From assembly GCF_000146675.1 (NCBI RefSeq), contig NZ_GL397214.1, positions 1,924,107 through 1,988,106 of the forward strand: DNA of 64,000 nt, written 5' to 3'. Origin of the DNA: Hoylesella marshii DSM 16973 = JCM 13450. Its GTDB lineage: Bacteria; Bacteroidota; Bacteroidia; Bacteroidales; Bacteroidaceae. This document shows, piece by piece, positions 1 to 64,000 of the stretch. The position numbers were made by a program, and so were the translations under genes. Each line of letters begins with the position of its first letter. Within the stretch, counting starts at the first letter, position 1. Under the pieces are notes generated by a model. The model searched no databases and had not been told where the DNA came from. It saw only the letters and a list, made by a program, of their open reading frames with translations.

Positions 1-17
1 GCCTCTTTCACTACACT

Positions 18-57
18 AACGGGGACATCTGGCAACGGTTTGTCCCCGTTTTCTTTT
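18..57 (+). terminator. Rho-independent terminator in left repeat arm
   Basis: The arms AACGGGGACA (18-27) and TGTCCCCGTT (41-50) form a perfect 10-bp stem with a 13-nt loop, followed by a T-rich run (51-57). It would end a plus-strand transcript entering from outside the window. Confidence 0.75.
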
Positions 58-110
58 CCCCCCGCTCGTAGGGAACCATCGTGCAGGTTACGTCCTTTTT
101 TAAGAAAACC

Positions 111-142
111 TTTGGGCGTTTCACAAACTTTGCTTACCTTTG
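111..142 (+). promoter_or_regulatory. Bacteroidetes-type promoter (TTTG-N20-TACCTTTG)
   Basis: TTTG at 111-114 and TACCTTTG at 135-142 are separated by 20 bp, an exact fit to the Bacteroidetes housekeeping consensus. The first possible terminator downstream is at 350-387, so the shortest product is a non-coding RNA of about 240 nt, with read-through feeding the genes at 457 and 657. Confidence 0.6.
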
Positions 143-226
143 CCGCCATGAAGCAAATAAGTAACCATCATACGACGATGAATGCGGTGCAGAAGAAAGT
201 GTGTTTTTCTGCATCTTTTAACGCTT

Positions 227-234
227 TATATTTG
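227..234 (+). promoter_or_regulatory. Second -7 box (TATATTTG) upstream of leader
   Basis: TATATTTG matches the -7 consensus, but no clear TTTG lies 19-21 bp upstream (the place holds a T-run near 204-208). A dinucleotide run of about nine AC units (256-274) lies just downstream in the predicted leader. The matching place in the right repeat copy has only about four AC units. Confidence 0.35.
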
Positions 235-349
235 CATACACCAGAAAAAAGTGTAACACACACACACACACACACATTCGCACCGCCAGTCAGATAACAC
301 TTTAAACATTTTCACATACGCGCGCGCGAAGCGTGTCGTATCCCCCATA

Positions 350-387
350 AACAAAGGGCTCACAGGAGTTCCCTTTGTTCGCTTTTT
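350..387 (+). terminator. Leader terminator / possible attenuator
   Basis: AACAAAGGG (350-358) and CCCTTTGTT (371-379) make a 9-bp stem with a 12-nt loop, followed by CGCTTTTT. It stands between the promoters at 111-234 and the first gene at 457, so it either ends a short RNA or attenuates the downstream operon. Confidence 0.6.
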
Positions 388-456
388 CATGCCCATTTGC
401 ATGGTGCGGAAAGGCAGAAATTACTTCAATTTTATTCACTCAAAACAATTAGAAAG

Positions 457-636
457 ATGAAAAGAAATCAGGAAATCAAGCTCCCTTATCTTGCACCGTG
501 GTGTGAGGTCATAGAAGCAGAAAACAATCAATTAATCTGCTCTACAGTTACGCCCCATAACGGTTCACAAGAGGAAGACTACGAAGACAAGGGCGACCAA
601 GAGGGCGACGAGTTTGAAGTAGATTTAGGTTTTTAA
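457..636 (+). CDS. Small acidic protein upstream of fimbrillin-like lipoprotein
   Basis: This 59-residue protein is Lys-rich at the N-terminus and very acidic at the C-terminus (many Asp and Glu from residue 38). It has a Y-L-A-P-W-C-E-V segment near residues 11-18. Short proteins with a Y-x-x-P-x-x-E-V pattern are common in Bacteroidales next to surface-protein genes, but I know of no proven function. An in-frame ATG at 397 exists, but 457 is preferred because it gives the usual MKxx start. It lies 20 bp before the fimbrillin-like gene and is probably co-transcribed with it. Confidence 0.6.
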   Translation: MKRNQEIKLPYLAPWCEVIEAENNQLICSTVTPHNGSQEEDYEDKGDQEGDEFEVDLGF

Positions 637-656
637 TCAGTAAAAGGAAAGAAAAG

Positions 657-2354
657 ATGAAACAATTACTATGCAGAGCAAGTCTGTTACTCATGGTTGC
701 CTTACCGATGGCTTGCAGCAACGACACGGACAACGACACGACAGAAGATAAAAGAATAACCATTGATGCCGGCAACTTGCAGTTTAGCATCGCAGAAGCA
801 GCGTTTGGTGCCGACACAGAAATCCAGATGCGCAGTGCAAAACCCATTATTGCTCGACAAGAAGTGAATTTGGGAGAGAGTGTAGAAGCAGAAATAAGCA
901 TTGAACGCGACCCTGCTCCTGCCGCAACGCGAGCTCCGAAGCCAATGAGTGATGGCAATTACACCATCGTAGCCTACAAAGATGGCGTGCGCATACAACA
1001 GAAACTCACCTTTACAGTGAGTAGCGGATTTGTGACGTACACGAGTTCAAGAAGCGCATTCAAATCGTTACCAACCGGCAGTTATAGTTTTGTTTGTTTC
1101 AACGATAAGGTACAAGACAACAACGACGGCACATTTACCGTAGATCTTGCCAATGCAGAAACAGCATTGATTAATCACCAAGCAGCAGCCTATACCCAGC
1201 ACACCAATACCATGGTATTCTTTACTATGCAACGTATGGGTGCACGCGTAAGAACAAAACTTATCGCAGCCATGGAACCTACGGGAGTAAATGGCACCTT
1301 GGGTTATCTTGCAAATCGCATTCCTGCATCAGCAGATTATAAGGTAACGTATACAGCAGGTTCATACATCGGTTCATACATACCAAGTACAAACAAGAAC
1401 ACATCTCCTGAGGACGAGGCACAAGCCTACAATGTCTCAGGAACGGTGAATGATGCAACTTTAGGTAGTCTGAATTCCTTGACCGGTAACCAGTATCTTT
1501 CGGTGCTTGCCGGCACAAAACCCGAGGATTTGGTGTATAGCATCACGGGCGGCTCGGTCTACAATTCTGCATTGAATACCAACGGCACGCGCAGTTTAAA
1601 GGGCTCCATACCCTTCGAAGCCAATGGTTCTTATACGCTTACCATCAAAATCCTGCCGCGCTACCTCTATTTGTATGAAGACGGCAAGACTGGTCACCTC
1701 AAAGATGCCGACCGCCAAAGCCACGTGCCCATCGCTGTTGTGTTCGATGCAGTAAACAAAAGAGCTATCTCTTTATGGGATGCTAATGGGGGAAATGGGG
1801 CACGATGGTATGCTATAAATGTTACTGATAGAGCAAATGATATTTGGTATTATTCAATGGATGATGCATGGAAACCAACAGAAGATAAAGGCTTATATTG
1901 GACATGGGAAAAAGCAGGAACTCGAACTCCTAATACAATAAAAGCGGATAAACCAAGTGAATATCCTGCATTTTATTATGCAGGATACTTTTATGGAAGT
2001 GGCGATTTAATTAGCCATTTAAAGGGAAAACCATTAGCCTCAAATTTGAATAAGCGGGAAGTATGGTATTTACCTAGTCTTTACGATTGGAGACAAATTG
2101 CTGAAAAATTAGGATTCCGAAACAATCTATCAGTAGGCAATGCAAGATGTAATATCAATGCAATCAATTACGCTTTTAAAGCTGCTAATGGTGCGTCTAT
2201 AATAGTGTATAATAAATATTATTGGTCGAGTTCAGAATATGGATATGCTCCCGGTAGTAGTCTTATTACATATTTCAACGACATAATAATGAACATAGGG
2301 TATCGCCACAGATTATCAACAAATATCTGTGTCCGCCCCTTCGTGGCATATTAA
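657..2354 (+). CDS. Fimbrillin-like surface lipoprotein with variable C-terminal domain
   Basis: This 565-residue protein starts with a lipoprotein signal ending in a lipobox (MACS, Cys20). Residues about 30-365 look like the two beta-rich domains of Bacteroidales fimbrillin/Mfa-like proteins, including a region rich in AATRAP-type residues near 85-95. Residues about 375-565 resemble the FISUMP/DUF1566-like module found at the ends of such proteins: W-Y-x-P-S-L-x-D-W, Y-Y-W-S-S-S-E-Y and a final C-V-R-P-F. The family forms fimbrial stalk or tip subunits or surface adhesins. The DNA coding for the C-terminal third (about 1755-2330) is clearly more AT-rich than the rest, suggesting a swapped cassette. 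No other fimbrial gene is adjacent, so the exact role is open. Confidence 0.75.
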   Translation: MKQLLCRASLLLMVALPMACSNDTDNDTTEDKRITIDAGNLQFSIAEAAFGADTEIQMRSAKPIIARQEVNLGESVEAEISIERDPAPAATRAPKPMSDGNYTIVAYKDGVRIQQKLTFTVSSGFVTYTSSRSAFKSLPTGSYSFVCFNDKVQDNNDGTFTVDLANAETALINHQAAAYTQHTNTMVFFTMQRMGARVRTKLIAAMEPTGVNGTLGYLANRIPASADYKVTYTAGSYIGSYIPSTNKNTSPEDEAQAYNVSGTVNDATLGSLNSLTGNQYLSVLAGTKPEDLVYSITGGSVYNSALNTNGTRSLKGSIPFEANGSYTLTIKILPRYLYLYEDGKTGHLKDADRQSHVPIAVVFDAVNKRAISLWDANGGNGARWYAINVTDRANDIWYYSMDDAWKPTEDKGLYWTWEKAGTRTPNTIKADKPSEYPAFYYAGYFYGSGDLISHLKGKPLASNLNKREVWYLPSLYDWRQIAEKLGFRNNLSVGNARCNINAINYAFKAANGASIIVYNKYYWSSSEYGYAPGSSLITYFNDIIMNIGYRHRLSTNICVRPFVAY

Positions 2355-2370
2355 AGCATAGAAAATCACG

Positions 2371-2469
2371 GTCGGTGAGCGGGCAAAAATGAGCTCACCA
2401 GCAGACAAAAGTTTGCTCACCAGCAAAAAGAAATCTGCTCACCAGCAAAATTCTGTCCGCTCACTGACT
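2371..2469. repeat. 22-bp-period tandem array A
   Basis: GCTCACCAGCA occurs at 2393, 2415 and 2437, exactly 22 bp apart. A degenerate unit GCTCACTGA follows at 2459. At 2371 a unit carries the core as its reverse complement (GGTGAGC) with the same downstream AGC-CAAAA pattern. The flipped core allows a GGTGAGC/GCTCACC hairpin. The array begins 16 bp after the stop of the fimbrillin-like gene. Confidence 0.85.
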
Positions 2470-2552
2470 AAAGAATATAAGCCAAAAAGACGACCGGTAA
2501 AAGTAACTCAACCAACCCCGCCGGTGTCTCTTAACAAACGGGGCAACAACTA

Positions 2553-2984
2553 ATGCCAATGGCAAACAAACCTTTACAATTCTTCGTACAGACGAAGACC
2601 ATGAACGTAGGTCCCAACAAGGGACAAGAGATGCAGACGGCCATACCCACCGGCCGGAAACGTGTAGACTTCCGTAACTTTTGTAAACAGGTGGCCAAGA
2701 ACACCACGTTCTCAGAACGAGAGGTTGCGGCCATGCTGAACGAGGCTGTCTCTACAGCACGCGACATTGTGGCCAACGGCGACAGCGTGGAGTTTGGCGA
2801 CATGGGCACGCTTACACCCTCATTTCGCAGTCATGCCGTGCCCAAAGGCAAACCGTTTCATGCTGCCGAACACATCGTTAAACCCGTTGTCCGCCTCACG
2901 CTCTCGCGCAAATATTTCGAGCTAAAAGACGTGAGCTTTGAGCAAGTGCCGGCACCTGCGAAGAAAGAAAAGAAGAAACCATAA
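2553..2984 (+). CDS. HU/IHF-family DNA-binding protein
   Basis: The 143-residue product fits the Bacteroidetes HU-related group, which is longer than classical HU. Residues about 33-115 hold the family pattern: a helical N-terminal half (F-C-K-Q-V-A-K-N-T-T, then A-A-M-L-N-E-A) and G-D-S-V-E-F-G-D-M-G-T-L in place of the usual V-x-L-x-G-F-G-x-F motif. The tail after residue 130 is basic and ends in a Lys run. Proteins of this group bind DNA non-specifically and shape the nucleoid. ATG at 2559 is an alternative start. It stands alone between array A and a terminator. Confidence 0.85.
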   Translation: MPMANKPLQFFVQTKTMNVGPNKGQEMQTAIPTGRKRVDFRNFCKQVAKNTTFSEREVAAMLNEAVSTARDIVANGDSVEFGDMGTLTPSFRSHAVPKGKPFHAAEHIVKPVVRLTLSRKYFELKDVSFEQVPAPAKKEKKKP

Positions 2985-3039
2985 GGGGGAAACCCGCAGA
3001 AGAAAACTCTTTACTAATTGCTATTTGCTATTTGAACAT

Positions 3040-3077
3040 CGGTGGCACGCGTCGAAATGATGCGTGCCACTTGTTTT
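3040..3077 (+). terminator. Terminator after HU-like gene
   Basis: GTGGCACGC and GCGTGCCAC form a 9-bp perfect stem with an 11-nt loop, followed by a TTGTTTTGT run. It lies about 55 bp after the HU-like stop codon. Confidence 0.7.
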
Positions 3078-3272
3078 GTATCGCAAAAGTCAAGTGCTCT
3101 ATTCTGCTGTGGACATCAAGCGGAGGGCTATGGCATATTGCCTCGCCTGTGGTCTGCCGTTCCTTGGGAGCTTTCTGTTTGATGAGAAACCCATAGGCTC
3201 GGTGTTGCTGTGGGCATAGCTGCATGGCTATCAAAATAATGTGAAATACCCAACGAAGCGACTTTTTTTTTG

Positions 3273-3280
3273 TATTTTTG
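3273..3280 (+). promoter_or_regulatory. -7 box for holB operon
   Basis: TATTTTTG matches the TAnnTTTG consensus 23 bp before the holB start. No clear TTTG box lies 19-21 bp upstream. Confidence 0.45.
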
Positions 3281-3302
3281 CACGCAACTACGCCGGTGGA
3301 AG

Positions 3303-4442
3303 ATGAAATTTGCAGACGTCATAGGGCAGGAAGAGACGGGCAGAAGATTGCAGATGCTCGTGGAAGAGGGGCGCGTTCCTCATGCGCTCATGCTGTGCGG
3401 ACCGTCGGGAAGCGGGAAGATGGCGCTGGCATTGGCTTTCGCCTCGCGTCTGCTCTGCACCCACGGACATGCAGACAGCGATGCTTGCGAGACCTGTCCG
3501 CAATGTGTCATGCTGCGGAAATGGGAGCATCCCGACCTTCATTTCACCTTTCCCACCATCAAACTCGCGGCGATGGGCAGCGAACATCAACCCGTGAGCG
3601 ACGACTTCGCTAAGGAATGGCGACACCTGCTCTTGCAAAGTCCTTATTTCACGCTAAGCCAATGGATGACGGAAATGGGCGCTGCCAACCAGCAAGCGGT
3701 CATTACGGGTGCCGAAAGCGACGAGCTTTTGAAGAAGCTCAGTCTGAAATCGAGCCAAGGAGGCTATAAGGTGAGTATCGTATGGCTGCCGGAACGCATG
3801 AATCTCACCAGCGCCAATAAACTCTTAAAGCTGCTGGAAGAACCGCCGCAGCAAACCGTTTTCATCCTTGTGTGCGAAGACCCGTCGCTGCTTTTAGATA
3901 CTATCAAGAGCCGCGTACAGCGCATCGACGTGAAGCGCATTGCCACATCGGCCATAGAAAAGGCACTGACGGAACAGCGAGGGCTCGACCCCGATACCGC
4001 CCGACGCATCGCCCGAATCGCCGGCGGCAGTTGGACACACGCCTTGGAAACCCTCGATGCCGACAACGAAAACAGGCTTTTCTTCGACCTTTTCATCCTT
4101 CTGATGAGATTGGCATACGCCCGCAACATCAAGGAACTGAAACGATGGACGGAGACGGTCTCCGCCTACGGCCGAGAGAAGCAGAAGCGGTTGCTCACGT
4201 ATTTTCAGCGAATGATACGCGAAAACTTTGTCTACAACTTCAGAAACGCCGACCTCAACTACATGACGGCAGAGGAAGAGAACTTCGCCAAGCGCTTCTG
4301 CGTATTCATCAACGAGGCCAACGTTATCGACATCAGCGAGCTTTTAGGACGCGCACAGCGAGACATCGTGCAGAATGCGAATCCCAAAATCGTGTTCTTC
4401 GACTTGGCTTTAAAGCTTATCGTCTTGCTGATTAGGAAATAA
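3303..4442 (+). CDS. holB: DNA polymerase III delta' subunit (clamp loader)
   Basis: The 379-residue protein belongs to the DnaX/HolB AAA+ clamp-loader family. It has a degenerate P-loop G-P-S-G-S-G-K-M at residues 33-40 and a four-Cys zinc site (Cys52, 62, 65, 68). A lid segment (L-K-L-L-E-E-P-P-Q) and the sensor-1 segment T-I-K-S-R-V-Q-R follow, with a helical C-terminal domain. Delta' helps load the beta clamp at the replication fork. The start at 3303 begins with the typical M-K-F-x-D-V-I-G-Q; an upstream in-frame ATG at 3270 overlaps the -7 box and is less likely. The order holB-ricT-gldH is usual in Bacteroidales. Confidence 0.9.
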   Translation: MKFADVIGQEETGRRLQMLVEEGRVPHALMLCGPSGSGKMALALAFASRLLCTHGHADSDACETCPQCVMLRKWEHPDLHFTFPTIKLAAMGSEHQPVSDDFAKEWRHLLLQSPYFTLSQWMTEMGAANQQAVITGAESDELLKKLSLKSSQGGYKVSIVWLPERMNLTSANKLLKLLEEPPQQTVFILVCEDPSLLLDTIKSRVQRIDVKRIATSAIEKALTEQRGLDPDTARRIARIAGGSWTHALETLDADNENRLFFDLFILLMRLAYARNIKELKRWTETVSAYGREKQKRLLTYFQRMIRENFVYNFRNADLNYMTAEEENFAKRFCVFINEANVIDISELLGRAQRDIVQNANPKIVFFDLALKLIVLLIRK

Positions 4443-4584
4443 AGAACAGCACATCACTACGGAACGCGACGGCGCCGACCGCCGCTTCTGTCACCCTATA
4501 CACCGACCGCCGACAGAGGGCACGCTGCGGAAGTCCGTCTTCCGTTTCACGGCATCTTCGTTGCGGTCTTCAAAAAGCAAAAGA

Positions 4585-5868
4585 ATGGATTTTAAAAACA
4601 TGCAATTCAAAATAGCCGACCAATGCGGATGCGAAGGTTGCAGCAAAGGTTGCGGCCGGCAAAAGCGGCAACTCAACACGTTCGATTGGCTGTCTGATGT
4701 TCCCGGAAACGCAGAGAGCACCGACTTGGTTGAGGTACAGTTCAAGAACACCCGTAAGGGATATTATCATAATGTGAATGCTCTCGACCTAAAAACAGGC
4801 GATACCGTGGCCGTGGAAGCCAGCCCGGGACACGATATCGGGGTGGTAACGATGACGGGACGCTTGGTAAAGCTCCAAATCAAGAAAGCAAATCTCAAGT
4901 CGGCCGACGACATCAAACGCATCTATCGCTTAGCTAAGCCCGTGGATATGGAGAAGTTTTACGAGGCAAAAGCACGCGAACACGATACGATGATTAAGAG
5001 CCGGCAGTTGGCCAAGCAGTTAGGCTTGCAGATGAAGATTGGCGATGTGGAATACCAAGGCGACGGTAATAAAGCTATCTTCTATTATATCGCCGACGAA
5101 CGAGTGGACTTTCGCCAGCTCATCAAGGTGTTTGCCGACGCGTTCCACGTGCGCATAGAGATGAAACAGATAGGGGCGCGCCAAGAAGCAGGGCGCATCG
5201 GCGGAACAGGACCTTGCGGGCGCGAGCTTTGCTGCGCAACTTGGATGAAGAACTTTGTCTCCGTGAGTACCAATGCAGCACGCTTCCAAGACGTTTCCCT
5301 CAATCCTCAGAAGTTGGCTGGCATGTGCGGCAAACTGAAATGTTGCCTCAACTACGAGGTTGATACCTATGTGGAAGCCGGACGAAAGATACCGGCCAAA
5401 GACATCATTTTACAGACAGCCGATGCGGATTTCTATCATTTTAAGAGCGATATATTAGCCGGACTCATCACCTACTCTACCGACAAACACATGGCCGCTC
5501 ATCTCGAAACCATCACGATAGCACGTGCCCACGAAATCATAGAGATGAATAAACAGGGAGAAAAGCCGTTGTCGCTCATAGAAAACGACCGGCAGAAACA
5601 GCCCGAAAAGCCTGTCGATTTGTTAGCAGGAGAGAGTTTGACCCGCTTCGACAAAGCCAAAAAGAAGAAAAAGCGCAACAAAAACCGCAACCGTGCAACT
5701 GCTCTGTCCCGCAAAGAAGGAGAGGAAACCACCCCCAATGCTAACGAACAGGCACCCCGACAGGCTCGGCAACAGAGTAACAGACCCCATCGCCACAGCC
5801 GGCAGGACAGCAACGGACAGGCGAACCGCGAACCCCGACAGTCGCAAAACCATCCATCGACCCATTGA
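4585..5868 (+). CDS. ricT: PSP1-domain protein, RicT/YaaT homologue
   Basis: The 427-residue protein contains the PSP1 C-terminal domain. The two Cys clusters of the family are present: G-P-C-G-R-E-L-C-C near residues 208-216 and G-M-C-G-K-L-K-C-C near 246-254. Four more Cys lie near the N-terminus (14, 16, 19, 23). In Bacillus, RicT binds an iron-sulfur cluster and works with RicA and RicF on RNase Y-dependent RNA maturation; whether that applies in Bacteroidetes is not known. The last 90 residues are a disordered basic tail. The start at 4585 was chosen because the upstream eight codons look unlike the family. gldH follows after 4 bp. Confidence 0.85.
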   Translation: MDFKNMQFKIADQCGCEGCSKGCGRQKRQLNTFDWLSDVPGNAESTDLVEVQFKNTRKGYYHNVNALDLKTGDTVAVEASPGHDIGVVTMTGRLVKLQIKKANLKSADDIKRIYRLAKPVDMEKFYEAKAREHDTMIKSRQLAKQLGLQMKIGDVEYQGDGNKAIFYYIADERVDFRQLIKVFADAFHVRIEMKQIGARQEAGRIGGTGPCGRELCCATWMKNFVSVSTNAARFQDVSLNPQKLAGMCGKLKCCLNYEVDTYVEAGRKIPAKDIILQTADADFYHFKSDILAGLITYSTDKHMAAHLETITIARAHEIIEMNKQGEKPLSLIENDRQKQPEKPVDLLAGESLTRFDKAKKKKKRNKNRNRATALSRKEGEETTPNANEQAPRQARQQSNRPHRHSRQDSNGQANREPRQSQNHPSTH

Positions 5869-5872
5869 AAAC

Positions 5873-6361
5873 ATGAGCCGCATCTGTTCCACCTTATATA
5901 TAATAGCGGTCATGGGCATGGGGCTTCTATCTTCATGCAACCGCCATACGGTGTATGACCACTACAGTCATACGCCGATAGCTGGCTGGGAAAAGAACGA
6001 TACGCTGGTGTTCGACATACCGAAGCTAACTGCCGGCGGCATGTATCAACAGTTCTTAGGATTGAGAATCAATGGGGCTTACCCCTTTATGAACCTTTAT
6101 CTCATTGTGGAGCAGACGATAGAGCCCCAACATCGTGTGCTGACAGACACGCTGAACTGCCGACTCATCAACCAAAAAGGCATCAGCGAGGGGCAGGGTA
6201 TCAGCTACTACCAATACAATTTCCCCATTACACGCATCGATTTGCAAGCCGGCGACAGCCTGCATGTGTGCATTCGTCACGGCATGAAACGCGATATCCT
6301 GCCCGGTATCGCAGATATTGGCCTGCGAATGATACGCGATGACCGGCAGCCAGCTCACTAA
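5873..6361 (+). CDS. gldH: Gliding-motility-type lipoprotein GldH
   Basis: The 162-residue product has a lipoprotein signal with lipobox L-L-S-S-C (Cys at about residue 22). It then matches the GldH pattern: Y-D-x-Y near the mature start, D-T-L-V-F-D-I-P, and a C-terminal segment on hydrophobic strands. GldH is needed for gliding in flavobacteria. In non-gliding Bacteroidales it is retained beside ricT, probably as an envelope or type IX secretion accessory. The start at 5873 gives a full signal peptide and sits 4 bp after ricT; a longer in-frame reading inside ricT is not credible. Confidence 0.85.
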   Translation: MSRICSTLYIIAVMGMGLLSSCNRHTVYDHYSHTPIAGWEKNDTLVFDIPKLTAGGMYQQFLGLRINGAYPFMNLYLIVEQTIEPQHRVLTDTLNCRLINQKGISEGQGISYYQYNFPITRIDLQAGDSLHVCIRHGMKRDILPGIADIGLRMIRDDRQPAH

Positions 6362-7460
6362 CGGACAATACATACGCTCTTTCAGAGCTTACTCCCGTTA
6401 TTATGAACGGGTAGAAGATGCATTGGTGAAAATCGCAATTACATGCCATTAATGATTAGAAGGTAAACGCTGTAAGTGCGACAGACCTTTTTATTTCATT
6501 TCCAAGTTGATGTTTGATAAAGATGTATCGCACTTACAGCGCTCTATTTCGGGGATTGCTCTATACCCAGCGCTATGCGCTGGGCTGATATCTTACGCGC
6601 TTACAGCGCTTACTTCAGAAAATGTTATCTACTCGGTGTTGTGTGCTGGGCTAATATCTTACGCGTTTGCAGAGCTTACATTACATCTCACACTATTCTA
6701 ATATGGTGTTGATACACCCCACAATCATACTCTTTTAGAACTTATTCCTGCCTCATGAGCGAAACGAATATGGGGCGGTGGAAGCCGCAACTATATGCTA
6801 TTAATGATTGAAAATAGAGCGCTGCAGGCGCGCAAGATGTCAGCCCAAGGCAACGCCTTGGGTAAACGACCGGCAGAAAAAGGAGCGCTGTAAGTGCGAC
6901 AGACCTTTTTATTTCATTTTCATATAGATGTTTGATAAGGATGTATCGCACTTACAGCGCTCCATTTCGGGGAATGCTCTATACCCAGCGCTATGCGCTG
7001 GGCTGACATCTTACGCTCTTTCAGAGCTTACATTACACCTCACACTATTCTAATATGGTATTGATACACCCCACAATCATACTCTTTTAGAACTTATTCC
7101 TTCCTCATGAGCGAAACGAATATGGGGCGGTGGAAGCCGCAACTATATGCTATTAATGATTGAAAATAAAGCGCTGTAGGCGCGCAAGATGTTAGCCCAA
7201 GGCAACGCCTTGGGTAAACGACCGGCAGAAAAAGGAGCGCTGTAAGTGCGACAGACCCTTTTCTTTCATTTCCAAGTTGATGTTTGATAAGGATGTGTCG
7301 CACTTACAGCGCTCTATTTCGGGGAATGCTCTATACCCAGCGCTATGCGCTGGGCTGACATCTTACACGCTTTGCTTTGCTTCCTCTTCGTGTCAGCGAA
7401 CTTCGTTTCCGCTCCGCTCCGCACAGCGAACGTTCGTTTCAGAGCTTACCCTACGTCTCA
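6362..7460. repeat. Non-coding tandem repeats of ~352 bp with REP-like hairpins
   Basis: Three units begin near 6465, 6883 and 7235 (spacing 418 and 352). The first is longer because of a local 66-bp duplication around 6595-6660. Each unit contains a perfect 18-bp inverted repeat (GGAGCGCTGTAAGTGCGA at 6882-6899 with its complement at 6946-6963) and the palindrome CCCAGCGCTATGCGCTGGG (6984-7002 in unit 2). A second palindrome, CCCAAGGCAACGCCTTGGG, lies at 6844-6862. A degenerate copy is found at 28519-28765. These resemble mobile palindromic REP/BIME-type DNA; no RAYT transposase is in the window. Short open frames here are repeats of each other and are not treated as genes. Confidence 0.85.
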
Positions 7461-7470
7461 TAGCATTATA

Positions 7471-7785
7471 ATATATGCAAATTCGGGATAAGGCTATCAG
7501 ACTGTAAGCCCCGAGGGGGCGTAAGACCTTAGGCAGGGTGTGAAGCTCGTAAGAGCGTAACCCCTGATAAGCATGTGTAGAAAGATGAACCCCGTAGGGG
7601 TGACGGAGGATTAGTGTTCTGTCACCCTTTGCTTCCTCTCCGTTTCAGCGAACTTCGTTTCAGGGCTTAGATAGCGGGATTCCGCGACACAGGGGCTGCG
7701 CTATCGCTTACCCCTGTCTAAGGTCTGTCGCCCCTTTGGGGCTATTAGATAAGACTCTCTTATCCCGAACTCGCATATACATAGG
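7471..7785. repeat. Large imperfect palindrome next to the repeat block
   Basis: The left arm (about 7471-7545) and right arm (about 7705-7785) are imperfect reverse complements. Shared segments include TTCGGGATAAG with CTTATCCCGAA, and AGACCTTAG-CAGGG with its complement. GC-rich internal hairpins lie in the loop. No coding frame is supported. It could be a MITE-like element, but no target-site duplication was identified. Confidence 0.65.
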
Positions 7786-7934
7786 TCTTTTCCTCCCCTT
7801 CACAGCAAAGAGGGGAAGACGCGTTGAAAGCCTTTTAGTTCATATCCTCCTTGCTATCTTCTCATTTGAAGGAGTAAGGAAACGCAACAGAACATAACTT
7901 GCTAAGAAACAGTAACATACAAACAAACAGGAGA

Positions 7935-8012
7935 AAGCATAGCTTTGAACTCATTGAAGCATAGCTCTGAGCGTGTGAAAGCTATGAGATGAGGGCGTAA
8001 AAGCATAGCTTT
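7935..8012. repeat. 22-bp-period tandem array B (AAGCATAGCTTT type)
   Basis: Four units start at 7935, 7957, 7979 and 8001, exactly 22 bp apart. Three carry AAGCATAGCT and the third carries the flipped core AAGCTATG. It lies between the convergent gldH and osmC genes. Confidence 0.9.
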
Positions 8013-8096
8013 AAAAAAGCCGCAGGTAAGTGTGGGTTGTAAAGCTGCTGAAAAACAAAAAGCAGAACAGTAGAATCCGTTGTTTTAAAAGCCATC

Positions 8097-8137
8097 AATC
8101 CTTGGTCTCGGAATACTCAGAGACCAAGGATTTTCAG
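8097..8137. terminator. Bidirectional hairpin between gldH region and osmC
   Basis: AATCCTTGGTCTC (8097-8109) and GAGACCAAGGATT (8120-8132) form a perfect 13-bp stem with a 10-nt loop, followed by TTTT on the plus strand. Confidence 0.7.
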
Positions 8138-8224
8138 TTTGTTTCGTCTTTCAGCAAGCAACCTCTAAAATAAGAGACGTGCTGCTTGCAATACTTCATC
8201 AAGGCATGCAAAGAGTGCCGATGC

Positions 8225-8629
8225 TTACTCGTAGATAAATGTAAAGTCCTTTTCGGTGTCGAGGGTATTGCCCACGATACAGCCCTTATGTGCAAAGTGT
8301 TCTAATTTCTTACGAAATTTCTCGTCGAACTCTGCCTTCAGATGAAACTCAATTTGGAGCCTTTTCACCCGCAGGTTTTCCATATCCAACTCATATTCGC
8401 CCACTTCGGCGCGGCAGCCTGTGAAGTCTATGCCGGCTTTTTCGGCAGCTATTTCCATGGTGGTCATGGCACATGCGGCCAAGGAAGTGGCCAAAAGGCT
8501 TACGGGAGTGCCATATTCGCCGAGTCCGCCCGATGCTTTTCCCGCATCGGTATGTAAAATCTCGTGGGTGGCATGGTGGGTGGCTTCATTGCGAGCCTTG
8601 CCCTGAAACTTAACGGTTGTTACTGACAT
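8225..8629 (-). CDS. OsmC/YhfA-family peroxide-reducing protein
   Basis: The 134-residue product is the size of OsmC-family proteins. The two conserved Cys of the thiol peroxidase site are present: L-A-A-C-A-M-T near residue 53 and K-G-C-I-V-G-N near residue 115. Family members reduce organic hydroperoxides through these Cys. The conserved S-L-A segment precedes the first Cys as usual. The gene is monocistronic, with its own promoter at 8659-8689. Confidence 0.88.
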   Translation of the reverse strand: MSVTTVKFQGKARNEATHHATHEILHTDAGKASGGLGEYGTPVSLLATSLAACAMTTMEIAAEKAGIDFTGCRAEVGEYELDMENLRVKRLQIEFHLKAEFDEKFRKKLEHFAHKGCIVGNTLDTEKDFTFIYE

Positions 8630-8658
8630 GATTGCTTGTTTTTAATAAATGAATGGTA

Positions 8659-8689
8659 CAAAAATACGGTTTTTCTCGGAAACAACAAA
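8659..8689 (-). promoter_or_regulatory. Promoter of osmC-family gene
   Basis: On the minus strand TTTG (8689-8686) and TATTTTTG (8666-8659) are separated by 19 bp. The predicted leader is about 25 nt. Confidence 0.65.
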
Positions 8690-8805
8690 ACTTTTCATCT
8701 CTCGCCGCATCTCCGCCATCGTCTTGCCTCCCTATTATTGAGGATTTCCACGGCTTTTTTCATGTCGTATTACCTTATTATATATACGAGCATTGGCCGA
8801 ATACC

Positions 8806-8848
8806 AATTTTTAGGTATTGTGATACTGACTGTAAAGACTTAATTTTG
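8806..8848 (+). promoter_or_regulatory. Promoter and shared haem-gene box of HmuY-LRR gene
   Basis: TAATTTTG (8841-8848) is the -7 box. ATTG (8817-8820) sits 20 bp upstream as the -33 element and is the end of TTTTTAGGTATTG (about 8808-8820). The same 13-mer, followed by a pyrimidine and G, lies at the same spacing before the hmu operon (minus strand, 38803-38815). A small inverted repeat GTAT-TGTG-ATAC overlaps it here. Confidence 0.6.
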
Positions 8849-8895
8849 CGCCGTAAAACAAACCCATTTAATTATTTACATTATCCAAACATTAC

Positions 8896-10296
8896 ATGAT
8901 GAAAACTTTTGTAAAATCATCCAGCATTGCTGGTGCTTTGATGTGCGGCGTGTTCTTTTTCACCGCATGTTCGCATGATGACGACCCCACTCCCTCGCCT
9001 CGTCCGCAAGGAACGGTCAGCACGGAACTGAAAATGACTAAGAGCGGCTTCGCTTATTTCTCGTTTGCCACGAACCAAATGGTAGATGCAACAACGGCAG
9101 AAACACCGGGAACGAAGAGCTGGGACATCGCTTTCGACATGCTGAACGGTCGCACCAACAACGGTGCTGTCTACGTGACACGATACACGGACTTTGATGC
9201 TGTGAAAACAGTGAAACCCTTTTTAGAGGGAGACGCTAAGAACGAATGGCTTACCGACAGGAAAATGAATGTTATGTCGTTGCGCAGTATGCCTCCTGTC
9301 ACTGTGGAAAAGATGTGTAACCCCGCCTTTACGGAATGGTACACCATGAAGGGCATGTCGCTGTCTGTAAAGCCTACGGTATATATTGTGCGCACAGCAG
9401 ACGGTCATTACGTGAAACTCCAGTTCACAAACCATCACGGAGCCGACGGCACTTTGGGAAATATCCAATTCAAGTATGCATATATTGACGAGACAGGAAC
9501 CAATGCACTTGCCCCCGGAGAATTAGTGGTAGAGCAGCTGGAAGCCGGTAAACTGACCGAGCTACTCAAGAAGAGCAATGTGAAAGAGTTGCGCTACCTC
9601 ACCATCAAAAGCGGCAATATCAACGATGAAGACCTCGATACACTGAAACAAACAAAAACACTCGAGGTGCTCGACATCAGCGGCGCTACGCTGAAACTAT
9701 CGGATGAAAGTACCGGTTTTAAAGACTTCAGGAACATCAAGAAGCTCATTGCCCCCGCCAACCTGCAGAGTATTGCCGGTGCTTGGCCGTGGTTTATCTA
9801 CATGAGCAACCTCGAAGAGCTCGTATTCCCCGGCAATTCGCTCGAGAATATTCAAGCAGAAGGTTTTACGGGTCTGCCCAAACTGCGCAAAATCACATTG
9901 CCTTCATCGGTGCTGACCATTGGTGAGGGTGCGTTCCAAGGTGCCGGTCTGGAGGAGTTCACTTTCCCCGAGAAAGTGCAGATCATATCCAAACACTGTC
10001 TGATGAGCTGCAAAAAACTGCAAAAAGTAGTGATTCCGGCAGCCGTAAAGGAAATAAAGGCCGGTGCATTTCTCTATGACAAAGCATTGAAAGAAATCGT
10101 TTTCAAAGGAACGACACCACCCCAAAAGGCGACAAGTCCGTACGATGCTTTCTCAGACCTTCAGTTCGATGATGCCAAAGGCAACGTGTTCCTCCACTTC
10201 ATTGTGCCGAAAGGTACCATCGATGCTTATATCAAAGCATGGGGATGGGCAGCAGACGACAAGAAATACTTTCAAGAAGCCACTGACAACCCTTAA
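8896..10296 (+). CDS. HmuY-like haem-binding domain fused to BspA-type LRR, lipoprotein
   Basis: The 466-residue lipoprotein (lipobox F-T-A-C, Cys25) has two modules. Residues about 45-205 resemble HmuY: Y-F-S-F-A-T, S-W-D-I-A-F, R-T-N-N-G, and Y-V-K-L-Q-F followed by N-I-Q-F-K-Y-A-Y. HmuY proteins bind haem or related ligands outside the cell. Residues about 215-440 are LRR_5/BspA-type repeats (L-E-E-L-V-F-P, L-R-K-I-T-L-P, L-Q-K-V-V-I-P, L-K-E-I-V-F), common in surface proteins. The fusion is uncommon in my knowledge. A hydrolase lipoprotein follows after 11 bp. The promoter shares a box with the hmu operon, which supports a haem- or iron-linked role. ATG at 8899 is an alternative start. 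Confidence 0.75.
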   Translation: MMKTFVKSSSIAGALMCGVFFFTACSHDDDPTPSPRPQGTVSTELKMTKSGFAYFSFATNQMVDATTAETPGTKSWDIAFDMLNGRTNNGAVYVTRYTDFDAVKTVKPFLEGDAKNEWLTDRKMNVMSLRSMPPVTVEKMCNPAFTEWYTMKGMSLSVKPTVYIVRTADGHYVKLQFTNHHGADGTLGNIQFKYAYIDETGTNALAPGELVVEQLEAGKLTELLKKSNVKELRYLTIKSGNINDEDLDTLKQTKTLEVLDISGATLKLSDESTGFKDFRNIKKLIAPANLQSIAGAWPWFIYMSNLEELVFPGNSLENIQAEGFTGLPKLRKITLPSSVLTIGEGAFQGAGLEEFTFPEKVQIISKHCLMSCKKLQKVVIPAAVKEIKAGAFLYDKALKEIVFKGTTPPQKATSPYDAFSDLQFDDAKGNVFLHFIVPKGTIDAYIKAWGWAADDKKYFQEATDNP

Positions 10297-10307
10297 TTGA
10301 GAACTGT

Positions 10308-11660
10308 ATGAGACACAGATATAGCATTTGTCTGTACGTGTTTTTCTGTGGTATCCTCTTGCTCGGCGCTTCCTGTAAGCAGTCCGAACAGGAGGATACT
10401 CCTGTAGTTCCGGCCACGGATAGCGAGATTATCAGTTATTATCGGAGCATATCCGATGCCGAGATACCTGCCGCCCCATCGGCCGGAATGTATCGTGAGA
10501 AGATAGAACCGGCTGATGTCGGCACACAGCAACGTCGCATTTGGGAACTTTGGAAGCAGGCGCACACGGGATGGACACGCGTTTCCGACTTCGCAGGCAT
10601 GAACGCAACGTATAAAGAAACGGTATGGGAAATACCCGAAAAGGAACGCATGAAAGTGCGCCTCTTTACCAAAGGTGCCCGTCCTGCCGGAGGTTATCCG
10701 CTGATTATCCACCTCCATGGCGGCGGTTTATATGCCGATGCGCCCGGTCCGTGGGAAAGTCTGATTAACACGGAGGAGTTTGAAATCAACTTCGACCTTG
10801 CCCATCGTGTGTTCCAAGAGGGACAACCCGTGGCCTATATGGTGCCCCGTATGCCTGACGACCGCAAGGGACGATGGTATTTCCTGCCTAAGCGCGTGGC
10901 TTTCAAGCAAGCGATACAGGCGGCAGTACTTAGCGGGTTGGTGAATCCCGACAAGGTATATCTCACCGGTATCTCTGAAGGCGGGTACGGAAGTCTGCGG
11001 CTCGGCATCTTCATGCCCGACTATTTTGCCGGCGTAGGCCCGATGGCCGCTGCCGAAAAAATAAACGGAGAGGCACAGAATTACCGCAATACGGCTTTCA
11101 GAATGGAAGTGGGCGAGAAGGACTATCAATATGGTCGTGCCGACTACGCAGGTATCTGGCAACTCGAAATGAAAGCTCTGCATGAGCAGTGGCCGGAAGA
11201 TTTTGTGCACGAAGTGAATCTGCAGGCAGGACAAGGCCATGAAATAGATTATACGAAAGTAATTCCATGGCTGTTGAACTACACGCGAAGGCACTATCCG
11301 AAACGGATAACTTACCGCTATTACGACCTCGACGGCAAAGACAGCTATGCTGCCGGCGTGTACTATCTCGGCTTTCAAAACCTGCAACCCGAGAAAGGGA
11401 GCAGTTTGTTCTTCGACGTGCAGCACGATGGAAACCGCTTTGTCGTGGAAACCAAAGCAGGCCAAGGGAAGATCGGGGGCAGCTTCTGTCTCTACATCAG
11501 CGAGGTGGATTTCTCGCGTCCCATAGAGGTAACGTATAACGGGAAGACTGTTTTCCATGATAAAATAACCCCCAATGTGGGTACGATGGTAGAATCAACG
11601 GCACTCTTCGGCGATCCCTCACGCGTGTACCCTGCCAAAGTAACGCTGAAAATGCAATAG
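10308..11660 (+). CDS. Secreted alpha/beta-hydrolase (esterase-like) lipoprotein
   Basis: The 450-residue protein has a lipoprotein signal (L-L-G-A-S-C). An H-L-H-G-G-G oxyanion-type segment lies near residue 142 and the nucleophile elbow G-I-S-E-G-G near residue 223. A candidate catalytic His is in G-Q-G-H-E near residue 312. Residues about 335-450 form an extra beta-rich domain. The fold is that of PHB-depolymerase-like or feruloyl-esterase-like hydrolases; the substrate is unknown. The 11-bp gap indicates co-transcription with the HmuY-LRR gene. Confidence 0.75.
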   Translation: MRHRYSICLYVFFCGILLLGASCKQSEQEDTPVVPATDSEIISYYRSISDAEIPAAPSAGMYREKIEPADVGTQQRRIWELWKQAHTGWTRVSDFAGMNATYKETVWEIPEKERMKVRLFTKGARPAGGYPLIIHLHGGGLYADAPGPWESLINTEEFEINFDLAHRVFQEGQPVAYMVPRMPDDRKGRWYFLPKRVAFKQAIQAAVLSGLVNPDKVYLTGISEGGYGSLRLGIFMPDYFAGVGPMAAAEKINGEAQNYRNTAFRMEVGEKDYQYGRADYAGIWQLEMKALHEQWPEDFVHEVNLQAGQGHEIDYTKVIPWLLNYTRRHYPKRITYRYYDLDGKDSYAAGVYYLGFQNLQPEKGSSLFFDVQHDGNRFVVETKAGQGKIGGSFCLYISEVDFSRPIEVTYNGKTVFHDKITPNVGTMVESTALFGDPSRVYPAKVTLKMQ

Positions 11661-11812
11661 AAGAAGAGAGAAAACGCAACCACCCAACGGTCATAAGAGA
11701 GCATGGGTTCGATAGAAGAATATCGTGATGCAATCAGACTTGTAAGGGTGGAAGACGACGGACGGAAACAAGCGGAAGCATCGTCCTCGTGAACAGTCAA
11801 TAGAAAGATAAG

Positions 11813-11868
11813 CCCCAAAGGAGTGACAGAAGGATTGGAAGCAGTCGGTCTGTCGCTCCTTTGGGGTT
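11813..11868 (+). terminator. Long terminator hairpin after hydrolase gene
   Basis: CCCCAAAGGAG and CTCCTTTGGGG, extended by GACAGA with TCTGTC, form a stem of about 18 bp with one mismatch. It is about 155 bp after the hydrolase stop. The rest of 11661-11928 shows nothing else I can support. Confidence 0.65.
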
Positions 11869-11928
11869 AAAGGGAATTATCCTTACAACTTATTGCTACC
11901 CGTATGAGGGAACATCCAAAATATTTTG

Positions 11929-11936
11929 TATTTTTG
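11929..11936 (+). promoter_or_regulatory. -7 box upstream of fic
   Basis: TATTTTTG matches the -7 consensus. It places the transcript start just before the 24-bp repeats, so they would form most of the 5' leader. No good -33 box is visible. Confidence 0.4.
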
Positions 11937-11940
11937 TCGG

Positions 11941-12036
11941 GTTAAAACTAATGCTGGTTTAAGTGTTAATACTAATAGTAATGCAGATGTTAATACTAAT
12001 AACAGTGCAAGTGTTAATACTAATAACAGTGCATAA
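11941..12036 (+). repeat. 24-bp tandem repeats in the fic leader
   Basis: Four AT-rich units with core GTTAATACTAAT start at 11941, 11965, 11989 and 12013, exactly 24 bp apart; the first is GTTAAAACTAAT. Read in one frame they give an octapeptide repeat of the V-N-T-N-N-S-A-S type, ending in TAA at 12034-12036, but no in-frame start codon was found. Whether this is a decayed reading frame or a structured leader is open. Confidence 0.75.
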
Positions 12037-12047
12037 AAAGGAAAGAT

Positions 12048-13577
12048 ATGGCAAGTATACAGGAAAAATTAGCTGAATCTCTGAAGGTGTTGAAAGATTA
12101 TCAAGACAGTCATAACAATATGATTATCAGAGGATATTCTGTGCTTGGCGATACGCATACCAAACGTCTGTTGGAAAACGGATATCTGCAGCCAATCATC
12201 AAGGGGTGGTATATGCCGTCGTTCCCAGGGAATGAGGGCGACACTACCGTATGGTATGCTTCTTACTGGCAATTTATAGCTGCATACGCCAACGGTCGCT
12301 TTGGTAACGATTGGTGCCTAACGGCAGAGGAATCGCTCTCTTTCCATGCGGGCGAAACTACCTGCCCTTCCCAATTGATAATCAAAGCTACGAAAGCAAA
12401 CAACAATATAATAAAGTTGAAGTTCGGAGATTCGCTGATGGATATCTCTGCTGCTCTTCCAAAGAATGTATATGTTGAACCGAGATACGGTATTCGCCTA
12501 TACACATTGGCGGAAGCTTTGGTTTTCTGCACACCACAGTATTTCATCTCAGATCCCTTGAATGCGAGAACATGTTTATCTCAATTGACAGATGCTTCCG
12601 AAATCATCAAGATTGTAGCAGACGAAGGCAACACAACCAGAGCTTCGCGTATCTGCGGAGCTTTAAGGAATATGGGCAAGGGAGAAATGGCAGATGAAAT
12701 TAGTTCTTTTATGCAGCGACTGGGATATAAACTTCGTGAAGAAGACCCATTTAAGGAAAAATCGCCTCTCATCGACACAATACAATCGCCCTATTCTGTC
12801 AGAACGGCTCTTATGTGGACGGAAATGAAAAAGCAAATTCAGTCTTTAGACTTAAAGCTCCAAGTTAGCTCTACTGATAAGGACATTGTTCTTGCCAATA
12901 TGGAAACCAACTATATAAAGGACTCCTATCATTCTCTTTCTATAGAAGGCTATCGCGTAACAGAAGAACTCATAGAGAAAGTAAGAGACGGCAACTGGAA
13001 TCCAACAGATAACGAAAGGGATACTGAACAGAAGAATGCACTTGCAGCTCGAGGCTACTATCAGGCTTTCGAAGCAGTGAAGGAAAGCGTAGGGACGATT
13101 TTAACGAATAACAACGCTGGTGAGACTGTTGCAAATGATTTTGACAAATGGCATTTCGAACTATTTCAACCGTGTATCACAGCAGGCATCATCAAGCCAT
13201 CGGACCTTGTCGGATACCGCAATCATCAGGTGTATATTCGAAATTCGAAGCACACACCATTAAGTCCTGATGCTGTTAGGGCTGTTATGCCCACGTTCTG
13301 TGAACTGCTCGCCAAAGAGGAAGATGCCTTCGCCCGAGCTATACTTGGTCATTTCTTCTTCGTCTATATCCATCCTTATATGGACGGCAATGGGCGAACA
13401 GCACGCTTCATTATGAACACAATGCTTGTTACTGCTGGTTTGCCATGGACTATTATTCCTGTAGAGAAACGCAAGGACTATATGTCAGCACTCGAGAAAG
13501 CAAGCGTTGAAAGAGACATCTCCGACTTTGCCAAATTCATACATACACTCATAAGCAAGGCGCAAGTTGAGCTTTAA
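12048..13577 (+). CDS. Fic-family AMPylase-like protein with AbiEi-like N-terminus
   Basis: The 509-residue protein carries the Fic core motif H-P-Y-M-D-G-N-G-R at residues 442-450, with all catalytic residues intact. The inhibitory motif S-L-S-I-E-G (residues 296-301) fits [S/T]xxxE[G/N] and lies N-terminal to the Fic core, as in class II Fic proteins; Glu300 would block ATP gamma-phosphate binding. Residues about 15-200 look like the winged-helix and following region of AbiEi-type antitoxins (R-L-L-E-N-G-Y-L-Q-P-I-I-K-G-W-Y-M). The family transfers AMP from ATP to target hydroxyls; the target is unknown. No separate antitoxin gene is adjacent. The gene is more AT-rich than its flanks, which hints at transfer. 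Confidence 0.85.
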   Translation: MASIQEKLAESLKVLKDYQDSHNNMIIRGYSVLGDTHTKRLLENGYLQPIIKGWYMPSFPGNEGDTTVWYASYWQFIAAYANGRFGNDWCLTAEESLSFHAGETTCPSQLIIKATKANNNIIKLKFGDSLMDISAALPKNVYVEPRYGIRLYTLAEALVFCTPQYFISDPLNARTCLSQLTDASEIIKIVADEGNTTRASRICGALRNMGKGEMADEISSFMQRLGYKLREEDPFKEKSPLIDTIQSPYSVRTALMWTEMKKQIQSLDLKLQVSSTDKDIVLANMETNYIKDSYHSLSIEGYRVTEELIEKVRDGNWNPTDNERDTEQKNALAARGYYQAFEAVKESVGTILTNNNAGETVANDFDKWHFELFQPCITAGIIKPSDLVGYRNHQVYIRNSKHTPLSPDAVRAVMPTFCELLAKEEDAFARAILGHFFFVYIHPYMDGNGRTARFIMNTMLVTAGLPWTIIPVEKRKDYMSALEKASVERDISDFAKFIHTLISKAQVEL

Positions 13578-13726
13578 ATAAGGATATGTTCTAAAAAACT
13601 CAATTAGAGTATGCTTATCGCAATGTGGCTTATCACTTTGTGTCTTCTTATTATTATAAGCTACCTAAAGCGCAACGGCATTATTCCCTCTCCTGACTTG
13701 GCTTGCAACGAGTGGGAGATACTTGT

Positions 13727-13768
13727 TTTTTAAGACTATGAAGACGGTTTTTAAGACTATGAAAGAAC
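13727..13768. repeat. Two-unit 21-bp direct repeat before ECF operon
   Basis: TTTTTAAGACTATGAA occurs at 13727 and 13748, spacing 21 bp. It is 80-120 bp upstream of the sigma gene and may be part of its regulatory region. No clear TAnnTTTG box is present in 13578-13847, so the promoter may be recognised by another sigma factor. Confidence 0.6.
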
Positions 13769-13847
13769 AATAGACAGACGAAAAACGGATTTTTTTGCAC
13801 CCGAATGTCACAAAACGACGACTCGTCCGTTTACCTATTGAAAAGCG

Positions 13848-14357
13848 ATGGAAATAGAAACATTCAACCAAATGGTGATGAACCTGCGCAGCCGACTGCT
13901 CCGTGTAGCAGCAACGCTGGAGGGTGGAGATGTTGAAGCCGAAGATTTCGTGCAGGAAACATTCCTCCGTCTGTGGGCTATGCGCCAGCGATTGGACAGC
14001 CACCCCAACATCGAGGCGTTGGCAACGAAGATTGTCAAGGGCATAGCCATCGACCATTGGCGACACAGACAACACGAATGTGCGGAAGGCGAACACCCGA
14101 AAGAACTCGCCACGGAGCAAGGCAGCAACGCCACAAAGGACGATATGGAACTGATACGGCTGATTGTAGACCATCTGCCACCGCTTCAACGGCAAATCTT
14201 CCGACTCAAGGACATAGACGGATACGAGAACGAAGAGATAGCAAAAATATGCGGTTGCACGCCCGAGGCACTCCGTCAGAACCTGTCGAGAGCACGGCGA
14301 CGCATTCAGAAAGAGTTTATAAGACTGACAACAGGAGGAAACAAGATATGCAAATAG
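13848..14357 (+). CDS. ECF RNA polymerase sigma factor
   Basis: The 169-residue protein has a sigma region 2 (about residues 9-75: A-E-D-F-V-Q-E-T-F-L-R-L-W) and a sigma region 4 helix-turn-helix (about 105-158: L-P-P-L-Q-R-Q-I-F, then E-I-A-K-I-C-G-C-T-P-E-A-L-R-Q-N-L-S-R-A-R). The length is typical for ECF factors. It overlaps the next gene by 10 bp and heads a four-gene operon with an anti-sigma-like gene, so it should control envelope or stress genes, possibly including its own operon. Confidence 0.9.
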   Translation: MEIETFNQMVMNLRSRLLRVAATLEGGDVEAEDFVQETFLRLWAMRQRLDSHPNIEALATKIVKGIAIDHWRHRQHECAEGEHPKELATEQGSNATKDDMELIRLIVDHLPPLQRQIFRLKDIDGYENEEIAKICGCTPEALRQNLSRARRRIQKEFIRLTTGGNKICK

Positions 14358-14815
14358 ACGATATTAACAGCTTGGTTCAGAAGTACTTGGACGGCGAAAC
14401 CACGACAGCAGAGGAGCAGCAGCTACGCAGTTTCTTCGCACAAGACCCGCTGCTGGTGCCCAACGAGCTGAAACCACTGTACGCCCTGTTTCGTTGGGAG
14501 AGCGTGGAACGCTGCAAGGAAAGTACGAAAAAGTTTGTACCGACAGCAGAAACCCACACCACGAAGCAACGGAAACGCCTGCCGAGCTGGATAATAGCAG
14601 CCGTCTCGGCAGCCGCAGCAGTGGTTGTAACGATGTTTGTGGTACGCCTCAACACAACACAAACAGGCGATTACGCCTTCGTGAACGGCGAGCAAATCAC
14701 CAACAAAGAGGTGGTGCAGCGCGAGGCAGAGGCGGCACTCGATATGGTTTCGACCGACGGCAACGAGGATTTCAACGCACTTTCACTGATAGGAGGAACA
14801 ACCGATGAAGAATAA
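14348..14815 (+). CDS. Anti-sigma factor-like membrane protein
   Basis: The 155-residue product has a short cytoplasmic part and one membrane segment near residues 80-102 (P-S-W-I-I-A-A-V-S-A-A-A-A-V). A short periplasmic tail follows. The N-terminal segment (residues 1-40: D-I-N-S-L-V-Q-K-Y-L-D-G-E-T-T, E-E-Q-Q-L) is typical of small Bacteroidetes anti-sigma proteins. It begins inside the end of the sigma gene and overlaps the next gene by 11 bp, indicating translational coupling. Confidence 0.75.
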   Translation: MQIDDINSLVQKYLDGETTTAEEQQLRSFFAQDPLLVPNELKPLYALFRWESVERCKESTKKFVPTAETHTTKQRKRLPSWIIAAVSAAAAVVVTMFVVRLNTTQTGDYAFVNGEQITNKEVVQREAEAALDMVSTDGNEDFNALSLIGGTTDEE

Positions 14816-15242
14816 AACGATAAGAACCATACTCACACTGTGCCTGCTTGCCATTCTGATGCCAGCATCTGCACAGAGCGACTTGCAGACGGGCATCGCT
14901 TTCGAACGCTTCGGCAAGGCACAAAACTGCAAGATGGTGGTGCTGAACGACGCCACTCTTCGGGGCTACAAGCTCAAGGTTTACAAGTCGCTGACGTATA
15001 AGAAGATTGGCGCAAGCATAGCCCCATACCTGAATGCCGACAGAAAGAAAGCCCGAAAAATACGCGAAATCGTAGACGACGGAAAGGTTACGAGCGGCTA
15101 CTACATGCTGCCGCCGCTGCCTTCGGGCTACAACCGATATATCCTTTTCAGCAATGCGCCGAACGACAGCGGTGCCATCATCTACATAGAAGGCACGCTC
15201 GGCCCCGACGACATCATGAAGCTATGCTACAACAAACGCTGA
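14805..15242 (+). CDS. Secreted small protein of the ECF operon (unknown function)
   Basis: The 145-residue product has a cleavable signal peptide (A-S-A-Q near residue 24). The mature part of about 120 residues is basic, with F-E-R-F-G-K near the start. It resembles the DUF6108-type proteins that sit in Bacteroidales ECF operons, but this is from memory and not certain. It overlaps the anti-sigma gene by 11 bp. Confidence 0.6.
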   Translation: MKNKTIRTILTLCLLAILMPASAQSDLQTGIAFERFGKAQNCKMVVLNDATLRGYKLKVYKSLTYKKIGASIAPYLNADRKKARKIREIVDDGKVTSGYYMLPPLPSGYNRYILFSNAPNDSGAIIYIEGTLGPDDIMKLCYNKR

Positions 15243-15289
15243 CAGGCAGCAACAAACACTCACAGAATAAGAACAAAAAACATACAATT

Positions 15290-16126
15290 ATGAAACATCT
15301 GTTATTAACCTTAGCACTTATCTCGGCTGTGCCAGCAATGGCTGCCGAAGAAAACGACACGACTATCCACTACGCCAACAAGCAGATAGTGTTGAGCACG
15401 GACAGCGTATCGCTCAATGTGGCTGTCTACAACAACGACGGTAGCACACTCGTGAAGACCAAAGAAACAAGCTTTGTAGACGGTCAGGAGGTCGAACGCT
15501 TCTTTGTTTCCTCGCCCTTCGTGCCTGTCCGCAAGAAAAGTGGGAGCACTTTCTATGGTCATATCCCCGATTTCTTCATCGGCGTGAATCTCCTGAACGG
15601 CGGAAAAGACATGCACAGCAAGGACGTAAAATCGTTAGAATGGGGAATTACCTTCTTCCAAATAGGCGTCGGACTCAACGAAGCCAACACCTTGGGCATT
15701 GTTTCGGGCTTACAAGCAGGTTTTGTACACAACCATTTTCAAACCAATTACATGCTGAGCGACGTAGACGGAACGCCCACACTCGTAAGAAACACCGCTG
15801 AAAAAGTAAAGACGAGCTTCATTAAGTACAGCTACTGCAAAATACCGATAATGATGGAGTTGAAGAAAATGGTGCCCGGAAAGCAGATGTATTTGGGCTT
15901 AGGCTGCTCGCTCGACATCAAGAGCGAAATAAAGAGCAAGTACAGAATCGGCAGCAAACGCCATACCGTCAGCCGCAACTTGAACACGAACCCTGTGGGA
16001 GTGAACCTTGAAGCCTACTTCGGTTTCAATTCGTTCTCGGTCTACGCCCATTACAGTCTTACCAAACTGATGAACAGCGGCCCAGCCTGCCACCCCTTCG
16101 GTCTTGGTGTCGGCTTCGGGTTTTAA
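15290..16126 (+). CDS. Outer-membrane beta-barrel protein of the ECF operon
   Basis: The 278-residue product has a signal peptide (A-M-A-A, about residue 18). Many alternating-hydrophobic strands follow, and it ends in a terminal Phe (G-L-G-V-G-F-G-F), a typical outer-membrane barrel signature. An N-terminal domain of about 70 residues precedes the barrel. The start at 15290 was chosen because the longer frame begins inside the previous gene. A role as regulated target or sensor of the ECF system is inferred from context only. Confidence 0.65.
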   Translation: MKHLLLTLALISAVPAMAAEENDTTIHYANKQIVLSTDSVSLNVAVYNNDGSTLVKTKETSFVDGQEVERFFVSSPFVPVRKKSGSTFYGHIPDFFIGVNLLNGGKDMHSKDVKSLEWGITFFQIGVGLNEANTLGIVSGLQAGFVHNHFQTNYMLSDVDGTPTLVRNTAEKVKTSFIKYSYCKIPIMMELKKMVPGKQMYLGLGCSLDIKSEIKSKYRIGSKRHTVSRNLNTNPVGVNLEAYFGFNSFSVYAHYSLTKLMNSGPACHPFGLGVGFGF

Positions 16127-16311
16127 CCCACCTTAAAAGTGATTGGTTTTCTTTGGTCTTTCTTATTGCAAGAGTCACAGGACAAGATCTTCTGCTATAT
16201 TTCCTGTGGGAATGCCACAGCGGAAAGATGCTGTTATATTTTTATCTATTGGTGTCCGATATTTTCTTCCACTCATTGGAACTTATAAATTAAAGAAAAT
16301 ATAGGGAAAAC

Positions 16312-16343
16312 CTTGCAGAGATTGATTTTTCTTCGTACCTTTG
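16312..16343 (+). promoter_or_regulatory. Promoter of rimP-nusA-infB operon
   Basis: TACCTTTG (16336-16343) is the -7 box and CTTG (16312-16315) lies 20 bp upstream. The leader to rimP is about 60 nt. The gap 16127-16311 also holds a small hairpin, CTGTGG with CCACAG (about 16204-16220), and nothing else seen. Confidence 0.6.
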
Positions 16344-16407
16344 CAGCGTTCAGTGGAATGGGGAGCTCGAAAGAGTTCTCCATTTTCTTTTAATTATACA
16401 CCCGTTT

Positions 16408-16875
16408 ATGATAGAAAGAAACGTAGTAAAGGCATTCGTTGAAGAGTGGTTGCAGGATAAGGAATACTTCCTCGTGGACATCGAAATAAGCTCAGACAAC
16501 CGCATTGTGGTAGAAATAGACCATGCCGACGGTGTTTGGATAGAAGACTGCGCGGCCTTAAGCCGCTTCATTGAGGAACACTTAAGCCGCGATGAGGAGG
16601 ATTATGAGTTAGAAGTAGGCTCAGCCGGACTGGGACAACCTTTCAAAGTGGCGCAGCAATACATCAACTTCATTGGTAAAGAAGTAGAGGTACTTGATAC
16701 CGAAGGCATGAAATATACCGGCATATTGAAACATGTGACCGGCAACGATTTCGTGATTACTGTACGGGAGAAACAGAAGCAAGAAGGCAAGAAGCGCCCG
16801 ATATGGGTAGATGTTGACAAGACTTTCCGTATGGATGAGGTGAAATACACACGCTATTCACTGAATTTCAAGTAA
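16408..16875 (+). CDS. rimP: Ribosome maturation factor RimP
   Basis: The 155-residue protein fits RimP in length and motifs. The N-terminal domain shows V-E-I-D-H-A-D-G-V-W-I-E-D-C, then Y-E-L-E-V-G-S-A-G-L-G-Q-P-F, the conserved V-x-S-P-G-x-x-x-P-L equivalent. The C-terminal SH3-like domain follows (about 85-155). RimP binds the 30S subunit during assembly. The neighbours nusA and infB give the classic operon. Confidence 0.92.
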   Translation: MIERNVVKAFVEEWLQDKEYFLVDIEISSDNRIVVEIDHADGVWIEDCAALSRFIEEHLSRDEEDYELEVGSAGLGQPFKVAQQYINFIGKEVEVLDTEGMKYTGILKHVTGNDFVITVREKQKQEGKKRPIWVDVDKTFRMDEVKYTRYSLNFK

Positions 16876-16946
16876 ACGAATAGGTAGCATCGCCACTGCA
16901 ACAGGCGGTATACATTTATGGAAAATTCAAAAACAAAAATATAACT

Positions 16947-18209
16947 ATGGCAGTAAGAAAAACTGAAGAGATGGCTCCTAACATGATTGAAACGTTTAAG
17001 GAGTTTAAAGACACAAAGAACATAGACCGCACAACCTTGGTAAGTGTGTTGGAAGAGAGCTTCCGCAATGTCATCGCAAAATTGTTTGGCAGTGACGAGA
17101 ACTTCGATGTCATCGTGAATCCGGACAAAGGAGACTTTGAAATATACCGCAATCGTGTGGTAGTAGCAGATGGAGAAGTGCAAGACGAGAACAAGGAAAT
17201 ATCATTGTCTGAGGCACAGAAGATAGAGAAAGATTACGAAATAGGCGAAGAGGTGAGTGAACCTGTGGACTTTGCAAAGTTCGGTCGCAGGGCTGTATTA
17301 AACCTTCGGCAGACACTTGCATCCAAAGTTCTGGAACTGGAACACGACTCCTTATATAATAAGTATAAGGACAGAGTGGGACAAATCATATCCGGCGAGG
17401 TGTATCAGGTATGGAAACGCGAAGTGCTGATTGTGGACGACGAGAACAACGAATTGATTCTACCTAAGTCCGAACAAATACCTGCAGACCAATATCGCAA
17501 GGGAGAAACCATCAGAACAGTCATACTAAGGGTTGACAACGAGAACAATAATCCTAAGATTATTCTGTCTCGAACAAGTCCGATGTTCCTGCAAAGACTG
17601 TTAGAGGCAGAGGTCCCTGAAATTGGAGACGGATTGATTACCGTGCGCAAGATAGCCCGTATACCCGGAGAACGCGCCAAAGTGGCTGTGGAAAGCTATG
17701 ATGAGCGCATCGACCCTGTAGGGGCATGTGTAGGCGTGAGAGGTAGTCGTGTACATGGCATTGTGTATGAGTTGTGTAATGAGAATATAGATGTGATTAA
17801 CTACACGTCGAACGTCAAACTCTTTATACAGCGTGCATTGAGTCCGGCAAAAGTATCCAGCATCAACATAGATGAGGAAAATCGCAAGGCAGAAGTATTC
17901 CTTAAACCCGAAGAGGTGTCGCTGGCCATCGGACGTAGCGGCATGAACATCAAGTTGGCATCCATGCTGACGGAATATACCATCGATGTCTTCCGTGAAA
18001 TAGAAGATGGAGACATCGACGAGGATATTTATCTTGATGAATTCTCAGACGAAATCGACAAATGGATTATCGATTCTATCAAGGCCATCGGCTTGGATAC
18101 GGCTAAGGCCGTTATCAATGCTCCACGCGAAATGCTCGTAGAGAAAGCCGACTTGGAAGAAGAGACGGTAGACAACGTGCTGAGAATACTTAAGGCAGAG
18201 TTTGAGTAA
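16947..18209 (+). CDS. nusA: Transcription elongation/termination factor NusA
   Basis: The 420-residue protein has the NusA N-terminal domain (to about 125), an S1 domain (G-Q-I-I-S-G-E-V near 145) and two KH domains. These show D-P-V-G-A-C-V-G-V-R-G-S-R near 252-264 and A-I-G-R-S-G-M-N-I-K near 328-338. It binds RNA polymerase and controls pausing, termination and antitermination. No extra acidic repeat domain is present, as usual outside proteobacteria. Confidence 0.95.
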   Translation: MAVRKTEEMAPNMIETFKEFKDTKNIDRTTLVSVLEESFRNVIAKLFGSDENFDVIVNPDKGDFEIYRNRVVVADGEVQDENKEISLSEAQKIEKDYEIGEEVSEPVDFAKFGRRAVLNLRQTLASKVLELEHDSLYNKYKDRVGQIISGEVYQVWKREVLIVDDENNELILPKSEQIPADQYRKGETIRTVILRVDNENNNPKIILSRTSPMFLQRLLEAEVPEIGDGLITVRKIARIPGERAKVAVESYDERIDPVGACVGVRGSRVHGIVYELCNENIDVINYTSNVKLFIQRALSPAKVSSINIDEENRKAEVFLKPEEVSLAIGRSGMNIKLASMLTEYTIDVFREIEDGDIDEDIYLDEFSDEIDKWIIDSIKAIGLDTAKAVINAPREMLVEKADLEEETVDNVLRILKAEFE

Positions 18210-18239
18210 TAACCCATGACTGATGAATGAGGGAAAAGA

Positions 18240-21038
18240 ATGAGTATCAGATTAAACAAGGCAATAAGAGAATTAAACATAGGACTTCAAACGGCAGTTG
18301 AGTTCCTAAGTAAGAAGAGTCAGTTAGGAGAGGTCAAAGAAGATGCCAACTTCAAACTGAGTGACGAGCAGTACCAAGCTCTCGTGGAGGAGTTTCAAAG
18401 CGACAAGGAAACGAAGAAGAAAGCTGAAGCATTGTCGCAGAAGAAACCAAAAGAGAAGAAAAAACCGGCGGAGAGTCCTCGGAAATCTGCAGAAGTGATA
18501 AAGGCTTCCGCCCGTCAGGAATATACCGTGCTTGGGAAGATGAATCTGGACAAAGCCGGGAAGAAAACCGCAGAGAAACCAGAAATAGAAGAAACTTCCA
18601 AGAAAGAGATTCCCCAAAAGGGTGCTATCGTAAGTCCTAAAGAGACGATAAAAGAAGTAACGCCTGCACCGGAAAATAATGTGACTCCGACATCAGAAAA
18701 GCCTATGGTGCGGGAAGAGAACGTATCGGAAATAGATAATAAGACGCAGGAGACCGCTGTTGTAAAAACGCAGGATGCAGAAGACGTTGATAACGAGACG
18801 AAGTTATTCACGCTGAAAAGCGAACAAGGATTGTCTAACAAGGTGAACGTGGTTGGAAAGATTGACCTCTCCACACTCAACCAAAGTACTCGTCCTAAGA
18901 AAAAGACCAAGGAAGAACGGCGAAAAGACCGTGACGAAAAAGGACAGCAGGTACAAAGCGGCGAAAAGAAGAAACGTGCCCGTATTAATAAAGAACGCAT
19001 AGACATCACTGCCGCTGCTAATCAGAACGGGAACAACCAGAATGCCAAGGCCAATAAGAACAGTAAGAACAAAAACAAGAATGCTGCCGGCAAGGGGAAT
19101 AAAGGGCACAACCGTAACCAAAAGCCCTTGGAGGTAAATGAGGAAGACGTAGCACGCAAAGTGAAAGAAACACTTGCCCGTCTGACAAGTAAGAGCCAAA
19201 ACAAGAAAGGCGCTAAGTATCGAAAGGAGAAAAGGGATGCCGTCCAAGAGCGCCTGAACGAAGAACTGAAGGAGGAAAAAGCAGAAAGCAAAACGCTGAA
19301 ACTTACCGAATTTGTAACCGTCAGTGAACTCGCAACGATGATGAATATCTCTGTGAATCAAGTCATTGGTACTTGCATGAGCATTGGCATCATGGTATCT
19401 ATCAACCAACGTTTGGATGCAGAGACCATTAACATCGTAGCTGAAGAATTCGGATTCAAGACAGAGTACGTAAGTGCGGAGGTATCCGAAGCCATCACCG
19501 AGGAGAGTGACGACGAGAACGACCTAATTCCTCGCGCTCCCATTGTTACAGTGATGGGACACGTAGACCACGGAAAGACTTCACTGCTCGACCATATCCG
19601 CAATACGAATGTCATCGCCGGAGAGGCCGGAGGTATTACCCAACACATCGGAGCCTACAACGTAAAGTTGGAAGATGGACGAGAAATCACATTCCTCGAT
19701 ACGCCGGGACATGAAGCCTTTACCGCCATGCGTGCCCGCGGTGCACAAGTGACCGACATTGCCATTATCATCATTGCGGCCGACGACAGCGTGATGCCTA
19801 CCACGAAAGAGGCTATCGCCCACGCACAAGCTGCCAACGTGCCCATGGTCTTCGCCATCAATAAGATTGACAAACCCGGAGCGAATCCCGACAAAATACG
19901 AGAAGACTTAGCAAACATGAATCTTCTTGTAGAAGAATGGGGCGGTAAGTATCAATGCCAAGAGATTAGCGCGAAGAAAGGAATTGGGGTAAACGAGCTG
20001 TTAGAGAAAGTTCTCCTTGAGGCAGAAATGCTTGATTTGAAGGCTAATCCTAATCGAAAGGCCACCGGTTCCATCATTGAATCCTCATTAGATAAGGGTC
20101 GTGGCTATGTCTCCACACTTTTGGTATCGAACGGAACGCTGAAAGTTGGGGACAACATGATAGCAGGAACCAGCTGGGGACGTATCAAAGCTATGTTCAA
20201 CGAACGTAACCAGCGTATTGAGAGTGCAGGTCCGGCAGAACCAGCCATTATTCTCGGACTGAACGGGGCGCCCACTGCCGGCGATACGTTCCATGTCTTT
20301 GAAACAGAACAGGAAGCACGCGATATTGCCAACAAACGATTACAACTGCAACGTGAGCAAGGCCTGCGTACACAGAAGCGACTCACATTGAGCGACATTT
20401 CCCATCGCATTGCCCTCGGCTCCTTCAAAGAGCTTAATATCATCGTAAAAGGTGACACCGATGGTTCTATCGAAGCACTGAGCGACTCGTTCATCAAACT
20501 CTCAACAGAGAAGATAAAAGTCAACGTCATTCACAAGGCCGTTGGTCAAATTTCCGAAAACGATGTGACACTGGCCGACGCTTCCGATGCCATCATCGTA
20601 GGTTTCCAAGTGCGTCCTTCTGCTGCTGCACGTAAGCAGGCAGACCAAGCCGGCGTTGAAATCAATACCTATTCCGTGATTTATGATGCTATCGACGATG
20701 TGAAATCAGCGATGGTCGGCATGCTTGATAAGGTGAAGAAAGAAGTCGTTACGGGCGAAGTAGAGGTGCGCGAGGTGTACAAAATCTCCAAAGTGGGTAC
20801 TGTGGCCGGCGCCTTTGTTACCGAAGGAAAGGTTCACCGCTCCGACCGTGCCCGTCTAATACGCGACGGTATTGTCATTCATACGGCAGACATCAACGCA
20901 CTGAAGCGATACAAGGATGATGTGAAAGAGGTGGGTGCCGGTCTCGAATGCGGAATCAGCCTTGTCAATTTCAATGATATTCAGGTGGGAGACATCATCG
21001 AAACCTTCATGGAAATTGAAGTACAGCAGAAATTATAG
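18240..21038 (+). CDS. infB: Translation initiation factor IF-2
   Basis: The 932-residue protein has a long low-complexity Lys/Glu/Asn-rich N-terminal region (about 55-320), then an IF2_N segment. The GTPase domain has G1 G-H-V-D-H-G-K-T at residues 440-447, D-T-P-G-H near 486 and N-K-I-D near 540. Domains II to IV follow. IF-2 brings initiator tRNA to the ribosome. The gene ends the rimP-nusA-infB operon. Confidence 0.95.
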
Positions 21039-21086
21039 TAACAAATGTGCCCGAGAATATCGTGGTACACGGTTTGCAGATACGAC

Positions 21087-21119
21087 TGTAGGGGCATGCG
21101 ATAAGTGTGTCCCTACAAT
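21087..21119 (+). terminator. Hairpin between infB and sufB
   Basis: TGTAGGG and CCCTACA form a 7-bp stem with a long loop, 50 bp after infB. There is no strong T-run, so it may be a dispersed palindrome rather than a true terminator. Confidence 0.35.
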
Positions 21120-21139
21120 TGGCTAAACAGTAATTATGT

Positions 21140-22585
21140 ATGGAAAGTAATGAAAAAAATGCGTATGTAAAGAAAGTGGCCGAGCAGAAATACGAATTCG
21201 GCTTCACAACCAACGTACATACCGATATTATAGATACAGGACTCAATGAAGATGTGGTGAGGCTCATCTCGTCGAAAAAGGGAGAGCCGGAATGGCTACT
21301 TGATTTCCGTCTAAAAGCGTTCCACTATTGGAAGACCCTCAAACAGCCCTCTTGGGCGCACGTACACCTACCCGAAATAGACTATCAAGCCATCTCCTAC
21401 TATGCCGACCCCTTGGCCAAGAAGCCCAAGAACAAGGAAATAGACCCCGAGATGGAGAAGACTTTCGAAAAGTTAGGCATACCGCTCGAAGAGCGATTGG
21501 CGCTAAGTGGTACGGCTGTCGATGCCATCATGGACTCCGTTTCAGTAAAGACCACCTTCAAAGAGAAACTTGCAGAGAAGGGTGTTATCTTTTGTTCCAT
21601 TGGCGAAGCCGTAAAAGACCATCCCGAGTTGGTAAGAAAATATATAGGGACGGTGGTTCCTTACCGCGACAATTTCTTTGCTGCCCTCAACAGTGCGGTA
21701 TTCAGCGACGGTTCGTTCGTTTATATTCCCAAGGGAGTTCGGTGTCCGATGGAGCTTAGTTCCTATTTTCGTATCAATGCAAGAAACACGGGGCAGTTTG
21801 AGCGAACACTCATTGTGGCCGAAGACGATGCTTATGTAAGCTATTTGGAAGGCTGTACCGCCCCCATGCGCGACGAGAATCAGTTGCATGCCGCGATAGT
21901 TGAAATCATTGTCAATGACAATGCCGAGGTGAAATATTCTACAGTGCAGAACTGGTACCCGGGCGATGAGAACGGCAAAGGTGGTGTCTTCAATCTTGTG
22001 ACCAAACGCGGCGAGCTGCGTGGAGTCAACTCCAAACTCTCGTGGACACAGGTGGAGACAGGTAGTGCCATCACATGGAAATACCCTTCATGTATCCTTC
22101 GGGGCGACAACTCTCAGGCAGAGTTCTATTCCGTTGCCGTGACGAATAACTATCAAGAGGCAGACACGGGTACAAAGATGATACATATCGGCAAGAATAC
22201 CAAGAGCACCATTATATCTAAAGGTATCAGTGCCGGCCACAGCCAGAACTCCTATCGAGGATTGGTGCGCGCCACAGTCAATGCCGACAATGCCCGTAAC
22301 TACAGCTCGTGCGACAGTCTGCTTTTAGGGAGCGAATGCGGTGCACACACGTTTCCATACATGGATATCCACAACGATACGGCAGTCATTGAACACGAAG
22401 CCACTACCAGTAAGATAGGCGAAGACCAACTCTTCTATTGCAACCAGCGGGGTATACCTACGGAACAGGCAGTCGGACTCATCGTCAATGGCTATGCGAA
22501 AGAAGTTTTAAACAAGTTGCCGATGGAGTTTGCCGTAGAAGCCCAGAAGCTCTTATCTGTTTCGCTGGAGGGAACGGTGGGATAA
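21140..22585 (+). CDS. sufB: Fe-S cluster assembly scaffold SufB
   Basis: The 481-residue protein is full length for SufB. Conserved segments include [23 protein letters not shown] and S-Y-R-G-L-V. The catalytic-type Cys lies in S-S-C-D-S-L-L near residue 394. C-G-A-H-T-F-P-Y and a final [12 protein letters not shown] segment follow. SufB forms the SufBC2D scaffold with SufC and SufD. Unusually, an outer-membrane barrel gene separates it from sufC. Confidence 0.95.
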
Positions 22586-22712
22586 ATAAAGAAGAAGAAA
22601 TCATGCCGGAAGCCAAAATAAATAGGTTACGGCCCGTAAAATCGAGAATCAATAGATATTACCATTCTTAAGGTCTCATGACCGGTAGGAGCTCAATCAA
22701 ATATATAACTGT

Positions 22713-23456
22713 ATGAAATATCGGATACTGATAGGGCTGATGCTCATGACCTGCACGTTGGTCTCCGCGCAGAACGATACACCGCGCCGATGGGCACTCG
22801 ATGCTCATGCGGGTGGAGTGAGGCCCATACCGTCTCATACCGACGGAGTCGGCATCAGCAGTTTGTCGAGTATAGGCATACCCGACAGCCATTCCGGCCT
22901 CCTCACCAAGCTACATGCCGAGTACTACATCCCATTTTCTCCTTTCTCTGCCAAGGGAGGCTACGAGCACGAAGAGATGGGATTATTGGGTGGAGATGCC
23001 TACGCCGATGTGAATCAACTCATGTTAGGTGGCCGCTATTACCCTGCACCCGCAAAGTGGGTGATACAACCCTATGCCGGTCTCGACACCTACTACAATA
23101 TCGGTGAGAAAACAAAACGCATCGATATGGCGGCTTCCTCGTCCGACCACCATATGGATTACACGCGGAAAGGCATCATCAGAATGCCTACTTTCAGTGT
23201 CGCACCGGTTGTCGGTGTCGATATCTATATGTTCACCTGCATCGCTATTCAAATGGAATACGGCTTCAGAATGGGCATCGGATCCAAAACGGAAATCGAC
23301 TCCAAATACAATTCAAACCCCACGGTCTATCACACCACCACCCACTACCACCGACATACTTTTACCGTAGGTCTCAAACTGTCCTTCCCGTTCCGCTGGA
23401 CGAGAGCCGATGGCGACAACCTGATCGAAGGACTCTTCGACTGCCTCTTCTATTAA
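22713..23456 (+). CDS. Outer-membrane beta-barrel protein inserted in the suf operon
   Basis: The 247-residue product has a signal peptide ending at V-S-A-Q (residue 19). It shows alternating strands such as Q-L-M-L-G-G-R-Y-Y and V-G-L-K-L-S-F-P-F, typical of small Bacteroidetes OmpA-like or PorT-like barrels. I do not recognise a specific family. It lies between sufB (127 bp gap) and sufC (25 bp gap) on the same strand, so it is probably transcribed with them. A functional link to Fe-S assembly is not implied by the sequence. Confidence 0.7.
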   Translation: MKYRILIGLMLMTCTLVSAQNDTPRRWALDAHAGGVRPIPSHTDGVGISSLSSIGIPDSHSGLLTKLHAEYYIPFSPFSAKGGYEHEEMGLLGGDAYADVNQLMLGGRYYPAPAKWVIQPYAGLDTYYNIGEKTKRIDMAASSSDHHMDYTRKGIIRMPTFSVAPVVGVDIYMFTCIAIQMEYGFRMGIGSKTEIDSKYNSNPTVYHTTTHYHRHTFTVGLKLSFPFRWTRADGDNLIEGLFDCLFY

Positions 23457-23481
23457 CATTCAATCATCAAATATAAAAGAT

Positions 23482-24237
23482 ATGCTACAAGTAAAAAACT
23501 TACACGCCGAGATTGCCGGCAAAGAGATATTAAGAGGCATCGACCTCACCATCGGCAAGGGAGAAGTTCATGCCATCATGGGGCCTAACGGGTCGGGTAA
23601 AAGCACCTTTTCCGCCGTGCTGGTGGGCAACCCTCTGTTTGAAGTGACCCAAGGAGAGGTTACTTTCAACGGCAAAAACCTGCTGGAGATGAAACCTGAA
23701 GACCGTGCCAACGAGGGATTGTTTCTCTCCTTTCAATATCCTGTCGAGATTCCCGGCGTTTCCATGACCAACTTTATGCGTGCCGCTATCAACGAGAAAC
23801 GCAAGTACCATGGACAGGAACCCATGAACACTGCCGACTTCATCAAACTCATGAAAGAGAAACGTCAGATTGTGGAGCTGGATGCGAAACTCTCTAATCG
23901 CTCCGTGAATGAAGGTTTCAGTGGGGGTGAGAAAAAACGAAACGAGATTTTCCAAATGGCCATGCTCGAACCGACGCTTGCTATTCTCGACGAGACAGAC
24001 TCCGGTCTCGACGTCGATGCCCTCCGCATCGTGGCAGAGGGAGTCAATAAGCTCCGTACTCCGGAAACCAGCACTATCGTCATCACCCACTACGACCGTT
24101 TGCTGGACATTATCAAACCCGACATCATCCACGTGCTCTACAAAGGCCGCATCGTGAAAACTGCCGGCCCCGAGCTGGCCAAAGAGATAGAAGCACGCGG
24201 CTATGACTGGATTAAAGAAGAAGCAGGAGAGGAGTAA
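23482..24237 (+). CDS. sufC: Fe-S assembly ATPase SufC
   Basis: The 251-residue ABC-type ATPase has Walker A G-P-N-G-S-G-K-S-T (34-42) and signature F-S-G-G-E-K-K-R (146-153). Walker B L-A-I-L-D-E-T-D-S-G-L-D lies near 167-178 and the switch His in I-T-H-Y. SufC powers conformational change of the SufBC2D scaffold. Its stop overlaps the sufD start (TAATG). Confidence 0.96.
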   Translation: MLQVKNLHAEIAGKEILRGIDLTIGKGEVHAIMGPNGSGKSTFSAVLVGNPLFEVTQGEVTFNGKNLLEMKPEDRANEGLFLSFQYPVEIPGVSMTNFMRAAINEKRKYHGQEPMNTADFIKLMKEKRQIVELDAKLSNRSVNEGFSGGEKKRNEIFQMAMLEPTLAILDETDSGLDVDALRIVAEGVNKLRTPETSTIVITHYDRLLDIIKPDIIHVLYKGRIVKTAGPELAKEIEARGYDWIKEEAGEE

Positions 24238-25604
24238 TGTATATGGCAACACACAAACCGTCCTCCCCCAGCGAGGAACAATACATCAGGCTCTACGAAG
24301 AGAACCGCGAACTCATCTGCCGACATAGCGCAAACGTGATGAATGCTATGCGCGAACAGGCCTTTGAAGATTTCAAACGCATCGGCATCCCCACCAAGAA
24401 GGTTGAGCATTATAAATACACCGACATGCAGGCACTTTTTGCACCCGACTACGGTCTGAACCTCAACCGAATCGACATCCCCATAAATCCTTACGAGACT
24501 TTCCCCTGCGACGTACCCAACCTGAGCACAACACTCTACTTTGTCATCAACGACCGGTTCTACGACAAACACCTTCCTGCCGCCACCCTCCCCGCCGGCG
24601 TTATCGTAGATTCCTTGAAAAAAGTCGCGGAAGAACATCCTGAACTCGTAGAGAAATACTACGGTAAATTGGCTGCTACCTGCGATGATAGTATGACCGC
24701 CCTCAACACCATGCTCGCACAGGATGGTCTCTTTGTCTATGTACCGAAGAACGTGCGCCTCAACCGTTGCATACAGGTGCTGAACCTCCTTCGTTCCGAT
24801 GTGGATTTGATGGCCAATCGCAGGGTAGTCATTGCCCTTGAAGAAGGGGCTGAGGCCAAGTTCCTCTTCTGCGACCATGCAGCCGACGACCGCCAATTCC
24901 TGACCACGCAAGTCATAGAGGCCTATGTCGGATCCAACGCTTCACTTGACCTCTACTGCCTCGAAGAGACCCACGAACGGAACGTGCGCGTCAGCAATGT
25001 CTACTTCGCCCAAGAGGCCAACAGCCGTCTGAATCACAACGTGATTACCCTGCACAACGGCAGCACCCGCAACAGCACCCACCTTGTCTTTAAGGGTGAG
25101 GGCGCGGAATGCCACCTGTCGGGCTGCGTGATTGCCGACAAACACCAGCATGTGGACAACAATACCGTCATCGACCACCAAGTGCCCCGTTGCACCAGCA
25201 ATGAGCTGTACAAATACGTGCTCGACGACGAGGCCACGGGTGCTTTTGCCGGCCTTATCCTTGTGCGTGAAGGAGCACAGAAAACATCGTCCAACGAGGT
25301 AAACCAAAACCTTTGCATGACCAAAAATGCCCATATGTACACGCAACCCATGCTGGAGATTTATGCCGACGACGTGAAGTGCTCCCACGGCAGTACCGTA
25401 GGCCAACTCAACGATGCCGCCATGTTCTACATGCGCCAGCGCGGTATCAGCGAGCACGAGGCCAAACTCCTGCTACAAGTAGCCTTTATCAACGAAGTCA
25501 TCGACCAGATGCTACTCGAACCTCTGCGCGACCGTCTCCACCATTTAGTAGAGAAACGATTCCGCGGCGAACTGGGTCGGTGCGCCGGATGCAACATGAA
25601 ATAA
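24237..25604 (+). CDS. sufD: Fe-S assembly protein SufD
   Basis: The 455-residue protein is the SufD partner of SufB. It has a helical N-terminal part (K-V-E-H-Y-K-Y-T-D near 60), a right-handed beta-helix core, and a C-terminal segment with C-S-H-G-S-T-V-G-Q-L-N and M-R-Q-R-G-I. A second start at 24243 (M-A-T-H) is equally plausible. It overlaps sufC by 1 bp. Confidence 0.93.
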   Translation: MYMATHKPSSPSEEQYIRLYEENRELICRHSANVMNAMREQAFEDFKRIGIPTKKVEHYKYTDMQALFAPDYGLNLNRIDIPINPYETFPCDVPNLSTTLYFVINDRFYDKHLPAATLPAGVIVDSLKKVAEEHPELVEKYYGKLAATCDDSMTALNTMLAQDGLFVYVPKNVRLNRCIQVLNLLRSDVDLMANRRVVIALEEGAEAKFLFCDHAADDRQFLTTQVIEAYVGSNASLDLYCLEETHERNVRVSNVYFAQEANSRLNHNVITLHNGSTRNSTHLVFKGEGAECHLSGCVIADKHQHVDNNTVIDHQVPRCTSNELYKYVLDDEATGAFAGLILVREGAQKTSSNEVNQNLCMTKNAHMYTQPMLEIYADDVKCSHGSTVGQLNDAAMFYMRQRGISEHEAKLLLQVAFINEVIDQMLLEPLRDRLHHLVEKRFRGELGRCAGCNMK

Positions 25605-25632
25605 TCCTTTTCCATTCCTGTTTTCCATTCCC

Positions 25633-26850
25633 ATGACATATCCTATCAATGACATCCGCCGCGACTTCCCCATCCTCGCAAGGCAGGTCTATGGCAAACC
25701 GCTGGTCTATCTCGACAACGGAGCCACCACACAGAAGCCCAAGGCTGTGGTAGAAGCAATAGCCGAAGAATACTACAACGTGAATGCCAATGTGCATCGC
25801 GGCGTGCACTACCTCTCACAACAAGCCACCGACCTCCACGAGTCATCGCGCGAGACGGTGCGACGCTTCATCCACGCCGCCAAGACCGAAGAGATTGTCT
25901 TCACGAGAGGCACTACCGAGAGTCTCAACCTCGTGGTCTCCTCCTTTGCCGATGCTTTTATGACCGAGGGCGACGAAGTCATCATCTCAACCATGGAACA
26001 CCATTCCAACATCGTACCATGGCAACTGCAAGCGGCTAAGAAAGGCATCGCCCTTCACGTGATTCCGATAAACGAAAGGGGTGAACTGCGCCTCGATGAG
26101 TATGAACGGCTCTTCACCCCCCGCACACGCATTGTGAGCATTACCCACGTCAGCAACGTTCTCGGTACGGTTAATCCCATCAAAGAAATTGTGCGCATCG
26201 CCCACGAACACGGCGTACCTGTCATGGTAGATGGTGCGCAGAGTACGCCCCATTTCGCTGTAGACGTGCAAGACCTCGACTGCGATTTCTTCGCCTTCAG
26301 TGGTCATAAGACCTACGGCCCAACAGGCATTGGCGTGCTCTATGGCAAAGAAGATTGGCTTGACCGCCTGCCGCCCTATCAGGGAGGGGGAGAGATGATT
26401 GAAAGCGTGAGCTTCGAGAAAACTGTTTTCGAGCGACTTCCCTTCAAATTTGAAGCAGGCACACCCGATTATGTGGCCACCACAGCCTTGGCCAAGGCAC
26501 TTGACTACCTCTCGGCACTGGGTATGCACCGCATCGAAGCCTACGAACGCGAACTCACACACTATGCTATGCAACGCCTCGCTGCCATTGACGGCATCCG
26601 CTTCTTTGGCACCTCTGACCACAAAGATGCCGTGGTGAGTTTCCTTATAAAAGACATCCACCCGCTCGACATGGGCACACTCTTAGACCACCTCGGCATC
26701 GCCGTGCGCACCGGTCACCATTGCGCCGAGCCGTTGATGATTCGCTTAGGCATACAAGGTACGGTGCGGGCGTCTTTCGCTCTCTACAACACACGTGAAG
26801 AAATAGACGCATTAGCCGATGGCATAGAGCGCGTGTGCCGCATGTTCTGA
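25633..26850 (+). CDS. sufS: Cysteine desulfurase SufS
   Basis: The 405-residue PLP enzyme has the Schiff-base lysine in S-G-H-K-T-Y-G-P (Lys226) and the active-site Cys364 in R-T-G-H-H-C-A-E-P, the class II (SufS/CsdA) pattern. It releases sulfur from cysteine as persulfide for the Suf scaffold. No SufE or SufU gene is in the window. Confidence 0.95.
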   Translation: MTYPINDIRRDFPILARQVYGKPLVYLDNGATTQKPKAVVEAIAEEYYNVNANVHRGVHYLSQQATDLHESSRETVRRFIHAAKTEEIVFTRGTTESLNLVVSSFADAFMTEGDEVIISTMEHHSNIVPWQLQAAKKGIALHVIPINERGELRLDEYERLFTPRTRIVSITHVSNVLGTVNPIKEIVRIAHEHGVPVMVDGAQSTPHFAVDVQDLDCDFFAFSGHKTYGPTGIGVLYGKEDWLDRLPPYQGGGEMIESVSFEKTVFERLPFKFEAGTPDYVATTALAKALDYLSALGMHRIEAYERELTHYAMQRLAAIDGIRFFGTSDHKDAVVSFLIKDIHPLDMGTLLDHLGIAVRTGHHCAEPLMIRLGIQGTVRASFALYNTREEIDALADGIERVCRMF

Positions 26851-26869
26851 TGATAGATACTCCCGCCTT

Positions 26870-27466
26870 ATGCTGAAAAGTCACTACTACAGCGGCTTGA
26901 TAGAAGCCGGATGCGACGAAGCCGGACGAGGTTCTCTGGCTGGCAGCGTCTATGCTGCCGCCGTTATCCTCCCGCCAGACTACCGGAACGATGCCATCAA
27001 TGACTCAAAGAAGCTCACACCTCGCCAACGCTATGCCCTGCGGGAGGTGATACAGACCGATGCCATAGCATGGGCTATCGGCATTGCAACGGCCGAAGAG
27101 ATAGACCGCATCAACATTCTCAACGCTAGCATTCTGGCCATGCACCGCGCTCTCGACGGCTTACACTTGCGTCCCGAAGCCGTTATCATCGACGGCAATC
27201 GCTTTCAACCCTACCGCAACCTGCCTTGTCAAACCATCGTGAAGGGCGATGCCAAATACCTCTCCATCGCTGCGGCCGCCATTCTGGCTAAGACCTACCG
27301 CGACGATTATATGGACGCACTTGCCGAGGAATATCCCGTGTATGAATGGCACTCTAATAAAGGATATCCCACAAAACGCCATCGGCAGGCCATCAAAGAC
27401 TACGGTGCATCACCCCTACACCGACAGTCATTCCGACTTACAGCCGACAACGACACCTCACTCTGA
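26870..27466 (+). CDS. rnhB: Ribonuclease HII
   Basis: The 198-residue protein has the RNase HII catalytic start C-D-E-A-G-R-G (Asp16, Glu17), then D-S-K-K-L, I-I-D-G-N and K-G-D-A-K-Y-L-S-I-A-A-A-A-I-L-A-K. The tail ends in G-Y-P-T-K-R-H and S-P-L-H-R-x-S-F. It removes ribonucleotides and RNA primers from DNA. It follows sufS after 19 bp. Confidence 0.95.
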   Translation: MLKSHYYSGLIEAGCDEAGRGSLAGSVYAAAVILPPDYRNDAINDSKKLTPRQRYALREVIQTDAIAWAIGIATAEEIDRINILNASILAMHRALDGLHLRPEAVIIDGNRFQPYRNLPCQTIVKGDAKYLSIAAAAILAKTYRDDYMDALAEEYPVYEWHSNKGYPTKRHRQAIKDYGASPLHRQSFRLTADNDTSL

Positions 27467-27487
27467 CCGAATTCCGGTACTACTACT

Positions 27488-28390
27488 ATGAGACATGACA
27501 AACTGAAACGGGAACTCGACCTGCTTCTTCTCCTTACCAACAACCGCCAATATACCGTAGCCGAATTGTGCCAACGGCAAAACATCTCACGACGAAACCT
27601 GTATTACTACCTCAATTTCTTCCGCGAAAGCGGCTTCCATGTCAATAAAAACGGACAGTACTACAGCATCTCCCGCAATTCTCCCTTCTTTACCCGCCTC
27701 TTCAGTCTGATTCAGTTCACCGAAGACGAAGCCATCGTCATGCAACGACTTCTCGAAACAGCCGATGCCGATAACCTTTACATACACAATCTGAAGCAGA
27801 AATTCAACCGCTTCTACGATCTTCGCATCCTCTCCGATACCGCATACCATGCCCGTATGTCGCACCATGTAAACGTGCTTTACCAAGCCATCAAGCAACA
27901 ACAAATGGTCATCATTCACGGGTATTCGTCACCTCACAGCAACACGGTGAGCAACCGATTGGTAGAACCTTTCCTTTTTATGAACAATAATAACGACATC
28001 CGTTGCTATGAACTCGCTACCCGTATGAACAAGACTTTCAAAATCAGTCGTATGGAAGACGTGGAGGCAGTGAATGCAGCGTGGCTTTACGGAGACAAAC
28101 ATCGGCAACTCTATACCGACCTTTTTATGTTTAGCAGTGAAGAAACACTGCCCGTCAAGCTGCGCTTAGGGCGACTGTCATACAACCTGCTCACGGAAGA
28201 ACGTCCCGATGCCCACCGCTATATCACACCCGACGGCGATGAGCACTGGCTCTTTGAAGCACCTGTATGCAGCTATCTCGGCATAGGACGCTTCGTGCTC
28301 GGCCTTTACGAAGACATAGAAATCATAGGAGACGACGGTTTTCGTAGCTATATACGCAGCAAGATTGCAGCCATGCAGAACCATCTGTAG
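27488..28390 (+). CDS. WYL-domain transcriptional regulator
   Basis: The 300-residue protein has an N-terminal winged helix-turn-helix (residues about 5-45: Y-T-V-A-E-L-C-Q-R-Q-N-I-S-R-R-N-L-Y-Y-Y) and a WYL-type ligand domain (about 135-225: L-V-E-P-F-L-F, I-R-C-Y-E-L-A-T). A C-terminal extension follows. WYL regulators respond to nucleotides or other small ligands. It is 21 bp after rnhB and convergent with the hmu operon; no direct regulatory link can be shown. Confidence 0.8.
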   Translation: MRHDKLKRELDLLLLLTNNRQYTVAELCQRQNISRRNLYYYLNFFRESGFHVNKNGQYYSISRNSPFFTRLFSLIQFTEDEAIVMQRLLETADADNLYIHNLKQKFNRFYDLRILSDTAYHARMSHHVNVLYQAIKQQQMVIIHGYSSPHSNTVSNRLVEPFLFMNNNNDIRCYELATRMNKTFKISRMEDVEAVNAAWLYGDKHRQLYTDLFMFSSEETLPVKLRLGRLSYNLLTEERPDAHRYITPDGDEHWLFEAPVCSYLGIGRFVLGLYEDIEIIGDDGFRSYIRSKIAAMQNHL

Positions 28391-28403
28391 CACAGGGACT
28401 GAC

Positions 28404-28475
28404 AATAAGTCTGCATTCGTACCCCGTACAGATGCCGTTTGTCCTACGTACAGATGGCGTTTGTATGTAGATGGG
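28404..28475. repeat. 22-bp-period array C (degenerate)
   Basis: GTACAGATG(C/G)CGTTTGT occurs at 28426 and 28448, exactly 22 bp apart. A weak unit sits at 28404 and a shortened one, GTAGATGGG, at about 28467. It begins 14 bp after the WYL gene stop. Confidence 0.65.
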
Positions 28476-28518
28476 TCGGCAACCTTTCTCGGTGCAAATC
28501 GTATCGGTTGGGAGATTC

Positions 28519-28765
28519 TGTCGCACCTACAGCGCTCCATTTAGGGAATTGCCCTATACCCAGCGCTGCGCGCTGGGCTGACATTTTACGCTCTTTGCTT
28601 TCCGTTCCGCACAACGAACGTTCGTTTCAGAGCTTACATTACACCTCGTACCATTATATTTCGCATTTGAGGCACTGCGCAATCATACGCTGCCAGCACT
28701 TACATTGCCCCCATACCATGATAATAAGGTGTTGATGTGACCTGCAAAACGAGTGTTTCAGCACT
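28519..28765. repeat. Diverged copy of the 6362-7460 repeat family
   Basis: It carries the half-hairpin TCGCACCTACAGCGCTCC and the palindrome CCCAGCGCTGCGCGCTGGG, then a tail matching the 7020-7080 region. The left hairpin arm is missing. The remaining stretch 28766-28899 shows nothing I can support. Confidence 0.75.
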
Positions 28766-28899
28766 TGCCTTATACATCGCAGGGCGGCAATAGGGCATCC
28801 ATGCACCCTATCGTGCAACATTTTCGGAGATTCTCCGTGTCTTTGGTAAACGTTCAAATAGCCATGCGTTATGATAGGAAAGGAAGGAAGACAGTGTGC

Positions 28900-29238
28900 T
28901 TACTCGGGCACATAAATGATTTGTCCGTTTTCCAGCTGGTAAGCAGTGCCTAACCGTTTGCCTTTCGCACCATTGTTATCGGTGGTTTCTCCCGAGGCTT
29001 TATACGTGTTTATCTGCTTTCCTTGCTTTGTAATTATCTCCATATTGTCCTTCCCTGGGTTTTTGACCACAGTAAAGTCCTCATTTCCAAAAACCTCGGT
29101 CATATTCATGTGCATCACCATGGCCACCATCAGAGAGACGGCAAACACCATGGCCACGTCGAACAGATTGACAACCACGCTCAGCGGGTCGGCATCATCA
29201 TCTACTAAAAGACGACTACCTCTTCTCCTGCGGCTCAT
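28900..29238 (-). CDS. hmuV: HmuV: DUF2149 ExbD/TolR-like protein
   Basis: The 112-residue protein has one N-terminal membrane segment (about 22-43: P-L-S-V-V-V-N-L-F-D-V-A-M-V-F) after an Arg-rich start. A periplasmic domain ending in Y-V-P-E follows, as in the DUF2149 family. It overlaps hmuU by 4 bp and has a strong AGGAGG-like site before the ATG, which decides this start over a longer frame. It is the last gene of the hmu order seen in Porphyromonas. It probably pairs with HmuU as a proton-driven energiser. Confidence 0.8.
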   Translation of the reverse strand: MSRRRRGSRLLVDDDADPLSVVVNLFDVAMVFAVSLMVAMVMHMNMTEVFGNEDFTVVKNPGKDNMEIITKQGKQINTYKASGETTDNNGAKGKRLGTAYQLENGQIIYVPE

Positions 29239-29840
29239 GGGTGTTCCTCCTTTTGATTCAGTATGCGCGCCACGTAGTCGAGGTTGTTTACGTCTTGAGC
29301 GAACCATCGTTGTTTCAACTGTAGGGTAAATAGGCCTACGGCACTGATGACCAGACCCACGACCGTTGCGGCAAAGACCACTTGCATGTTGTAGGCCATG
29401 CCGGAAATGTCGCCGGTGGAGAGGCCTACCAGTGCAGGGCTCATGGAGATAAGCGTACCGATAAGCCCGAGAACAGGGCCTAACTTGGCCAGCAGGCGTG
29501 ATAGATTCACCTCCTTGACGGTCTCAGTTTCATATTGGGTGATGAGATAGTCGGTATAGTCCTCATGGTCTTTGCCGTTGTCGAGCATGTCTTTCAGATA
29601 ACGGACATAAAGGGAGTCGGTCTTCTGCGGCAGGCTTTCCTTGAGGTTTTCGATACCGTCGGGGGTAAGGTCTTTTATGAGATGGTTGAAGCACTGATTG
29701 TTTCTGCGGCGCAGCATGAAGCCATTGTAAGTGCCGCCAAGCAGCACAAGGGCGCGCAGAAAGAAGAGAATCAACAAGATGATGTCGGGAATCAGCAGAC
29801 TGTTGGCTATCCCGAAAAGGGCACGTGATATATATTCCAT
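29235..29840 (-). CDS. hmuU: HmuU: MotA/TolQ/ExbB-family proton channel
   Basis: The 201-residue membrane protein shows the MotA/TolQ/ExbB pattern: an N-terminal membrane segment, a cytoplasmic loop, and two C-terminal segments with L-A-K-L-G-P-V-L-G-L-I-G-T-L and V-V-F-A-A-T-V-V-G-L. It likely energises the HmuR receptor or HmuS together with HmuV. Confidence 0.85.
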   Translation of the reverse strand: MEYISRALFGIANSLLIPDIILLILFFLRALVLLGGTYNGFMLRRRNNQCFNHLIKDLTPDGIENLKESLPQKTDSLYVRYLKDMLDNGKDHEDYTDYLITQYETETVKEVNLSRLLAKLGPVLGLIGTLISMSPALVGLSTGDISGMAYNMQVVFAATVVGLVISAVGLFTLQLKQRWFAQDVNNLDYVARILNQKEEHP

Positions 29841-29857
29841 TGGTTAAATGTATGATT

Positions 29858-30541
29858 TTATGATTTACGAAAAAGCCATCTGTAACGGCTGAGAAGCCAC
29901 CCTAAGCCGAAAAGGAGCGCGAAACCGCCCAATGTAAATGCGAGGGCGAGCCAATCGACAGGATGCTCTTTCACGGCGTAGACTATCTTTCCATTCTCTG
30001 TCGCTATCAGTCCGAGGATGCAGATAAAGAGCGAAAGCAACAGATGAACCTCCACCCGATGGTCGCGTTCGGGCAGAAGAAAGCGAAAACTCTCGGCGAT
30101 GAGTGGTAGCAAAAGCACCACCGCGCCGGCAAAAAGCCATGCTGTGAGGCTGAAATCAACACCCACCGCGGCAAAAAGCGTCTGGGTAAGGAGGTAGAAT
30201 ACGAGGGGAAACATGAGCAGCCCCGGGTACCAAAAGAGCACCTTCGCCCACCATTTGTTGCGTATCGTGTGGTCATCGTTTTGCAGATACGTGAGTGTAA
30301 AAGCCAAACAAAACACCGATTCGATGGTTACAATAATGGCCATGTTTTGTAAAACAGCGGTATTTTGCAGGTAGTCGGCTATGCGAGTCTTAGATTGGAG
30401 CATGGCGTAATCCATGCTCCAATAGGCAAAACCGCCTAAGACAAGGCTGTAAACGATGCGCTGCCACCACTGCCACAGACTGAGTTTCATGACGCAGTTG
30501 AGAAAGATGAACAGCAGAAGTACATAGATAATCTGTTCCAT
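29858..30541 (-). CDS. hmuT: HmuT: polytopic membrane protein of hmu operon
   Basis: The 227-residue protein has about seven hydrophobic segments and few soluble loops. Its place between the CobN-like and MotA-like genes matches HmuT of the Porphyromonas hmu operon. No catalytic motif is visible; the function is unknown. Confidence 0.7.
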   Translation of the reverse strand: MEQIIYVLLLFIFLNCVMKLSLWQWWQRIVYSLVLGGFAYWSMDYAMLQSKTRIADYLQNTAVLQNMAIIVTIESVFCLAFTLTYLQNDDHTIRNKWWAKVLFWYPGLLMFPLVFYLLTQTLFAAVGVDFSLTAWLFAGAVVLLLPLIAESFRFLLPERDHRVEVHLLLSLFICILGLIATENGKIVYAVKEHPVDWLALAFTLGGFALLFGLGWLLSRYRWLFRKS

Positions 30542-30559
30542 GACACGAGGTTAAGTGGC

Positions 30560-33500
30560 CTATCGCTCGTTTTTACGTTTACGACGGAGAATCAACAGCA
30601 TGACGATAAAAGCAGCAAAAACCATGGAAACGATGACGACACCGTTGAGTGAAGTACTCGTTTCGGCGGCATCTTCAGCAGCTTCGTCTGTCTCTTTCTT
30701 CATCACCATACTCTTACCGTTGGTCTTTCCTTGCGTAGCAACAGTCATCTGCCTGTTACGCTGCAGGTAAGTCTTTGCGCTTGCCGCAGGTGCTTTGCCC
30801 GCAATGAAGTCTTGCAGGGGACGGTTGTTTCCCTCGAACGATGAGCCGGAAGGGCCGAAACGCGTAACGAGTTCGGTGTGGAGGGTGGCGATATCGGCCA
30901 ACTGCTGTGGCGAAGCTTTCCAATAACCCTTGCGGGCAGTCTCCATCATGGTGGCGGTCATCTCTTCCATAGCAGTGGGATTCACCTTTGCAAACTGCTC
31001 CTTGATACCGAGGTCGTACTTGTCTTTGACATATACATTGTAGATTTCGTCCCACAACTCCTTGTCGATGTTCCGAGGCTTCATCACGTTCCATCCATAG
31101 GTATTTCTCACCATTTCGGCTATTTCATCGGTGGCGTTTTCACCACCGGATAGTGCACGTTTCACGTAAGATGGGTTAAGAATCTTCGTTCGGGCCTCAA
31201 CGCCGATGGCCTCTTTGCTGTCCTGCATTCTGTAATTGTTGCGATTGCGGTAATCACTGAAGTAAGCCTCGGGGTCTTTGCCCGTCACATGACGCACAGC
31301 AAGACTGACTCCACCCATGAACTCATATACATGATCGAGACTCAACGCGCCCCATGTGTTGTTCTGACGTGGCTGAACAACGACATCTGTGCGGGTGAGT
31401 GCAGCCCCAAAGGCCTCATGCACATCGTTCATCCAGTGCTCTTCGTCGCCATAAAAGGCTCCCATATTGTTGATATAGGTCTCGGCTATCTGCCGCTCAT
31501 TTGTCCAACGGTTGCCTTGTTCCACCATACCTTGAATGCCGGTGCCATAGCCTCCGCCTGCGCCCCCAAAGACACGATAGTGCGACAGCTCACGGGCTTC
31601 TTTCGGAGAAACACCTTTGTCGATAAGATAGCGTTCCGATGCTTCCACGCCAACTTTCACTTCATTGGTAAACTTGTCGTCGTCTGCCGCAGCTGCCATC
31701 TGCACAGCGCGCGTAATCAGAAAGAGACGGGAGGCAGCTAAGTCGCGCAACTGCCCCGAAGTCTGTACCACCACATCGATACGAGGTCTGCCGAGAGCCG
31801 ACGAAGGAATGAGTTTGATGTCGCTCACACGGCCATATCGGTCTCTCACCGGTTCTACTCCGAGCATGTAAAGCACCTGTGCAATGGTAGCACCACCTGT
31901 CTGTATGAACTCGCCCGACCACAGTGTGTAACTTACTTTACGAGGATATTCACCCCGATGCTTTCTCCGATATTCATCGATGGTATTCTTGGCCAAGGCG
32001 ATACCTTTCTCCCACGCATCCGGGGTAGGAGTCTCTTCGGCATTGATGGCAAAGAGATTTCTACCGGTCGGCAAGGTATTAGGATTGAGGATGAGGTCTC
32101 CACCGGGGGAAGGAGCAGTATATCCGCCATTCAAAGCATTGACAAGAGAAGCCAACTCCAAACTCGGACTCTTTACGAGCAGGTCTTTATACTGACCGAT
32201 GTTTCTCAATGAAGTCTCCACTTCCGTTACTGCATGGGCAAACTCGATATCCTTGGGGTTTAATGCGTCGGTTTCGGTTGCATGCTGCCTGCCCGCTGAT
32301 GTGTTGCCCATTTGCTTTTTAAGGCCTTCTTCCATCTTCTTCAAGGCTTCAGGGCTGGCTCCCATCTTCTTGGCCACTGCCAACATACGGGTAGGGTCTT
32401 TCTTTGCCAGCATCTTGCGCATCTGGTATCTCATGAATTTGGCTATGGGGCTGTTAGACGGAGCAGGCACTTCCATATCCTTATTCTCCATCTTTCCCAT
32501 CATACCGCCATGGGCTTTACCCTCGTGCTTCTTATCTTTCCTCGATGCCGCCATCATCATGGCCATCATGCCCTTAGGCATATTCTTCTTTTCTTCTATA
32601 TCATGAGCTTTTTGCAGTTGAGCAGTGGTGAGACCGGTGATGAGCAATAGCTGTCCATCGGTGAGCGATGAGGGATTGGTATAGAAGCGATTCACCAGCG
32701 ATTCGGCCTTTTTCAGATATAAGGCGTTGAATTTTGCCTTGTGTAAATACAGGTCGGCGGGTGCTTTTCCCTGCTGTTTGTCGAGTGAATAAAGACTATA
32801 TGCAATGGGATCGACTGTCATAGAGAAAATAGTAGACCGTATATCTTCCTGCGAATAGGGAACTCCCATGACATAAGGCGTGTCCGTTATCTTCTCAGAG
32901 GACAATTCTTCGGCATAATCAGCCAATCGTTGTAGGTCTGTATCGTTGTAAACTCTCTTCAAATCGCCATCCAATCCCAAGTCTTTATGTATGCCTAACT
33001 GTATGGCAAGCTGCTTGGCTTCCACAGCGAGGGCATGCTTATTGCCCTTGTTATTGAAGTAAGCAGAGAGTTTATCCTCTAAGTTCTTGTAGGTGTTGCG
33101 TAGCTCACTCTCGTGAAAAGCCGGTGTAAGATACGACAACAGACCAGCATATGAGCGTCGTTTGGCTATCATTGCCTCACCCACATTATCAATCGTATAA
33201 TAATAGAAGTGTGGAATTGCGCCCACAAGCCTGTCCGGCCAGTCATTGTTAGACAAGGCCACTTGCTTCTGCGGGGTAAATTCCAGACTGCCATGGGTAC
33301 CGAAATGCAGCAATGCATCTGCTTTAAATCCGTATTGTATCCAAAGATACGGGGCAATATAGCTATGCGGCGGCACCTTGTCTGTTCCATGAACAATCTT
33401 GAAAACGTCCTTCCCTTCACCGGCCAAGGGCTGCGGTATGAGGACGATATTTCCGTATCTGATGCGTGGAAAGGCCAGACGACCATCTGCTGTCTTTAGT

Positions 33501-34939
33501 TTGTTGTGGTCTCCGGGGAACTTTCCAAACTCCTTATCTACGTCTTCTATCTTTTGTTTGCGCAGGGAGGCGTGCGTCCAGCTGTCGTATTCCTGTTTGG
33601 TCACCAGCTGTGGATGCCCTGTTTTCATGTATCGGGCGACATCGCCTTCAGCAAACGAGTTAAATAAAGAACCTTCCCGAGCTATTTGTTGCTTGAATTC
33701 AGTGAGTGAAGCCGGTAGTCCCGATAGGTTATAACCTTCTTTTTTAAGGTTTAAAAGTGTGTTATAGAGCGATTGGGCTACATTCATTCCGCTGGCTACA
33801 AGATTGCTTTGTCCCGGTCCTTTGAAGTAAACGATGGCCAGCCGCTTGTCTTTGTTCTTCTTGGAGGTAAGGCGCGAATAGTTATTCACAGTCTTGATGA
33901 ATGTTTCCAAACGTTCGGGAATGGCATACGGATGCAGCAATCCGTTCTTGTCACGTGTGAGACCAAACAGTGCAGTGGTACGTATCGCACCGTCAATCTC
34001 GGGCATGACCACGCTTTGCGACAAGAAACCGCCCATCATTCCGCGAGGGTCTTTCTCCCAATCATCGGTCAATGCGTTTACATCCATTGGGTCAAAAAGC
34101 AATATATTGTTGGCTTTGAGGTATTGCACAACATCGTCTCCCAACCTTCCATGTGCGCTGTTGATGACCATATCGGGACGTATCTGCCGAATGAAGTCTG
34201 CCATATTCATAAACGAAGACACGGGATAAACGTTGTATCCCTCTTTCACCAACGCACGAACGAGGTCTGTGGGGTCGGTTACCGCACCCGAAACAACCAC
34301 TTTTTTAGCACCTTTCCTGAAAAGGCCGTGCGTCTTCATGTATTTCTCATAGCTGCTTACAGAGGTAAACTCCAGCTCTTCTTCCTCGTCATTGTCTGTA
34401 GGGAAGAAGAGATAATCCGAGGGTTTCTGTTCCGGTTTCTCCGGTGTTCCGGTGAAAATAATCTTCCCGTCCACGTTTCTACGTAAGAAACTGAGCAGAC
34501 TTCGGTTGTTCTTCCGCCTGCCACCCATCATGTATTTCTGTATGAGCGCTGTCTCTTCTACGGTGAAATTGGAAATATCGTTGTCCGGATTGGTGGCCAT
34601 CATCGTATAGACGGGTACTCCTTCATTGGCTGTCTCTTGTATCTGCTGCCGTTGTTCGGCCGTTATATTGAACCCCATGCCGTTGATGAGCACTACATCG
34701 TAATCGTCCAACGACCCCAACTCGTCGGTCTTCACATCATAGAGTTTGATGAACGGGTTATCGTCGGCCTGCGATAAGGCCTGCATCATAACGGGTTGAA
34801 AGTTTACAAGTGCGATTTTCGTGCGGCTCAACCATATATGATAGAAGCCCACAAGTAAGCCCACAAACAAGGCTAAGAGTGCGCCTAACCATATTTTTCT
34901 ATGTTTTTTAAATCCAAGTTTCTGTTTTATCTTCCACAT
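30560..34939 (-). CDS. hmuS: HmuS: membrane-anchored CobN-like haem-processing protein
   Basis: The 1459-residue protein is a CobN/magnesium-chelatase H-family homologue with conserved G-T-H-G-S-L-E-F, H-E-S-E-L-R-N and C-terminal segments. It has an N-terminal membrane anchor (about 18-36) and a second one near the end (about 1425-1450), so the large domain is likely periplasmic. CobN inserts cobalt; the HmuS branch is reported to release iron from haem anaerobically. Odd feature: residues 787-822 are a Met/His/Lys-rich insert with ten Met in 36 residues, possibly metal- or haem-related. hmuR ends 34 bp upstream. Confidence 0.9.
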   Translation of the reverse strand: MWKIKQKLGFKKHRKIWLGALLALFVGLLVGFYHIWLSRTKIALVNFQPVMMQALSQADDNPFIKLYDVKTDELGSLDDYDVVLINGMGFNITAEQRQQIQETANEGVPVYTMMATNPDNDISNFTVEETALIQKYMMGGRRKNNRSLLSFLRRNVDGKIIFTGTPEKPEQKPSDYLFFPTDNDEEEELEFTSVSSYEKYMKTHGLFRKGAKKVVVSGAVTDPTDLVRALVKEGYNVYPVSSFMNMADFIRQIRPDMVINSAHGRLGDDVVQYLKANNILLFDPMDVNALTDDWEKDPRGMMGGFLSQSVVMPEIDGAIRTTALFGLTRDKNGLLHPYAIPERLETFIKTVNNYSRLTSKKNKDKRLAIVYFKGPGQSNLVASGMNVAQSLYNTLLNLKKEGYNLSGLPASLTEFKQQIAREGSLFNSFAEGDVARYMKTGHPQLVTKQEYDSWTHASLRKQKIEDVDKEFGKFPGDHNKLKTADGRLAFPRIRYGNIVLIPQPLAGEGKDVFKIVHGTDKVPPHSYIAPYLWIQYGFKADALLHFGTHGSLEFTPQKQVALSNNDWPDRLVGAIPHFYYYTIDNVGEAMIAKRRSYAGLLSYLTPAFHESELRNTYKNLEDKLSAYFNNKGNKHALAVEAKQLAIQLGIHKDLGLDGDLKRVYNDTDLQRLADYAEELSSEKITDTPYVMGVPYSQEDIRSTIFSMTVDPIAYSLYSLDKQQGKAPADLYLHKAKFNALYLKKAESLVNRFYTNPSSLTDGQLLLITGLTTAQLQKAHDIEEKKNMPKGMMAMMMAASRKDKKHEGKAHGGMMGKMENKDMEVPAPSNSPIAKFMRYQMRKMLAKKDPTRMLAVAKKMGASPEALKKMEEGLKKQMGNTSAGRQHATETDALNPKDIEFAHAVTEVETSLRNIGQYKDLLVKSPSLELASLVNALNGGYTAPSPGGDLILNPNTLPTGRNLFAINAEETPTPDAWEKGIALAKNTIDEYRRKHRGEYPRKVSYTLWSGEFIQTGGATIAQVLYMLGVEPVRDRYGRVSDIKLIPSSALGRPRIDVVVQTSGQLRDLAASRLFLITRAVQMAAAADDDKFTNEVKVGVEASERYLIDKGVSPKEARELSHYRVFGGAGGGYGTGIQGMVEQGNRWTNERQIAETYINNMGAFYGDEEHWMNDVHEAFGAALTRTDVVVQPRQNNTWGALSLDHVYEFMGGVSLAVRHVTGKDPEAYFSDYRNRNNYRMQDSKEAIGVEARTKILNPSYVKRALSGGENATDEIAEMVRNTYGWNVMKPRNIDKELWDEIYNVYVKDKYDLGIKEQFAKVNPTAMEEMTATMMETARKGYWKASPQQLADIATLHTELVTRFGPSGSSFEGNNRPLQDFIAGKAPAASAKTYLQRNRQMTVATQGKTNGKSMVMKKETDEAAEDAAETSTSLNGVVIVSMVFAAFIVMLLILRRKRKNER

Positions 34940-34973
34940 ATCATTGTCGTTTTATTGTCGGAATGCCATCTTT

Positions 34974-37112
34974 TTATAAGTGTTTGAAGAGTTGTTCCAA
35001 TTCCACGGCTACGCCCACGGTGAACGAGGTGCCTGTGGTGAATGGCGAATTGTATTGGTATACTTTCGGCCGATAGTTGAAAAGATTGTCTATACCCAAA
35101 GTAATCTGAACGGCCTGATAGAGCCGTTGCTGCACGATAAGCCTCCAAAGACTGTATGCGGCCGAAGTGGTTTTCCTATAAGTCTTGGTCGCGGTGTCCA
35201 ACGTACTGTATGTTCCTTCCGACAGATAACGGCCGTTGAGTGTAACACTCATCTCATAGTGTTTGAAAGTCTTTCTGTAATCCACCTGTGCTGTGAATGT
35301 ATGCGGACGCGAATCAGACGTTATCGGCATGTTATGACGTGTGAACTCGTGGAAATAGGCGTAAGAGAGTTTTGCTCCGAAACCGCACGAATAGCGTGCC
35401 ACCACTGTGGCATCTACGCTGGCAAGGCTGGTTCCTTCCACATTGTAGTAGGCCATTGCGCCCTTTCCTGCATCCAAGGCAGGGTTCCAGATGGTAGATA
35501 TTTCGTTGTCCAAGATATTGTAATACCCTGTCAGTGTGAAGCAATAATTGCGATGAACGTATTCCGCGGAGGTCGAAAAGCTGTTGCTCGTTTCTGCTTT
35601 CAGGTCTTTATTACCATATATATAGAATACATTTGCCATATTGAAATTCATGTACATCTCTTTCAGAGTAGGCGCTCTGAAACCTCTGGAATAAGACCCG
35701 CGCACTTTTAAGTTGTTCAACGAATACATTCCCGCTATTTTCGGTGTCAGTTGCCACCCATAACCCGAGAAGTAATCGCTGCGCAAACCGGCCACGATAT
35801 TCCAATGATGAGCGATATTCCAGTCAGCTTGTGCAAAGATATCGGTCGAGAATTGTCTGTGTGATCCCCCATTCACGAACTGATAGGTTTGCAGATAATT
35901 GGCCATCATATCTCCGCCCATCGTCAGCGAGAGGTCTTTGTCGAAGGCATGGGTATAGAGTGCGCGCAGGGAGTTTTGCACATTTTTATAGTTGAGTATG
36001 TCTTTTTTCGTAACAGGATAGAAGTCACTTTTATCGTATCTATCAAAGTTATAAGACACATCGAGCACGTCTTTCTCGCTCAATGTACCTGCAAAGCGTA
36101 GCCCTCCGAGGAAGTCTCTCGAGCGGTCTTTACTATACGCCGACACGTTGCGCTCATGGAAATAATAGCCGGCCTTACCCGTCAACGATGTCTTGTCCGA
36201 CCACTTGTAGACCAATTTGTCCTTAAAGTTCCACTGTCGGTTGCCATACACTTGTGTGCTGTCTGCACGCCCTTTATCAAAAGCGGTATAAGATTTCATC
36301 CGGTCGGTCTGTATGTTCAGCAGGTTGGAGAACCGCCCTGTGCGCGACCCTACCTCTGCTCCGTGGCGTTGTGTACCGTATTTGCTCTCGAAATGAGTAT
36401 TGAGGTGAACGGTCAGCGGGTCAGCTGCCGACTTTGTAATGATATTGATGACTGCCCCCACGGCATTGGAACCATATAATGCGGAGGCTGCTCCTTTCAC
36501 GATTTCGATACGCTCGATGTTGTCTACATTCAATCTTCTGTAGTCCACATTGTCGAGTGTCTCACCGGCAAGACGCTCCCCATCGACGAGGAAAAGCAAC
36601 GAGAGACCGCTCAATCCCTGCATTTTCAACACTTCCTGACGGTTCATGGCATACGAATACTCTATGCCCGGAAGCTCTGCTTCCAGTACATCTCGGATAT
36701 TCGTGGCATCGAGCTTCCGTATATCGGCAGCCGTTATTACCCGTGTTACCACAGGAGTATTGGCCAGCGTCTTCTTCGTCATGGTGCCGGTCACTGTGAC
36801 CGCACCTAAGTTGATGAGGTCTTCTTTCATATACATTTTTACTTCCGTTGTGGCCGACGATGACACTTTGACGGTACACCGTTCATAACCGATAAGCATA
36901 GCCGTAAGCGTATATTCGCCCGAAGGCACGTTGAGCGTGAATCGCCCCTCTTTGTCTGCCTGCGTGGCATATTTCTTTCCCTCGGTCATCACATAGGCAA
37001 AAGGCACGGGCTTGTTGCCATCTGTTACCACGATGCCGTGTATCGGGTCGGCGAAAGTCCGCATTGAAAAGAAGAGCAGAACTGCAAACAGCGGTAAAAG
37101 TCTTTTATTCAT
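34974..37112 (-). CDS. hmuR: HmuR: TonB-dependent haem receptor
   Basis: The 712-residue outer-membrane receptor has a signal peptide and a carboxypeptidase-regulatory-like domain (about 24-95: G-Y-E-R-C near 75). A plug domain (about 110-235: G-L-S-L-L-F-L-V-D-G-E-R, G-A-A-S-A-L-Y-G-S-N-A-V-G) and a barrel follow. The F-R-A-P and N-K-D-L motifs near 485 and 511 correspond to the YRAP and NPDL motifs that HmuR needs for haem use. hmuY ends 4 bp upstream. Confidence 0.92.
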   Translation of the reverse strand: MNKRLLPLFAVLLFFSMRTFADPIHGIVVTDGNKPVPFAYVMTEGKKYATQADKEGRFTLNVPSGEYTLTAMLIGYERCTVKVSSSATTEVKMYMKEDLINLGAVTVTGTMTKKTLANTPVVTRVITAADIRKLDATNIRDVLEAELPGIEYSYAMNRQEVLKMQGLSGLSLLFLVDGERLAGETLDNVDYRRLNVDNIERIEIVKGAASALYGSNAVGAVINIITKSAADPLTVHLNTHFESKYGTQRHGAEVGSRTGRFSNLLNIQTDRMKSYTAFDKGRADSTQVYGNRQWNFKDKLVYKWSDKTSLTGKAGYYFHERNVSAYSKDRSRDFLGGLRFAGTLSEKDVLDVSYNFDRYDKSDFYPVTKKDILNYKNVQNSLRALYTHAFDKDLSLTMGGDMMANYLQTYQFVNGGSHRQFSTDIFAQADWNIAHHWNIVAGLRSDYFSGYGWQLTPKIAGMYSLNNLKVRGSYSRGFRAPTLKEMYMNFNMANVFYIYGNKDLKAETSNSFSTSAEYVHRNYCFTLTGYYNILDNEISTIWNPALDAGKGAMAYYNVEGTSLASVDATVVARYSCGFGAKLSYAYFHEFTRHNMPITSDSRPHTFTAQVDYRKTFKHYEMSVTLNGRYLSEGTYSTLDTATKTYRKTTSAAYSLWRLIVQQRLYQAVQITLGIDNLFNYRPKVYQYNSPFTTGTSFTVGVAVELEQLFKHL

Positions 37113-37116
37113 GGTA

Positions 37117-37779
37117 TCAATCCTTGAATTTTACGGGATAGATATAATCAAAGGAAATGTATCCTTTGATGTTGTATTTGTTGGGATTGGCAAACCCTGT
37201 GAAGCGAATCGCTGCTATCGTCTTGTCTTTCATCAGCAGGAGATACACTTTCTCGGAGGGCTTGTAAGCAGGAGGCATTGTGCTCATATTTACATCGAGC
37301 CATTTCCCTAACTCTTTGTTCTTTGGCGTATTCGCATAAATCACTTTGCCTTGCATCATGCCGGACATATCTACGATGATGCGGTCTGCAACATCGGGCT
37401 TGAACGAAGCATCCGACGGACGTGCATAGGTGCCGTTTCCGGCGTCGCGTCGGAAAGCCTCCAAATCTGCGTAGGAAGTTTCCAATGCCGCACCGCCATT
37501 GGTTTTGCAGTCGTAGCGGTGCAATGCGAAGTGCCATTCGGCAGGTATATCAGCCGTGTTGTCATAGAGAAGGGTTTTCTGCGACCCGTTTTTCAGGTTG
37601 AGATATACCCAGTTGGTGTACTCTGTGGCATTGATGTTGGTGTACGTATTGTCCTTTTTGTGCTGCGAGGGGTCGCCCTCGGAGGGGTCGTCATAGATGT
37701 TATCACACGACAGGAACGATAATACAATCGTCCCTGTCATGATGGATAAACATAGCGACTGTAAGAGGTTTCGTCTCAT
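37117..37779 (-). CDS. hmuY: HmuY-like haem-binding lipoprotein
   Basis: The 220-residue lipoprotein (lipobox F-L-S-C, Cys25) matches HmuY: N-W-V-Y-L-N-L near residue 56, E-W-H-F-A-L-H-R-Y-D-C-K-T-N-G-G near 81-96, and I-R-F-T-G-F...G-Y-I-S-F-D-Y at the end. HmuY captures haem and passes it to HmuR. It directly precedes hmuR. Axial ligands cannot be assigned by eye with confidence. Confidence 0.88.
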   Translation of the reverse strand: MRRNLLQSLCLSIMTGTIVLSFLSCDNIYDDPSEGDPSQHKKDNTYTNINATEYTNWVYLNLKNGSQKTLLYDNTADIPAEWHFALHRYDCKTNGGAALETSYADLEAFRRDAGNGTYARPSDASFKPDVADRIIVDMSGMMQGKVIYANTPKNKELGKWLDVNMSTMPPAYKPSEKVYLLLMKDKTIAAIRFTGFANPNKYNIKGYISFDYIYPVKFKD

Positions 37780-37823
37780 AGTCGGTATTGATGTTTTGTG
37801 ATTCGTTGGTGAAAACTCAGCGG

Positions 37824-38738
37824 TTAGTTAGCAAAGAACTGCTCAAAAGCCTGTAACACATCCTCGCGAACAGACTGCGGAGAGGGAGACTGCGGGGTTC
37901 CGAGCTTGAAGACCATGTTCAATCCGCCCATCACTGCCGGTGCCGTAAAGGTAAGTTCCGCAGCTTTCTTGGTCGTACTGATGGTTCCTTTCAGCGTGCA
38001 GTCATACTCTTTCTTAGGAGCAGAGCCCATTCCCATGAGCGATTTGCCTGTTCCTTCGAGTTCGTAGTTAGCATCTTTCTGGGTGATTTTCACGTTATCA
38101 ATCGTGCTTATACCAAAGGTCTTTCCGTCTAATACCACCTTTGCGGTCTTGTTGTCTGCATTGGCCGTTATCGATACGGTAACGTCTTTCTCGGTCATGC
38201 CGGCAAACATTGCGGAGGAAGCTGTGAGATAGCCTTTATAGACATCGGCCACGAGCATCGGTAAAGGTGCCGAGCCGTTGTTTACCGTTATCTCCAATCC
38301 GCCCATTGCAGCAGGAACGGTAAAGATAAGGCTGTAGGTTTTCTTGTCTTTACTGATGCTTCCTTTCACGTTGCAATCGTATTCAGTAGCAGCACCGCCA
38401 CCATGCGGAGCAATGGAAGCCTTGCCCATGCCTGCTAAAATGTATTGGTTGTCTTTCAGTACAAAGGTGGCCGAGGGGATGGTCATTGTGCCGAAAACGC
38501 CCATAGAGGCATAAACAATCTTTACGGTACCATCGGCATTGGCTGTTATCTGTATTTTTTGATTATCCAATGCCATACCCGAAGGCATGTATTTGAATGT
38601 GGCTTTAGCCCAACCTTGATAGGTTCCCTCAGGAGAACCGGTTGTAACGGGGTCGTCTTTGTCGTCGCCGCATGCGGTAAATGTGAGTACTGCAATCAGG
38701 AGAAAGAGGCCTTTCTCCAACCAAGTTAGTTTTTTCAT
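37824..38738 (-). CDS. Calycin-like two-domain lipoprotein, first gene of hmu operon
   Basis: The 304-residue lipoprotein (lipobox F-T-A-C, Cys23) contains two tandem related domains (about 38-165 and 166-290). Each ends in a T-x-P-A-x-M-G-G-L segment and shares an E-Y-D-C-x-x-K-G-x-I-S pattern. This fits calycin-like Bacteroidetes lipoproteins, a small barrel that may bind hydrophobic ligands. It lies 44 bp before hmuY behind the only clear promoter, so it is part of the haem operon. Confidence 0.75.
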   Translation of the reverse strand: MKKLTWLEKGLFLLIAVLTFTACGDDKDDPVTTGSPEGTYQGWAKATFKYMPSGMALDNQKIQITANADGTVKIVYASMGVFGTMTIPSATFVLKDNQYILAGMGKASIAPHGGGAATEYDCNVKGSISKDKKTYSLIFTVPAAMGGLEITVNNGSAPLPMLVADVYKGYLTASSAMFAGMTEKDVTVSITANADNKTAKVVLDGKTFGISTIDNVKITQKDANYELEGTGKSLMGMGSAPKKEYDCTLKGTISTTKKAAELTFTAPAVMGGLNMVFKLGTPQSPSPQSVREDVLQAFEQFFAN

Positions 38739-38774
38739 ATCGTTCTTATTTTAGTTGTAGGTTTTATTTCGGCA

Positions 38775-38815
38775 CAAAAATACGCGTTTATGGCATACCG
38801 CGCAATACCTAAAAA
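38775..38815 (-). promoter_or_regulatory. Promoter and shared box of the hmu operon
   Basis: On the minus strand TATTTTTG (38782-38775) is the -7 box and ATTG (38806-38803) lies 20 bp upstream. That ATTG ends TTTTTAGGTATTG (38815-38803), the same 13-mer found over the -33 position of the HmuY-LRR gene at 8808-8820. The direct GGTAT repeat differs from the inverted one at the other site, so only the 13-mer plus a following pyrimidine-G is conserved. Confidence 0.65.
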
Positions 38816-39230
38816 CGATTAAATTTCCCCGTACCGGCCGATAAGCATGGCATTCGTCGTTGAGAAAACGAAGACTTGCTTCTCTCTCTTGTTCCCGAAA
38901 CACTTGTGCAAGAGTGGTATAGAAATGCTGCTGCGCATGGTTCGCCACTTGCCCTGTGTGCGCCGGATACAGGTGTGTGAATCGCTGGTGGACGGCGTTC
39001 TTTCCTTCCGATAACAACCTTTTACATACCTATTTATGAGGATAAAGCTTTGTTTCAGGGAGGAAGAGGACGGAGAGAAAGCAAGACACAACTGTCTGCC
39101 ACTCTGCAACGGGCAGGATATATGTCCATGAATGATGTGTCGAAAAGAAGAGCGGATAAGAGAGAAGGATGCAGAGGAGAGGGATTGTCGTAATCTATTG
39201 ATATACAACCGCATATAAATGAAAATGAAA
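38816..39230. other. Intergenic stretch without supported gene
   Basis: This stretch between the hmu promoter and array D contains open frames on the minus strand, but none with a credible start, signal or family pattern. I see nothing else here. Confidence 0.6.
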
Positions 39231-39318
39231 AAGCATAGCTTTTAGCGTGTAAAAGCTATGCTTCGAGGGTGTTGAAGCTATGCTATGACAACGTAAAAGC
39301 TATGCTTTCACAAAATGA
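39231..39318. repeat. 22-bp-period tandem array D (AAGC-TATG type)
   Basis: Four units begin at 39231, 39253, 39275 and 39297, exactly 22 bp apart. Unit 1 is AAGCATAGCTTTT; units 2 to 4 carry the flipped core AAGCTATGCT. Units 1 and 2 together form a perfect 13-bp hairpin. It lies about 130 bp after the minus-strand gene ending at 39447. Confidence 0.92.
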
Positions 39319-39446
39319 GGGCTAAGCACTTGAATCGGCACAGCAGGGAAAAGGCTTGCTTTGGCCTGTCTTCCATGCGTTTTGTAGCGTGCTTTGTATG
39401 CCTCTTCCGGTCTTTTCTTTGCGCTTATTCAGCGTGTATCATTGCC

Positions 39447-41246
39447 TTATTCGACGGTGATTTTCTGCGTGCCTTGCTGGGTGCGTACCACATAGACACC
39501 ACGTTGCAACTTGGCTTTCAGTACATCTAAACGGGCAGTCTCTGAGCGCATTATCTCATTTCCGGCAAGGTCGTAGACAACGGCAGGTAGCTCGTCTGCC
39601 GACAAAGAATGGATGCCGGTGGCTGTTTGGTTATTCACCGAGAGCACAATGTATTGGTCGGCGGCACCGCGTGACTTGAGTTTGATGAATGCCTGATGAA
39701 CGCCAATCTTGTCGGAGCGGAACAGTATCTTGAATGAACCCCCGTCTTTGGAGATTTGTTTGGGGTCTACCTTGAACTTGCTGGCATTGGGGCCTCCGAC
39801 AGTTAGCGTAACCGGTTGGGTCAGGTTCTTAGTAGTAACGGTGATGGCCTCGCTCACATTGTCTTTTCCCGCTATGGCATTCATCGCCAATTCGGTAGCA
39901 GAGGGTGTGATGACGGGCAGGTCGGTACGTCCGAAAGATACGTCGTCAATGTAATAGGTGGCAGAGTTGGTAACACCACGCTTGCTCTTAAAGCCGAAGC
40001 CAATGAAGAAAACATCGTGGATGGGCTGTCCTTCGAGATTGAGATGGTATTCGTTCCATTCGCCCGACTCATCTTTCGTATCGGGTAGATTGAAGCCGGT
40101 GATTTCGTTTTTATATATGTCGCCGTCTTTGATATCCATATAGTATATCTTGAACTCATCGGTTTGGTTGTCTTGCAGGTAGTCTCCTCGCACACGAAGG
40201 GTGAGCATTTTTGACTTGGCATTTACGAAATCGAGCGGCGGAGTGACAAGCATCATCTCGCAGGGTGTCTCTTCTCCCTGTTCCACCTTTGAGTCGAAAG
40301 GTGTTACTTTGGCCATACTTTCATTGGGAAGCGGGTCGTAAGATGGGGAGACAAAGCCCCACCAAGCTCGTTTACCCACAACGGCGGAGTTCGTCCAGCC
40401 CGTTATTTGCAGTGGTTTATTCTTCGTTACACCATCGAAATGCTCGTTGAGCAATGTCAGCGGGTTAGCATCGGTCAGTTTCAACTCTACGCCTTCTTTC
40501 TGTTCTATGCCGGTAGCGGCAGTGGCGTTCCCTACCACCGGAATGCGCTGCGTTACCAATCCATAGGAAGAAACGATGATGGTATCTTTGTATTCTCCTG
40601 TCTTCAATGGGGCGAATGTTACCCTAAGATTAGAAGAAATGTTCTTATAAATCGACGAAGTGCTCACGCGGAAAGCCTTCTTTTGTGCCATTGTGATATA
40701 CACATTGTCAGCCATGTGGGTGGAAGTGACCTTTATGGTCTGCTCGGTGGTTTTCTTTTCTTCACATGTAAAGAGTGAGAGCGTGTTGGAAGTTGTCGTT
40801 ACCGACGGCGGATTAGCAGGGTCATAAGCAACGCCCTCAAGGTGTATTAACTGCGATTGCTCAGGTATTGAGGTACAATCGATTGCTAATGTTGCCTTGT
40901 GCACATTGACTGTTGTAGGTACATAGGTAACGGTGACGTCGGTTTCGCTTGTTCCGGGTTCGATTTTCGCAGGCGAAACAGCGAATTGCGACGCATGTTT
41001 TCCACGTAAATCGAAAAGCACCGGTGTCGTAATCTGTTCTGCTTTTACATGAATTTTACCAACGATTGTCGTCTCACCGAGCTTTCCTTCAGCCCGTTTG
41101 AACTTCTCGTGTTCGATGGTTAATGAGCCACCGCCTGCACGTCTCACAGTGACGGTGCCATCTGTTGCGGCCTGTAACACCGGCGTTGCAGACATCGTCA
41201 TTGCCAAAAGGCAACCGGCAAATAAAGGTAATAGTCCTTTTTTCAT
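39447..41246 (-). CDS. Secreted choice-of-anchor J-like protein with type IX sorting tail
   Basis: The 599-residue product has a signal peptide (to about residue 27) and immunoglobulin-like beta domains at both ends (V-T-Y-V-P-T-T and F-K-I-L-F-R-S patterns). A central jelly-roll region near 265-430 resembles choice-of-anchor J (L-L-N-E-H-F-D-G, W-W-G-F-V, Y-Y-I-D-D-V-S-F). The last 45 residues look like a type A type IX secretion sorting domain: V-V-Y-D-L-A-G-N-E-I, then L-Q-R-G-V-Y-V-V-R and Q-K-I-T-V. Two more codons upstream allow a start at 41252. The substrate is unknown. Confidence 0.75.
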   Translation of the reverse strand: MKKGLLPLFAGCLLAMTMSATPVLQAATDGTVTVRRAGGGSLTIEHEKFKRAEGKLGETTIVGKIHVKAEQITTPVLFDLRGKHASQFAVSPAKIEPGTSETDVTVTYVPTTVNVHKATLAIDCTSIPEQSQLIHLEGVAYDPANPPSVTTTSNTLSLFTCEEKKTTEQTIKVTSTHMADNVYITMAQKKAFRVSTSSIYKNISSNLRVTFAPLKTGEYKDTIIVSSYGLVTQRIPVVGNATAATGIEQKEGVELKLTDANPLTLLNEHFDGVTKNKPLQITGWTNSAVVGKRAWWGFVSPSYDPLPNESMAKVTPFDSKVEQGEETPCEMMLVTPPLDFVNAKSKMLTLRVRGDYLQDNQTDEFKIYYMDIKDGDIYKNEITGFNLPDTKDESGEWNEYHLNLEGQPIHDVFFIGFGFKSKRGVTNSATYYIDDVSFGRTDLPVITPSATELAMNAIAGKDNVSEAITVTTKNLTQPVTLTVGGPNASKFKVDPKQISKDGGSFKILFRSDKIGVHQAFIKLKSRGAADQYIVLSVNNQTATGIHSLSADELPAVVYDLAGNEIMRSETARLDVLKAKLQRGVYVVRTQQGTQKITVE

Positions 41247-41347
41247 AAGCATTGAATGTTTAAAAGAGTATGATTAAATAGTGTTTTTTGCTAACTTTTA
41301 TGCTTTTCTTTCCCGTTGTTCTACACTTTTTGCAGATTCTTAGTTGG

Positions 41348-41380
41348 CAAAGATAAGAAAAAAGTTTTGTATAAAACAAA
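41348..41380 (-). promoter_or_regulatory. Promoter of secreted type IX protein gene
   Basis: On the minus strand TTTG (41380-41377) and TATCTTTG (41355-41348) are separated by 21 bp, about 100 bp before the start. Confidence 0.55.
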
Positions 41381-41425
41381 AGGAAAGATAAAAAACTACG
41401 ACATAAAGACCGACGATGAATCTTA

Positions 41426-41917
41426 CTACAATATCTTTCTTGCAATCCACGCGCATGCTTCTGCATCAGCCAAAGCGTGATGATGATTCTTCAAATCATA
41501 GCCACACTCGGTAGCCACTGTATGAAGTTGATGATTAGACAAATGAGGGAAAGTGCGACGGGCTGCTGTTAGGGTGTCGAAAAAGGAGTAATCAGGGTAA
41601 TCCATTTGATAAACACGGAACACGGCACGTAGACAGCTCTCGTCAAAACGACTGTTATGTGCTACAAGTGGCAGACCTTCGATGAGTGGTTCTATCTGCT
41701 TCCACACCTCGCTAAATACGGGTGCGGCATCCGTATCGGCATGTGTAAGCCCGTGAACTCTCACACACCAGTAGCTGTAATAGTTGGGTTCGGGTTGTAT
41801 CAGCGAATAAAACGTGTCTGCAACGGCACCGTTTCGCACGATAACAAGGCCTACCGAGCACACACTACTGCGTTCATTGTTGGCTGTTTCAAAGTCTATT
41901 GCTGCGAAATCTTTCAT
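41426..41917 (-). CDS. DnaQ-like 3'-5' exonuclease
   Basis: The 163-residue protein carries all DEDDh motifs: I-D-F-E-T (Asp8, Glu10), A-H-N-S-R-F-D near 86-92, and H-H-A-L-A-D-A near 146-152. It is the size of free-standing DnaQ-like exonucleases that trim DNA or RNA 3' ends. It ends a run of five minus-strand genes. Confidence 0.9.
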   Translation of the reverse strand: MKDFAAIDFETANNERSSVCSVGLVIVRNGAVADTFYSLIQPEPNYYSYWCVRVHGLTHADTDAAPVFSEVWKQIEPLIEGLPLVAHNSRFDESCLRAVFRVYQMDYPDYSFFDTLTAARRTFPHLSNHQLHTVATECGYDLKNHHHALADAEACAWIARKIL

Positions 41918-41975
41918 TTTTCACCTGTATGTTTATTGTATCTGGATTATCGAAAAGATGGGTGTTGTAGTGAAA

Positions 41976-42854
41976 TCATCCCTTTTTCAAGATAAGCATC
42001 AACATGGAGACGAGGATGAGAGCAAAGCCTGCAACGACAGAAAAGGTGAGTGGCTCGCCGAAAACGATGATGCCCACACACATGGCGGTCATGGGTTCAA
42101 AGGCACCCAACACAGCTACGCTGGTGCTGTCTATCTGCTTCAACGATTTAATCAGTGTAACATTGCTCACTACTGTGGGAAGCAATCCGAGCAAAAAGAG
42201 ATGCCATAACGCGGAATAAGAGCCCACCGAGGCTATTCGCCCTTCAGTAAACCATGTGTAAAGGGCGATGATGAGCATGGCGAAAAAGAAGATAAAGAAG
42301 TTGAGTTTCAAGGCTCCCATGCGTCGAATCCTTAACATCGGAAAGGCCACCATATAGACAGCATAGCTAAAACCCGAAAGAAGTTCGAGTACCAAGCCCG
42401 TCCATGAGCGTACGCCTCCTTGGCTTCCTACCCCCGACAGCATAGCTACGCCGCCCACCGCAAGCCCTATGGCGAGCACCATGCTCAGCGACAAGGATTT
42501 GCGAAGAAAGATAACAGAGATAAGAGACGTCCATACGGGGTAAGAGAAGAGCAGCGTGGTGGCGATGCCACTTGGCAGATACTTATATCCTTCGATAAGA
42601 CTGATGGACGAAACAGCATACAACGACGACAGGAACAGTATGCGAAGAAAGTCGCCGAAATGAATTTTCAGACGCGTATGGTTCAGCATCAGCATGACAA
42701 GCATGATGAAGCAACCGAACGAAAACCGATAGATGAGCACTGTGGAGGAGTGCATTCCCTCCTTTAGAACAGGCACGGAAAAGAGCGGAATAAGCCCAAA
42801 TGATGCCGCAGAGACGATAGCGTTGGTATAGCCTTTTATTCTTTTGTTGTCCAT
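41976..42854 (-). CDS. EamA/DMT-superfamily transporter
   Basis: The 292-residue protein has ten hydrophobic segments arranged as two EamA halves (A-S-F-G-L-I-P-L-F and F-S-Y-A-V-Y-M-V-A; G-E-P-L-T near 262). Such proteins export metabolites such as amino acids. The start at 42854 (M-D-N-K) was chosen because the six upstream codons do not look like part of the family; it is 22 bp after the endonuclease gene. Confidence 0.85.
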   Translation of the reverse strand: MDNKRIKGYTNAIVSAASFGLIPLFSVPVLKEGMHSSTVLIYRFSFGCFIMLVMLMLNHTRLKIHFGDFLRILFLSSLYAVSSISLIEGYKYLPSGIATTLLFSYPVWTSLISVIFLRKSLSLSMVLAIGLAVGGVAMLSGVGSQGGVRSWTGLVLELLSGFSYAVYMVAFPMLRIRRMGALKLNFFIFFFAMLIIALYTWFTEGRIASVGSYSALWHLFLLGLLPTVVSNVTLIKSLKQIDSTSVAVLGAFEPMTAMCVGIIVFGEPLTFSVVAGFALILVSMLMLILKKG

Positions 42855-42876
42855 CGGGTAAGTTCTCAACATCCGT

Positions 42877-43710
42877 TTACTTCAATCCCCACGCCTCCGG
42901 GATGAGTTCCCGTTCCACGCGGTCTTCTATTTCATCAGGCAGATTGCAAAAGAAATCGATGCCGGTGCGCTGTTCCAATTCATCGATACTGATGGCATAT
43001 TGTGCCAACTGTTTGCCGTTCGCCCGCTCGTTCTTGTGTTCCGTCCATATGCCTATCGCCTTGTAAGTGTTTCCTTTCTTGCAAAGCACAGCCATATAGA
43101 AGAACTTTGGTATGAGCAGACCTTTCTTTGTGTATCCGTAAGTCTGGCTTTTATGGTCTATGGTAGCAGCTTTTACGACATAGAGGGTGTCTCTGAAGGC
43201 CGCGTTATTCCACTTTCTTACCTGTGCTTCGAGCTTACTCCACAGTCCGCCGTTATGCTTCTGATATTGCGGTTGCATGTTACTGAGCAGAAAGGTCTGG
43301 TCGTTTTGCTCACGAGAGCAAAGCCTGTCGGCCGAGGGGCACAGATGTCCGCGCGAGAAACCTGAGCCGGCATACTGTGAAAGGGTTGTTCTGTATTCTT
43401 TCGGAATAGCTTTATCCTCTCGGAAAGTGTTTGTGCGACGGCCGCTTGTGCAGGTATTGCCGTCGTACATCTCGTAACATGTCCATCGGTTGGCTTTCTT
43501 CCGGCAGTTCCACTCTAAGCTGAAATTGATGCCATAGTCAGCCGTTGTATGTACAATGAGCAGATTTTTCCTGCCGCTCTTCAGTTTCGGATATTCCAAA
43601 CGCAAAGCGCGCGGGTCTTCATTCTTGTTTTTGTTGGCCGGCATAAGGTCTTTACCTGTTGCGGCAAGCGCGATGCTGAAGCAAAGAAAGACAGCGGAGA
43701 TTCGTTTCAT
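42877..43710 (-). CDS. Secreted DNA/RNA non-specific endonuclease (NUC family)
   Basis: The 277-residue product has a signal peptide (to about residue 19). The NUC active-site segment F-S-R-G-H-L-C-P-S-A-D-R lies near 118-129, equivalent to DRGH, with the catalytic His in R-G-H. N-M-Q-P-Q and the metal-binding Asn region follow near 143-147. Four or more Cys suggest disulfides. It likely degrades extracellular nucleic acids. Confidence 0.9.
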   Translation of the reverse strand: MKRISAVFLCFSIALAATGKDLMPANKNKNEDPRALRLEYPKLKSGRKNLLIVHTTADYGINFSLEWNCRKKANRWTCYEMYDGNTCTSGRRTNTFREDKAIPKEYRTTLSQYAGSGFSRGHLCPSADRLCSREQNDQTFLLSNMQPQYQKHNGGLWSKLEAQVRKWNNAAFRDTLYVVKAATIDHKSQTYGYTKKGLLIPKFFYMAVLCKKGNTYKAIGIWTEHKNERANGKQLAQYAISIDELEQRTGIDFFCNLPDEIEDRVERELIPEAWGLK

Positions 43711-43737
43711 GACCCGGGTATCAAAGGGTTATAGCTA

Positions 43738-44313
43738 TCAGTACAGAAGCAGCAGGCCGGCAAAGGCGGCATAGACAATCATGCGAATCGGGTTTACTTT
43801 CACCACTTTCGTACCGAAAAAGGTTGCAGCAAACAGGGCGATACTTATCCAAAACTGCCACGGATTGTCCACCGGCGAGCCGAAATTCTCGGCATTCATG
43901 AGCAGCAACGTTGCTGCGGCAAGCAGTCCCACCACAGTAGGGCGCAGCCCGTTGAACACCGATTGCACTACAGGCGTGTTCATATATTTCATAAACATCT
44001 TGCTGATAAGAATCATCAAGATAAGCGATGGCAGCACCAGAGCAAAGGTGGCTATCGCGCTTCCCATAACAGCGGCAAGCGTATTGGCACTTTCGTTGTA
44101 CACGGTCGTATAGCCGCAATAGGTAGCGGAGTTGATGCCGATGGGGCCTGGGGTCATCTGGCTGATGGCCACAATATTGGTAAATTCGGCCGATGTCATC
44201 CATTTGTGATGTAGCACCACTTCCGTTTGTATGAGCGAAAGCATGCCATAGCCACCTCCGAAGCCGAAGAGGCCGATTTGAAAGAATGTGATAAAGAGTT
44301 TCAAATATATCAT
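43738..44313 (-). CDS. Chromate transporter, second half gene
   Basis: The 191-residue membrane protein belongs to the ChrA/CHR family (F-G-G-G-Y-G-M near residue 21, Q-M-T-P-G-P-I-G-I-N near 50). The half-size protein is paired with the next gene, separated by 6 bp, which is the split short-chain CHR form. Its real substrate could be chromate, sulfate or another anion. Confidence 0.88.
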   Translation of the reverse strand: MIYLKLFITFFQIGLFGFGGGYGMLSLIQTEVVLHHKWMTSAEFTNIVAISQMTPGPIGINSATYCGYTTVYNESANTLAAVMGSAIATFALVLPSLILMILISKMFMKYMNTPVVQSVFNGLRPTVVGLLAAATLLLMNAENFGSPVDNPWQFWISIALFAATFFGTKVVKVNPIRMIVYAAFAGLLLLY

Positions 44314-44319
44314 AACGCG

Positions 44320-44868
44320 TCAGGATTCCGTGGGTTTTACGAACTTTCCATACAGGTATCCACCTGCGGCAGCTGCCAGAATCATATAAATAGGGTTCAC
44401 ACCCATGAGCCAGATGAGTAGCGCACAGAGGATGGGAATCCAGCAATTCATGAGCGAAATCTTTGCACTTTTGGCCAGATTGAATGTGGGCACGGCGATG
44501 AGGGCTACCACGGCGGGACGTATGCCGCGGAATATCGACTCTACCACAGCATTGTCTTGGAATCTATGAAAGAACATCGCGATGAACAAAATGATGAGAA
44601 AAGAGGGCAACGCGGTACCGAAACTCGTGCAGACAGCTCCTTTGAGTTTCCGCAGTTTGTAGCCTATGAAGATGCTGATATTGATAGCGAAGACCCCCGG
44701 ACAGCTCTGCGCAACGGCGATAAGGTCGATAAACTCCTCTTTGTTGAGCCACTTGTGGCGGTCTACCACTTCGCTTTCAATAATAGGTATCATAGCATAT
44801 CCGCCGCCAAGGGTGAATGCGCCAATCTTGAAAAAGGTTTTAAAACTCTGCCAATAGATATTGTTCAT
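44320..44868 (-). CDS. Chromate transporter, first half gene
   Basis: The 182-residue membrane protein is the partner half (F-T-L-G-G-G-Y-A-M near 19, Q-S-C-P-G-V-F-A-I-N near 53). Both halves keep the conserved G-G-G-Y and P-G motifs and probably form a heterodimer. Array E separates it from purL upstream. Confidence 0.88.
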   Translation of the reverse strand: MNNIYWQSFKTFFKIGAFTLGGGYAMIPIIESEVVDRHKWLNKEEFIDLIAVAQSCPGVFAINISIFIGYKLRKLKGAVCTSFGTALPSFLIILFIAMFFHRFQDNAVVESIFRGIRPAVVALIAVPTFNLAKSAKISLMNCWIPILCALLIWLMGVNPIYMILAAAAGGYLYGKFVKPTES

Positions 44869-44941
44869 TGTTTCCGGTTCATGTTTTGAAAGCGTGGTTC
44901 CTCGGGGATGACGAAAGGCGGGTTGTATTCCGTTTTTGTCA

Positions 44942-45025
44942 TTGCTAAGCTTTTAGCGTGTAAAAGCATAGCTCTGACAGCCTAAAAGGATAGCTTTAAG
45001 CGTGTAAAAGCACAGCTTCTCCCAT
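44942..45025. repeat. 22-bp-period tandem array E
   Basis: Four units begin at 44942, 44964, 44986 and 45008, exactly 22 bp apart, with cores AAGCTTTTAGCG (first, shifted), AAGCATAGCT, AAGGATAGCT and AAGCACAGCT. The first two units form a 12-bp hairpin with one mismatch. It begins about 45 bp after the purL stop (minus strand). Confidence 0.88.
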
Positions 45026-45069
45026 CGTCTTGCTAACGTATTGATATGCAGTTGCTTGCAGGCTGTTTT

Positions 45070-48000
45070 CTATCGGGCATGTTGTTCTATCCAAATACGT
45101 GCATTGACAAAGGCTTCCATCCAAGGCGTTATTTCGTCGTTGCTCCGTTCGCGCGGATAGAAAGCATTCTGCCAAGGGAATATGGCGCGCTCGGGATGGG
45201 GCATGATGGCTAAATGCCGTCCGTCGGGAGAGCAGATGGCAGCCGCCCCGTAGTCAGAGCCGTTGGGATTGCCCGGGTATTCCGAATAAGCATATTTTGC
45301 CACAATGCAGTATTTCTCTTCTGCTTCGGGCAACTCGAAGCGGCCTTCGCCATGGGCTACCCATAAGCCAAGACGACTTCCGCTCAAAGAACCAAACATT
45401 ACGCTGCTGTTCTTCGGTATGTCTATTCCAAGGAATTGACTCTCAAACTTCTGAGAGCGGTTGTGCAGCAAGCGGGTCTTCTTCTTGTGCGAAGGGTTGA
45501 TGAGGTTGAGTTCTACCATTAATTGACATCCATTGCAAACACCCAACGAGAGGGTATCGGTACGGGCATAAAACCTCTCGAGGGCTTCTTTGGCCTTGGG
45601 ATTGTAAAGGAATGCGCCTGCCCAACCTTTGGCACTACCCAATACATCGGAGTTGGAAAACCCGCCGCAGAATACAATCAGCCGGATGTCTTCCAGCGTT
45701 TCACGCCCCGTTATGAGGTCGGTCATCATGACATCTTTCACATCGAAGCCGGCAAGATATAAGGCGTAAGCCATTTCGCGGTCGCCATTGGTGCCTTTTT
45801 CGCGTATGACAGCCGCCTTGATGCCTGTGTTATTACGTCTGTCGGGCGAGAGATGATACTGTGAAAGCCTGCCTGTGAAGTTGCGGTTGAAGTGTACCGA
45901 GAGGGGCTGGGCTTTGTAGTGGTCGTACCGTTGCTTGGCACAGCCGTTGAAACTCTGCTTTTCGTCGAGCAGATAAGAGGGTTTGTACCATACATCGCGC
46001 AAGGCATCGATGTCGAATGTGTGGGTAAAAGCCTCTTTCTTAATGGTCAGCGCGCGTTCGTGGGGTGTGGGATAGCCTATTTTGGCGTAACCGATGCCGG
46101 CCTCGTCGAACAGTTCGCGCAAGGCTGTTTGATGAGTATCGCTCACCTGAATGACAACCCCCGGATTTTCGGCAAAGAGCATCTTTACGATGTCCGCTCC
46201 CTGAATATCGTGCAAATGGATATGAAGGCCGCCATCAACGTTGGCAAAACACATCTCAAGCAGCGTGACCACAAGGCCGCCGGCACTAATGTCGTGACCG
46301 GAAAGCACCCATCCTTTCTCAATAAGGCTCTGCAATGTGTTGAAACAATCTGCAAAATAAGAGGCATTCCGCACTGTGGGCACATCGTCGCCGACGAAAC
46401 CGAGCGACTGTGCAAAGGCGCTTCCGCCCAATCGTTGCTCATCGAAAGAGAAGTCGATATAATAGAGCGAGGTGTTCTTGTCATTGACCAATACGGGCGA
46501 TACCACTTTTTTTACGTCGCTGACCTCGCCACCGCTTGTCACAATCACTGTGCCCGGAGAGATGATTTTCTCGCCATTGGGATATTGCTGGGTGAGCGAC
46601 AGGGAGTCTTTTCCTGTGGGGACGTTGATTTGCAACTCGCAACAGAAGTCGCTCAAAGCCTCTACGGCAGCATAGAGACGTGCATCTTCACCCTCTTGCG
46701 AACGACAAGGCCACATCCAATTGGCCGACAACGACACGCTTTCCAACCCTTTTTTAAGAGGTGCCCATACAAGGTTGGTGAGTGATTCAGCCACCGATAA
46801 CACCGCGCCGGCTTCGGGGGAGATAAGACCGGCCTGAGGGGCATGCCCCAAAGCTGTGGCAATGCCGCTCTTTCCACGATAGTCCAAAGCCACTGTTCCG
46901 CAATCGGAGAGGGGCAATTGGAGCTGTCCTTGGCATTGCTGACGTGCCACCTTGCCCGTTACGGAACGGTCTGCCTTGTTGGTGAGCCAATCTTTGCAGG
47001 CCACAGCTTCTAAGCTGAGCACGCGTTGCAGGTAAGCATCGAGACGTTGGGCATCGGCTGCGGCAGTCTCTGTATGACAGTCGATAGGGGCATATTCCAC
47101 AGCGGCGTATCGGCGTTCCACGGTCTTGTCTACCATCACCGTTTGGGGCGAATGGCCGAACATCTGGGCTACGTCCATGTCGAAAGGCTTTTTGCCGTCG
47201 GCCTGAACAAACGAGAAGTGGGCATCGCCTGTGGTTTCTCCCGCCACATACAGAGGGGCACGCTCGCGTTCGGCAATCTTGCGTACCTCGTCGATATGCT
47301 TTTCGTCGATAAGAAGCCCCATTCGTTCCTGACTTTCGTTGGCTATGATTTCCTTGGCCGATAAGGTTTTATCGCCGATAGGCAGCTTGTCCATCTCTAT
47401 CCTGCCGCCACATTCTTCCACCAACTCCGAGAGACAGTTCAAATGTCCGGCAGAACCATGGTCGTGGATAGATACCACGGGGTTCTCGGCAGCTTCGGTC
47501 AATGCCCTGATAAGATTGTAGGCACGCTTTTGCATCTCCGGATTGGCACGCTGAATGGCATTCAGTTCTATGCCGTTGGAATAGCGACCGGTGTCTACGG
47601 AGGAGACACTGCCGCCGCCGAGACCAATTCTATAGTTGTCGCCACCCACAACAACCACCTTATTACCTTTCCTCGGTGTGCCTTTCAGGCAGTCTCTCCG
47701 CGTGCCATAGCCTACGCCTCCGGCCAGCATAATCACCTTATCATAGGCGTATTTCTCAGCATTTTCGCCGTGTTCAAACGTCAATACGGAGCCGGCAATC
47801 AACGGTTGTCCGAACTTATTGCCAAAGTCGCTGGCGCCATTCGAGGCCTTGATGAGTATTTGTTCGGGTGTTTGGTAGAGCCACGGCCGAGCGGGCAGGC
47901 TGTGTTCCCACTCCTTTTCACCGCCCAAACGCGGATAGGCCGTCATGTAAACGGCTGTTCCGGCGATAGGCCAAGAGCCTGTTCCTCCGCCCATACGGTC

Positions 48001-48810
48001 TCTTATCTCGCCTCCTGTGCCTGTAGCTGCTCCGTTGAAAGGTTCCACGGTAGTGGGGAAATTATGCGTTTCGGCTTTCAGAGAGATAACGCTCTCGATG
48101 TCTCTGATGTGGAAATAATCGCTTGTTGTGAAGCACTCGGGGGCAAAAAGCTCTACCACGGGGCCTTGGGCGAAAGCTACGTTGTCTTTATAGGCACTGA
48201 GTATACTGTTGGGATGTTCGCGGGTGGTTCGCTTAATCAAAGCAAACAAGGATGATTCTTTTTCTTTTCCATCGATGATAAACAAGCCTCCAAAGATTTT
48301 ATGCCGACAATGTTCGGAGTTAATCTGTGCAAATCCAAAGACTTCGGAATCGGTCAGCGGGCGTCCGAGCTGTCGGGCTACATCGTGGAGGTAAGCTATC
48401 TCCTCGCGGGAGAGTGCCAATCCTTCCTGCTCATTGTAGCTTTCGAGGTCTTCCACCTGTTTGATAGGCTCGGGAAGATGGTTTGTGGTAAAGATGTTTT
48501 GGTCTAAACCGTCGTACAGTCGCTGCAACATAGGGTCGTGTTCCGCCTCTTTTCCCGCTACGGGCACGTATTCCTCTATACGCGAAATGCCGTGGAGATT
48601 CATGTTTTGGGTCATCTCTACGGCACTTGTACTCCATGGGGTAATCATTTCTCTGCGCGGTCCGACAAACCAACCGGTCTGCCTGTTACTGCCCATCGGT
48701 CGGGCATCGCCGAACAACCAGCAAAGCCTACCCGTTTCATCCGCATCCGGCATGTGGTCGACTTCTGTGGCAATTACGCTTCTCGAGTGGGTGTGAAAGA
48801 AAAGAATCAT
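45070..48810 (-). CDS. purL: Phosphoribosylformylglycinamidine synthase
   Basis: The 1246-residue protein is the large single-chain PurL type. It contains the FGAM linker and two ATP-grasp-like AIRS halves (G-T-G-G-E-I-R-D near 270), and a C-terminal glutaminase domain. The glutaminase Cys is in L-G-V-C-N-G-C-Q near 1110 and the His/Glu of the triad in M-P-H-P-E-R near 1215. It makes FGAM in de novo purine synthesis. It is monocistronic apart from the distant chrA genes. Confidence 0.96.
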   Translation of the reverse strand: MILFFHTHSRSVIATEVDHMPDADETGRLCWLFGDARPMGSNRQTGWFVGPRREMITPWSTSAVEMTQNMNLHGISRIEEYVPVAGKEAEHDPMLQRLYDGLDQNIFTTNHLPEPIKQVEDLESYNEQEGLALSREEIAYLHDVARQLGRPLTDSEVFGFAQINSEHCRHKIFGGLFIIDGKEKESSLFALIKRTTREHPNSILSAYKDNVAFAQGPVVELFAPECFTTSDYFHIRDIESVISLKAETHNFPTTVEPFNGAATGTGGEIRDRMGGGTGSWPIAGTAVYMTAYPRLGGEKEWEHSLPARPWLYQTPEQILIKASNGASDFGNKFGQPLIAGSVLTFEHGENAEKYAYDKVIMLAGGVGYGTRRDCLKGTPRKGNKVVVVGGDNYRIGLGGGSVSSVDTGRYSNGIELNAIQRANPEMQKRAYNLIRALTEAAENPVVSIHDHGSAGHLNCLSELVEECGGRIEMDKLPIGDKTLSAKEIIANESQERMGLLIDEKHIDEVRKIAERERAPLYVAGETTGDAHFSFVQADGKKPFDMDVAQMFGHSPQTVMVDKTVERRYAAVEYAPIDCHTETAAADAQRLDAYLQRVLSLEAVACKDWLTNKADRSVTGKVARQQCQGQLQLPLSDCGTVALDYRGKSGIATALGHAPQAGLISPEAGAVLSVAESLTNLVWAPLKKGLESVSLSANWMWPCRSQEGEDARLYAAVEALSDFCCELQINVPTGKDSLSLTQQYPNGEKIISPGTVIVTSGGEVSDVKKVVSPVLVNDKNTSLYYIDFSFDEQRLGGSAFAQSLGFVGDDVPTVRNASYFADCFNTLQSLIEKGWVLSGHDISAGGLVVTLLEMCFANVDGGLHIHLHDIQGADIVKMLFAENPGVVIQVSDTHQTALRELFDEAGIGYAKIGYPTPHERALTIKKEAFTHTFDIDALRDVWYKPSYLLDEKQSFNGCAKQRYDHYKAQPLSVHFNRNFTGRLSQYHLSPDRRNNTGIKAAVIREKGTNGDREMAYALYLAGFDVKDVMMTDLITGRETLEDIRLIVFCGGFSNSDVLGSAKGWAGAFLYNPKAKEALERFYARTDTLSLGVCNGCQLMVELNLINPSHKKKTRLLHNRSQKFESQFLGIDIPKNSSVMFGSLSGSRLGLWVAHGEGRFELPEAEEKYCIVAKYAYSEYPGNPNGSDYGAAAICSPDGRHLAIMPHPERAIFPWQNAFYPRERSNDEITPWMEAFVNARIWIEQHAR

Positions 48811-48846
48811 ATCGTATATATTAAATAGGTGTCAGTGTTATGTGTG

Positions 48847-48854
48847 CAAAGTTA
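48847..48854 (-). promoter_or_regulatory. -7 box of purL
   Basis: The minus strand carries TAACTTTG about 37 bp before the purL start. No TTTG box lies 19-21 bp upstream, and no riboswitch was recognised. The middle of the 48811-49162 gap shows nothing else. Confidence 0.45.
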
Positions 48855-49059
48855 CGGAAATAAATCCATAATTCCCCTTCAGTTTCCTATTATCTTTTTT
48901 GCCTCTGATGAAAGTTATATGACAAATAAAATTGTCTATACAACTTGCAAAAGCCTTCAATCACAAATGTTCATTCACCCCCAATCGGTCATTTTACGGC
49001 TTCCATGAAAGCCCATTCTTTTGTAAAGAAAAGTTTTTGTGTTTTTTTGTCCTAAAATT

Positions 49060-49091
49060 TTTCTCTGTTTTCATAAAAGTTTCTACCTTTG
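49060..49091 (+). promoter_or_regulatory. Promoter of corrinoid-locus lipoprotein
   Basis: TACCTTTG (49084-49091) is the -7 box, and TTTC (49060-49063) lies 20 bp upstream. The leader of about 65 nt shows no B12-box or cobalamin riboswitch fold. Confidence 0.55.
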
Positions 49092-49162
49092 CAACAATAA
49101 AATAAATTTGAGAGGAATTAAAAGACCTAATAAGCATAAACATTCATTCATTAATAAATACT

Positions 49163-50632
49163 ATGAGAGTCAAAATTTTTTTTGTGGCCTGCATCGCATT
49201 GCTTGCCGCATGTTCAGAGAGTGAAAAACCATCGAAAAAAGTAGTTGAAAACGGCGTTCTGGTGGCTGTGGATGAGTCGATGATTAAAGATTCGGTACTC
49301 GTTCTTGATGAAAGCATCACCGAAGTGGCCGATTCTCTTTTCAAAGGGTACCCACAGATAAGAGCCATTGTTGGGTTGAATCTGACCAAGGTGGGTGCGG
49401 GTTGTTTCAAACAGTGCGAAAACCTCAAAGAGGTGAAAGCACCCAAACTTGCCGTTATCGGTGAGAAAGCGTTTGAAGGCGACGGGCGGCTGGCATCTTT
49501 TGAATTGAATACCGTGCCGCAGGTGGGTACAAACGCTTTCGCCGGAACCCCTGAAAAGAATATTCAATCGACGAAAGAACCAGCTGCGTTTAAGCCGTTG
49601 CAACAGTATGGATTCTATGCAGTAAACGGTATCCCGTTGGGAACGGTATTCGAGGGCTTCAAAGGGACTTACTTCCTCTTTAATCCCGGTCATGTAGAAA
49701 TACGTGACATGAAGCTTGTTGAAGCCGAATGCTATATGGCTTCCTTGAAAGTGTTTAACTGGAAAGGTGAGGAAGTGGAAACCCATGCGTTCGACAACAT
49801 TGGAGTGGAGACCGGCTATGCCATTACGGGAGACTACCTGCTTATCTGGTATGAACGAGACAACTTTGCAGACCAAGATGCCTACACAAGGGTTAAACTC
49901 TATTCCAGAAAAGATTTGAAACTCTTGAAAGAAGTGACCTTTGACTACCATCATAGCCCGAATGTACCGTCTTATTCGCAGATTATCGGTGCCTTTGTAA
50001 CGTATGACGGCAGAGTTATGTTCAGTTTCTTCAATAATATCCGAGAAATAGACATGTCGGAAGGATTGGAACCCAGCCAGAGAATCATCAACAGCCTTGA
50101 GGGAATTAACCTTTCTTATTCGGGAAATTATATCGTATATCCTGACTATGTGGTGGGCTGGAACAACACCTCTATCGGCCTGTATGTTTATAGCTTCCGA
50201 GAGAAAACGTCAAAGGAATACAGGGTACACCGGATTGAGAGCGTGCAAAGGTGGAATGAAGGAAGTGAAGATGCGTTTCTCGTAAACAGTAAAGAGGGCG
50301 ATGAAATCTATTCCGTGAAAGACGGCAAGTTGCAGCGCTCGTTTGAAAACATGCTTTTCGCTCACAAACAGTATCCGGGCAAAGAGGAAACCGTTTGGTT
50401 CGATGGCAGCAAACTTGCTTTCACAAAGGACTATGTGAAAGCAACCAAAGAGGTCAAACTGCCCGACGACGGCGAACTGACCAACGTTGCTTTCCACGAC
50501 GGAATACCGCAGGCCGTTGCGATATTTGCTAAAGACAAAAAGACAAAAGCCTATTTGTGGGACATTTATCAAGATAAGTGGAAACAGATATGGACAGGAG
50601 GCAAAAAGACAACAGTCATATTCAACAACTAA
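49163..50632 (+). CDS. LRR_5 lipoprotein at head of corrinoid-type locus
   Basis: The 489-residue lipoprotein (lipobox L-A-A-C, Cys17) has BspA-type LRR_5 repeats near residues 45-130 (I-T-E-V-A-D-S-L-F, L-K-E-V-K-A-P, F-E-L-N-T-V). A large beta-rich region follows with W-D/F-Y repeats that may form a propeller. It precedes a TonB receptor by 53 bp and may be the surface ligand-capture protein of this system; that is inference. Confidence 0.6.
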   Translation: MRVKIFFVACIALLAACSESEKPSKKVVENGVLVAVDESMIKDSVLVLDESITEVADSLFKGYPQIRAIVGLNLTKVGAGCFKQCENLKEVKAPKLAVIGEKAFEGDGRLASFELNTVPQVGTNAFAGTPEKNIQSTKEPAAFKPLQQYGFYAVNGIPLGTVFEGFKGTYFLFNPGHVEIRDMKLVEAECYMASLKVFNWKGEEVETHAFDNIGVETGYAITGDYLLIWYERDNFADQDAYTRVKLYSRKDLKLLKEVTFDYHHSPNVPSYSQIIGAFVTYDGRVMFSFFNNIREIDMSEGLEPSQRIINSLEGINLSYSGNYIVYPDYVVGWNNTSIGLYVYSFREKTSKEYRVHRIESVQRWNEGSEDAFLVNSKEGDEIYSVKDGKLQRSFENMLFAHKQYPGKEETVWFDGSKLAFTKDYVKATKEVKLPDDGELTNVAFHDGIPQAVAIFAKDKKTKAYLWDIYQDKWKQIWTGGKKTTVIFNN

Positions 50633-50685
50633 CATAAGAACAGTATCTCTCCAGCGGGGAGAGATACGCAAATGAAGCATTCACA

Positions 50686-52659
50686 ATGAAGAAAGCGATT
50701 CTATTGTCATTCGTGTTGTTACCTTTGTGGGCAATGGCACAGGTAGACTCTGTGAACAACCTGCAAGAAGTACTCGTATTGGGGAAAAAGGTGAACACAG
50801 AGGTCATTAAACCACAAACGCTGACGAGCAAGGAACTGAAAAATCTGAACTCTCTTAATGTTTCTGACGCATTGCGCTATTTTGCCGGCGTACAAATAAA
50901 AGACTATGGGGGTATCGGAGGTATAAAGACGGTGAACATCCGGTCGATGGGTACGAATCATGTCGGTGTCTTTCTCGATGGCGTTCAGTTGGCAAACGTG
51001 CAGAACGGGCAAGTGGATTTAGGACAGTTTTCATTGGCTAACCTTGAATCCATCTCCCTTTACAACGGACAGAAGTCGCAGATATTCCAAGCTGCGAGAG
51101 ACTTTTCTTCTTCCGGATCTATCTATCTCGTTACGCGACGACCGACTTTCGGCAATAAAAGCTACCACTTGAATGTATCGTTGAGAAGAGGCTCGTTTAA
51201 CCTTATCAACCCTTTCGTGGGTATAGATTTAAAACTATCGCCTTTAACATCGATGTCGCTTTCCACAGAGTGGGTTTCTTCGAGTGGTGAATACAAGTTC
51301 CGGTATCGAAGGAAAGCACCGAGGACGGGCGAAATCGTTTATGACACAACGGCTGTACGCCACAATGGCGACATCAGAGCATTGCATACGGAAGCATCGT
51401 TGTTTGGCAGCCTTTTCACCGGAGAATATTTCATAAAGCTCTATAACTATACTTCCGAACGCGGAATCCCGGGAGCTATCGTAAACAATGTATGGCGACG
51501 CGGGGAGCGACAGTGGGATAATAACTCTTTTGCGCAGTTTAGATTTACGAAGAGTCTTGACAAACATTCGTTTAAACTGCAATCCAAGTATGCATACTAT
51601 CTTACCAAATATGTGAACAAAGATACGACTGTCGTGATGATTGACAACCTCTATAAGCAGAAAGAGTTTTACCTCTCGACGGCTTACCTCTATCAACCTT
51701 TTGATAACTGGTCGATTTCCGCTTCTTACGATTTTCTCTGGAATAAGATGGACGCAGAGATGCTGAAGTTCCCTTATCCAAGGAGAATGTCGCATTTTGC
51801 ATCTGTTGCTTCCTCGCTCAGTTTGGGAAACTTGCATCTGCAGGCCTCTTTGGTGGCCAATTTTGTGAAAGACAAGATTAAGCTGATTCAAGACCCGAAG
51901 GATAAAACGAGTTATGCGCCGGCATTCATTGCCTCTTGGCAGTTCCTGCCATGGCTTTCCGTCAATGGATTTTACAAGAAATCATTCAGAATGCCGACCT
52001 TTAATGACCTCTATTATGCGGAGATTGGCAACTCGAAACTGAATCCGGAATATACAACACAATATGATTTAGGGCTTTTCCTGAATAAGAATTTCAAAGG
52101 ATTTGTCAAGAACTTTTCACTCAGAACAGATGCTTATTATAATAAGGTGAAAGATAAGATTATTGCTTATCCTAAGGGGCAACAGTTCCGCTGGACGATG
52201 TTGAACCTTGGCGAGGTGCAGATTAAGGGCATCGATGCATTGATGTCGGTAACCGTATCACCGCTAAAAGATTGGACAATTACGTCTAAGTTTCAGTATA
52301 CCTACCAGCAAGCTATCGACGTGACCAATCCTACAGACACCTATTACAAAGATCAGATACCCTATATTCCTCATCATTCCGGTTCTGCCATCATTCAGTC
52401 GTCGTATAAGGGATGGAATTTGAACTATTCATTCATTTATACCGGAGAACGCTACAACCAGCAGGAAAACATTATCTACAACTATACCCAGCCGTGGTAC
52501 ACATCGGATATGTCTCTCATGAAAGAGTTTAAAATCAAAGATGTGGGGTATCGGGTACAGTTGGAAGTTCTCAACCTGTTTGCGCAAGATTATGATGTCA
52601 TCTTAAATTATCCGATGCCTAAGAGAAACTATCGTATAACACTCAATGTAACTTTATGA
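50686..52659 (+). CDS. BtuB-like TonB-dependent corrinoid receptor
   Basis: The 657-residue receptor has a signal peptide (A-M-A-Q), a plug (V-N-I-R-S-M-G-T-N-H-V-G-V-F-L-D-G near 85-101) and a barrel ending in a Leu-rich terminal strand. The plug segment closely resembles Bacteroidetes BtuB proteins. It lacks an N-terminal CarboxypepD domain. The next gene, a beta-propeller lipoprotein, overlaps it by 4 bp, as in Bacteroides btuB-btuG loci. Confidence 0.8.
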   Translation: MKKAILLSFVLLPLWAMAQVDSVNNLQEVLVLGKKVNTEVIKPQTLTSKELKNLNSLNVSDALRYFAGVQIKDYGGIGGIKTVNIRSMGTNHVGVFLDGVQLANVQNGQVDLGQFSLANLESISLYNGQKSQIFQAARDFSSSGSIYLVTRRPTFGNKSYHLNVSLRRGSFNLINPFVGIDLKLSPLTSMSLSTEWVSSSGEYKFRYRRKAPRTGEIVYDTTAVRHNGDIRALHTEASLFGSLFTGEYFIKLYNYTSERGIPGAIVNNVWRRGERQWDNNSFAQFRFTKSLDKHSFKLQSKYAYYLTKYVNKDTTVVMIDNLYKQKEFYLSTAYLYQPFDNWSISASYDFLWNKMDAEMLKFPYPRRMSHFASVASSLSLGNLHLQASLVANFVKDKIKLIQDPKDKTSYAPAFIASWQFLPWLSVNGFYKKSFRMPTFNDLYYAEIGNSKLNPEYTTQYDLGLFLNKNFKGFVKNFSLRTDAYYNKVKDKIIAYPKGQQFRWTMLNLGEVQIKGIDALMSVTVSPLKDWTITSKFQYTYQQAIDVTNPTDTYYKDQIPYIPHHSGSAIIQSSYKGWNLNYSFIYTGERYNQQENIIYNYTQPWYTSDMSLMKEFKIKDVGYRVQLEVLNLFAQDYDVILNYPMPKRNYRITLNVTL

Positions 52660-53804
52660 AAAAGGTATGGCTTTTATTTGCAGTTGCTCTTCTGCTGTAT
52701 GCTTGTCGTGAAGATGAATTGGTGGTTCCCTCTCAGTATGAGATAGTAAAAGACCTTCAAGACAAGACCTATCGAGGGCTCTATCTCTTAAATGAGGGCA
52801 ACATGGGTTCTAACAAGGCATCGCTCGATTACTTGGACTTTGAACGCGGATACTATGTCCGGAATCTTTATTCGGAGAGAAATCCGCATCAGATAAAGGA
52901 GTTAGGAGACGTGGGCAACGATTGCCTTATTTATGGAAGCAAGCTCTATCTTGTCATCAACTGTTCTAACAAATTGGAGATTCTCGATGCGAAATCGGGT
53001 GTTTCGCTTGGAAAAGTGGACATTCCCAACTGCCGGTACTTGGTTGCCCACAAAGGAAGCATCTATGTCTCTGCATACGTTGCACCCGTATCATTGAATA
53101 ATCCCAATGCCGAAAAGGGTGCCGTTTACAGAATAGACACACTCGATTATAAGATTACGGAACGATGTGAAGTGGGCTATCAGCCCGAAGAAATGGCGGT
53201 GTATGGTGACATACTTTACGTTGCTAACTCCGGTGGCTACATGGCACCAAACTATGATGACACGTTCTCCGTTATTTCTTTGCAAGACAATACCCACATG
53301 ACACATGAAGACCAAGTGCATGTGGCTATCAACCTCCATCATCTTAAATTCGATAAATACGGCCAGATGTGGCTCACCTCGCGTGGAGATTATGAGGACA
53401 CTCCTTCCAACATATTCTGTATAACCAAGGCAAATGGGAGTTTTGACTATGACCAAATCAAGCCATTGAATATCCCTGTTACCAACTTCGATATTGTGGG
53501 AGACTCTCTCTACTATTATTCCGTTGCGTGGTCTAATTACACGCAGGAGAATACCATTTCCTACGGAATCATCAATATCAAGACGAAGAAGAAAGTCACG
53601 GACAACTTTATCACAGATGGCACACAGTCTACGATTACAATTCCGTATGGTATCAAGGTGCATCCCGTCACGAAAGACATCTATGTAACCGATGCAAAGA
53701 ACTATGTTTCCTCCGGTACGCTGAGGTGTTATTCTAAAGAGGGGAAGCTGAAATGGGAAGTAAGAACCGGTGATATTCCCGGGCATATGTGTTTCTTTAA
53801 GTAA
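52656..53804 (+). CDS. BtuG-like beta-propeller lipoprotein (DUF5074 type)
   Basis: The 382-residue lipoprotein (lipobox L-L-Y-A-C, Cys17) has repeated blades with G-L-Y-L-L-N-E-G-N-M-G, L-E-I-L-D-A, E-E-M-A-V-Y and D-I-Y-V-T-D-A. This YncE/DUF5074-like fold is shared by BtuG, the high-affinity surface B12 binder of Bacteroides. Translational overlap with the receptor supports this role, though the ligand is not proven by sequence. Confidence 0.72.
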   Translation: MKKVWLLFAVALLLYACREDELVVPSQYEIVKDLQDKTYRGLYLLNEGNMGSNKASLDYLDFERGYYVRNLYSERNPHQIKELGDVGNDCLIYGSKLYLVINCSNKLEILDAKSGVSLGKVDIPNCRYLVAHKGSIYVSAYVAPVSLNNPNAEKGAVYRIDTLDYKITERCEVGYQPEEMAVYGDILYVANSGGYMAPNYDDTFSVISLQDNTHMTHEDQVHVAINLHHLKFDKYGQMWLTSRGDYEDTPSNIFCITKANGSFDYDQIKPLNIPVTNFDIVGDSLYYYSVAWSNYTQENTISYGIINIKTKKKVTDNFITDGTQSTITIPYGIKVHPVTKDIYVTDAKNYVSSGTLRCYSKEGKLKWEVRTGDIPGHMCFFK

Positions 53805-53811
53805 AAAGAGT

Positions 53812-54987
53812 ATGAAAAGGATATATTATTTTTTGTTCCTGTCGTTGCTCGTTACAGCCTGTAACCGTGATGACTACGAGAATCTCTCATTGGGGTTAAG
53901 AGATTATTACAACCTCCCGCGCTTTAAGAAATTGGAGTTGAAGTCGCCTTATGAGGGTTCTCATCAGTGGATTCTCCATACCGACCATGGCGATTCCCTC
54001 CTTTCCACCTCCAAGGAATTTTTCTTTATCAAAGACCAAGAGAGCACTTACAATCTTGAATACAGGCTCGACGACGGGATAGAGAAGCTGAGTCACAAGT
54101 TTACTATCAATGTGCATAAGGAATCGCCCTTGTATCAGTCGCGCGTGACACAGGTCTTCGATTATCGGCCGGCACCCGGGCAATTTGTTAATACCATGCC
54201 TAAATACGTTAAGGGAGACACGCAACGGGATATGAACACCAAGGTACTCAATTGTCTGAGAAGAGACATTCTCATTTCTCTTGGAGCTTTCGGCGGTTAT
54301 GTGGTGATGGGATTCGACCATTCCATATATAATAAGGAGGGCGCAGACTTCTATATCAAAGGCAACTCTTTCTATTCCGACATGTTAGACCCTGATGACC
54401 CAAAGGGTGGCTCTTCCGAGTCGGGCATCGTCTACGTATCTATGGATAGAAACAAGAACGGCTTGCCCGACGACGAATGGTACGAGTTGAAGGGTTCGGC
54501 CTTTGCCCAGACCGACAGAACCTATGAAATCACCTACTCTTACCCGACGGAGCACGAACCCGTTCCCGACGGAATGATGACCGATACCCTTTATTGTCCA
54601 TGGAAAGATAACAGGGGGCACGAAGGACATGTTTACAAGAATCAGTTCCACGACCAATCTTACTATCCCGAATGGATTAAAGAAGATTTGGTGTTTCATT
54701 GCTCTAAGTTGCCTTCCAACGCAGAAGACAAATCCGGCTCCGGCACCTATTGGGTACAGTGGTGTTTCGACTGGGGATACGTAGACAATCATCCCAATGC
54801 CCAGATAGACAAGAACTCGTTTGACATATCCAATGCCGTAGACAAGAACGGTTTGCCCGTGCATCTGCCTTGTATCGACTTCGTAAAGGTGCAGACAGGC
54901 CAGAATCAGTATTGCGGATGGTTAGGCGAAACGTCTACCGAGTTCTCCTATTTCATCGATCTGAACTTAGGAAAACCTAATGTCTGA
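53812..54987 (+). CDS. Cell-surface lipoprotein of corrinoid-type locus
   Basis: The 391-residue lipoprotein (lipobox V-T-A-C, Cys17) has an N-terminal Ig/PKD-like domain. A larger domain follows with D-H-S-I-Y-N near 167 and an EF-type D-R-N-K-N-G-L-P-D-D-E-W segment near 220. Homologues sit beside BtuB/BtuG in Bacteroides loci; the function is unknown. The start at 53812 lies 8 bp after the previous stop. Confidence 0.65.
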   Translation: MKRIYYFLFLSLLVTACNRDDYENLSLGLRDYYNLPRFKKLELKSPYEGSHQWILHTDHGDSLLSTSKEFFFIKDQESTYNLEYRLDDGIEKLSHKFTINVHKESPLYQSRVTQVFDYRPAPGQFVNTMPKYVKGDTQRDMNTKVLNCLRRDILISLGAFGGYVVMGFDHSIYNKEGADFYIKGNSFYSDMLDPDDPKGGSSESGIVYVSMDRNKNGLPDDEWYELKGSAFAQTDRTYEITYSYPTEHEPVPDGMMTDTLYCPWKDNRGHEGHVYKNQFHDQSYYPEWIKEDLVFHCSKLPSNAEDKSGSGTYWVQWCFDWGYVDNHPNAQIDKNSFDISNAVDKNGLPVHLPCIDFVKVQTGQNQYCGWLGETSTEFSYFIDLNLGKPNV

Positions 54988-54990
54988 TTC

Positions 54991-55010
54991 CTCTGCCACA
55001 AGCGGCAGAG
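54991..55010 (+). other. Hairpin between lipoprotein genes
   Basis: CTCTGCC and GGCAGAG form a 7-bp stem with a 6-nt loop, 3 bp after the stop. The downstream T-run is distant, so it may modulate rather than end transcription. Confidence 0.4.
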
Positions 55011-55064
55011 ACACTAACGAGAGAAAGACCTTTTTCAATTTATAACTAATCAAACTTCACAACT

Positions 55065-56810
55065 ATGAGAAAATTAATACTGCTAAGCATCGGAGCACTC
55101 TTCTCCATGCAGAGTTATGCACAATCCGTGCCGACCTTTCAGTCGCAACGTCTTCACATTTTGAGTAAAGAAGACTCCATAAGGCTTGCCAAGCTGAAGA
55201 ACGTACCCATCACGCCTGTTGCATCCACGCGTGCCGGAGCGGGATTTACGCCCCACGACTATTCCAAAGGTTTCTTCCTCGTAAATGAAGACTGGTACGG
55301 GCACCGCAATTCTACCATCAACCATTTCGACGACGATTGGAACATAGAGTACGAAACGGTGAAAAGCAACAATCCGGGGAAGTCTCTCGGTTGCACCAAC
55401 CAATATGCTATGATTTGGGGAAACAAAGTGTTCTGCGTTTCCAAGCAAAACCAAGACCCGGGCGAAAAGGACGTCGTGGGTGCCCGCTTCACCGTGCTCG
55501 ACAAGAAGACGATGAAGATTGAAGTGCAATTCAAGGAGTTTCCCAACAAGGCCGACGGCCGCGGATGCGTTGGTGTGTCGCCCTCTAAAGTCTATGTGGG
55601 CACATCGTCCGGCATTCTCGTATATGATATTGGCAAACAGCAATTCACCAAAGCCATAGAAAAGACCGGAGCAACAAAACCCAACGACCTCTATCACGGG
55701 CAGATTGGTTCCATGGTCAGAATGTATGACTACGTCTATGCCGTGCACCAATCGAAAGGTCTCCTCGTCGTTGATGCCGATGCAGACACATTGGTCTCTG
55801 TCATCACACCGTTGACTGTCGTTAAGAACAAGAAAGGAAAGCCGGTAGATTTGGGCTTCGGCTCGGTCGTTGCCTCTAAAGACGGCCGCCTCTGGCTATC
55901 TGTCTGCGACCCCTCCGGCTCGGGACAAGCCTACAAGTTCTTAGAATGCTATGACCCGAAGACCAAGCAGCACACCGTGATGCCCATTGACGACAAATTC
56001 TTCGGCCCGGGCAACTCGTGGTACGCATGGACACCCGACGGCTTCTGTGCTTCCACCCAAAACAACGTACTCTATTGGAACGGCGGACGCAATTCATGGT
56101 TCTCCAACAAGATGATATTCAAGTTCGACATCGATAAAAACGAAATCACCAAGTTCATCGACATCGAAGCCACCAAATGGAAGATGTACGGTTGCTCGTT
56201 CCGCATACATCCCGTCACCGATAAGTCTATCATGTCGCAGTACATCGATTTCGGCAACCCCACTTACCAGATTGTAGAGTCCGATACAAACGGCGACAGC
56301 ATCAAGTGCGTGCCGCTCAAGAAGCAGTACTGGTTCCCCTCCATTCCCATGTTCCCCGACAACGCACTGCCCAAGTACAACCATTCATTCCTGAGAAATG
56401 CCGGTTACAAGTCCAATGCCATCGAGGCCGAAGTAGGCAAAGAGGTGAAGCTCTCGCTCAAAGACATGGCATCAGATGCAGACAACATGGAGTGTCTCAT
56501 GATAAAGTGGGTCTACAAAACCACCGACAACGTGAAAGGTGCATACGTTTCTAACGACACGCTTCACTTCACACCCAACGCAAAGGGGCAGGGTATGATT
56601 GCCGTCAGGTATTGCTCCAACGGACAGTTCAATACCGCCACCTTCGATGTAAAAGTGAAGGCAGCAACCACCGGCATAGAAAACGCTCGCACAACCAAGA
56701 AAGTGGTAGCCATCTACTCCATCGACGGCAAGAAACTGAAAGAACAACAACGAGGCATCAACATCCTCAAATATGAAGACGGAACGGTAGAGAAAGTTAT
56801 CGTCCGCTAA
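55065..56810 (+). CDS. Secreted DUF5074-like beta-propeller with type IX-like tail
   Basis: The 581-residue protein has a signal peptide (S-Y-A-Q, about 20) and propeller-like blades (G-F-F-L-V-N-E-D-W-Y-G-H near 90, K-V-Y-V-G-T-S, L-V-V-D-A). An Ig-like domain lies near 460-535. The last 25 residues carry the tail R-G-I-N-I-L-K-Y-E-D-G-T-V-E-K-V-I-V. The same tail pattern ends the gene at 57329. It is the last gene of the corrinoid-type locus. Confidence 0.7.
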   Translation: MRKLILLSIGALFSMQSYAQSVPTFQSQRLHILSKEDSIRLAKLKNVPITPVASTRAGAGFTPHDYSKGFFLVNEDWYGHRNSTINHFDDDWNIEYETVKSNNPGKSLGCTNQYAMIWGNKVFCVSKQNQDPGEKDVVGARFTVLDKKTMKIEVQFKEFPNKADGRGCVGVSPSKVYVGTSSGILVYDIGKQQFTKAIEKTGATKPNDLYHGQIGSMVRMYDYVYAVHQSKGLLVVDADADTLVSVITPLTVVKNKKGKPVDLGFGSVVASKDGRLWLSVCDPSGSGQAYKFLECYDPKTKQHTVMPIDDKFFGPGNSWYAWTPDGFCASTQNNVLYWNGGRNSWFSNKMIFKFDIDKNEITKFIDIEATKWKMYGCSFRIHPVTDKSIMSQYIDFGNPTYQIVESDTNGDSIKCVPLKKQYWFPSIPMFPDNALPKYNHSFLRNAGYKSNAIEAEVGKEVKLSLKDMASDADNMECLMIKWVYKTTDNVKGAYVSNDTLHFTPNAKGQGMIAVRYCSNGQFNTATFDVKVKAATTGIENARTTKKVVAIYSIDGKKLKEQQRGINILKYEDGTVEKVIVR

Positions 56811-56834
56811 TACTTACTTGCGAAAAAGGTCTGC

Positions 56835-56863
56835 GAGGGTGCCGTCATCGGTACCCTCCTTTT
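56835..56863 (+). terminator. Terminator after the corrinoid-type locus
   Basis: GAGGGTGCCG (56835-56844) and CGGTACCCTC (56849-56858) pair over 10 bp with one G-T wobble, loop TCAT, then CTTTTC. Confidence 0.75.
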
Positions 56864-56993
56864 CATCCCAAATCGGCCATAAGATCCTGTACGGATTTTG
56901 TCTGATGAACGGTCAGATTGTTTGTCGTTCTATCAGCGTGTGAAAGCATTGGTCTTGTTGTAGCCATCTGTGCCACATACAAACACCACCTTG

Positions 56994-57081
56994 TCTGAAG
57001 TAGGACTACATCTTATCTGAAGTAGGAGTAGATGGCATCTGAAGTAGGAGTAGATGGCATCTGAAGTAGGAGTAGATACCA
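56994..57081. repeat. 22-bp-period tandem array F
   Basis: TCTGAAGTAGGA(C/G)TA starts at 56994, 57016, 57038 and 57060, exactly 22 bp apart. Unit 1 reads CTAC-ATC where units 2 to 4 read GTAG-ATG, again a strand-flip in place. It is 184 bp after the preceding stop. The rest of the 518-bp gap 56811-57328 holds only a promoter. Confidence 0.9.
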
Positions 57082-57178
57082 AAGATGGGAACTACGTGGA
57101 AACCGAATAAGTGATGAAGGATGAAGGATAGGGGCGACGAATGATAAAGCATCTCTTTCTTGCTTTATAAAAAAACGC

Positions 57179-57186
57179 TACCTTTG
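57179..57186 (+). promoter_or_regulatory. -7 box of 57329 gene
   Basis: TACCTTTG fits the consensus, with a TTTC about 19 bp upstream as a weak -33 element. The leader would be about 135 nt. Confidence 0.5.
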
Positions 57187-57328
57187 CACGTGATTTAAAT
57201 GATATATATAACGACGTGATAGGCCGTGCAAACGTATCGTCGGGTGCTTCGACGGACGAAAACAAAGCACTTGAGCCTCGCGATGGAGACAAGATGAGAC
57301 AATTAGTTAAACCCTAAAACAAATTGAT

Positions 57329-58276
57329 ATGAAGAGAATTTACGCATTAAGTATCGTGTTCTGCCTTTTCGCAAGCATGGCAATGGCACAGACAGAGAAA
57401 CGTTTGGTGAAAATGAAAGATGGCGCCGACTGGGCTGAAATGAAGTATCGCGCCGACGGAAAACTGCTTACTTTCACTCAAACCGACTGGTCGTCTGACA
57501 CCGGCGAACAAGAAATCTACGTTTTCACTTTCACCTATAATACCCATCAAATCGTGATGAAAAGTGTGACAGACAACAACCCCTCGACGACCGACACTTG
57601 GACATCTACCCTGAAGAATGGGCTTGTTGTGAAAGATGTAGTCAACATCAACGGCAATCCGGACAATGATATTTTCGAATACGACTATGACGCCCAGCAG
57701 CAGTTGGTTCACATCAAGCACACCAACGACCATAATACCGACGTAACGACCGTAGACATAACGTGGAATAACGGAGACATCGCAACTGTTAAAACCTTCT
57801 ACAACGGCAATCTGATGAGCGAAGACCGCTATGAATACGACATGGCCAACGACAACAAAGAAATTCGTGCTTATCTCTCGTCGCTCACCGGCATCCTCAG
57901 TTATGAAGGCCTTCCGCCCATCGGGCAAATACGCGAAGGAGCCTACGGCACCCTTTGTAAGCATCTTTACACTGCTGCTTACGAAAAGGTTTACGGAGGC
58001 CCCGACCCTGTGAAAGAGGTGAAAAACACCGCCTTTACTTTCACCCGAAACGCCGAGGGATTGGTAACGCACATCAGTCAATTGCTTGATGGCGACCCAC
58101 AACCCAACGAGTACGACCTCGAATGGGAAGATGTTACCACCGGTATTGCCGTCAACACAGCTACATCTGCCCAACCCACCTATTATAATATAGAAGGTGT
58201 GCGTTTGGCGCAACCCGAACGCGGGCTGAACCTTGTACGCAATGCCGATGGCAGCGTGCGAAAGATAATCCGATAA
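57329..58276 (+). CDS. Secreted DUF4595-like protein with type IX-like tail
   Basis: The 315-residue product has a signal peptide (A-M-A-Q, residue 21). Beta-strand repeats of the DUF4595/YD-like type follow (Y-D-Y-D-A-Q-Q-Q-L-V-H-I, F-T-R-N-A-E-G-L-V-T-H-I). The C-terminal tail is E-R-G-L-N-L-V-R-N-A-D-G-S-V-R-K-I-I-R, like that of the preceding gene. The role is unknown. Confidence 0.7.
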   Translation: MKRIYALSIVFCLFASMAMAQTEKRLVKMKDGADWAEMKYRADGKLLTFTQTDWSSDTGEQEIYVFTFTYNTHQIVMKSVTDNNPSTTDTWTSTLKNGLVVKDVVNINGNPDNDIFEYDYDAQQQLVHIKHTNDHNTDVTTVDITWNNGDIATVKTFYNGNLMSEDRYEYDMANDNKEIRAYLSSLTGILSYEGLPPIGQIREGAYGTLCKHLYTAAYEKVYGGPDPVKEVKNTAFTFTRNAEGLVTHISQLLDGDPQPNEYDLEWEDVTTGIAVNTATSAQPTYYNIEGVRLAQPERGLNLVRNADGSVRKIIR

Positions 58277-58371
58277 ATCCCTTTTATATGAGTGGCAGGC
58301 ATATCATCGGAAAGAGGTATGCAAGCCTCCCCTATTTATCCCCAACCGGTCATGAGCGTATCGGTTGGTAT

Positions 58372-58415
58372 TTATCCAAACGTGGATAACGACTTATCCA
58401 AACGTGGATAACAAA
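58372..58415. repeat. 22-bp-period array H (two palindromic units)
   Basis: TTATCCAAACGTGGATAAC occurs at 58372 and 58394, 22 bp apart. Each unit is itself palindromic (TTATCCA with TGGATAA). A hairpin CCAACCG with CGGTTGG lies just before (about 58342-58368) and could terminate the 57329 gene. Confidence 0.8.
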
Positions 58416-58546
58416 CTCTCGAAGGGTGTGTGTTACACTTTTTTCTGGTGTATGCAAATATAAAGCGTTAAAAGATGCAGAAAAATACACTTTCTTCTGC
58501 ACCGCATTCATCGTCGTATGATGGTTACTTATTTGCTTCATGGCGG

Positions 58547-58578
58547 CAAAGGTAAGCAAAGTTTGTCAAACGCCCAAA
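58547..58578 (-). promoter_or_regulatory. Promoter in right repeat arm
   Basis: TTTG (minus, 58578-58575) and TACCTTTG (58554-58547) are 20 bp apart. It would give antisense RNA into the 3' end of the 57329 gene or a short RNA. Confidence 0.5.
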
Positions 58579-58630
58579 TGTTTTCTTAAAAAAGGACGTA
58601 ACCTGCACGATGGTTCCCTACGAGCGGGGG

Positions 58631-58670
58631 AAAAGAAAACGGGGACAAACCGTTGCCAGATGTCCCCGTT
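58631..58670 (-). terminator. S46 peptidase terminator
   Basis: On the minus strand AACGGGGACA and TGTCCCCGTT form a 10-bp stem, followed by TTCTTTTC. It is identical to the hairpin at 18-57. Confidence 0.8.
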
Positions 58671-58690
58671 AGTGTAGTGAAAGAGGCGGG

Positions 58691-60805
58691 TTACCTTACG
58701 CCCAACTCTTTGATAAGGCGGTCGGCTTTGCCCCATTTGTCCATCATCAGGAGCATGAAGCGCACGTCTACACCGATGCACCGCGCCAGCTTCTTGTCGA
58801 AGAAGATGTCGCTCGAAAGGCTGTCCCAGTTGCCATCGAAGGCCAAACCGAGAAGTTCGCCTTTACCGCTGAAGATGGGCGAGCCGCTGTTTCCACCCGT
58901 AATGTCGTTGTTGGTGAGGAAACAGAGCTGCATCTTGCCCGTCTGTTTGTCTTGATAGGGGGTGAAATCAGGTGCGGAGAGAATCTCTTTCATCACGGGT
59001 TCTGCCTTGTAATCGTAGATGCGGTCGCCTTTGTCGAACTTCTCTACCAAACTTTCTGCCGTGGTGTAATAGCCCGATGGTTGCCCGTTGAGGGTGTAAC
59101 CGCCCACTTGTCCGTAGCTCAGACGCATGGTAAAGTTGGCATCGCTGTAGTGGGGCAGGTCTTCCTCCATGCGTATTTTCGCAGCACAGAGATACTTTTC
59201 CTGCGTATCAATGCTGTCGGTAATGGGGGCGAGGCGTTCTTTCTGCTCGGCCAAATAGTCTATAATCGCAAGCCCATATTCCACACCCGGGTCTTTTTTG
59301 TAAGCCTTAGTGTTGAAATAGAGCTTGGCACCTTTCTTCATTATCAGAGATTTGGTGTACAGGAAGTCTACGTATTTGGCGTAGTCGTTGCCGAACTTTT
59401 CCTTGATGGTAGTGTAGAAAGCGGGTAGATACTCTGCGCCCACCTGCTCTGCGTAGTTCTTCAGTAGGGCGGCGAACACCTCTTTATCGAGTGCTTCGTC
59501 CCATGCGTCGCTGTTGTCTTCAAACTCCACGTACTGCTTAGCCGGTTTTTCTTTGGGGCCTTTCACTTCCATACCGTTGCCGAGGCGCATCGCTCGGGTG
59601 GTAAATTCATTGGTGCGACGGAAGGTTTCCATCCAATAATAGAATGCCCGCACACGTTCCATCCGCTTGGCATACAGGTTGTGCAACTTGTCAAAATCGA
59701 GTTGTCCCTTTAAGAAGCCTGTCTTGTTCTGCCATGCCTTGATACGTGTCTCGTATTCTTGCTTCTCTCGGATGATGCCGATAGAGTCGATACACTTGTT
59801 CATGCCCATGGCATTCTTCCAATAGTTGGCGCTCGACGCATAGATAGCATCGTATTTGATGCGCACGGCATCGCTGGCACGCATGTGGCGTTGCATGATT
59901 TGTTGCTTGAGACCTCGCACCTGAATGCGCGTTGTGTTGATGGCATCGCGCATCTCCTGTATGCCATACGATGAGAGGTAGCGGTTCGTACTGCCCGGAT
60001 AGCCCATGGTCATGGCAAAGTCGCCGGGCTTGTAGCCTTCCATAGACACCTTTGCCCAATGTGCGGGATGGTAAGGCACATTCTCGGGGCTGTACTTAGC
60101 AGGTTTGTTTGTCTTGGGGTCGGCGTATATTCTGAACACGCTGAAGTCGCAAGTCTGCCTCGGCCACATCCAGTTATCTGTGTCTCCGCCGAATTTACCG
60201 ATAGACTTCGGCACGGTGAAGACCAGCCGCACGTCGGTAAAATCTTGATAAGTGGTGGCATAATACTTGTTTCCCTGATAGAATGGGTGAATTTGCACGT
60301 GCAGTGTGCTGTCTATCTGTTTCACAGAGTCAGTCATGGCATTCTCCAACGAGTCTATCATGAGCTCTTTTTTCTCTCTGCTGAGGGTATTGAGTCCCAA
60401 CGATTCGAGGCGCGAAGTGATGTCATGTTGGTCTTTCATAAACGATACAAACGTGTCTTCACACGGCAGTTCTTCGGAAAAGGCATGGGAAACGAAACCG
60501 TTTTTCAGGTAGTCGTGCTCCACGGAAGAGTTCTTCCGAATAGCGTTGAAGCCGCAATGATGGTTCGTAAAGACCAATCCGTCGGCCGAAACGACCACAC
60601 CCGAACAGAATCCGCTGAAGTTGATGACTGTGTTTTTAATGGCGTTTTCACCTGAGTACAAGCTGCTATAAGGCAGCGAAAAGCCCTCTGTCTGCATCTG
60701 TGCATAGACGGCTTGGGGCAGGTTGTAGAGTGTCCACATACCTTCGTCGGCATGTGCCGCGGTGCAGGCCATGAGGGCTGCAGCTAAGAGTGTAGATTTT
60801 TTCAT
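58691..60805 (-). CDS. S46-family dipeptidyl-peptidase, DPP7-type
   Basis: The 704-residue secreted protein has a signal peptide (A-H-A, about 19). The S46 triad is present: N-H-H-C-G (His82/83), D-x-D-N-W-M-W-P near 221-227, and G-N-S-G-S-P with Ser640. The residue 18 positions after the Ser, in A-F-D-G-N-W, is Gly658. By analogy to the Gly/Arg switch at position 673 in Porphyromonas DPP7/DPP11, this predicts DPP7-like preference for hydrophobic P1. It removes dipeptides from peptide N-termini. It follows the flippase gene after 23 bp. Confidence 0.9.
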   Translation of the reverse strand: MKKSTLLAAALMACTAAHADEGMWTLYNLPQAVYAQMQTEGFSLPYSSLYSGENAIKNTVINFSGFCSGVVVSADGLVFTNHHCGFNAIRKNSSVEHDYLKNGFVSHAFSEELPCEDTFVSFMKDQHDITSRLESLGLNTLSREKKELMIDSLENAMTDSVKQIDSTLHVQIHPFYQGNKYYATTYQDFTDVRLVFTVPKSIGKFGGDTDNWMWPRQTCDFSVFRIYADPKTNKPAKYSPENVPYHPAHWAKVSMEGYKPGDFAMTMGYPGSTNRYLSSYGIQEMRDAINTTRIQVRGLKQQIMQRHMRASDAVRIKYDAIYASSANYWKNAMGMNKCIDSIGIIREKQEYETRIKAWQNKTGFLKGQLDFDKLHNLYAKRMERVRAFYYWMETFRRTNEFTTRAMRLGNGMEVKGPKEKPAKQYVEFEDNSDAWDEALDKEVFAALLKNYAEQVGAEYLPAFYTTIKEKFGNDYAKYVDFLYTKSLIMKKGAKLYFNTKAYKKDPGVEYGLAIIDYLAEQKERLAPITDSIDTQEKYLCAAKIRMEEDLPHYSDANFTMRLSYGQVGGYTLNGQPSGYYTTAESLVEKFDKGDRIYDYKAEPVMKEILSAPDFTPYQDKQTGKMQLCFLTNNDITGGNSGSPIFSGKGELLGLAFDGNWDSLSSDIFFDKKLARCIGVDVRFMLLMMDKWGKADRLIKELGVR

Positions 60806-60828
60806 ATATATAATGGTTGATAATGTCT

Positions 60829-62334
60829 TTACTGTTGTCGACTTTTGAAATACCGGCCAATGACGGGCAGGCTTTTCAACGGGAAATCGGCTTTGAGAAT
60901 ATAGGCTGTAAAGGCCGTGATAACAAGTGTATTGATGCCAAGGGCATAGGCCGTGAGCAACCGTTTATTGGCTTCTGCCATGGCCAAGTAAGCCACGAGT
61001 GCAAGGCCTACGTACTTTAGTATGTCGGCCACAGGGTAGTTGATGGGATATTTCTTTTGCCCCACGATGTAAGAGAGCAGCATTGCTGTGCCATAACCTG
61101 CAAAACCTGCCCACGCACAAGCCATATAGCCGTATCGGGGCACGAATATCACATTGACGGCAATGAGTACGACACAGCCGATGCCCGAGAAGTAAGCACC
61201 CCAGATTGTTTTATCGATGAGCTTATACCAAAACGAGAGGTTGAAATAAACACCCATCATGATTTCCGCAGCCATGACGATGGGCACCACATCTAATCCC
61301 TCCCAATAGTCACGCCCAATGATATGGCGCAACACGTCCATATAAGCGACTACACAGAGGAAAGCCAGCAGCGTGAAAATGACAAAGTATTTCATGGCGC
61401 GGGCATAAGTTTCGCGGTTGTCGCTATCCTTTGCCTTACCGAACACAAACGGCTCATAAGCATATCGGAACGCTTGTGTTATCATGGCCATAATCATGGC
61501 TATCTTGCTCGCCGCACCGTAAATGCCCAATTGCTCATGAGCATTCTCACCTTTATATATATAAGGAAACAGTATCTTGTCAGCCGTTTGGTTGAGGATG
61601 CCTGCTATTCCGAGCACTAAAATAGGCCAGCTGTAACCGAGCATCCTGCGGAGCAATGCCTTGTCGAACGTGTAACGAAAGCCCGACAGTTCGCGATAAA
61701 AGCAGAACGTGATGAAACCTGTACAGGCCAGATTGATGTAGAAAGCATAGCCTGCACCTACTTCCGGACGATAGATGCTACTCACCCAACAGTCGGGGTG
61801 CGCTGCATAGATTGCCGGAAGCACAAGGAAGAAGAGGAGGTTGAGCACAATGTTCAATACGATGAACAACAGTTTGAGTGCAGCAAACTTTATCGGACGC
61901 TTTTGATATCTTAGGTAGGCGAACGGAATACATTGAAATGCATCTAACGCTACCGTTATCGCCATCACCCATACGTAAGAGGGGTGGTCGCCATAGCCCA
62001 TGCCGGCAGACAGAGGGTCTATGAAAGCGAACACCAATACCACAAACAGCAATGAGGTAAAGCCTACCGAAAGAAGAATGGTGGAATAGACCTTGCGCGG
62101 GTCTTCGTCTGTCTTATTGGCAAAACGGAAAAAAGTGGTCTCCATGCCATACGTCAGTATCACTAACAACAGTGCCGTATAGGCATACAGATTAGTAATG
62201 ACACCGTAGCCACCGCTTGCCGCCGACAACTTTGCCGTATAGAGCGGAACAAGCAGATAGTTGAGGAATCGACCAACGATGCTGCTTAATCCGTAGATGG
62301 CAGTATCTTTTGCCAGACTTTTCAGGTTTGCCAT
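60829..62334 (-). CDS. Polysaccharide flippase (Wzx/MviN-like)
   Basis: The 501-residue protein has 12-14 predicted membrane segments and a typical flippase N-terminus (A-I-Y-G-L-S-S-I-V-G-R-F-L-N-Y-L-L-V-P-L-Y-T). It probably moves lipid-linked sugar units across the inner membrane. The start at 62334 was chosen because a longer frame beginning at 62391 does not fit the family. The promoter at 62466-62497 gives a leader of about 125 nt. Confidence 0.8.
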   Translation of the reverse strand: MANLKSLAKDTAIYGLSSIVGRFLNYLLVPLYTAKLSAASGGYGVITNLYAYTALLLVILTYGMETTFFRFANKTDEDPRKVYSTILLSVGFTSLLFVVLVFAFIDPLSAGMGYGDHPSYVWVMAITVALDAFQCIPFAYLRYQKRPIKFAALKLLFIVLNIVLNLLFFLVLPAIYAAHPDCWVSSIYRPEVGAGYAFYINLACTGFITFCFYRELSGFRYTFDKALLRRMLGYSWPILVLGIAGILNQTADKILFPYIYKGENAHEQLGIYGAASKIAMIMAMITQAFRYAYEPFVFGKAKDSDNRETYARAMKYFVIFTLLAFLCVVAYMDVLRHIIGRDYWEGLDVVPIVMAAEIMMGVYFNLSFWYKLIDKTIWGAYFSGIGCVVLIAVNVIFVPRYGYMACAWAGFAGYGTAMLLSYIVGQKKYPINYPVADILKYVGLALVAYLAMAEANKRLLTAYALGINTLVITAFTAYILKADFPLKSLPVIGRYFKSRQQ

Positions 62335-62465
62335 AATGTTTTCTATACTATCAGTGGTTTCGATTGCAGCAGAGATGACCCGCTCTATCAATACCTGTTC
62401 TTCGTATCGACATCAAGCAATATCGGGGAAAATGGCCATGTTGCTGGAGTTTGATAAAACAACTG

Positions 62466-62497
62466 CAAATATACGTTTTTTCAGTTAATGCGGCAAA
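62466..62497 (-). promoter_or_regulatory. Promoter of flippase-S46 operon
   Basis: TTTG (minus 62497-62494) and TATATTTG (62473-62466) are 20 bp apart, an exact consensus fit. Confidence 0.65.
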
Positions 62498-62500
62498 CAA

Positions 62501-63733
62501 TCAACCGAAGAAAAGATAGGCGATGGCTATAGCGGCAACAACTCCGGCCGCATCGGCCAGCAGACCGCATGCTACGGCATGCCTTGTATAGCGGATATTC
62601 ACACTCCCGAAATAAACGGCCAAGATATAAAACGTGGTATCCGTGGAACCCTGAAAGATGCTGCTCAACCGTCCTACGAAAGAGTCGGCACCGTAGACGG
62701 TCATCGCGTCGACCATCATACCTCGTGCACCACTGCCGGAAAGAGGTTTCATCAGTGCCGTAGGCAAAGCACCCACAAAGTCGGTATTGCCTCCGCATGC
62801 CTCCACTCCCCACTTCACGCCTTCCACAAGCATATCCATGGCACCCGAAGCACGGAATACGCCAATGCCCACGAGTATCGCCACAAGATAAGGAATAATG
62901 CGTACAGCCGTTGAAAAACCGTCTTTCGCTCCTTCTATAAAGGCATCGTAGACATTGATTTTATGCCGTATGCCCGCCACGATGAAAGCGATAATGATGC
63001 TCATGAGCAGAATGTTGGCCACTGTAGTACTGACTACATTCATCTGGTCTCTATCCATCTGCCCGAAACCCCATATAATCAGACCTACAGCAGCGGTCAT
63101 CCCGCCCAACGTGAGCAGCATAACGCGGTTGAAGAGGTTGATTTTCTGATAGATGGCCGTCACGATAATACCGGCCAAAGTAGCAAAAAACGTGGCTAAA
63201 AGGATGGGGATAAACACGTCGGTAGGTTGCGCCGCACCCAATTGGGCACGGTAAACCATGATGCTCACAGGTATCAGCGTGAGTCCCGAAGTGTTGAGCA
63301 CAAGAAACATAATCATAGGATTGGAGGCCGTATCTTTCTGCTTGTTCAATTCCTGCATCTGCTCCATGGCTTTCAATCCCAATGGAGTAGCGGCATTATC
63401 GAGCCCCAACATATTGGCCGCAATATTCATAAAGATACTTCCTGTCACAGGGTGGTTCTTCGGAATGTCGGGGAAAAGACGGCTGAAAACAGGACTCAAC
63501 AACCGCGCCAGCACGTTTACCACCCCGCCACGCTCACCAATCTTCATGATACCCAGCCAGAGAGAAAGCACGCCGGTGAGGCCTAAAGAAATCTCAAACG
63601 CATTCTTCGACGAGGCAAAAGTGGCATCCATCATGGCCGGAAACACTGTGATGTCGCCCCAAAATACTAACTTCGCAAGGGCGATAACAAAGGCCACAAC
63701 GAAGAAAGCTATCCAAATATAATTCAGTACCAT
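62501..63733 (-). CDS. SpmA/SpmB-type nucleoside-recognition membrane protein
   Basis: The 410-residue protein joins SpmA-like and SpmB-like halves. Each has a gate/nucleoside-recognition pattern (A-A-N-M-L-G-L-D-N-A-A-T-P and P-L-S-G-S-G-A-R-G) and many membrane segments. In sporulating bacteria SpmA/B act in spore core dehydration; in Bacteroidetes this fused form likely transports an unknown small molecule. The start (M-V-L-N-Y) lies only about 7 nt after the predicted transcript start. Confidence 0.8.
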   Translation of the reverse strand: MVLNYIWIAFFVVAFVIALAKLVFWGDITVFPAMMDATFASSKNAFEISLGLTGVLSLWLGIMKIGERGGVVNVLARLLSPVFSRLFPDIPKNHPVTGSIFMNIAANMLGLDNAATPLGLKAMEQMQELNKQKDTASNPMIMFLVLNTSGLTLIPVSIMVYRAQLGAAQPTDVFIPILLATFFATLAGIIVTAIYQKINLFNRVMLLTLGGMTAAVGLIIWGFGQMDRDQMNVVSTTVANILLMSIIIAFIVAGIRHKINVYDAFIEGAKDGFSTAVRIIPYLVAILVGIGVFRASGAMDMLVEGVKWGVEACGGNTDFVGALPTALMKPLSGSGARGMMVDAMTVYGADSFVGRLSSIFQGSTDTTFYILAVYFGSVNIRYTRHAVACGLLADAAGVVAAIAIAYLFFG

Positions 63734-63743
63734 ATACGATGTG

Positions 63744-63774
63744 CAAAAATAAAGTATTTTCCGCACACGACAAA
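63744..63774 (-). promoter_or_regulatory. Promoter of SpmA/B gene, nearly leaderless
   Basis: TTTG (minus 63774-63771) and TATTTTTG (63751-63744) are 19 bp apart. The predicted start is near 63738-63740, close to the ATG at 63733. The rest of the window to 64000 shows nothing I can support. Confidence 0.6.
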
Positions 63775-64000
63775 GCATCGTCCTTTCTTTATTTATCCGT
63801 GTAAATGAATGTGCCCCCGCAAGACTTTTCTCTTCTTCATGAGTGACACAGCTCAAATGTCAGATGACAGGAAACCATGTCATCCCTATAAAAGAGCCGT
63901 TGAGCAGGTGAATGACCGATGGCATTGAGATAAGTCCTTGCAACACCATCGCATCTCTTTTGCTGCGCCCTGCTTTATAGATGAAAAGAAGATGCGTAAG

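Follow-up and report, generated by a model that had tools for sequence, protein, structure and literature searches.

A HmuY domain fused to BspA-type leucine-rich repeats and its esterase-like partner in Hoylesella marshii: a probable component of haem scavenging

Proteins of the HmuY family have been characterised as lipoproteins that resemble haemophores and act together with the receptor HmuR. The 64,000-bp stretch of the Hoylesella marshii genome analysed here (hereafter the window) encodes a HmuY domain joined to leucine-rich repeats (LRR) in one lipoprotein, followed at short distance by an alpha/beta-hydrolase, and the locus raises the question of what a member of this family does on a repeat scaffold, beside an enzyme and with no receptor gene in its unit. 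The features concerned are listed in Table 1.

Table 1. Features of the two-gene cassette, the promoter element and the hmu operon, in window coordinates.
Feature	Position	Strand	Remarks
Promoter element TTTTTAGGTATTG (13-mer)	8808..8820	+	overlaps the -33 TTG; identical to the hmu promoter copy
-7 element TAATTTTG	8841..8848	+	20 bp past the 13-mer
HmuY-LRR fusion lipoprotein gene	8896..10296	+	466 aa; ATG start; stop ends at 10296
HmuY domain of fusion	9052..9477	+	residues 53-194; PF14064, E = 1.1e-24
Met132 codon, candidate haem-iron ligand 1	9289..9291	+	column shared with G404 M144 and G750 M140; His in G777
Met154 codon, candidate haem-iron ligand 2	9355..9357	+	from sequence alignment with Tfo/PinO
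BspA-type LRR region of fusion	9511..10266	+	BLAST alignments span most of the region
Alpha/beta-hydrolase lipoprotein gene	10308..11660	+	450 aa; 11-bp gap after the fusion stop
HmuT, HmuU (MotA/ExbB), HmuV (DUF2149)	28900..30541	-	HmuT without Pfam match, named by position
HmuS, CobN-like	30560..34939	-	PF02514, E = 2.5e-284
HmuR, TonB-dependent receptor	34974..37112	-	receptor of the hmu operon
Stand-alone HmuY	37117..37779	-	PF14064, E = 2.9e-30; Met/Met type by alignment
Calycin-like protein gene	37824..38738	-	PF13944; first gene past the element, 44 bp before hmuY
hmu-operon copy of the 13-mer	38803..38815	-	upstream of hmu; full element 38775-38815

The architecture proposed in the preliminary description, a lipoprotein joining HmuY to LRR_5, is borne out by Pfam, both domains exceeding their gathering scores: PF14064 (HmuY) reaches 87.7 bits against a cut-off of 27 over profile positions 6-157 of 157, and PF13306 (LRR_5) reaches 76.9 bits against 27.7 (E = 1.6e-21) on residues 301-405 (nt 9796-10110). 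The HmuY part matched six distinct PDB sequences by phmmer, all of the HmuY family, the best being 3u22 (E = 9.8e-11) and 8b6a (E = 3.1e-9). Structure prediction from the single sequence gave a mean pLDDT of 56, with residues 1-159 below 50, and prediction from a two-row alignment of the window proteins a mean of 47; a Foldseek search with this poor two-sequence model placed HmuY-family chains at PDB ranks 1-9 (E 2.4e-3 to 3.8e-2, TM 0.32-0.38). The fusion shares LRR_5 repeats with the BspA-type surface proteins, and has a C-terminal cap like that of other Prevotella LRR proteins; it differs from them in its N-terminal HmuY domain and its conserved esterase neighbour. The lipobox of the fusion is FTAC with Cys25, and the sequence Cys-S-H-D-D-D that follows is similar to SDDDD, which directs surface export in B. 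fragilis (PMC5080379); the likeness, though to a signal of Bacteroides, suggests surface exposure. An LRR match alone is uninformative, as the whole fusion matches 97 of 100 genomes of the genus and the matches listed are mostly LRR matches; the one match in the named genome collection, Prevotella sp. DNF00663, covers residues 1-466 with 99% identity in the best segment. The fusion is a new architecture within the known HmuY family. It did not appear in titles or the first parts of abstracts searched for HmuY with LRR, with BspA, or as an orphan with a hydrolase, most subscription papers lying outside the search, and the words leucine, LRR, fused and fusion are absent from the main text of a survey of Porphyromonas HmuY proteins (PMC12106395).

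The second gene encodes, as had also been read from the sequence, a secreted alpha/beta-hydrolase lipoprotein. Its lipobox is GASC with Cys23, and its N-terminus C-K-Q-S-E fits the Bacteroides surface-export signal less well than that of the fusion. An HGGG motif (residues 137-140) is accompanied by the candidate triad Ser223 (nt 10974), Asp272 (11121) and His311 (11238), in which the catalytic Asp and His were assigned by inference; the nucleophile lies in a G-x-S-x-G motif, and since triad and HGGG are invariant in all 12 aligned hydrolases, which were selected close homologues, the enzyme is probably active. Its family matches are all weak and all under the curated cut-offs (PHB depolymerase NF050058, E = 3.4e-8, 33.3 bits, cut-off 150; Pfam Esterase PF00756, E = 0.018, 15.3 bits, cut-off 22), and a profile match to PDB 3wyd has E = 7.7e-10. 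Hydrolase homologues occur in 36 of 299 genus genomes, the source genome included. The best genus match, a G251 protein with 39% identity (L085:5406-6977, minus strand), has no lipoprotein anchor; its C-terminal end looks like a type IX secretion signal, which would be in keeping with a surface role for the hydrolase. The family was rejected as a marker of haem loci, being found mostly without HmuY or LRR: six-frame searches of the neighbourhoods fetched from other genomes gave hydrolase matches in 27 of 27 and HmuY/LRR matches in 0 of 27 at E<=1e-4.

The suggestion that the same fusion might be sought in other genomes proved fruitful. A search of 299 genus genomes with the HmuY part yielded 52 rows from 49 genomes, the source genome included, with no frame above 330 aa except the query; among 393 genomes of the order, one strong match lay in a 491-aa frame (G404), a two-row profile search of 281 family genomes led to G777, and a hydrolase profile search across 26 genomes of the genus of G385 led to G750. 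Since the sampled genomes overlap between searches, none of which was exhaustive, these are detections and not frequencies. Both HmuY and LRR_5 were confirmed by Pfam in the three additional fusions, and the fusion lies directly upstream of the hydrolase in all four genomes that have it, at 11 bp in the window, 13 bp in G777, 38 bp in G750 and with a 43-bp overlap in G404 (counted from the first possible start). Identity to the window proteins (HmuY/LRR/hydrolase) is 35/34/33% for G404, 36/38/46% for G750 and 33/27/39% for G777, where the 5' end of the fusion is lost at the contig end and the HmuY domain is N-terminally truncated. The surroundings of the pair vary: OsmC and Fic genes lie next to it in the window (the Fic-family gene at 12048-13577, plus strand, just downstream), a fumarase-type lyase and an aromatic amino acid lyase in G404, and PH-domain, tRNA-editing and ABC-ATPase genes in G750. 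Long frames in G454 and G358 proved not to be HmuY-LRR, as did a 455-aa protein of G709 with HmuY at its C-terminal end, and a scan of viral contigs for further relatives found none. In a maximum-likelihood tree of 52 tips the four fused HmuY domains form an exclusive clade (UFBoot 98, FastTree support 0.983), so that the fusion apparently arose once among the sequences compared.

The hydrolase also occurs in company that bears on the role of the repeats. In G385 (L129:4426-7890), two tandem LRR-only lipoproteins of 322 and 338 aa, with 36% identity to the LRR of the window fusion over its length, precede the hydrolase, with no HmuY domain. Because an LRR-plus-hydrolase unit thus exists without HmuY, the role of the repeats may lie with the hydrolase and not in the adhesion proposed earlier. 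The same observation favours an explanation in which the core of the system is an LRR-esterase pair, the LRR binding substrate or acting in adhesion and the esterase attacking host or dietary esters, while HmuY is an add-on that, as in HmuY-Bf-3, binds no haem and has a structural role or another ligand; it is likewise favoured by the close hydrolases of G471, G630, G759, G754, G753 and G251, which have no HmuY/LRR match on the sequence stretches examined, and by that of G564, where the stretch is equally without match and the contig ends just upstream. We regard this explanation as unlikely, though deserving of serious attention, on account of the ligand loops of the HmuY domain and of the promoter, both described below.

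Alignment of the four fusions places Met in both candidate ligand loops of three of them and His in both for G777. The ligand-2 column, defined on the B. vulgatus protein Bvu, holds Met in G404 (M168) and G750 (M166); the window fusion is gapped there, Met154 sitting two residues earlier in a loop four residues shorter, and the second His of G777 lies two residues beyond. In one alignment, and in the first of two others but not the second, Met154 aligns with the second Met of Tfo and PinO. The likely ligands of Bvu are M145 and M172 (PMC8911585), placed here on the chain through their 27-residue spacing. The two loop histidines of G777 are the only histidines within its visible 158-residue stretch. 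This pattern, in which a paired change from Met/Met to His/His is seen in one lineage only, suggests ligation of haem iron. Binding of host haemoproteins, as the preliminary description had worded it, is not supported: the pocket looks to be of the Met/Met type, and in the relevant passages of PMC12106395 direct haem uptake from methaemoglobin is confined to P. gingivalis HmuY among the HmuY proteins, and haem binding by those of the Met/Met type is favoured by reducing conditions.

A further explanation is that the fused domain, like HmuY-Bf-2 (BfrB; 8B6A), does not coordinate iron when it binds protoporphyrin IX or haem. The fusions fall with 8B6A and the third HmuY of the source genome in a larger clade of the 52-tip tree (UFBoot 85) and share with that clade a shortened pocket loop. 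Against this, the residues Y89, M144 and Y165, required for PPIX/haem binding in HmuY-Bf-2 according to the part of PMC12106395 concerned with it, correspond to L83, V137 and a gap in the window fusion, all three being changed, and HmuY-Bf-2 is described there as having no iron-coordinating residues, where the fusions have Met or His in each of the two loops. Binding of this kind seems improbable to us. Loss of the tyrosines also counts in favour of the LRR-esterase pair as core, against which stand the Met or His kept in both loops of all four fusions; as an exclusion of haem binding it was dropped, because PinO and Tfo also do without the two Bf-2-type tyrosines.

That the two-gene unit contains no receptor, as first read, was correct, and no TonB receptor was found among the neighbours run against Pfam at the window, G404 and G750 loci, the G777 contig being short. 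That any receptor would lie elsewhere required correction, since a complete hmu haem-uptake operon, TonB receptor included, occupies 28900-38738 on the minus strand of the same window, with the receptor gene about 25 kb from the cassette and under a matching promoter. The third HmuY of the genome, at L105:8272-11363 (minus strand), is a 329-aa ORF with the domain at about residues 138-318; a TonB receptor ORF overlaps it with its end.

Comparison of the regions upstream of the pair and of hmu revealed the element TTTTTAGGTATTG-N20-TAnnTTTG, present in two copies in the window, one before each, with no others at up to two mismatches; this sharing backs the likely link to the hmu receptor that had been surmised. 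The bare 13-mer at up to two mismatches and without the -7 occurs four times in the window against a mean of 1.69 expected, a number reached in 9 of 100 shuffles and not significant, and the promoter case rests on exact copies plus the -7. The 13-mer has five exact copies in the 2.56-Mb genome (about 0.1 expected from window composition), each with the -7 at N20. They lie upstream of fldA-DUF2023, a TonB-DUF4876-DUF6850-LRR_5 operon, an ABC transporter, the cassette and hmu; with one mismatch allowed there are 15 copies, against 8 for a backward control. Element loci of the source genome include L153, L154 and L155. The exact element at L168:583-7907 (C1:447582-454906) precedes a TonB receptor, DUF4876, DUF6850 and a 521-aa BspA-type LRR protein, so that a likely iron operon includes an LRR protein here as well.

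The exact full element was found in 38 of 60 genus genomes, the source genome included, and in 0 of 60 when read backward. At the 30 of these 38 genomes for which loci are given (L170-L199; source genome included), the first ORF within 350 bp encodes flavodoxin (10), DUF2023 (5), a porin-like protein (5), a TonB receptor (3), a hemerythrin-LuxR type (2), or, once each, a methyltransferase, a heavy-metal domain, an enolase-like protein, NfeD and an unassigned product; ten and the source-genome flavodoxin were checked by Pfam and the rest judged from their N-termini, four starting more than 150 bp away. The porin-like loci are L181, L184, L192, L196 and L199; L192 has no Pfam match, and L161 of the source genome has only a weak match to Porin_O_P. 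Similar-looking proteins lie under the element at L171 and L193, that of L171 combining a hemerythrin domain with a LuxR-type DNA-binding domain. When up to two mismatches are tolerated and the -7 is required, the element occurs at 13 of 43 HmuY loci, several of them from near-identical relatives and counted irrespective of its position relative to HmuY; it occurs at none of 48 controls (29 LRR, 19 hydrolase), none of the 4 further loci of cassette type and none of 7 loci where a close hydrolase stands alone.

The cassette promoter element is thus common to known iron-limitation gene types (fldA, hmu). In the passages of PMC10434189 on low-iron responses, the fldA (flavodoxin-DUF2023), hmu and ABC-transporter loci rise in low iron, reportedly a conserved response of the three species studied, flavodoxin-DUF2023 and hmu being among the strongly induced genes, and TonB, TetR and SAM-methyltransferase genes rise in at least one. 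From this correspondence we infer an iron-limitation promoter element, a view that also counts against the LRR-esterase pair as core; support for iron control applies to the source genome only, because the element was not found upstream of the fusions of G404 and G750 and of the LRR genes of G385. Literature text searches returned no description of it as an iron-responsive Bacteroidales promoter, and among the nine papers in which TTTAGGTATTG occurs none concerns Bacteroidota by title; absence of the fusion and the element from the literature is no proof of novelty, because most subscription papers lay outside the search. The classical Fur box is reportedly not bound by PgFur (PMC6613475); for the group to which PgFur belongs, the element offers a simple sequence handle on a likely iron-limitation regulon.

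An iron-type promoter would also suit a siderophore route, in which the esterase cleaves foreign ester-type ferric siderophores presented by the HmuY-LRR protein. Fes and IroE cleave ester-type ferric siderophores, and PF00756, the family that includes them, is the sole Pfam match, though below cut-off, of three cassette hydrolases (E = 0.018, 0.0086 and 0.0021). The G750 hydrolase, however, matches Peptidase_S9 instead, also below cut-off, the PHB-depolymerase and LC-Est1C matches are stronger than that to PF00756, no TonB receptor appeared among the neighbours run against Pfam, and we know of no HmuY domain that binds siderophores; we give this route little credence.

Compared with the HmuY lipoproteins of P. 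gingivalis (HmuY), T. forsythia (Tfo), P. intermedia (PinO/PinA) and B. vulgatus (Bvu), the fusion is alike in its full PF14064 domain, lipoprotein nature, candidate two-residue iron ligation and, in the source genome, hmu-type promoter, and differs in the attached BspA LRR and in forming a separate two-gene unit with an esterase and no adjacent TonB receptor found. The orphan hmuY locus of P. intermedia is likewise a second hmuY outside the hmu operon, low-iron-induced there, with different partners, a T9SS protein and an ADP-ribosylglycohydrolase; where PMC10434189 treats this locus, it does not mention a fusion to LRR.

On balance we lean towards a surface lipoprotein that is induced by iron starvation, captures haem in the company of an esterase and probably feeds HmuR. 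Iron starvation would induce both genes as a surface lipoprotein module, the fusion acting as a haemophore-like protein on an N-terminal lipid anchor whose HmuY beta-domain would clamp the iron of haem with one residue from each of two loops (Met132 and Met154; His/His in G777). The BspA-type LRR solenoid may dock this haemophore to its partner or to the surface; the second product would be a surface serine esterase held beside the fusion, probably from the same mRNA, and captured haem would be handed on to HmuR, encoded in the hmu operon under a promoter that shares the element. A bolder version, which we consider speculative and rather doubtful, is a class of hydrolase-coupled haemophores in which the LRR-borne haem domain and the esterase, under an iron-responsive promoter, act on haem, porphyrin or ferric ligands that are esterified or bound up with lipid, and free a form that HmuR can import.

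Given a HmuY domain on LRR, a constant esterase neighbour and an iron-type promoter signature in this genome, the cassette has probably been overlooked as a contributor to haem scavenging. The fusion, which arose once among the sequences compared and keeps its esterase partner across three families of the order, points to a second, receptor-less arm of haem capture, and opens to experiment the question whether nutrient capture is the task of some of the many LRR proteins of Prevotella.
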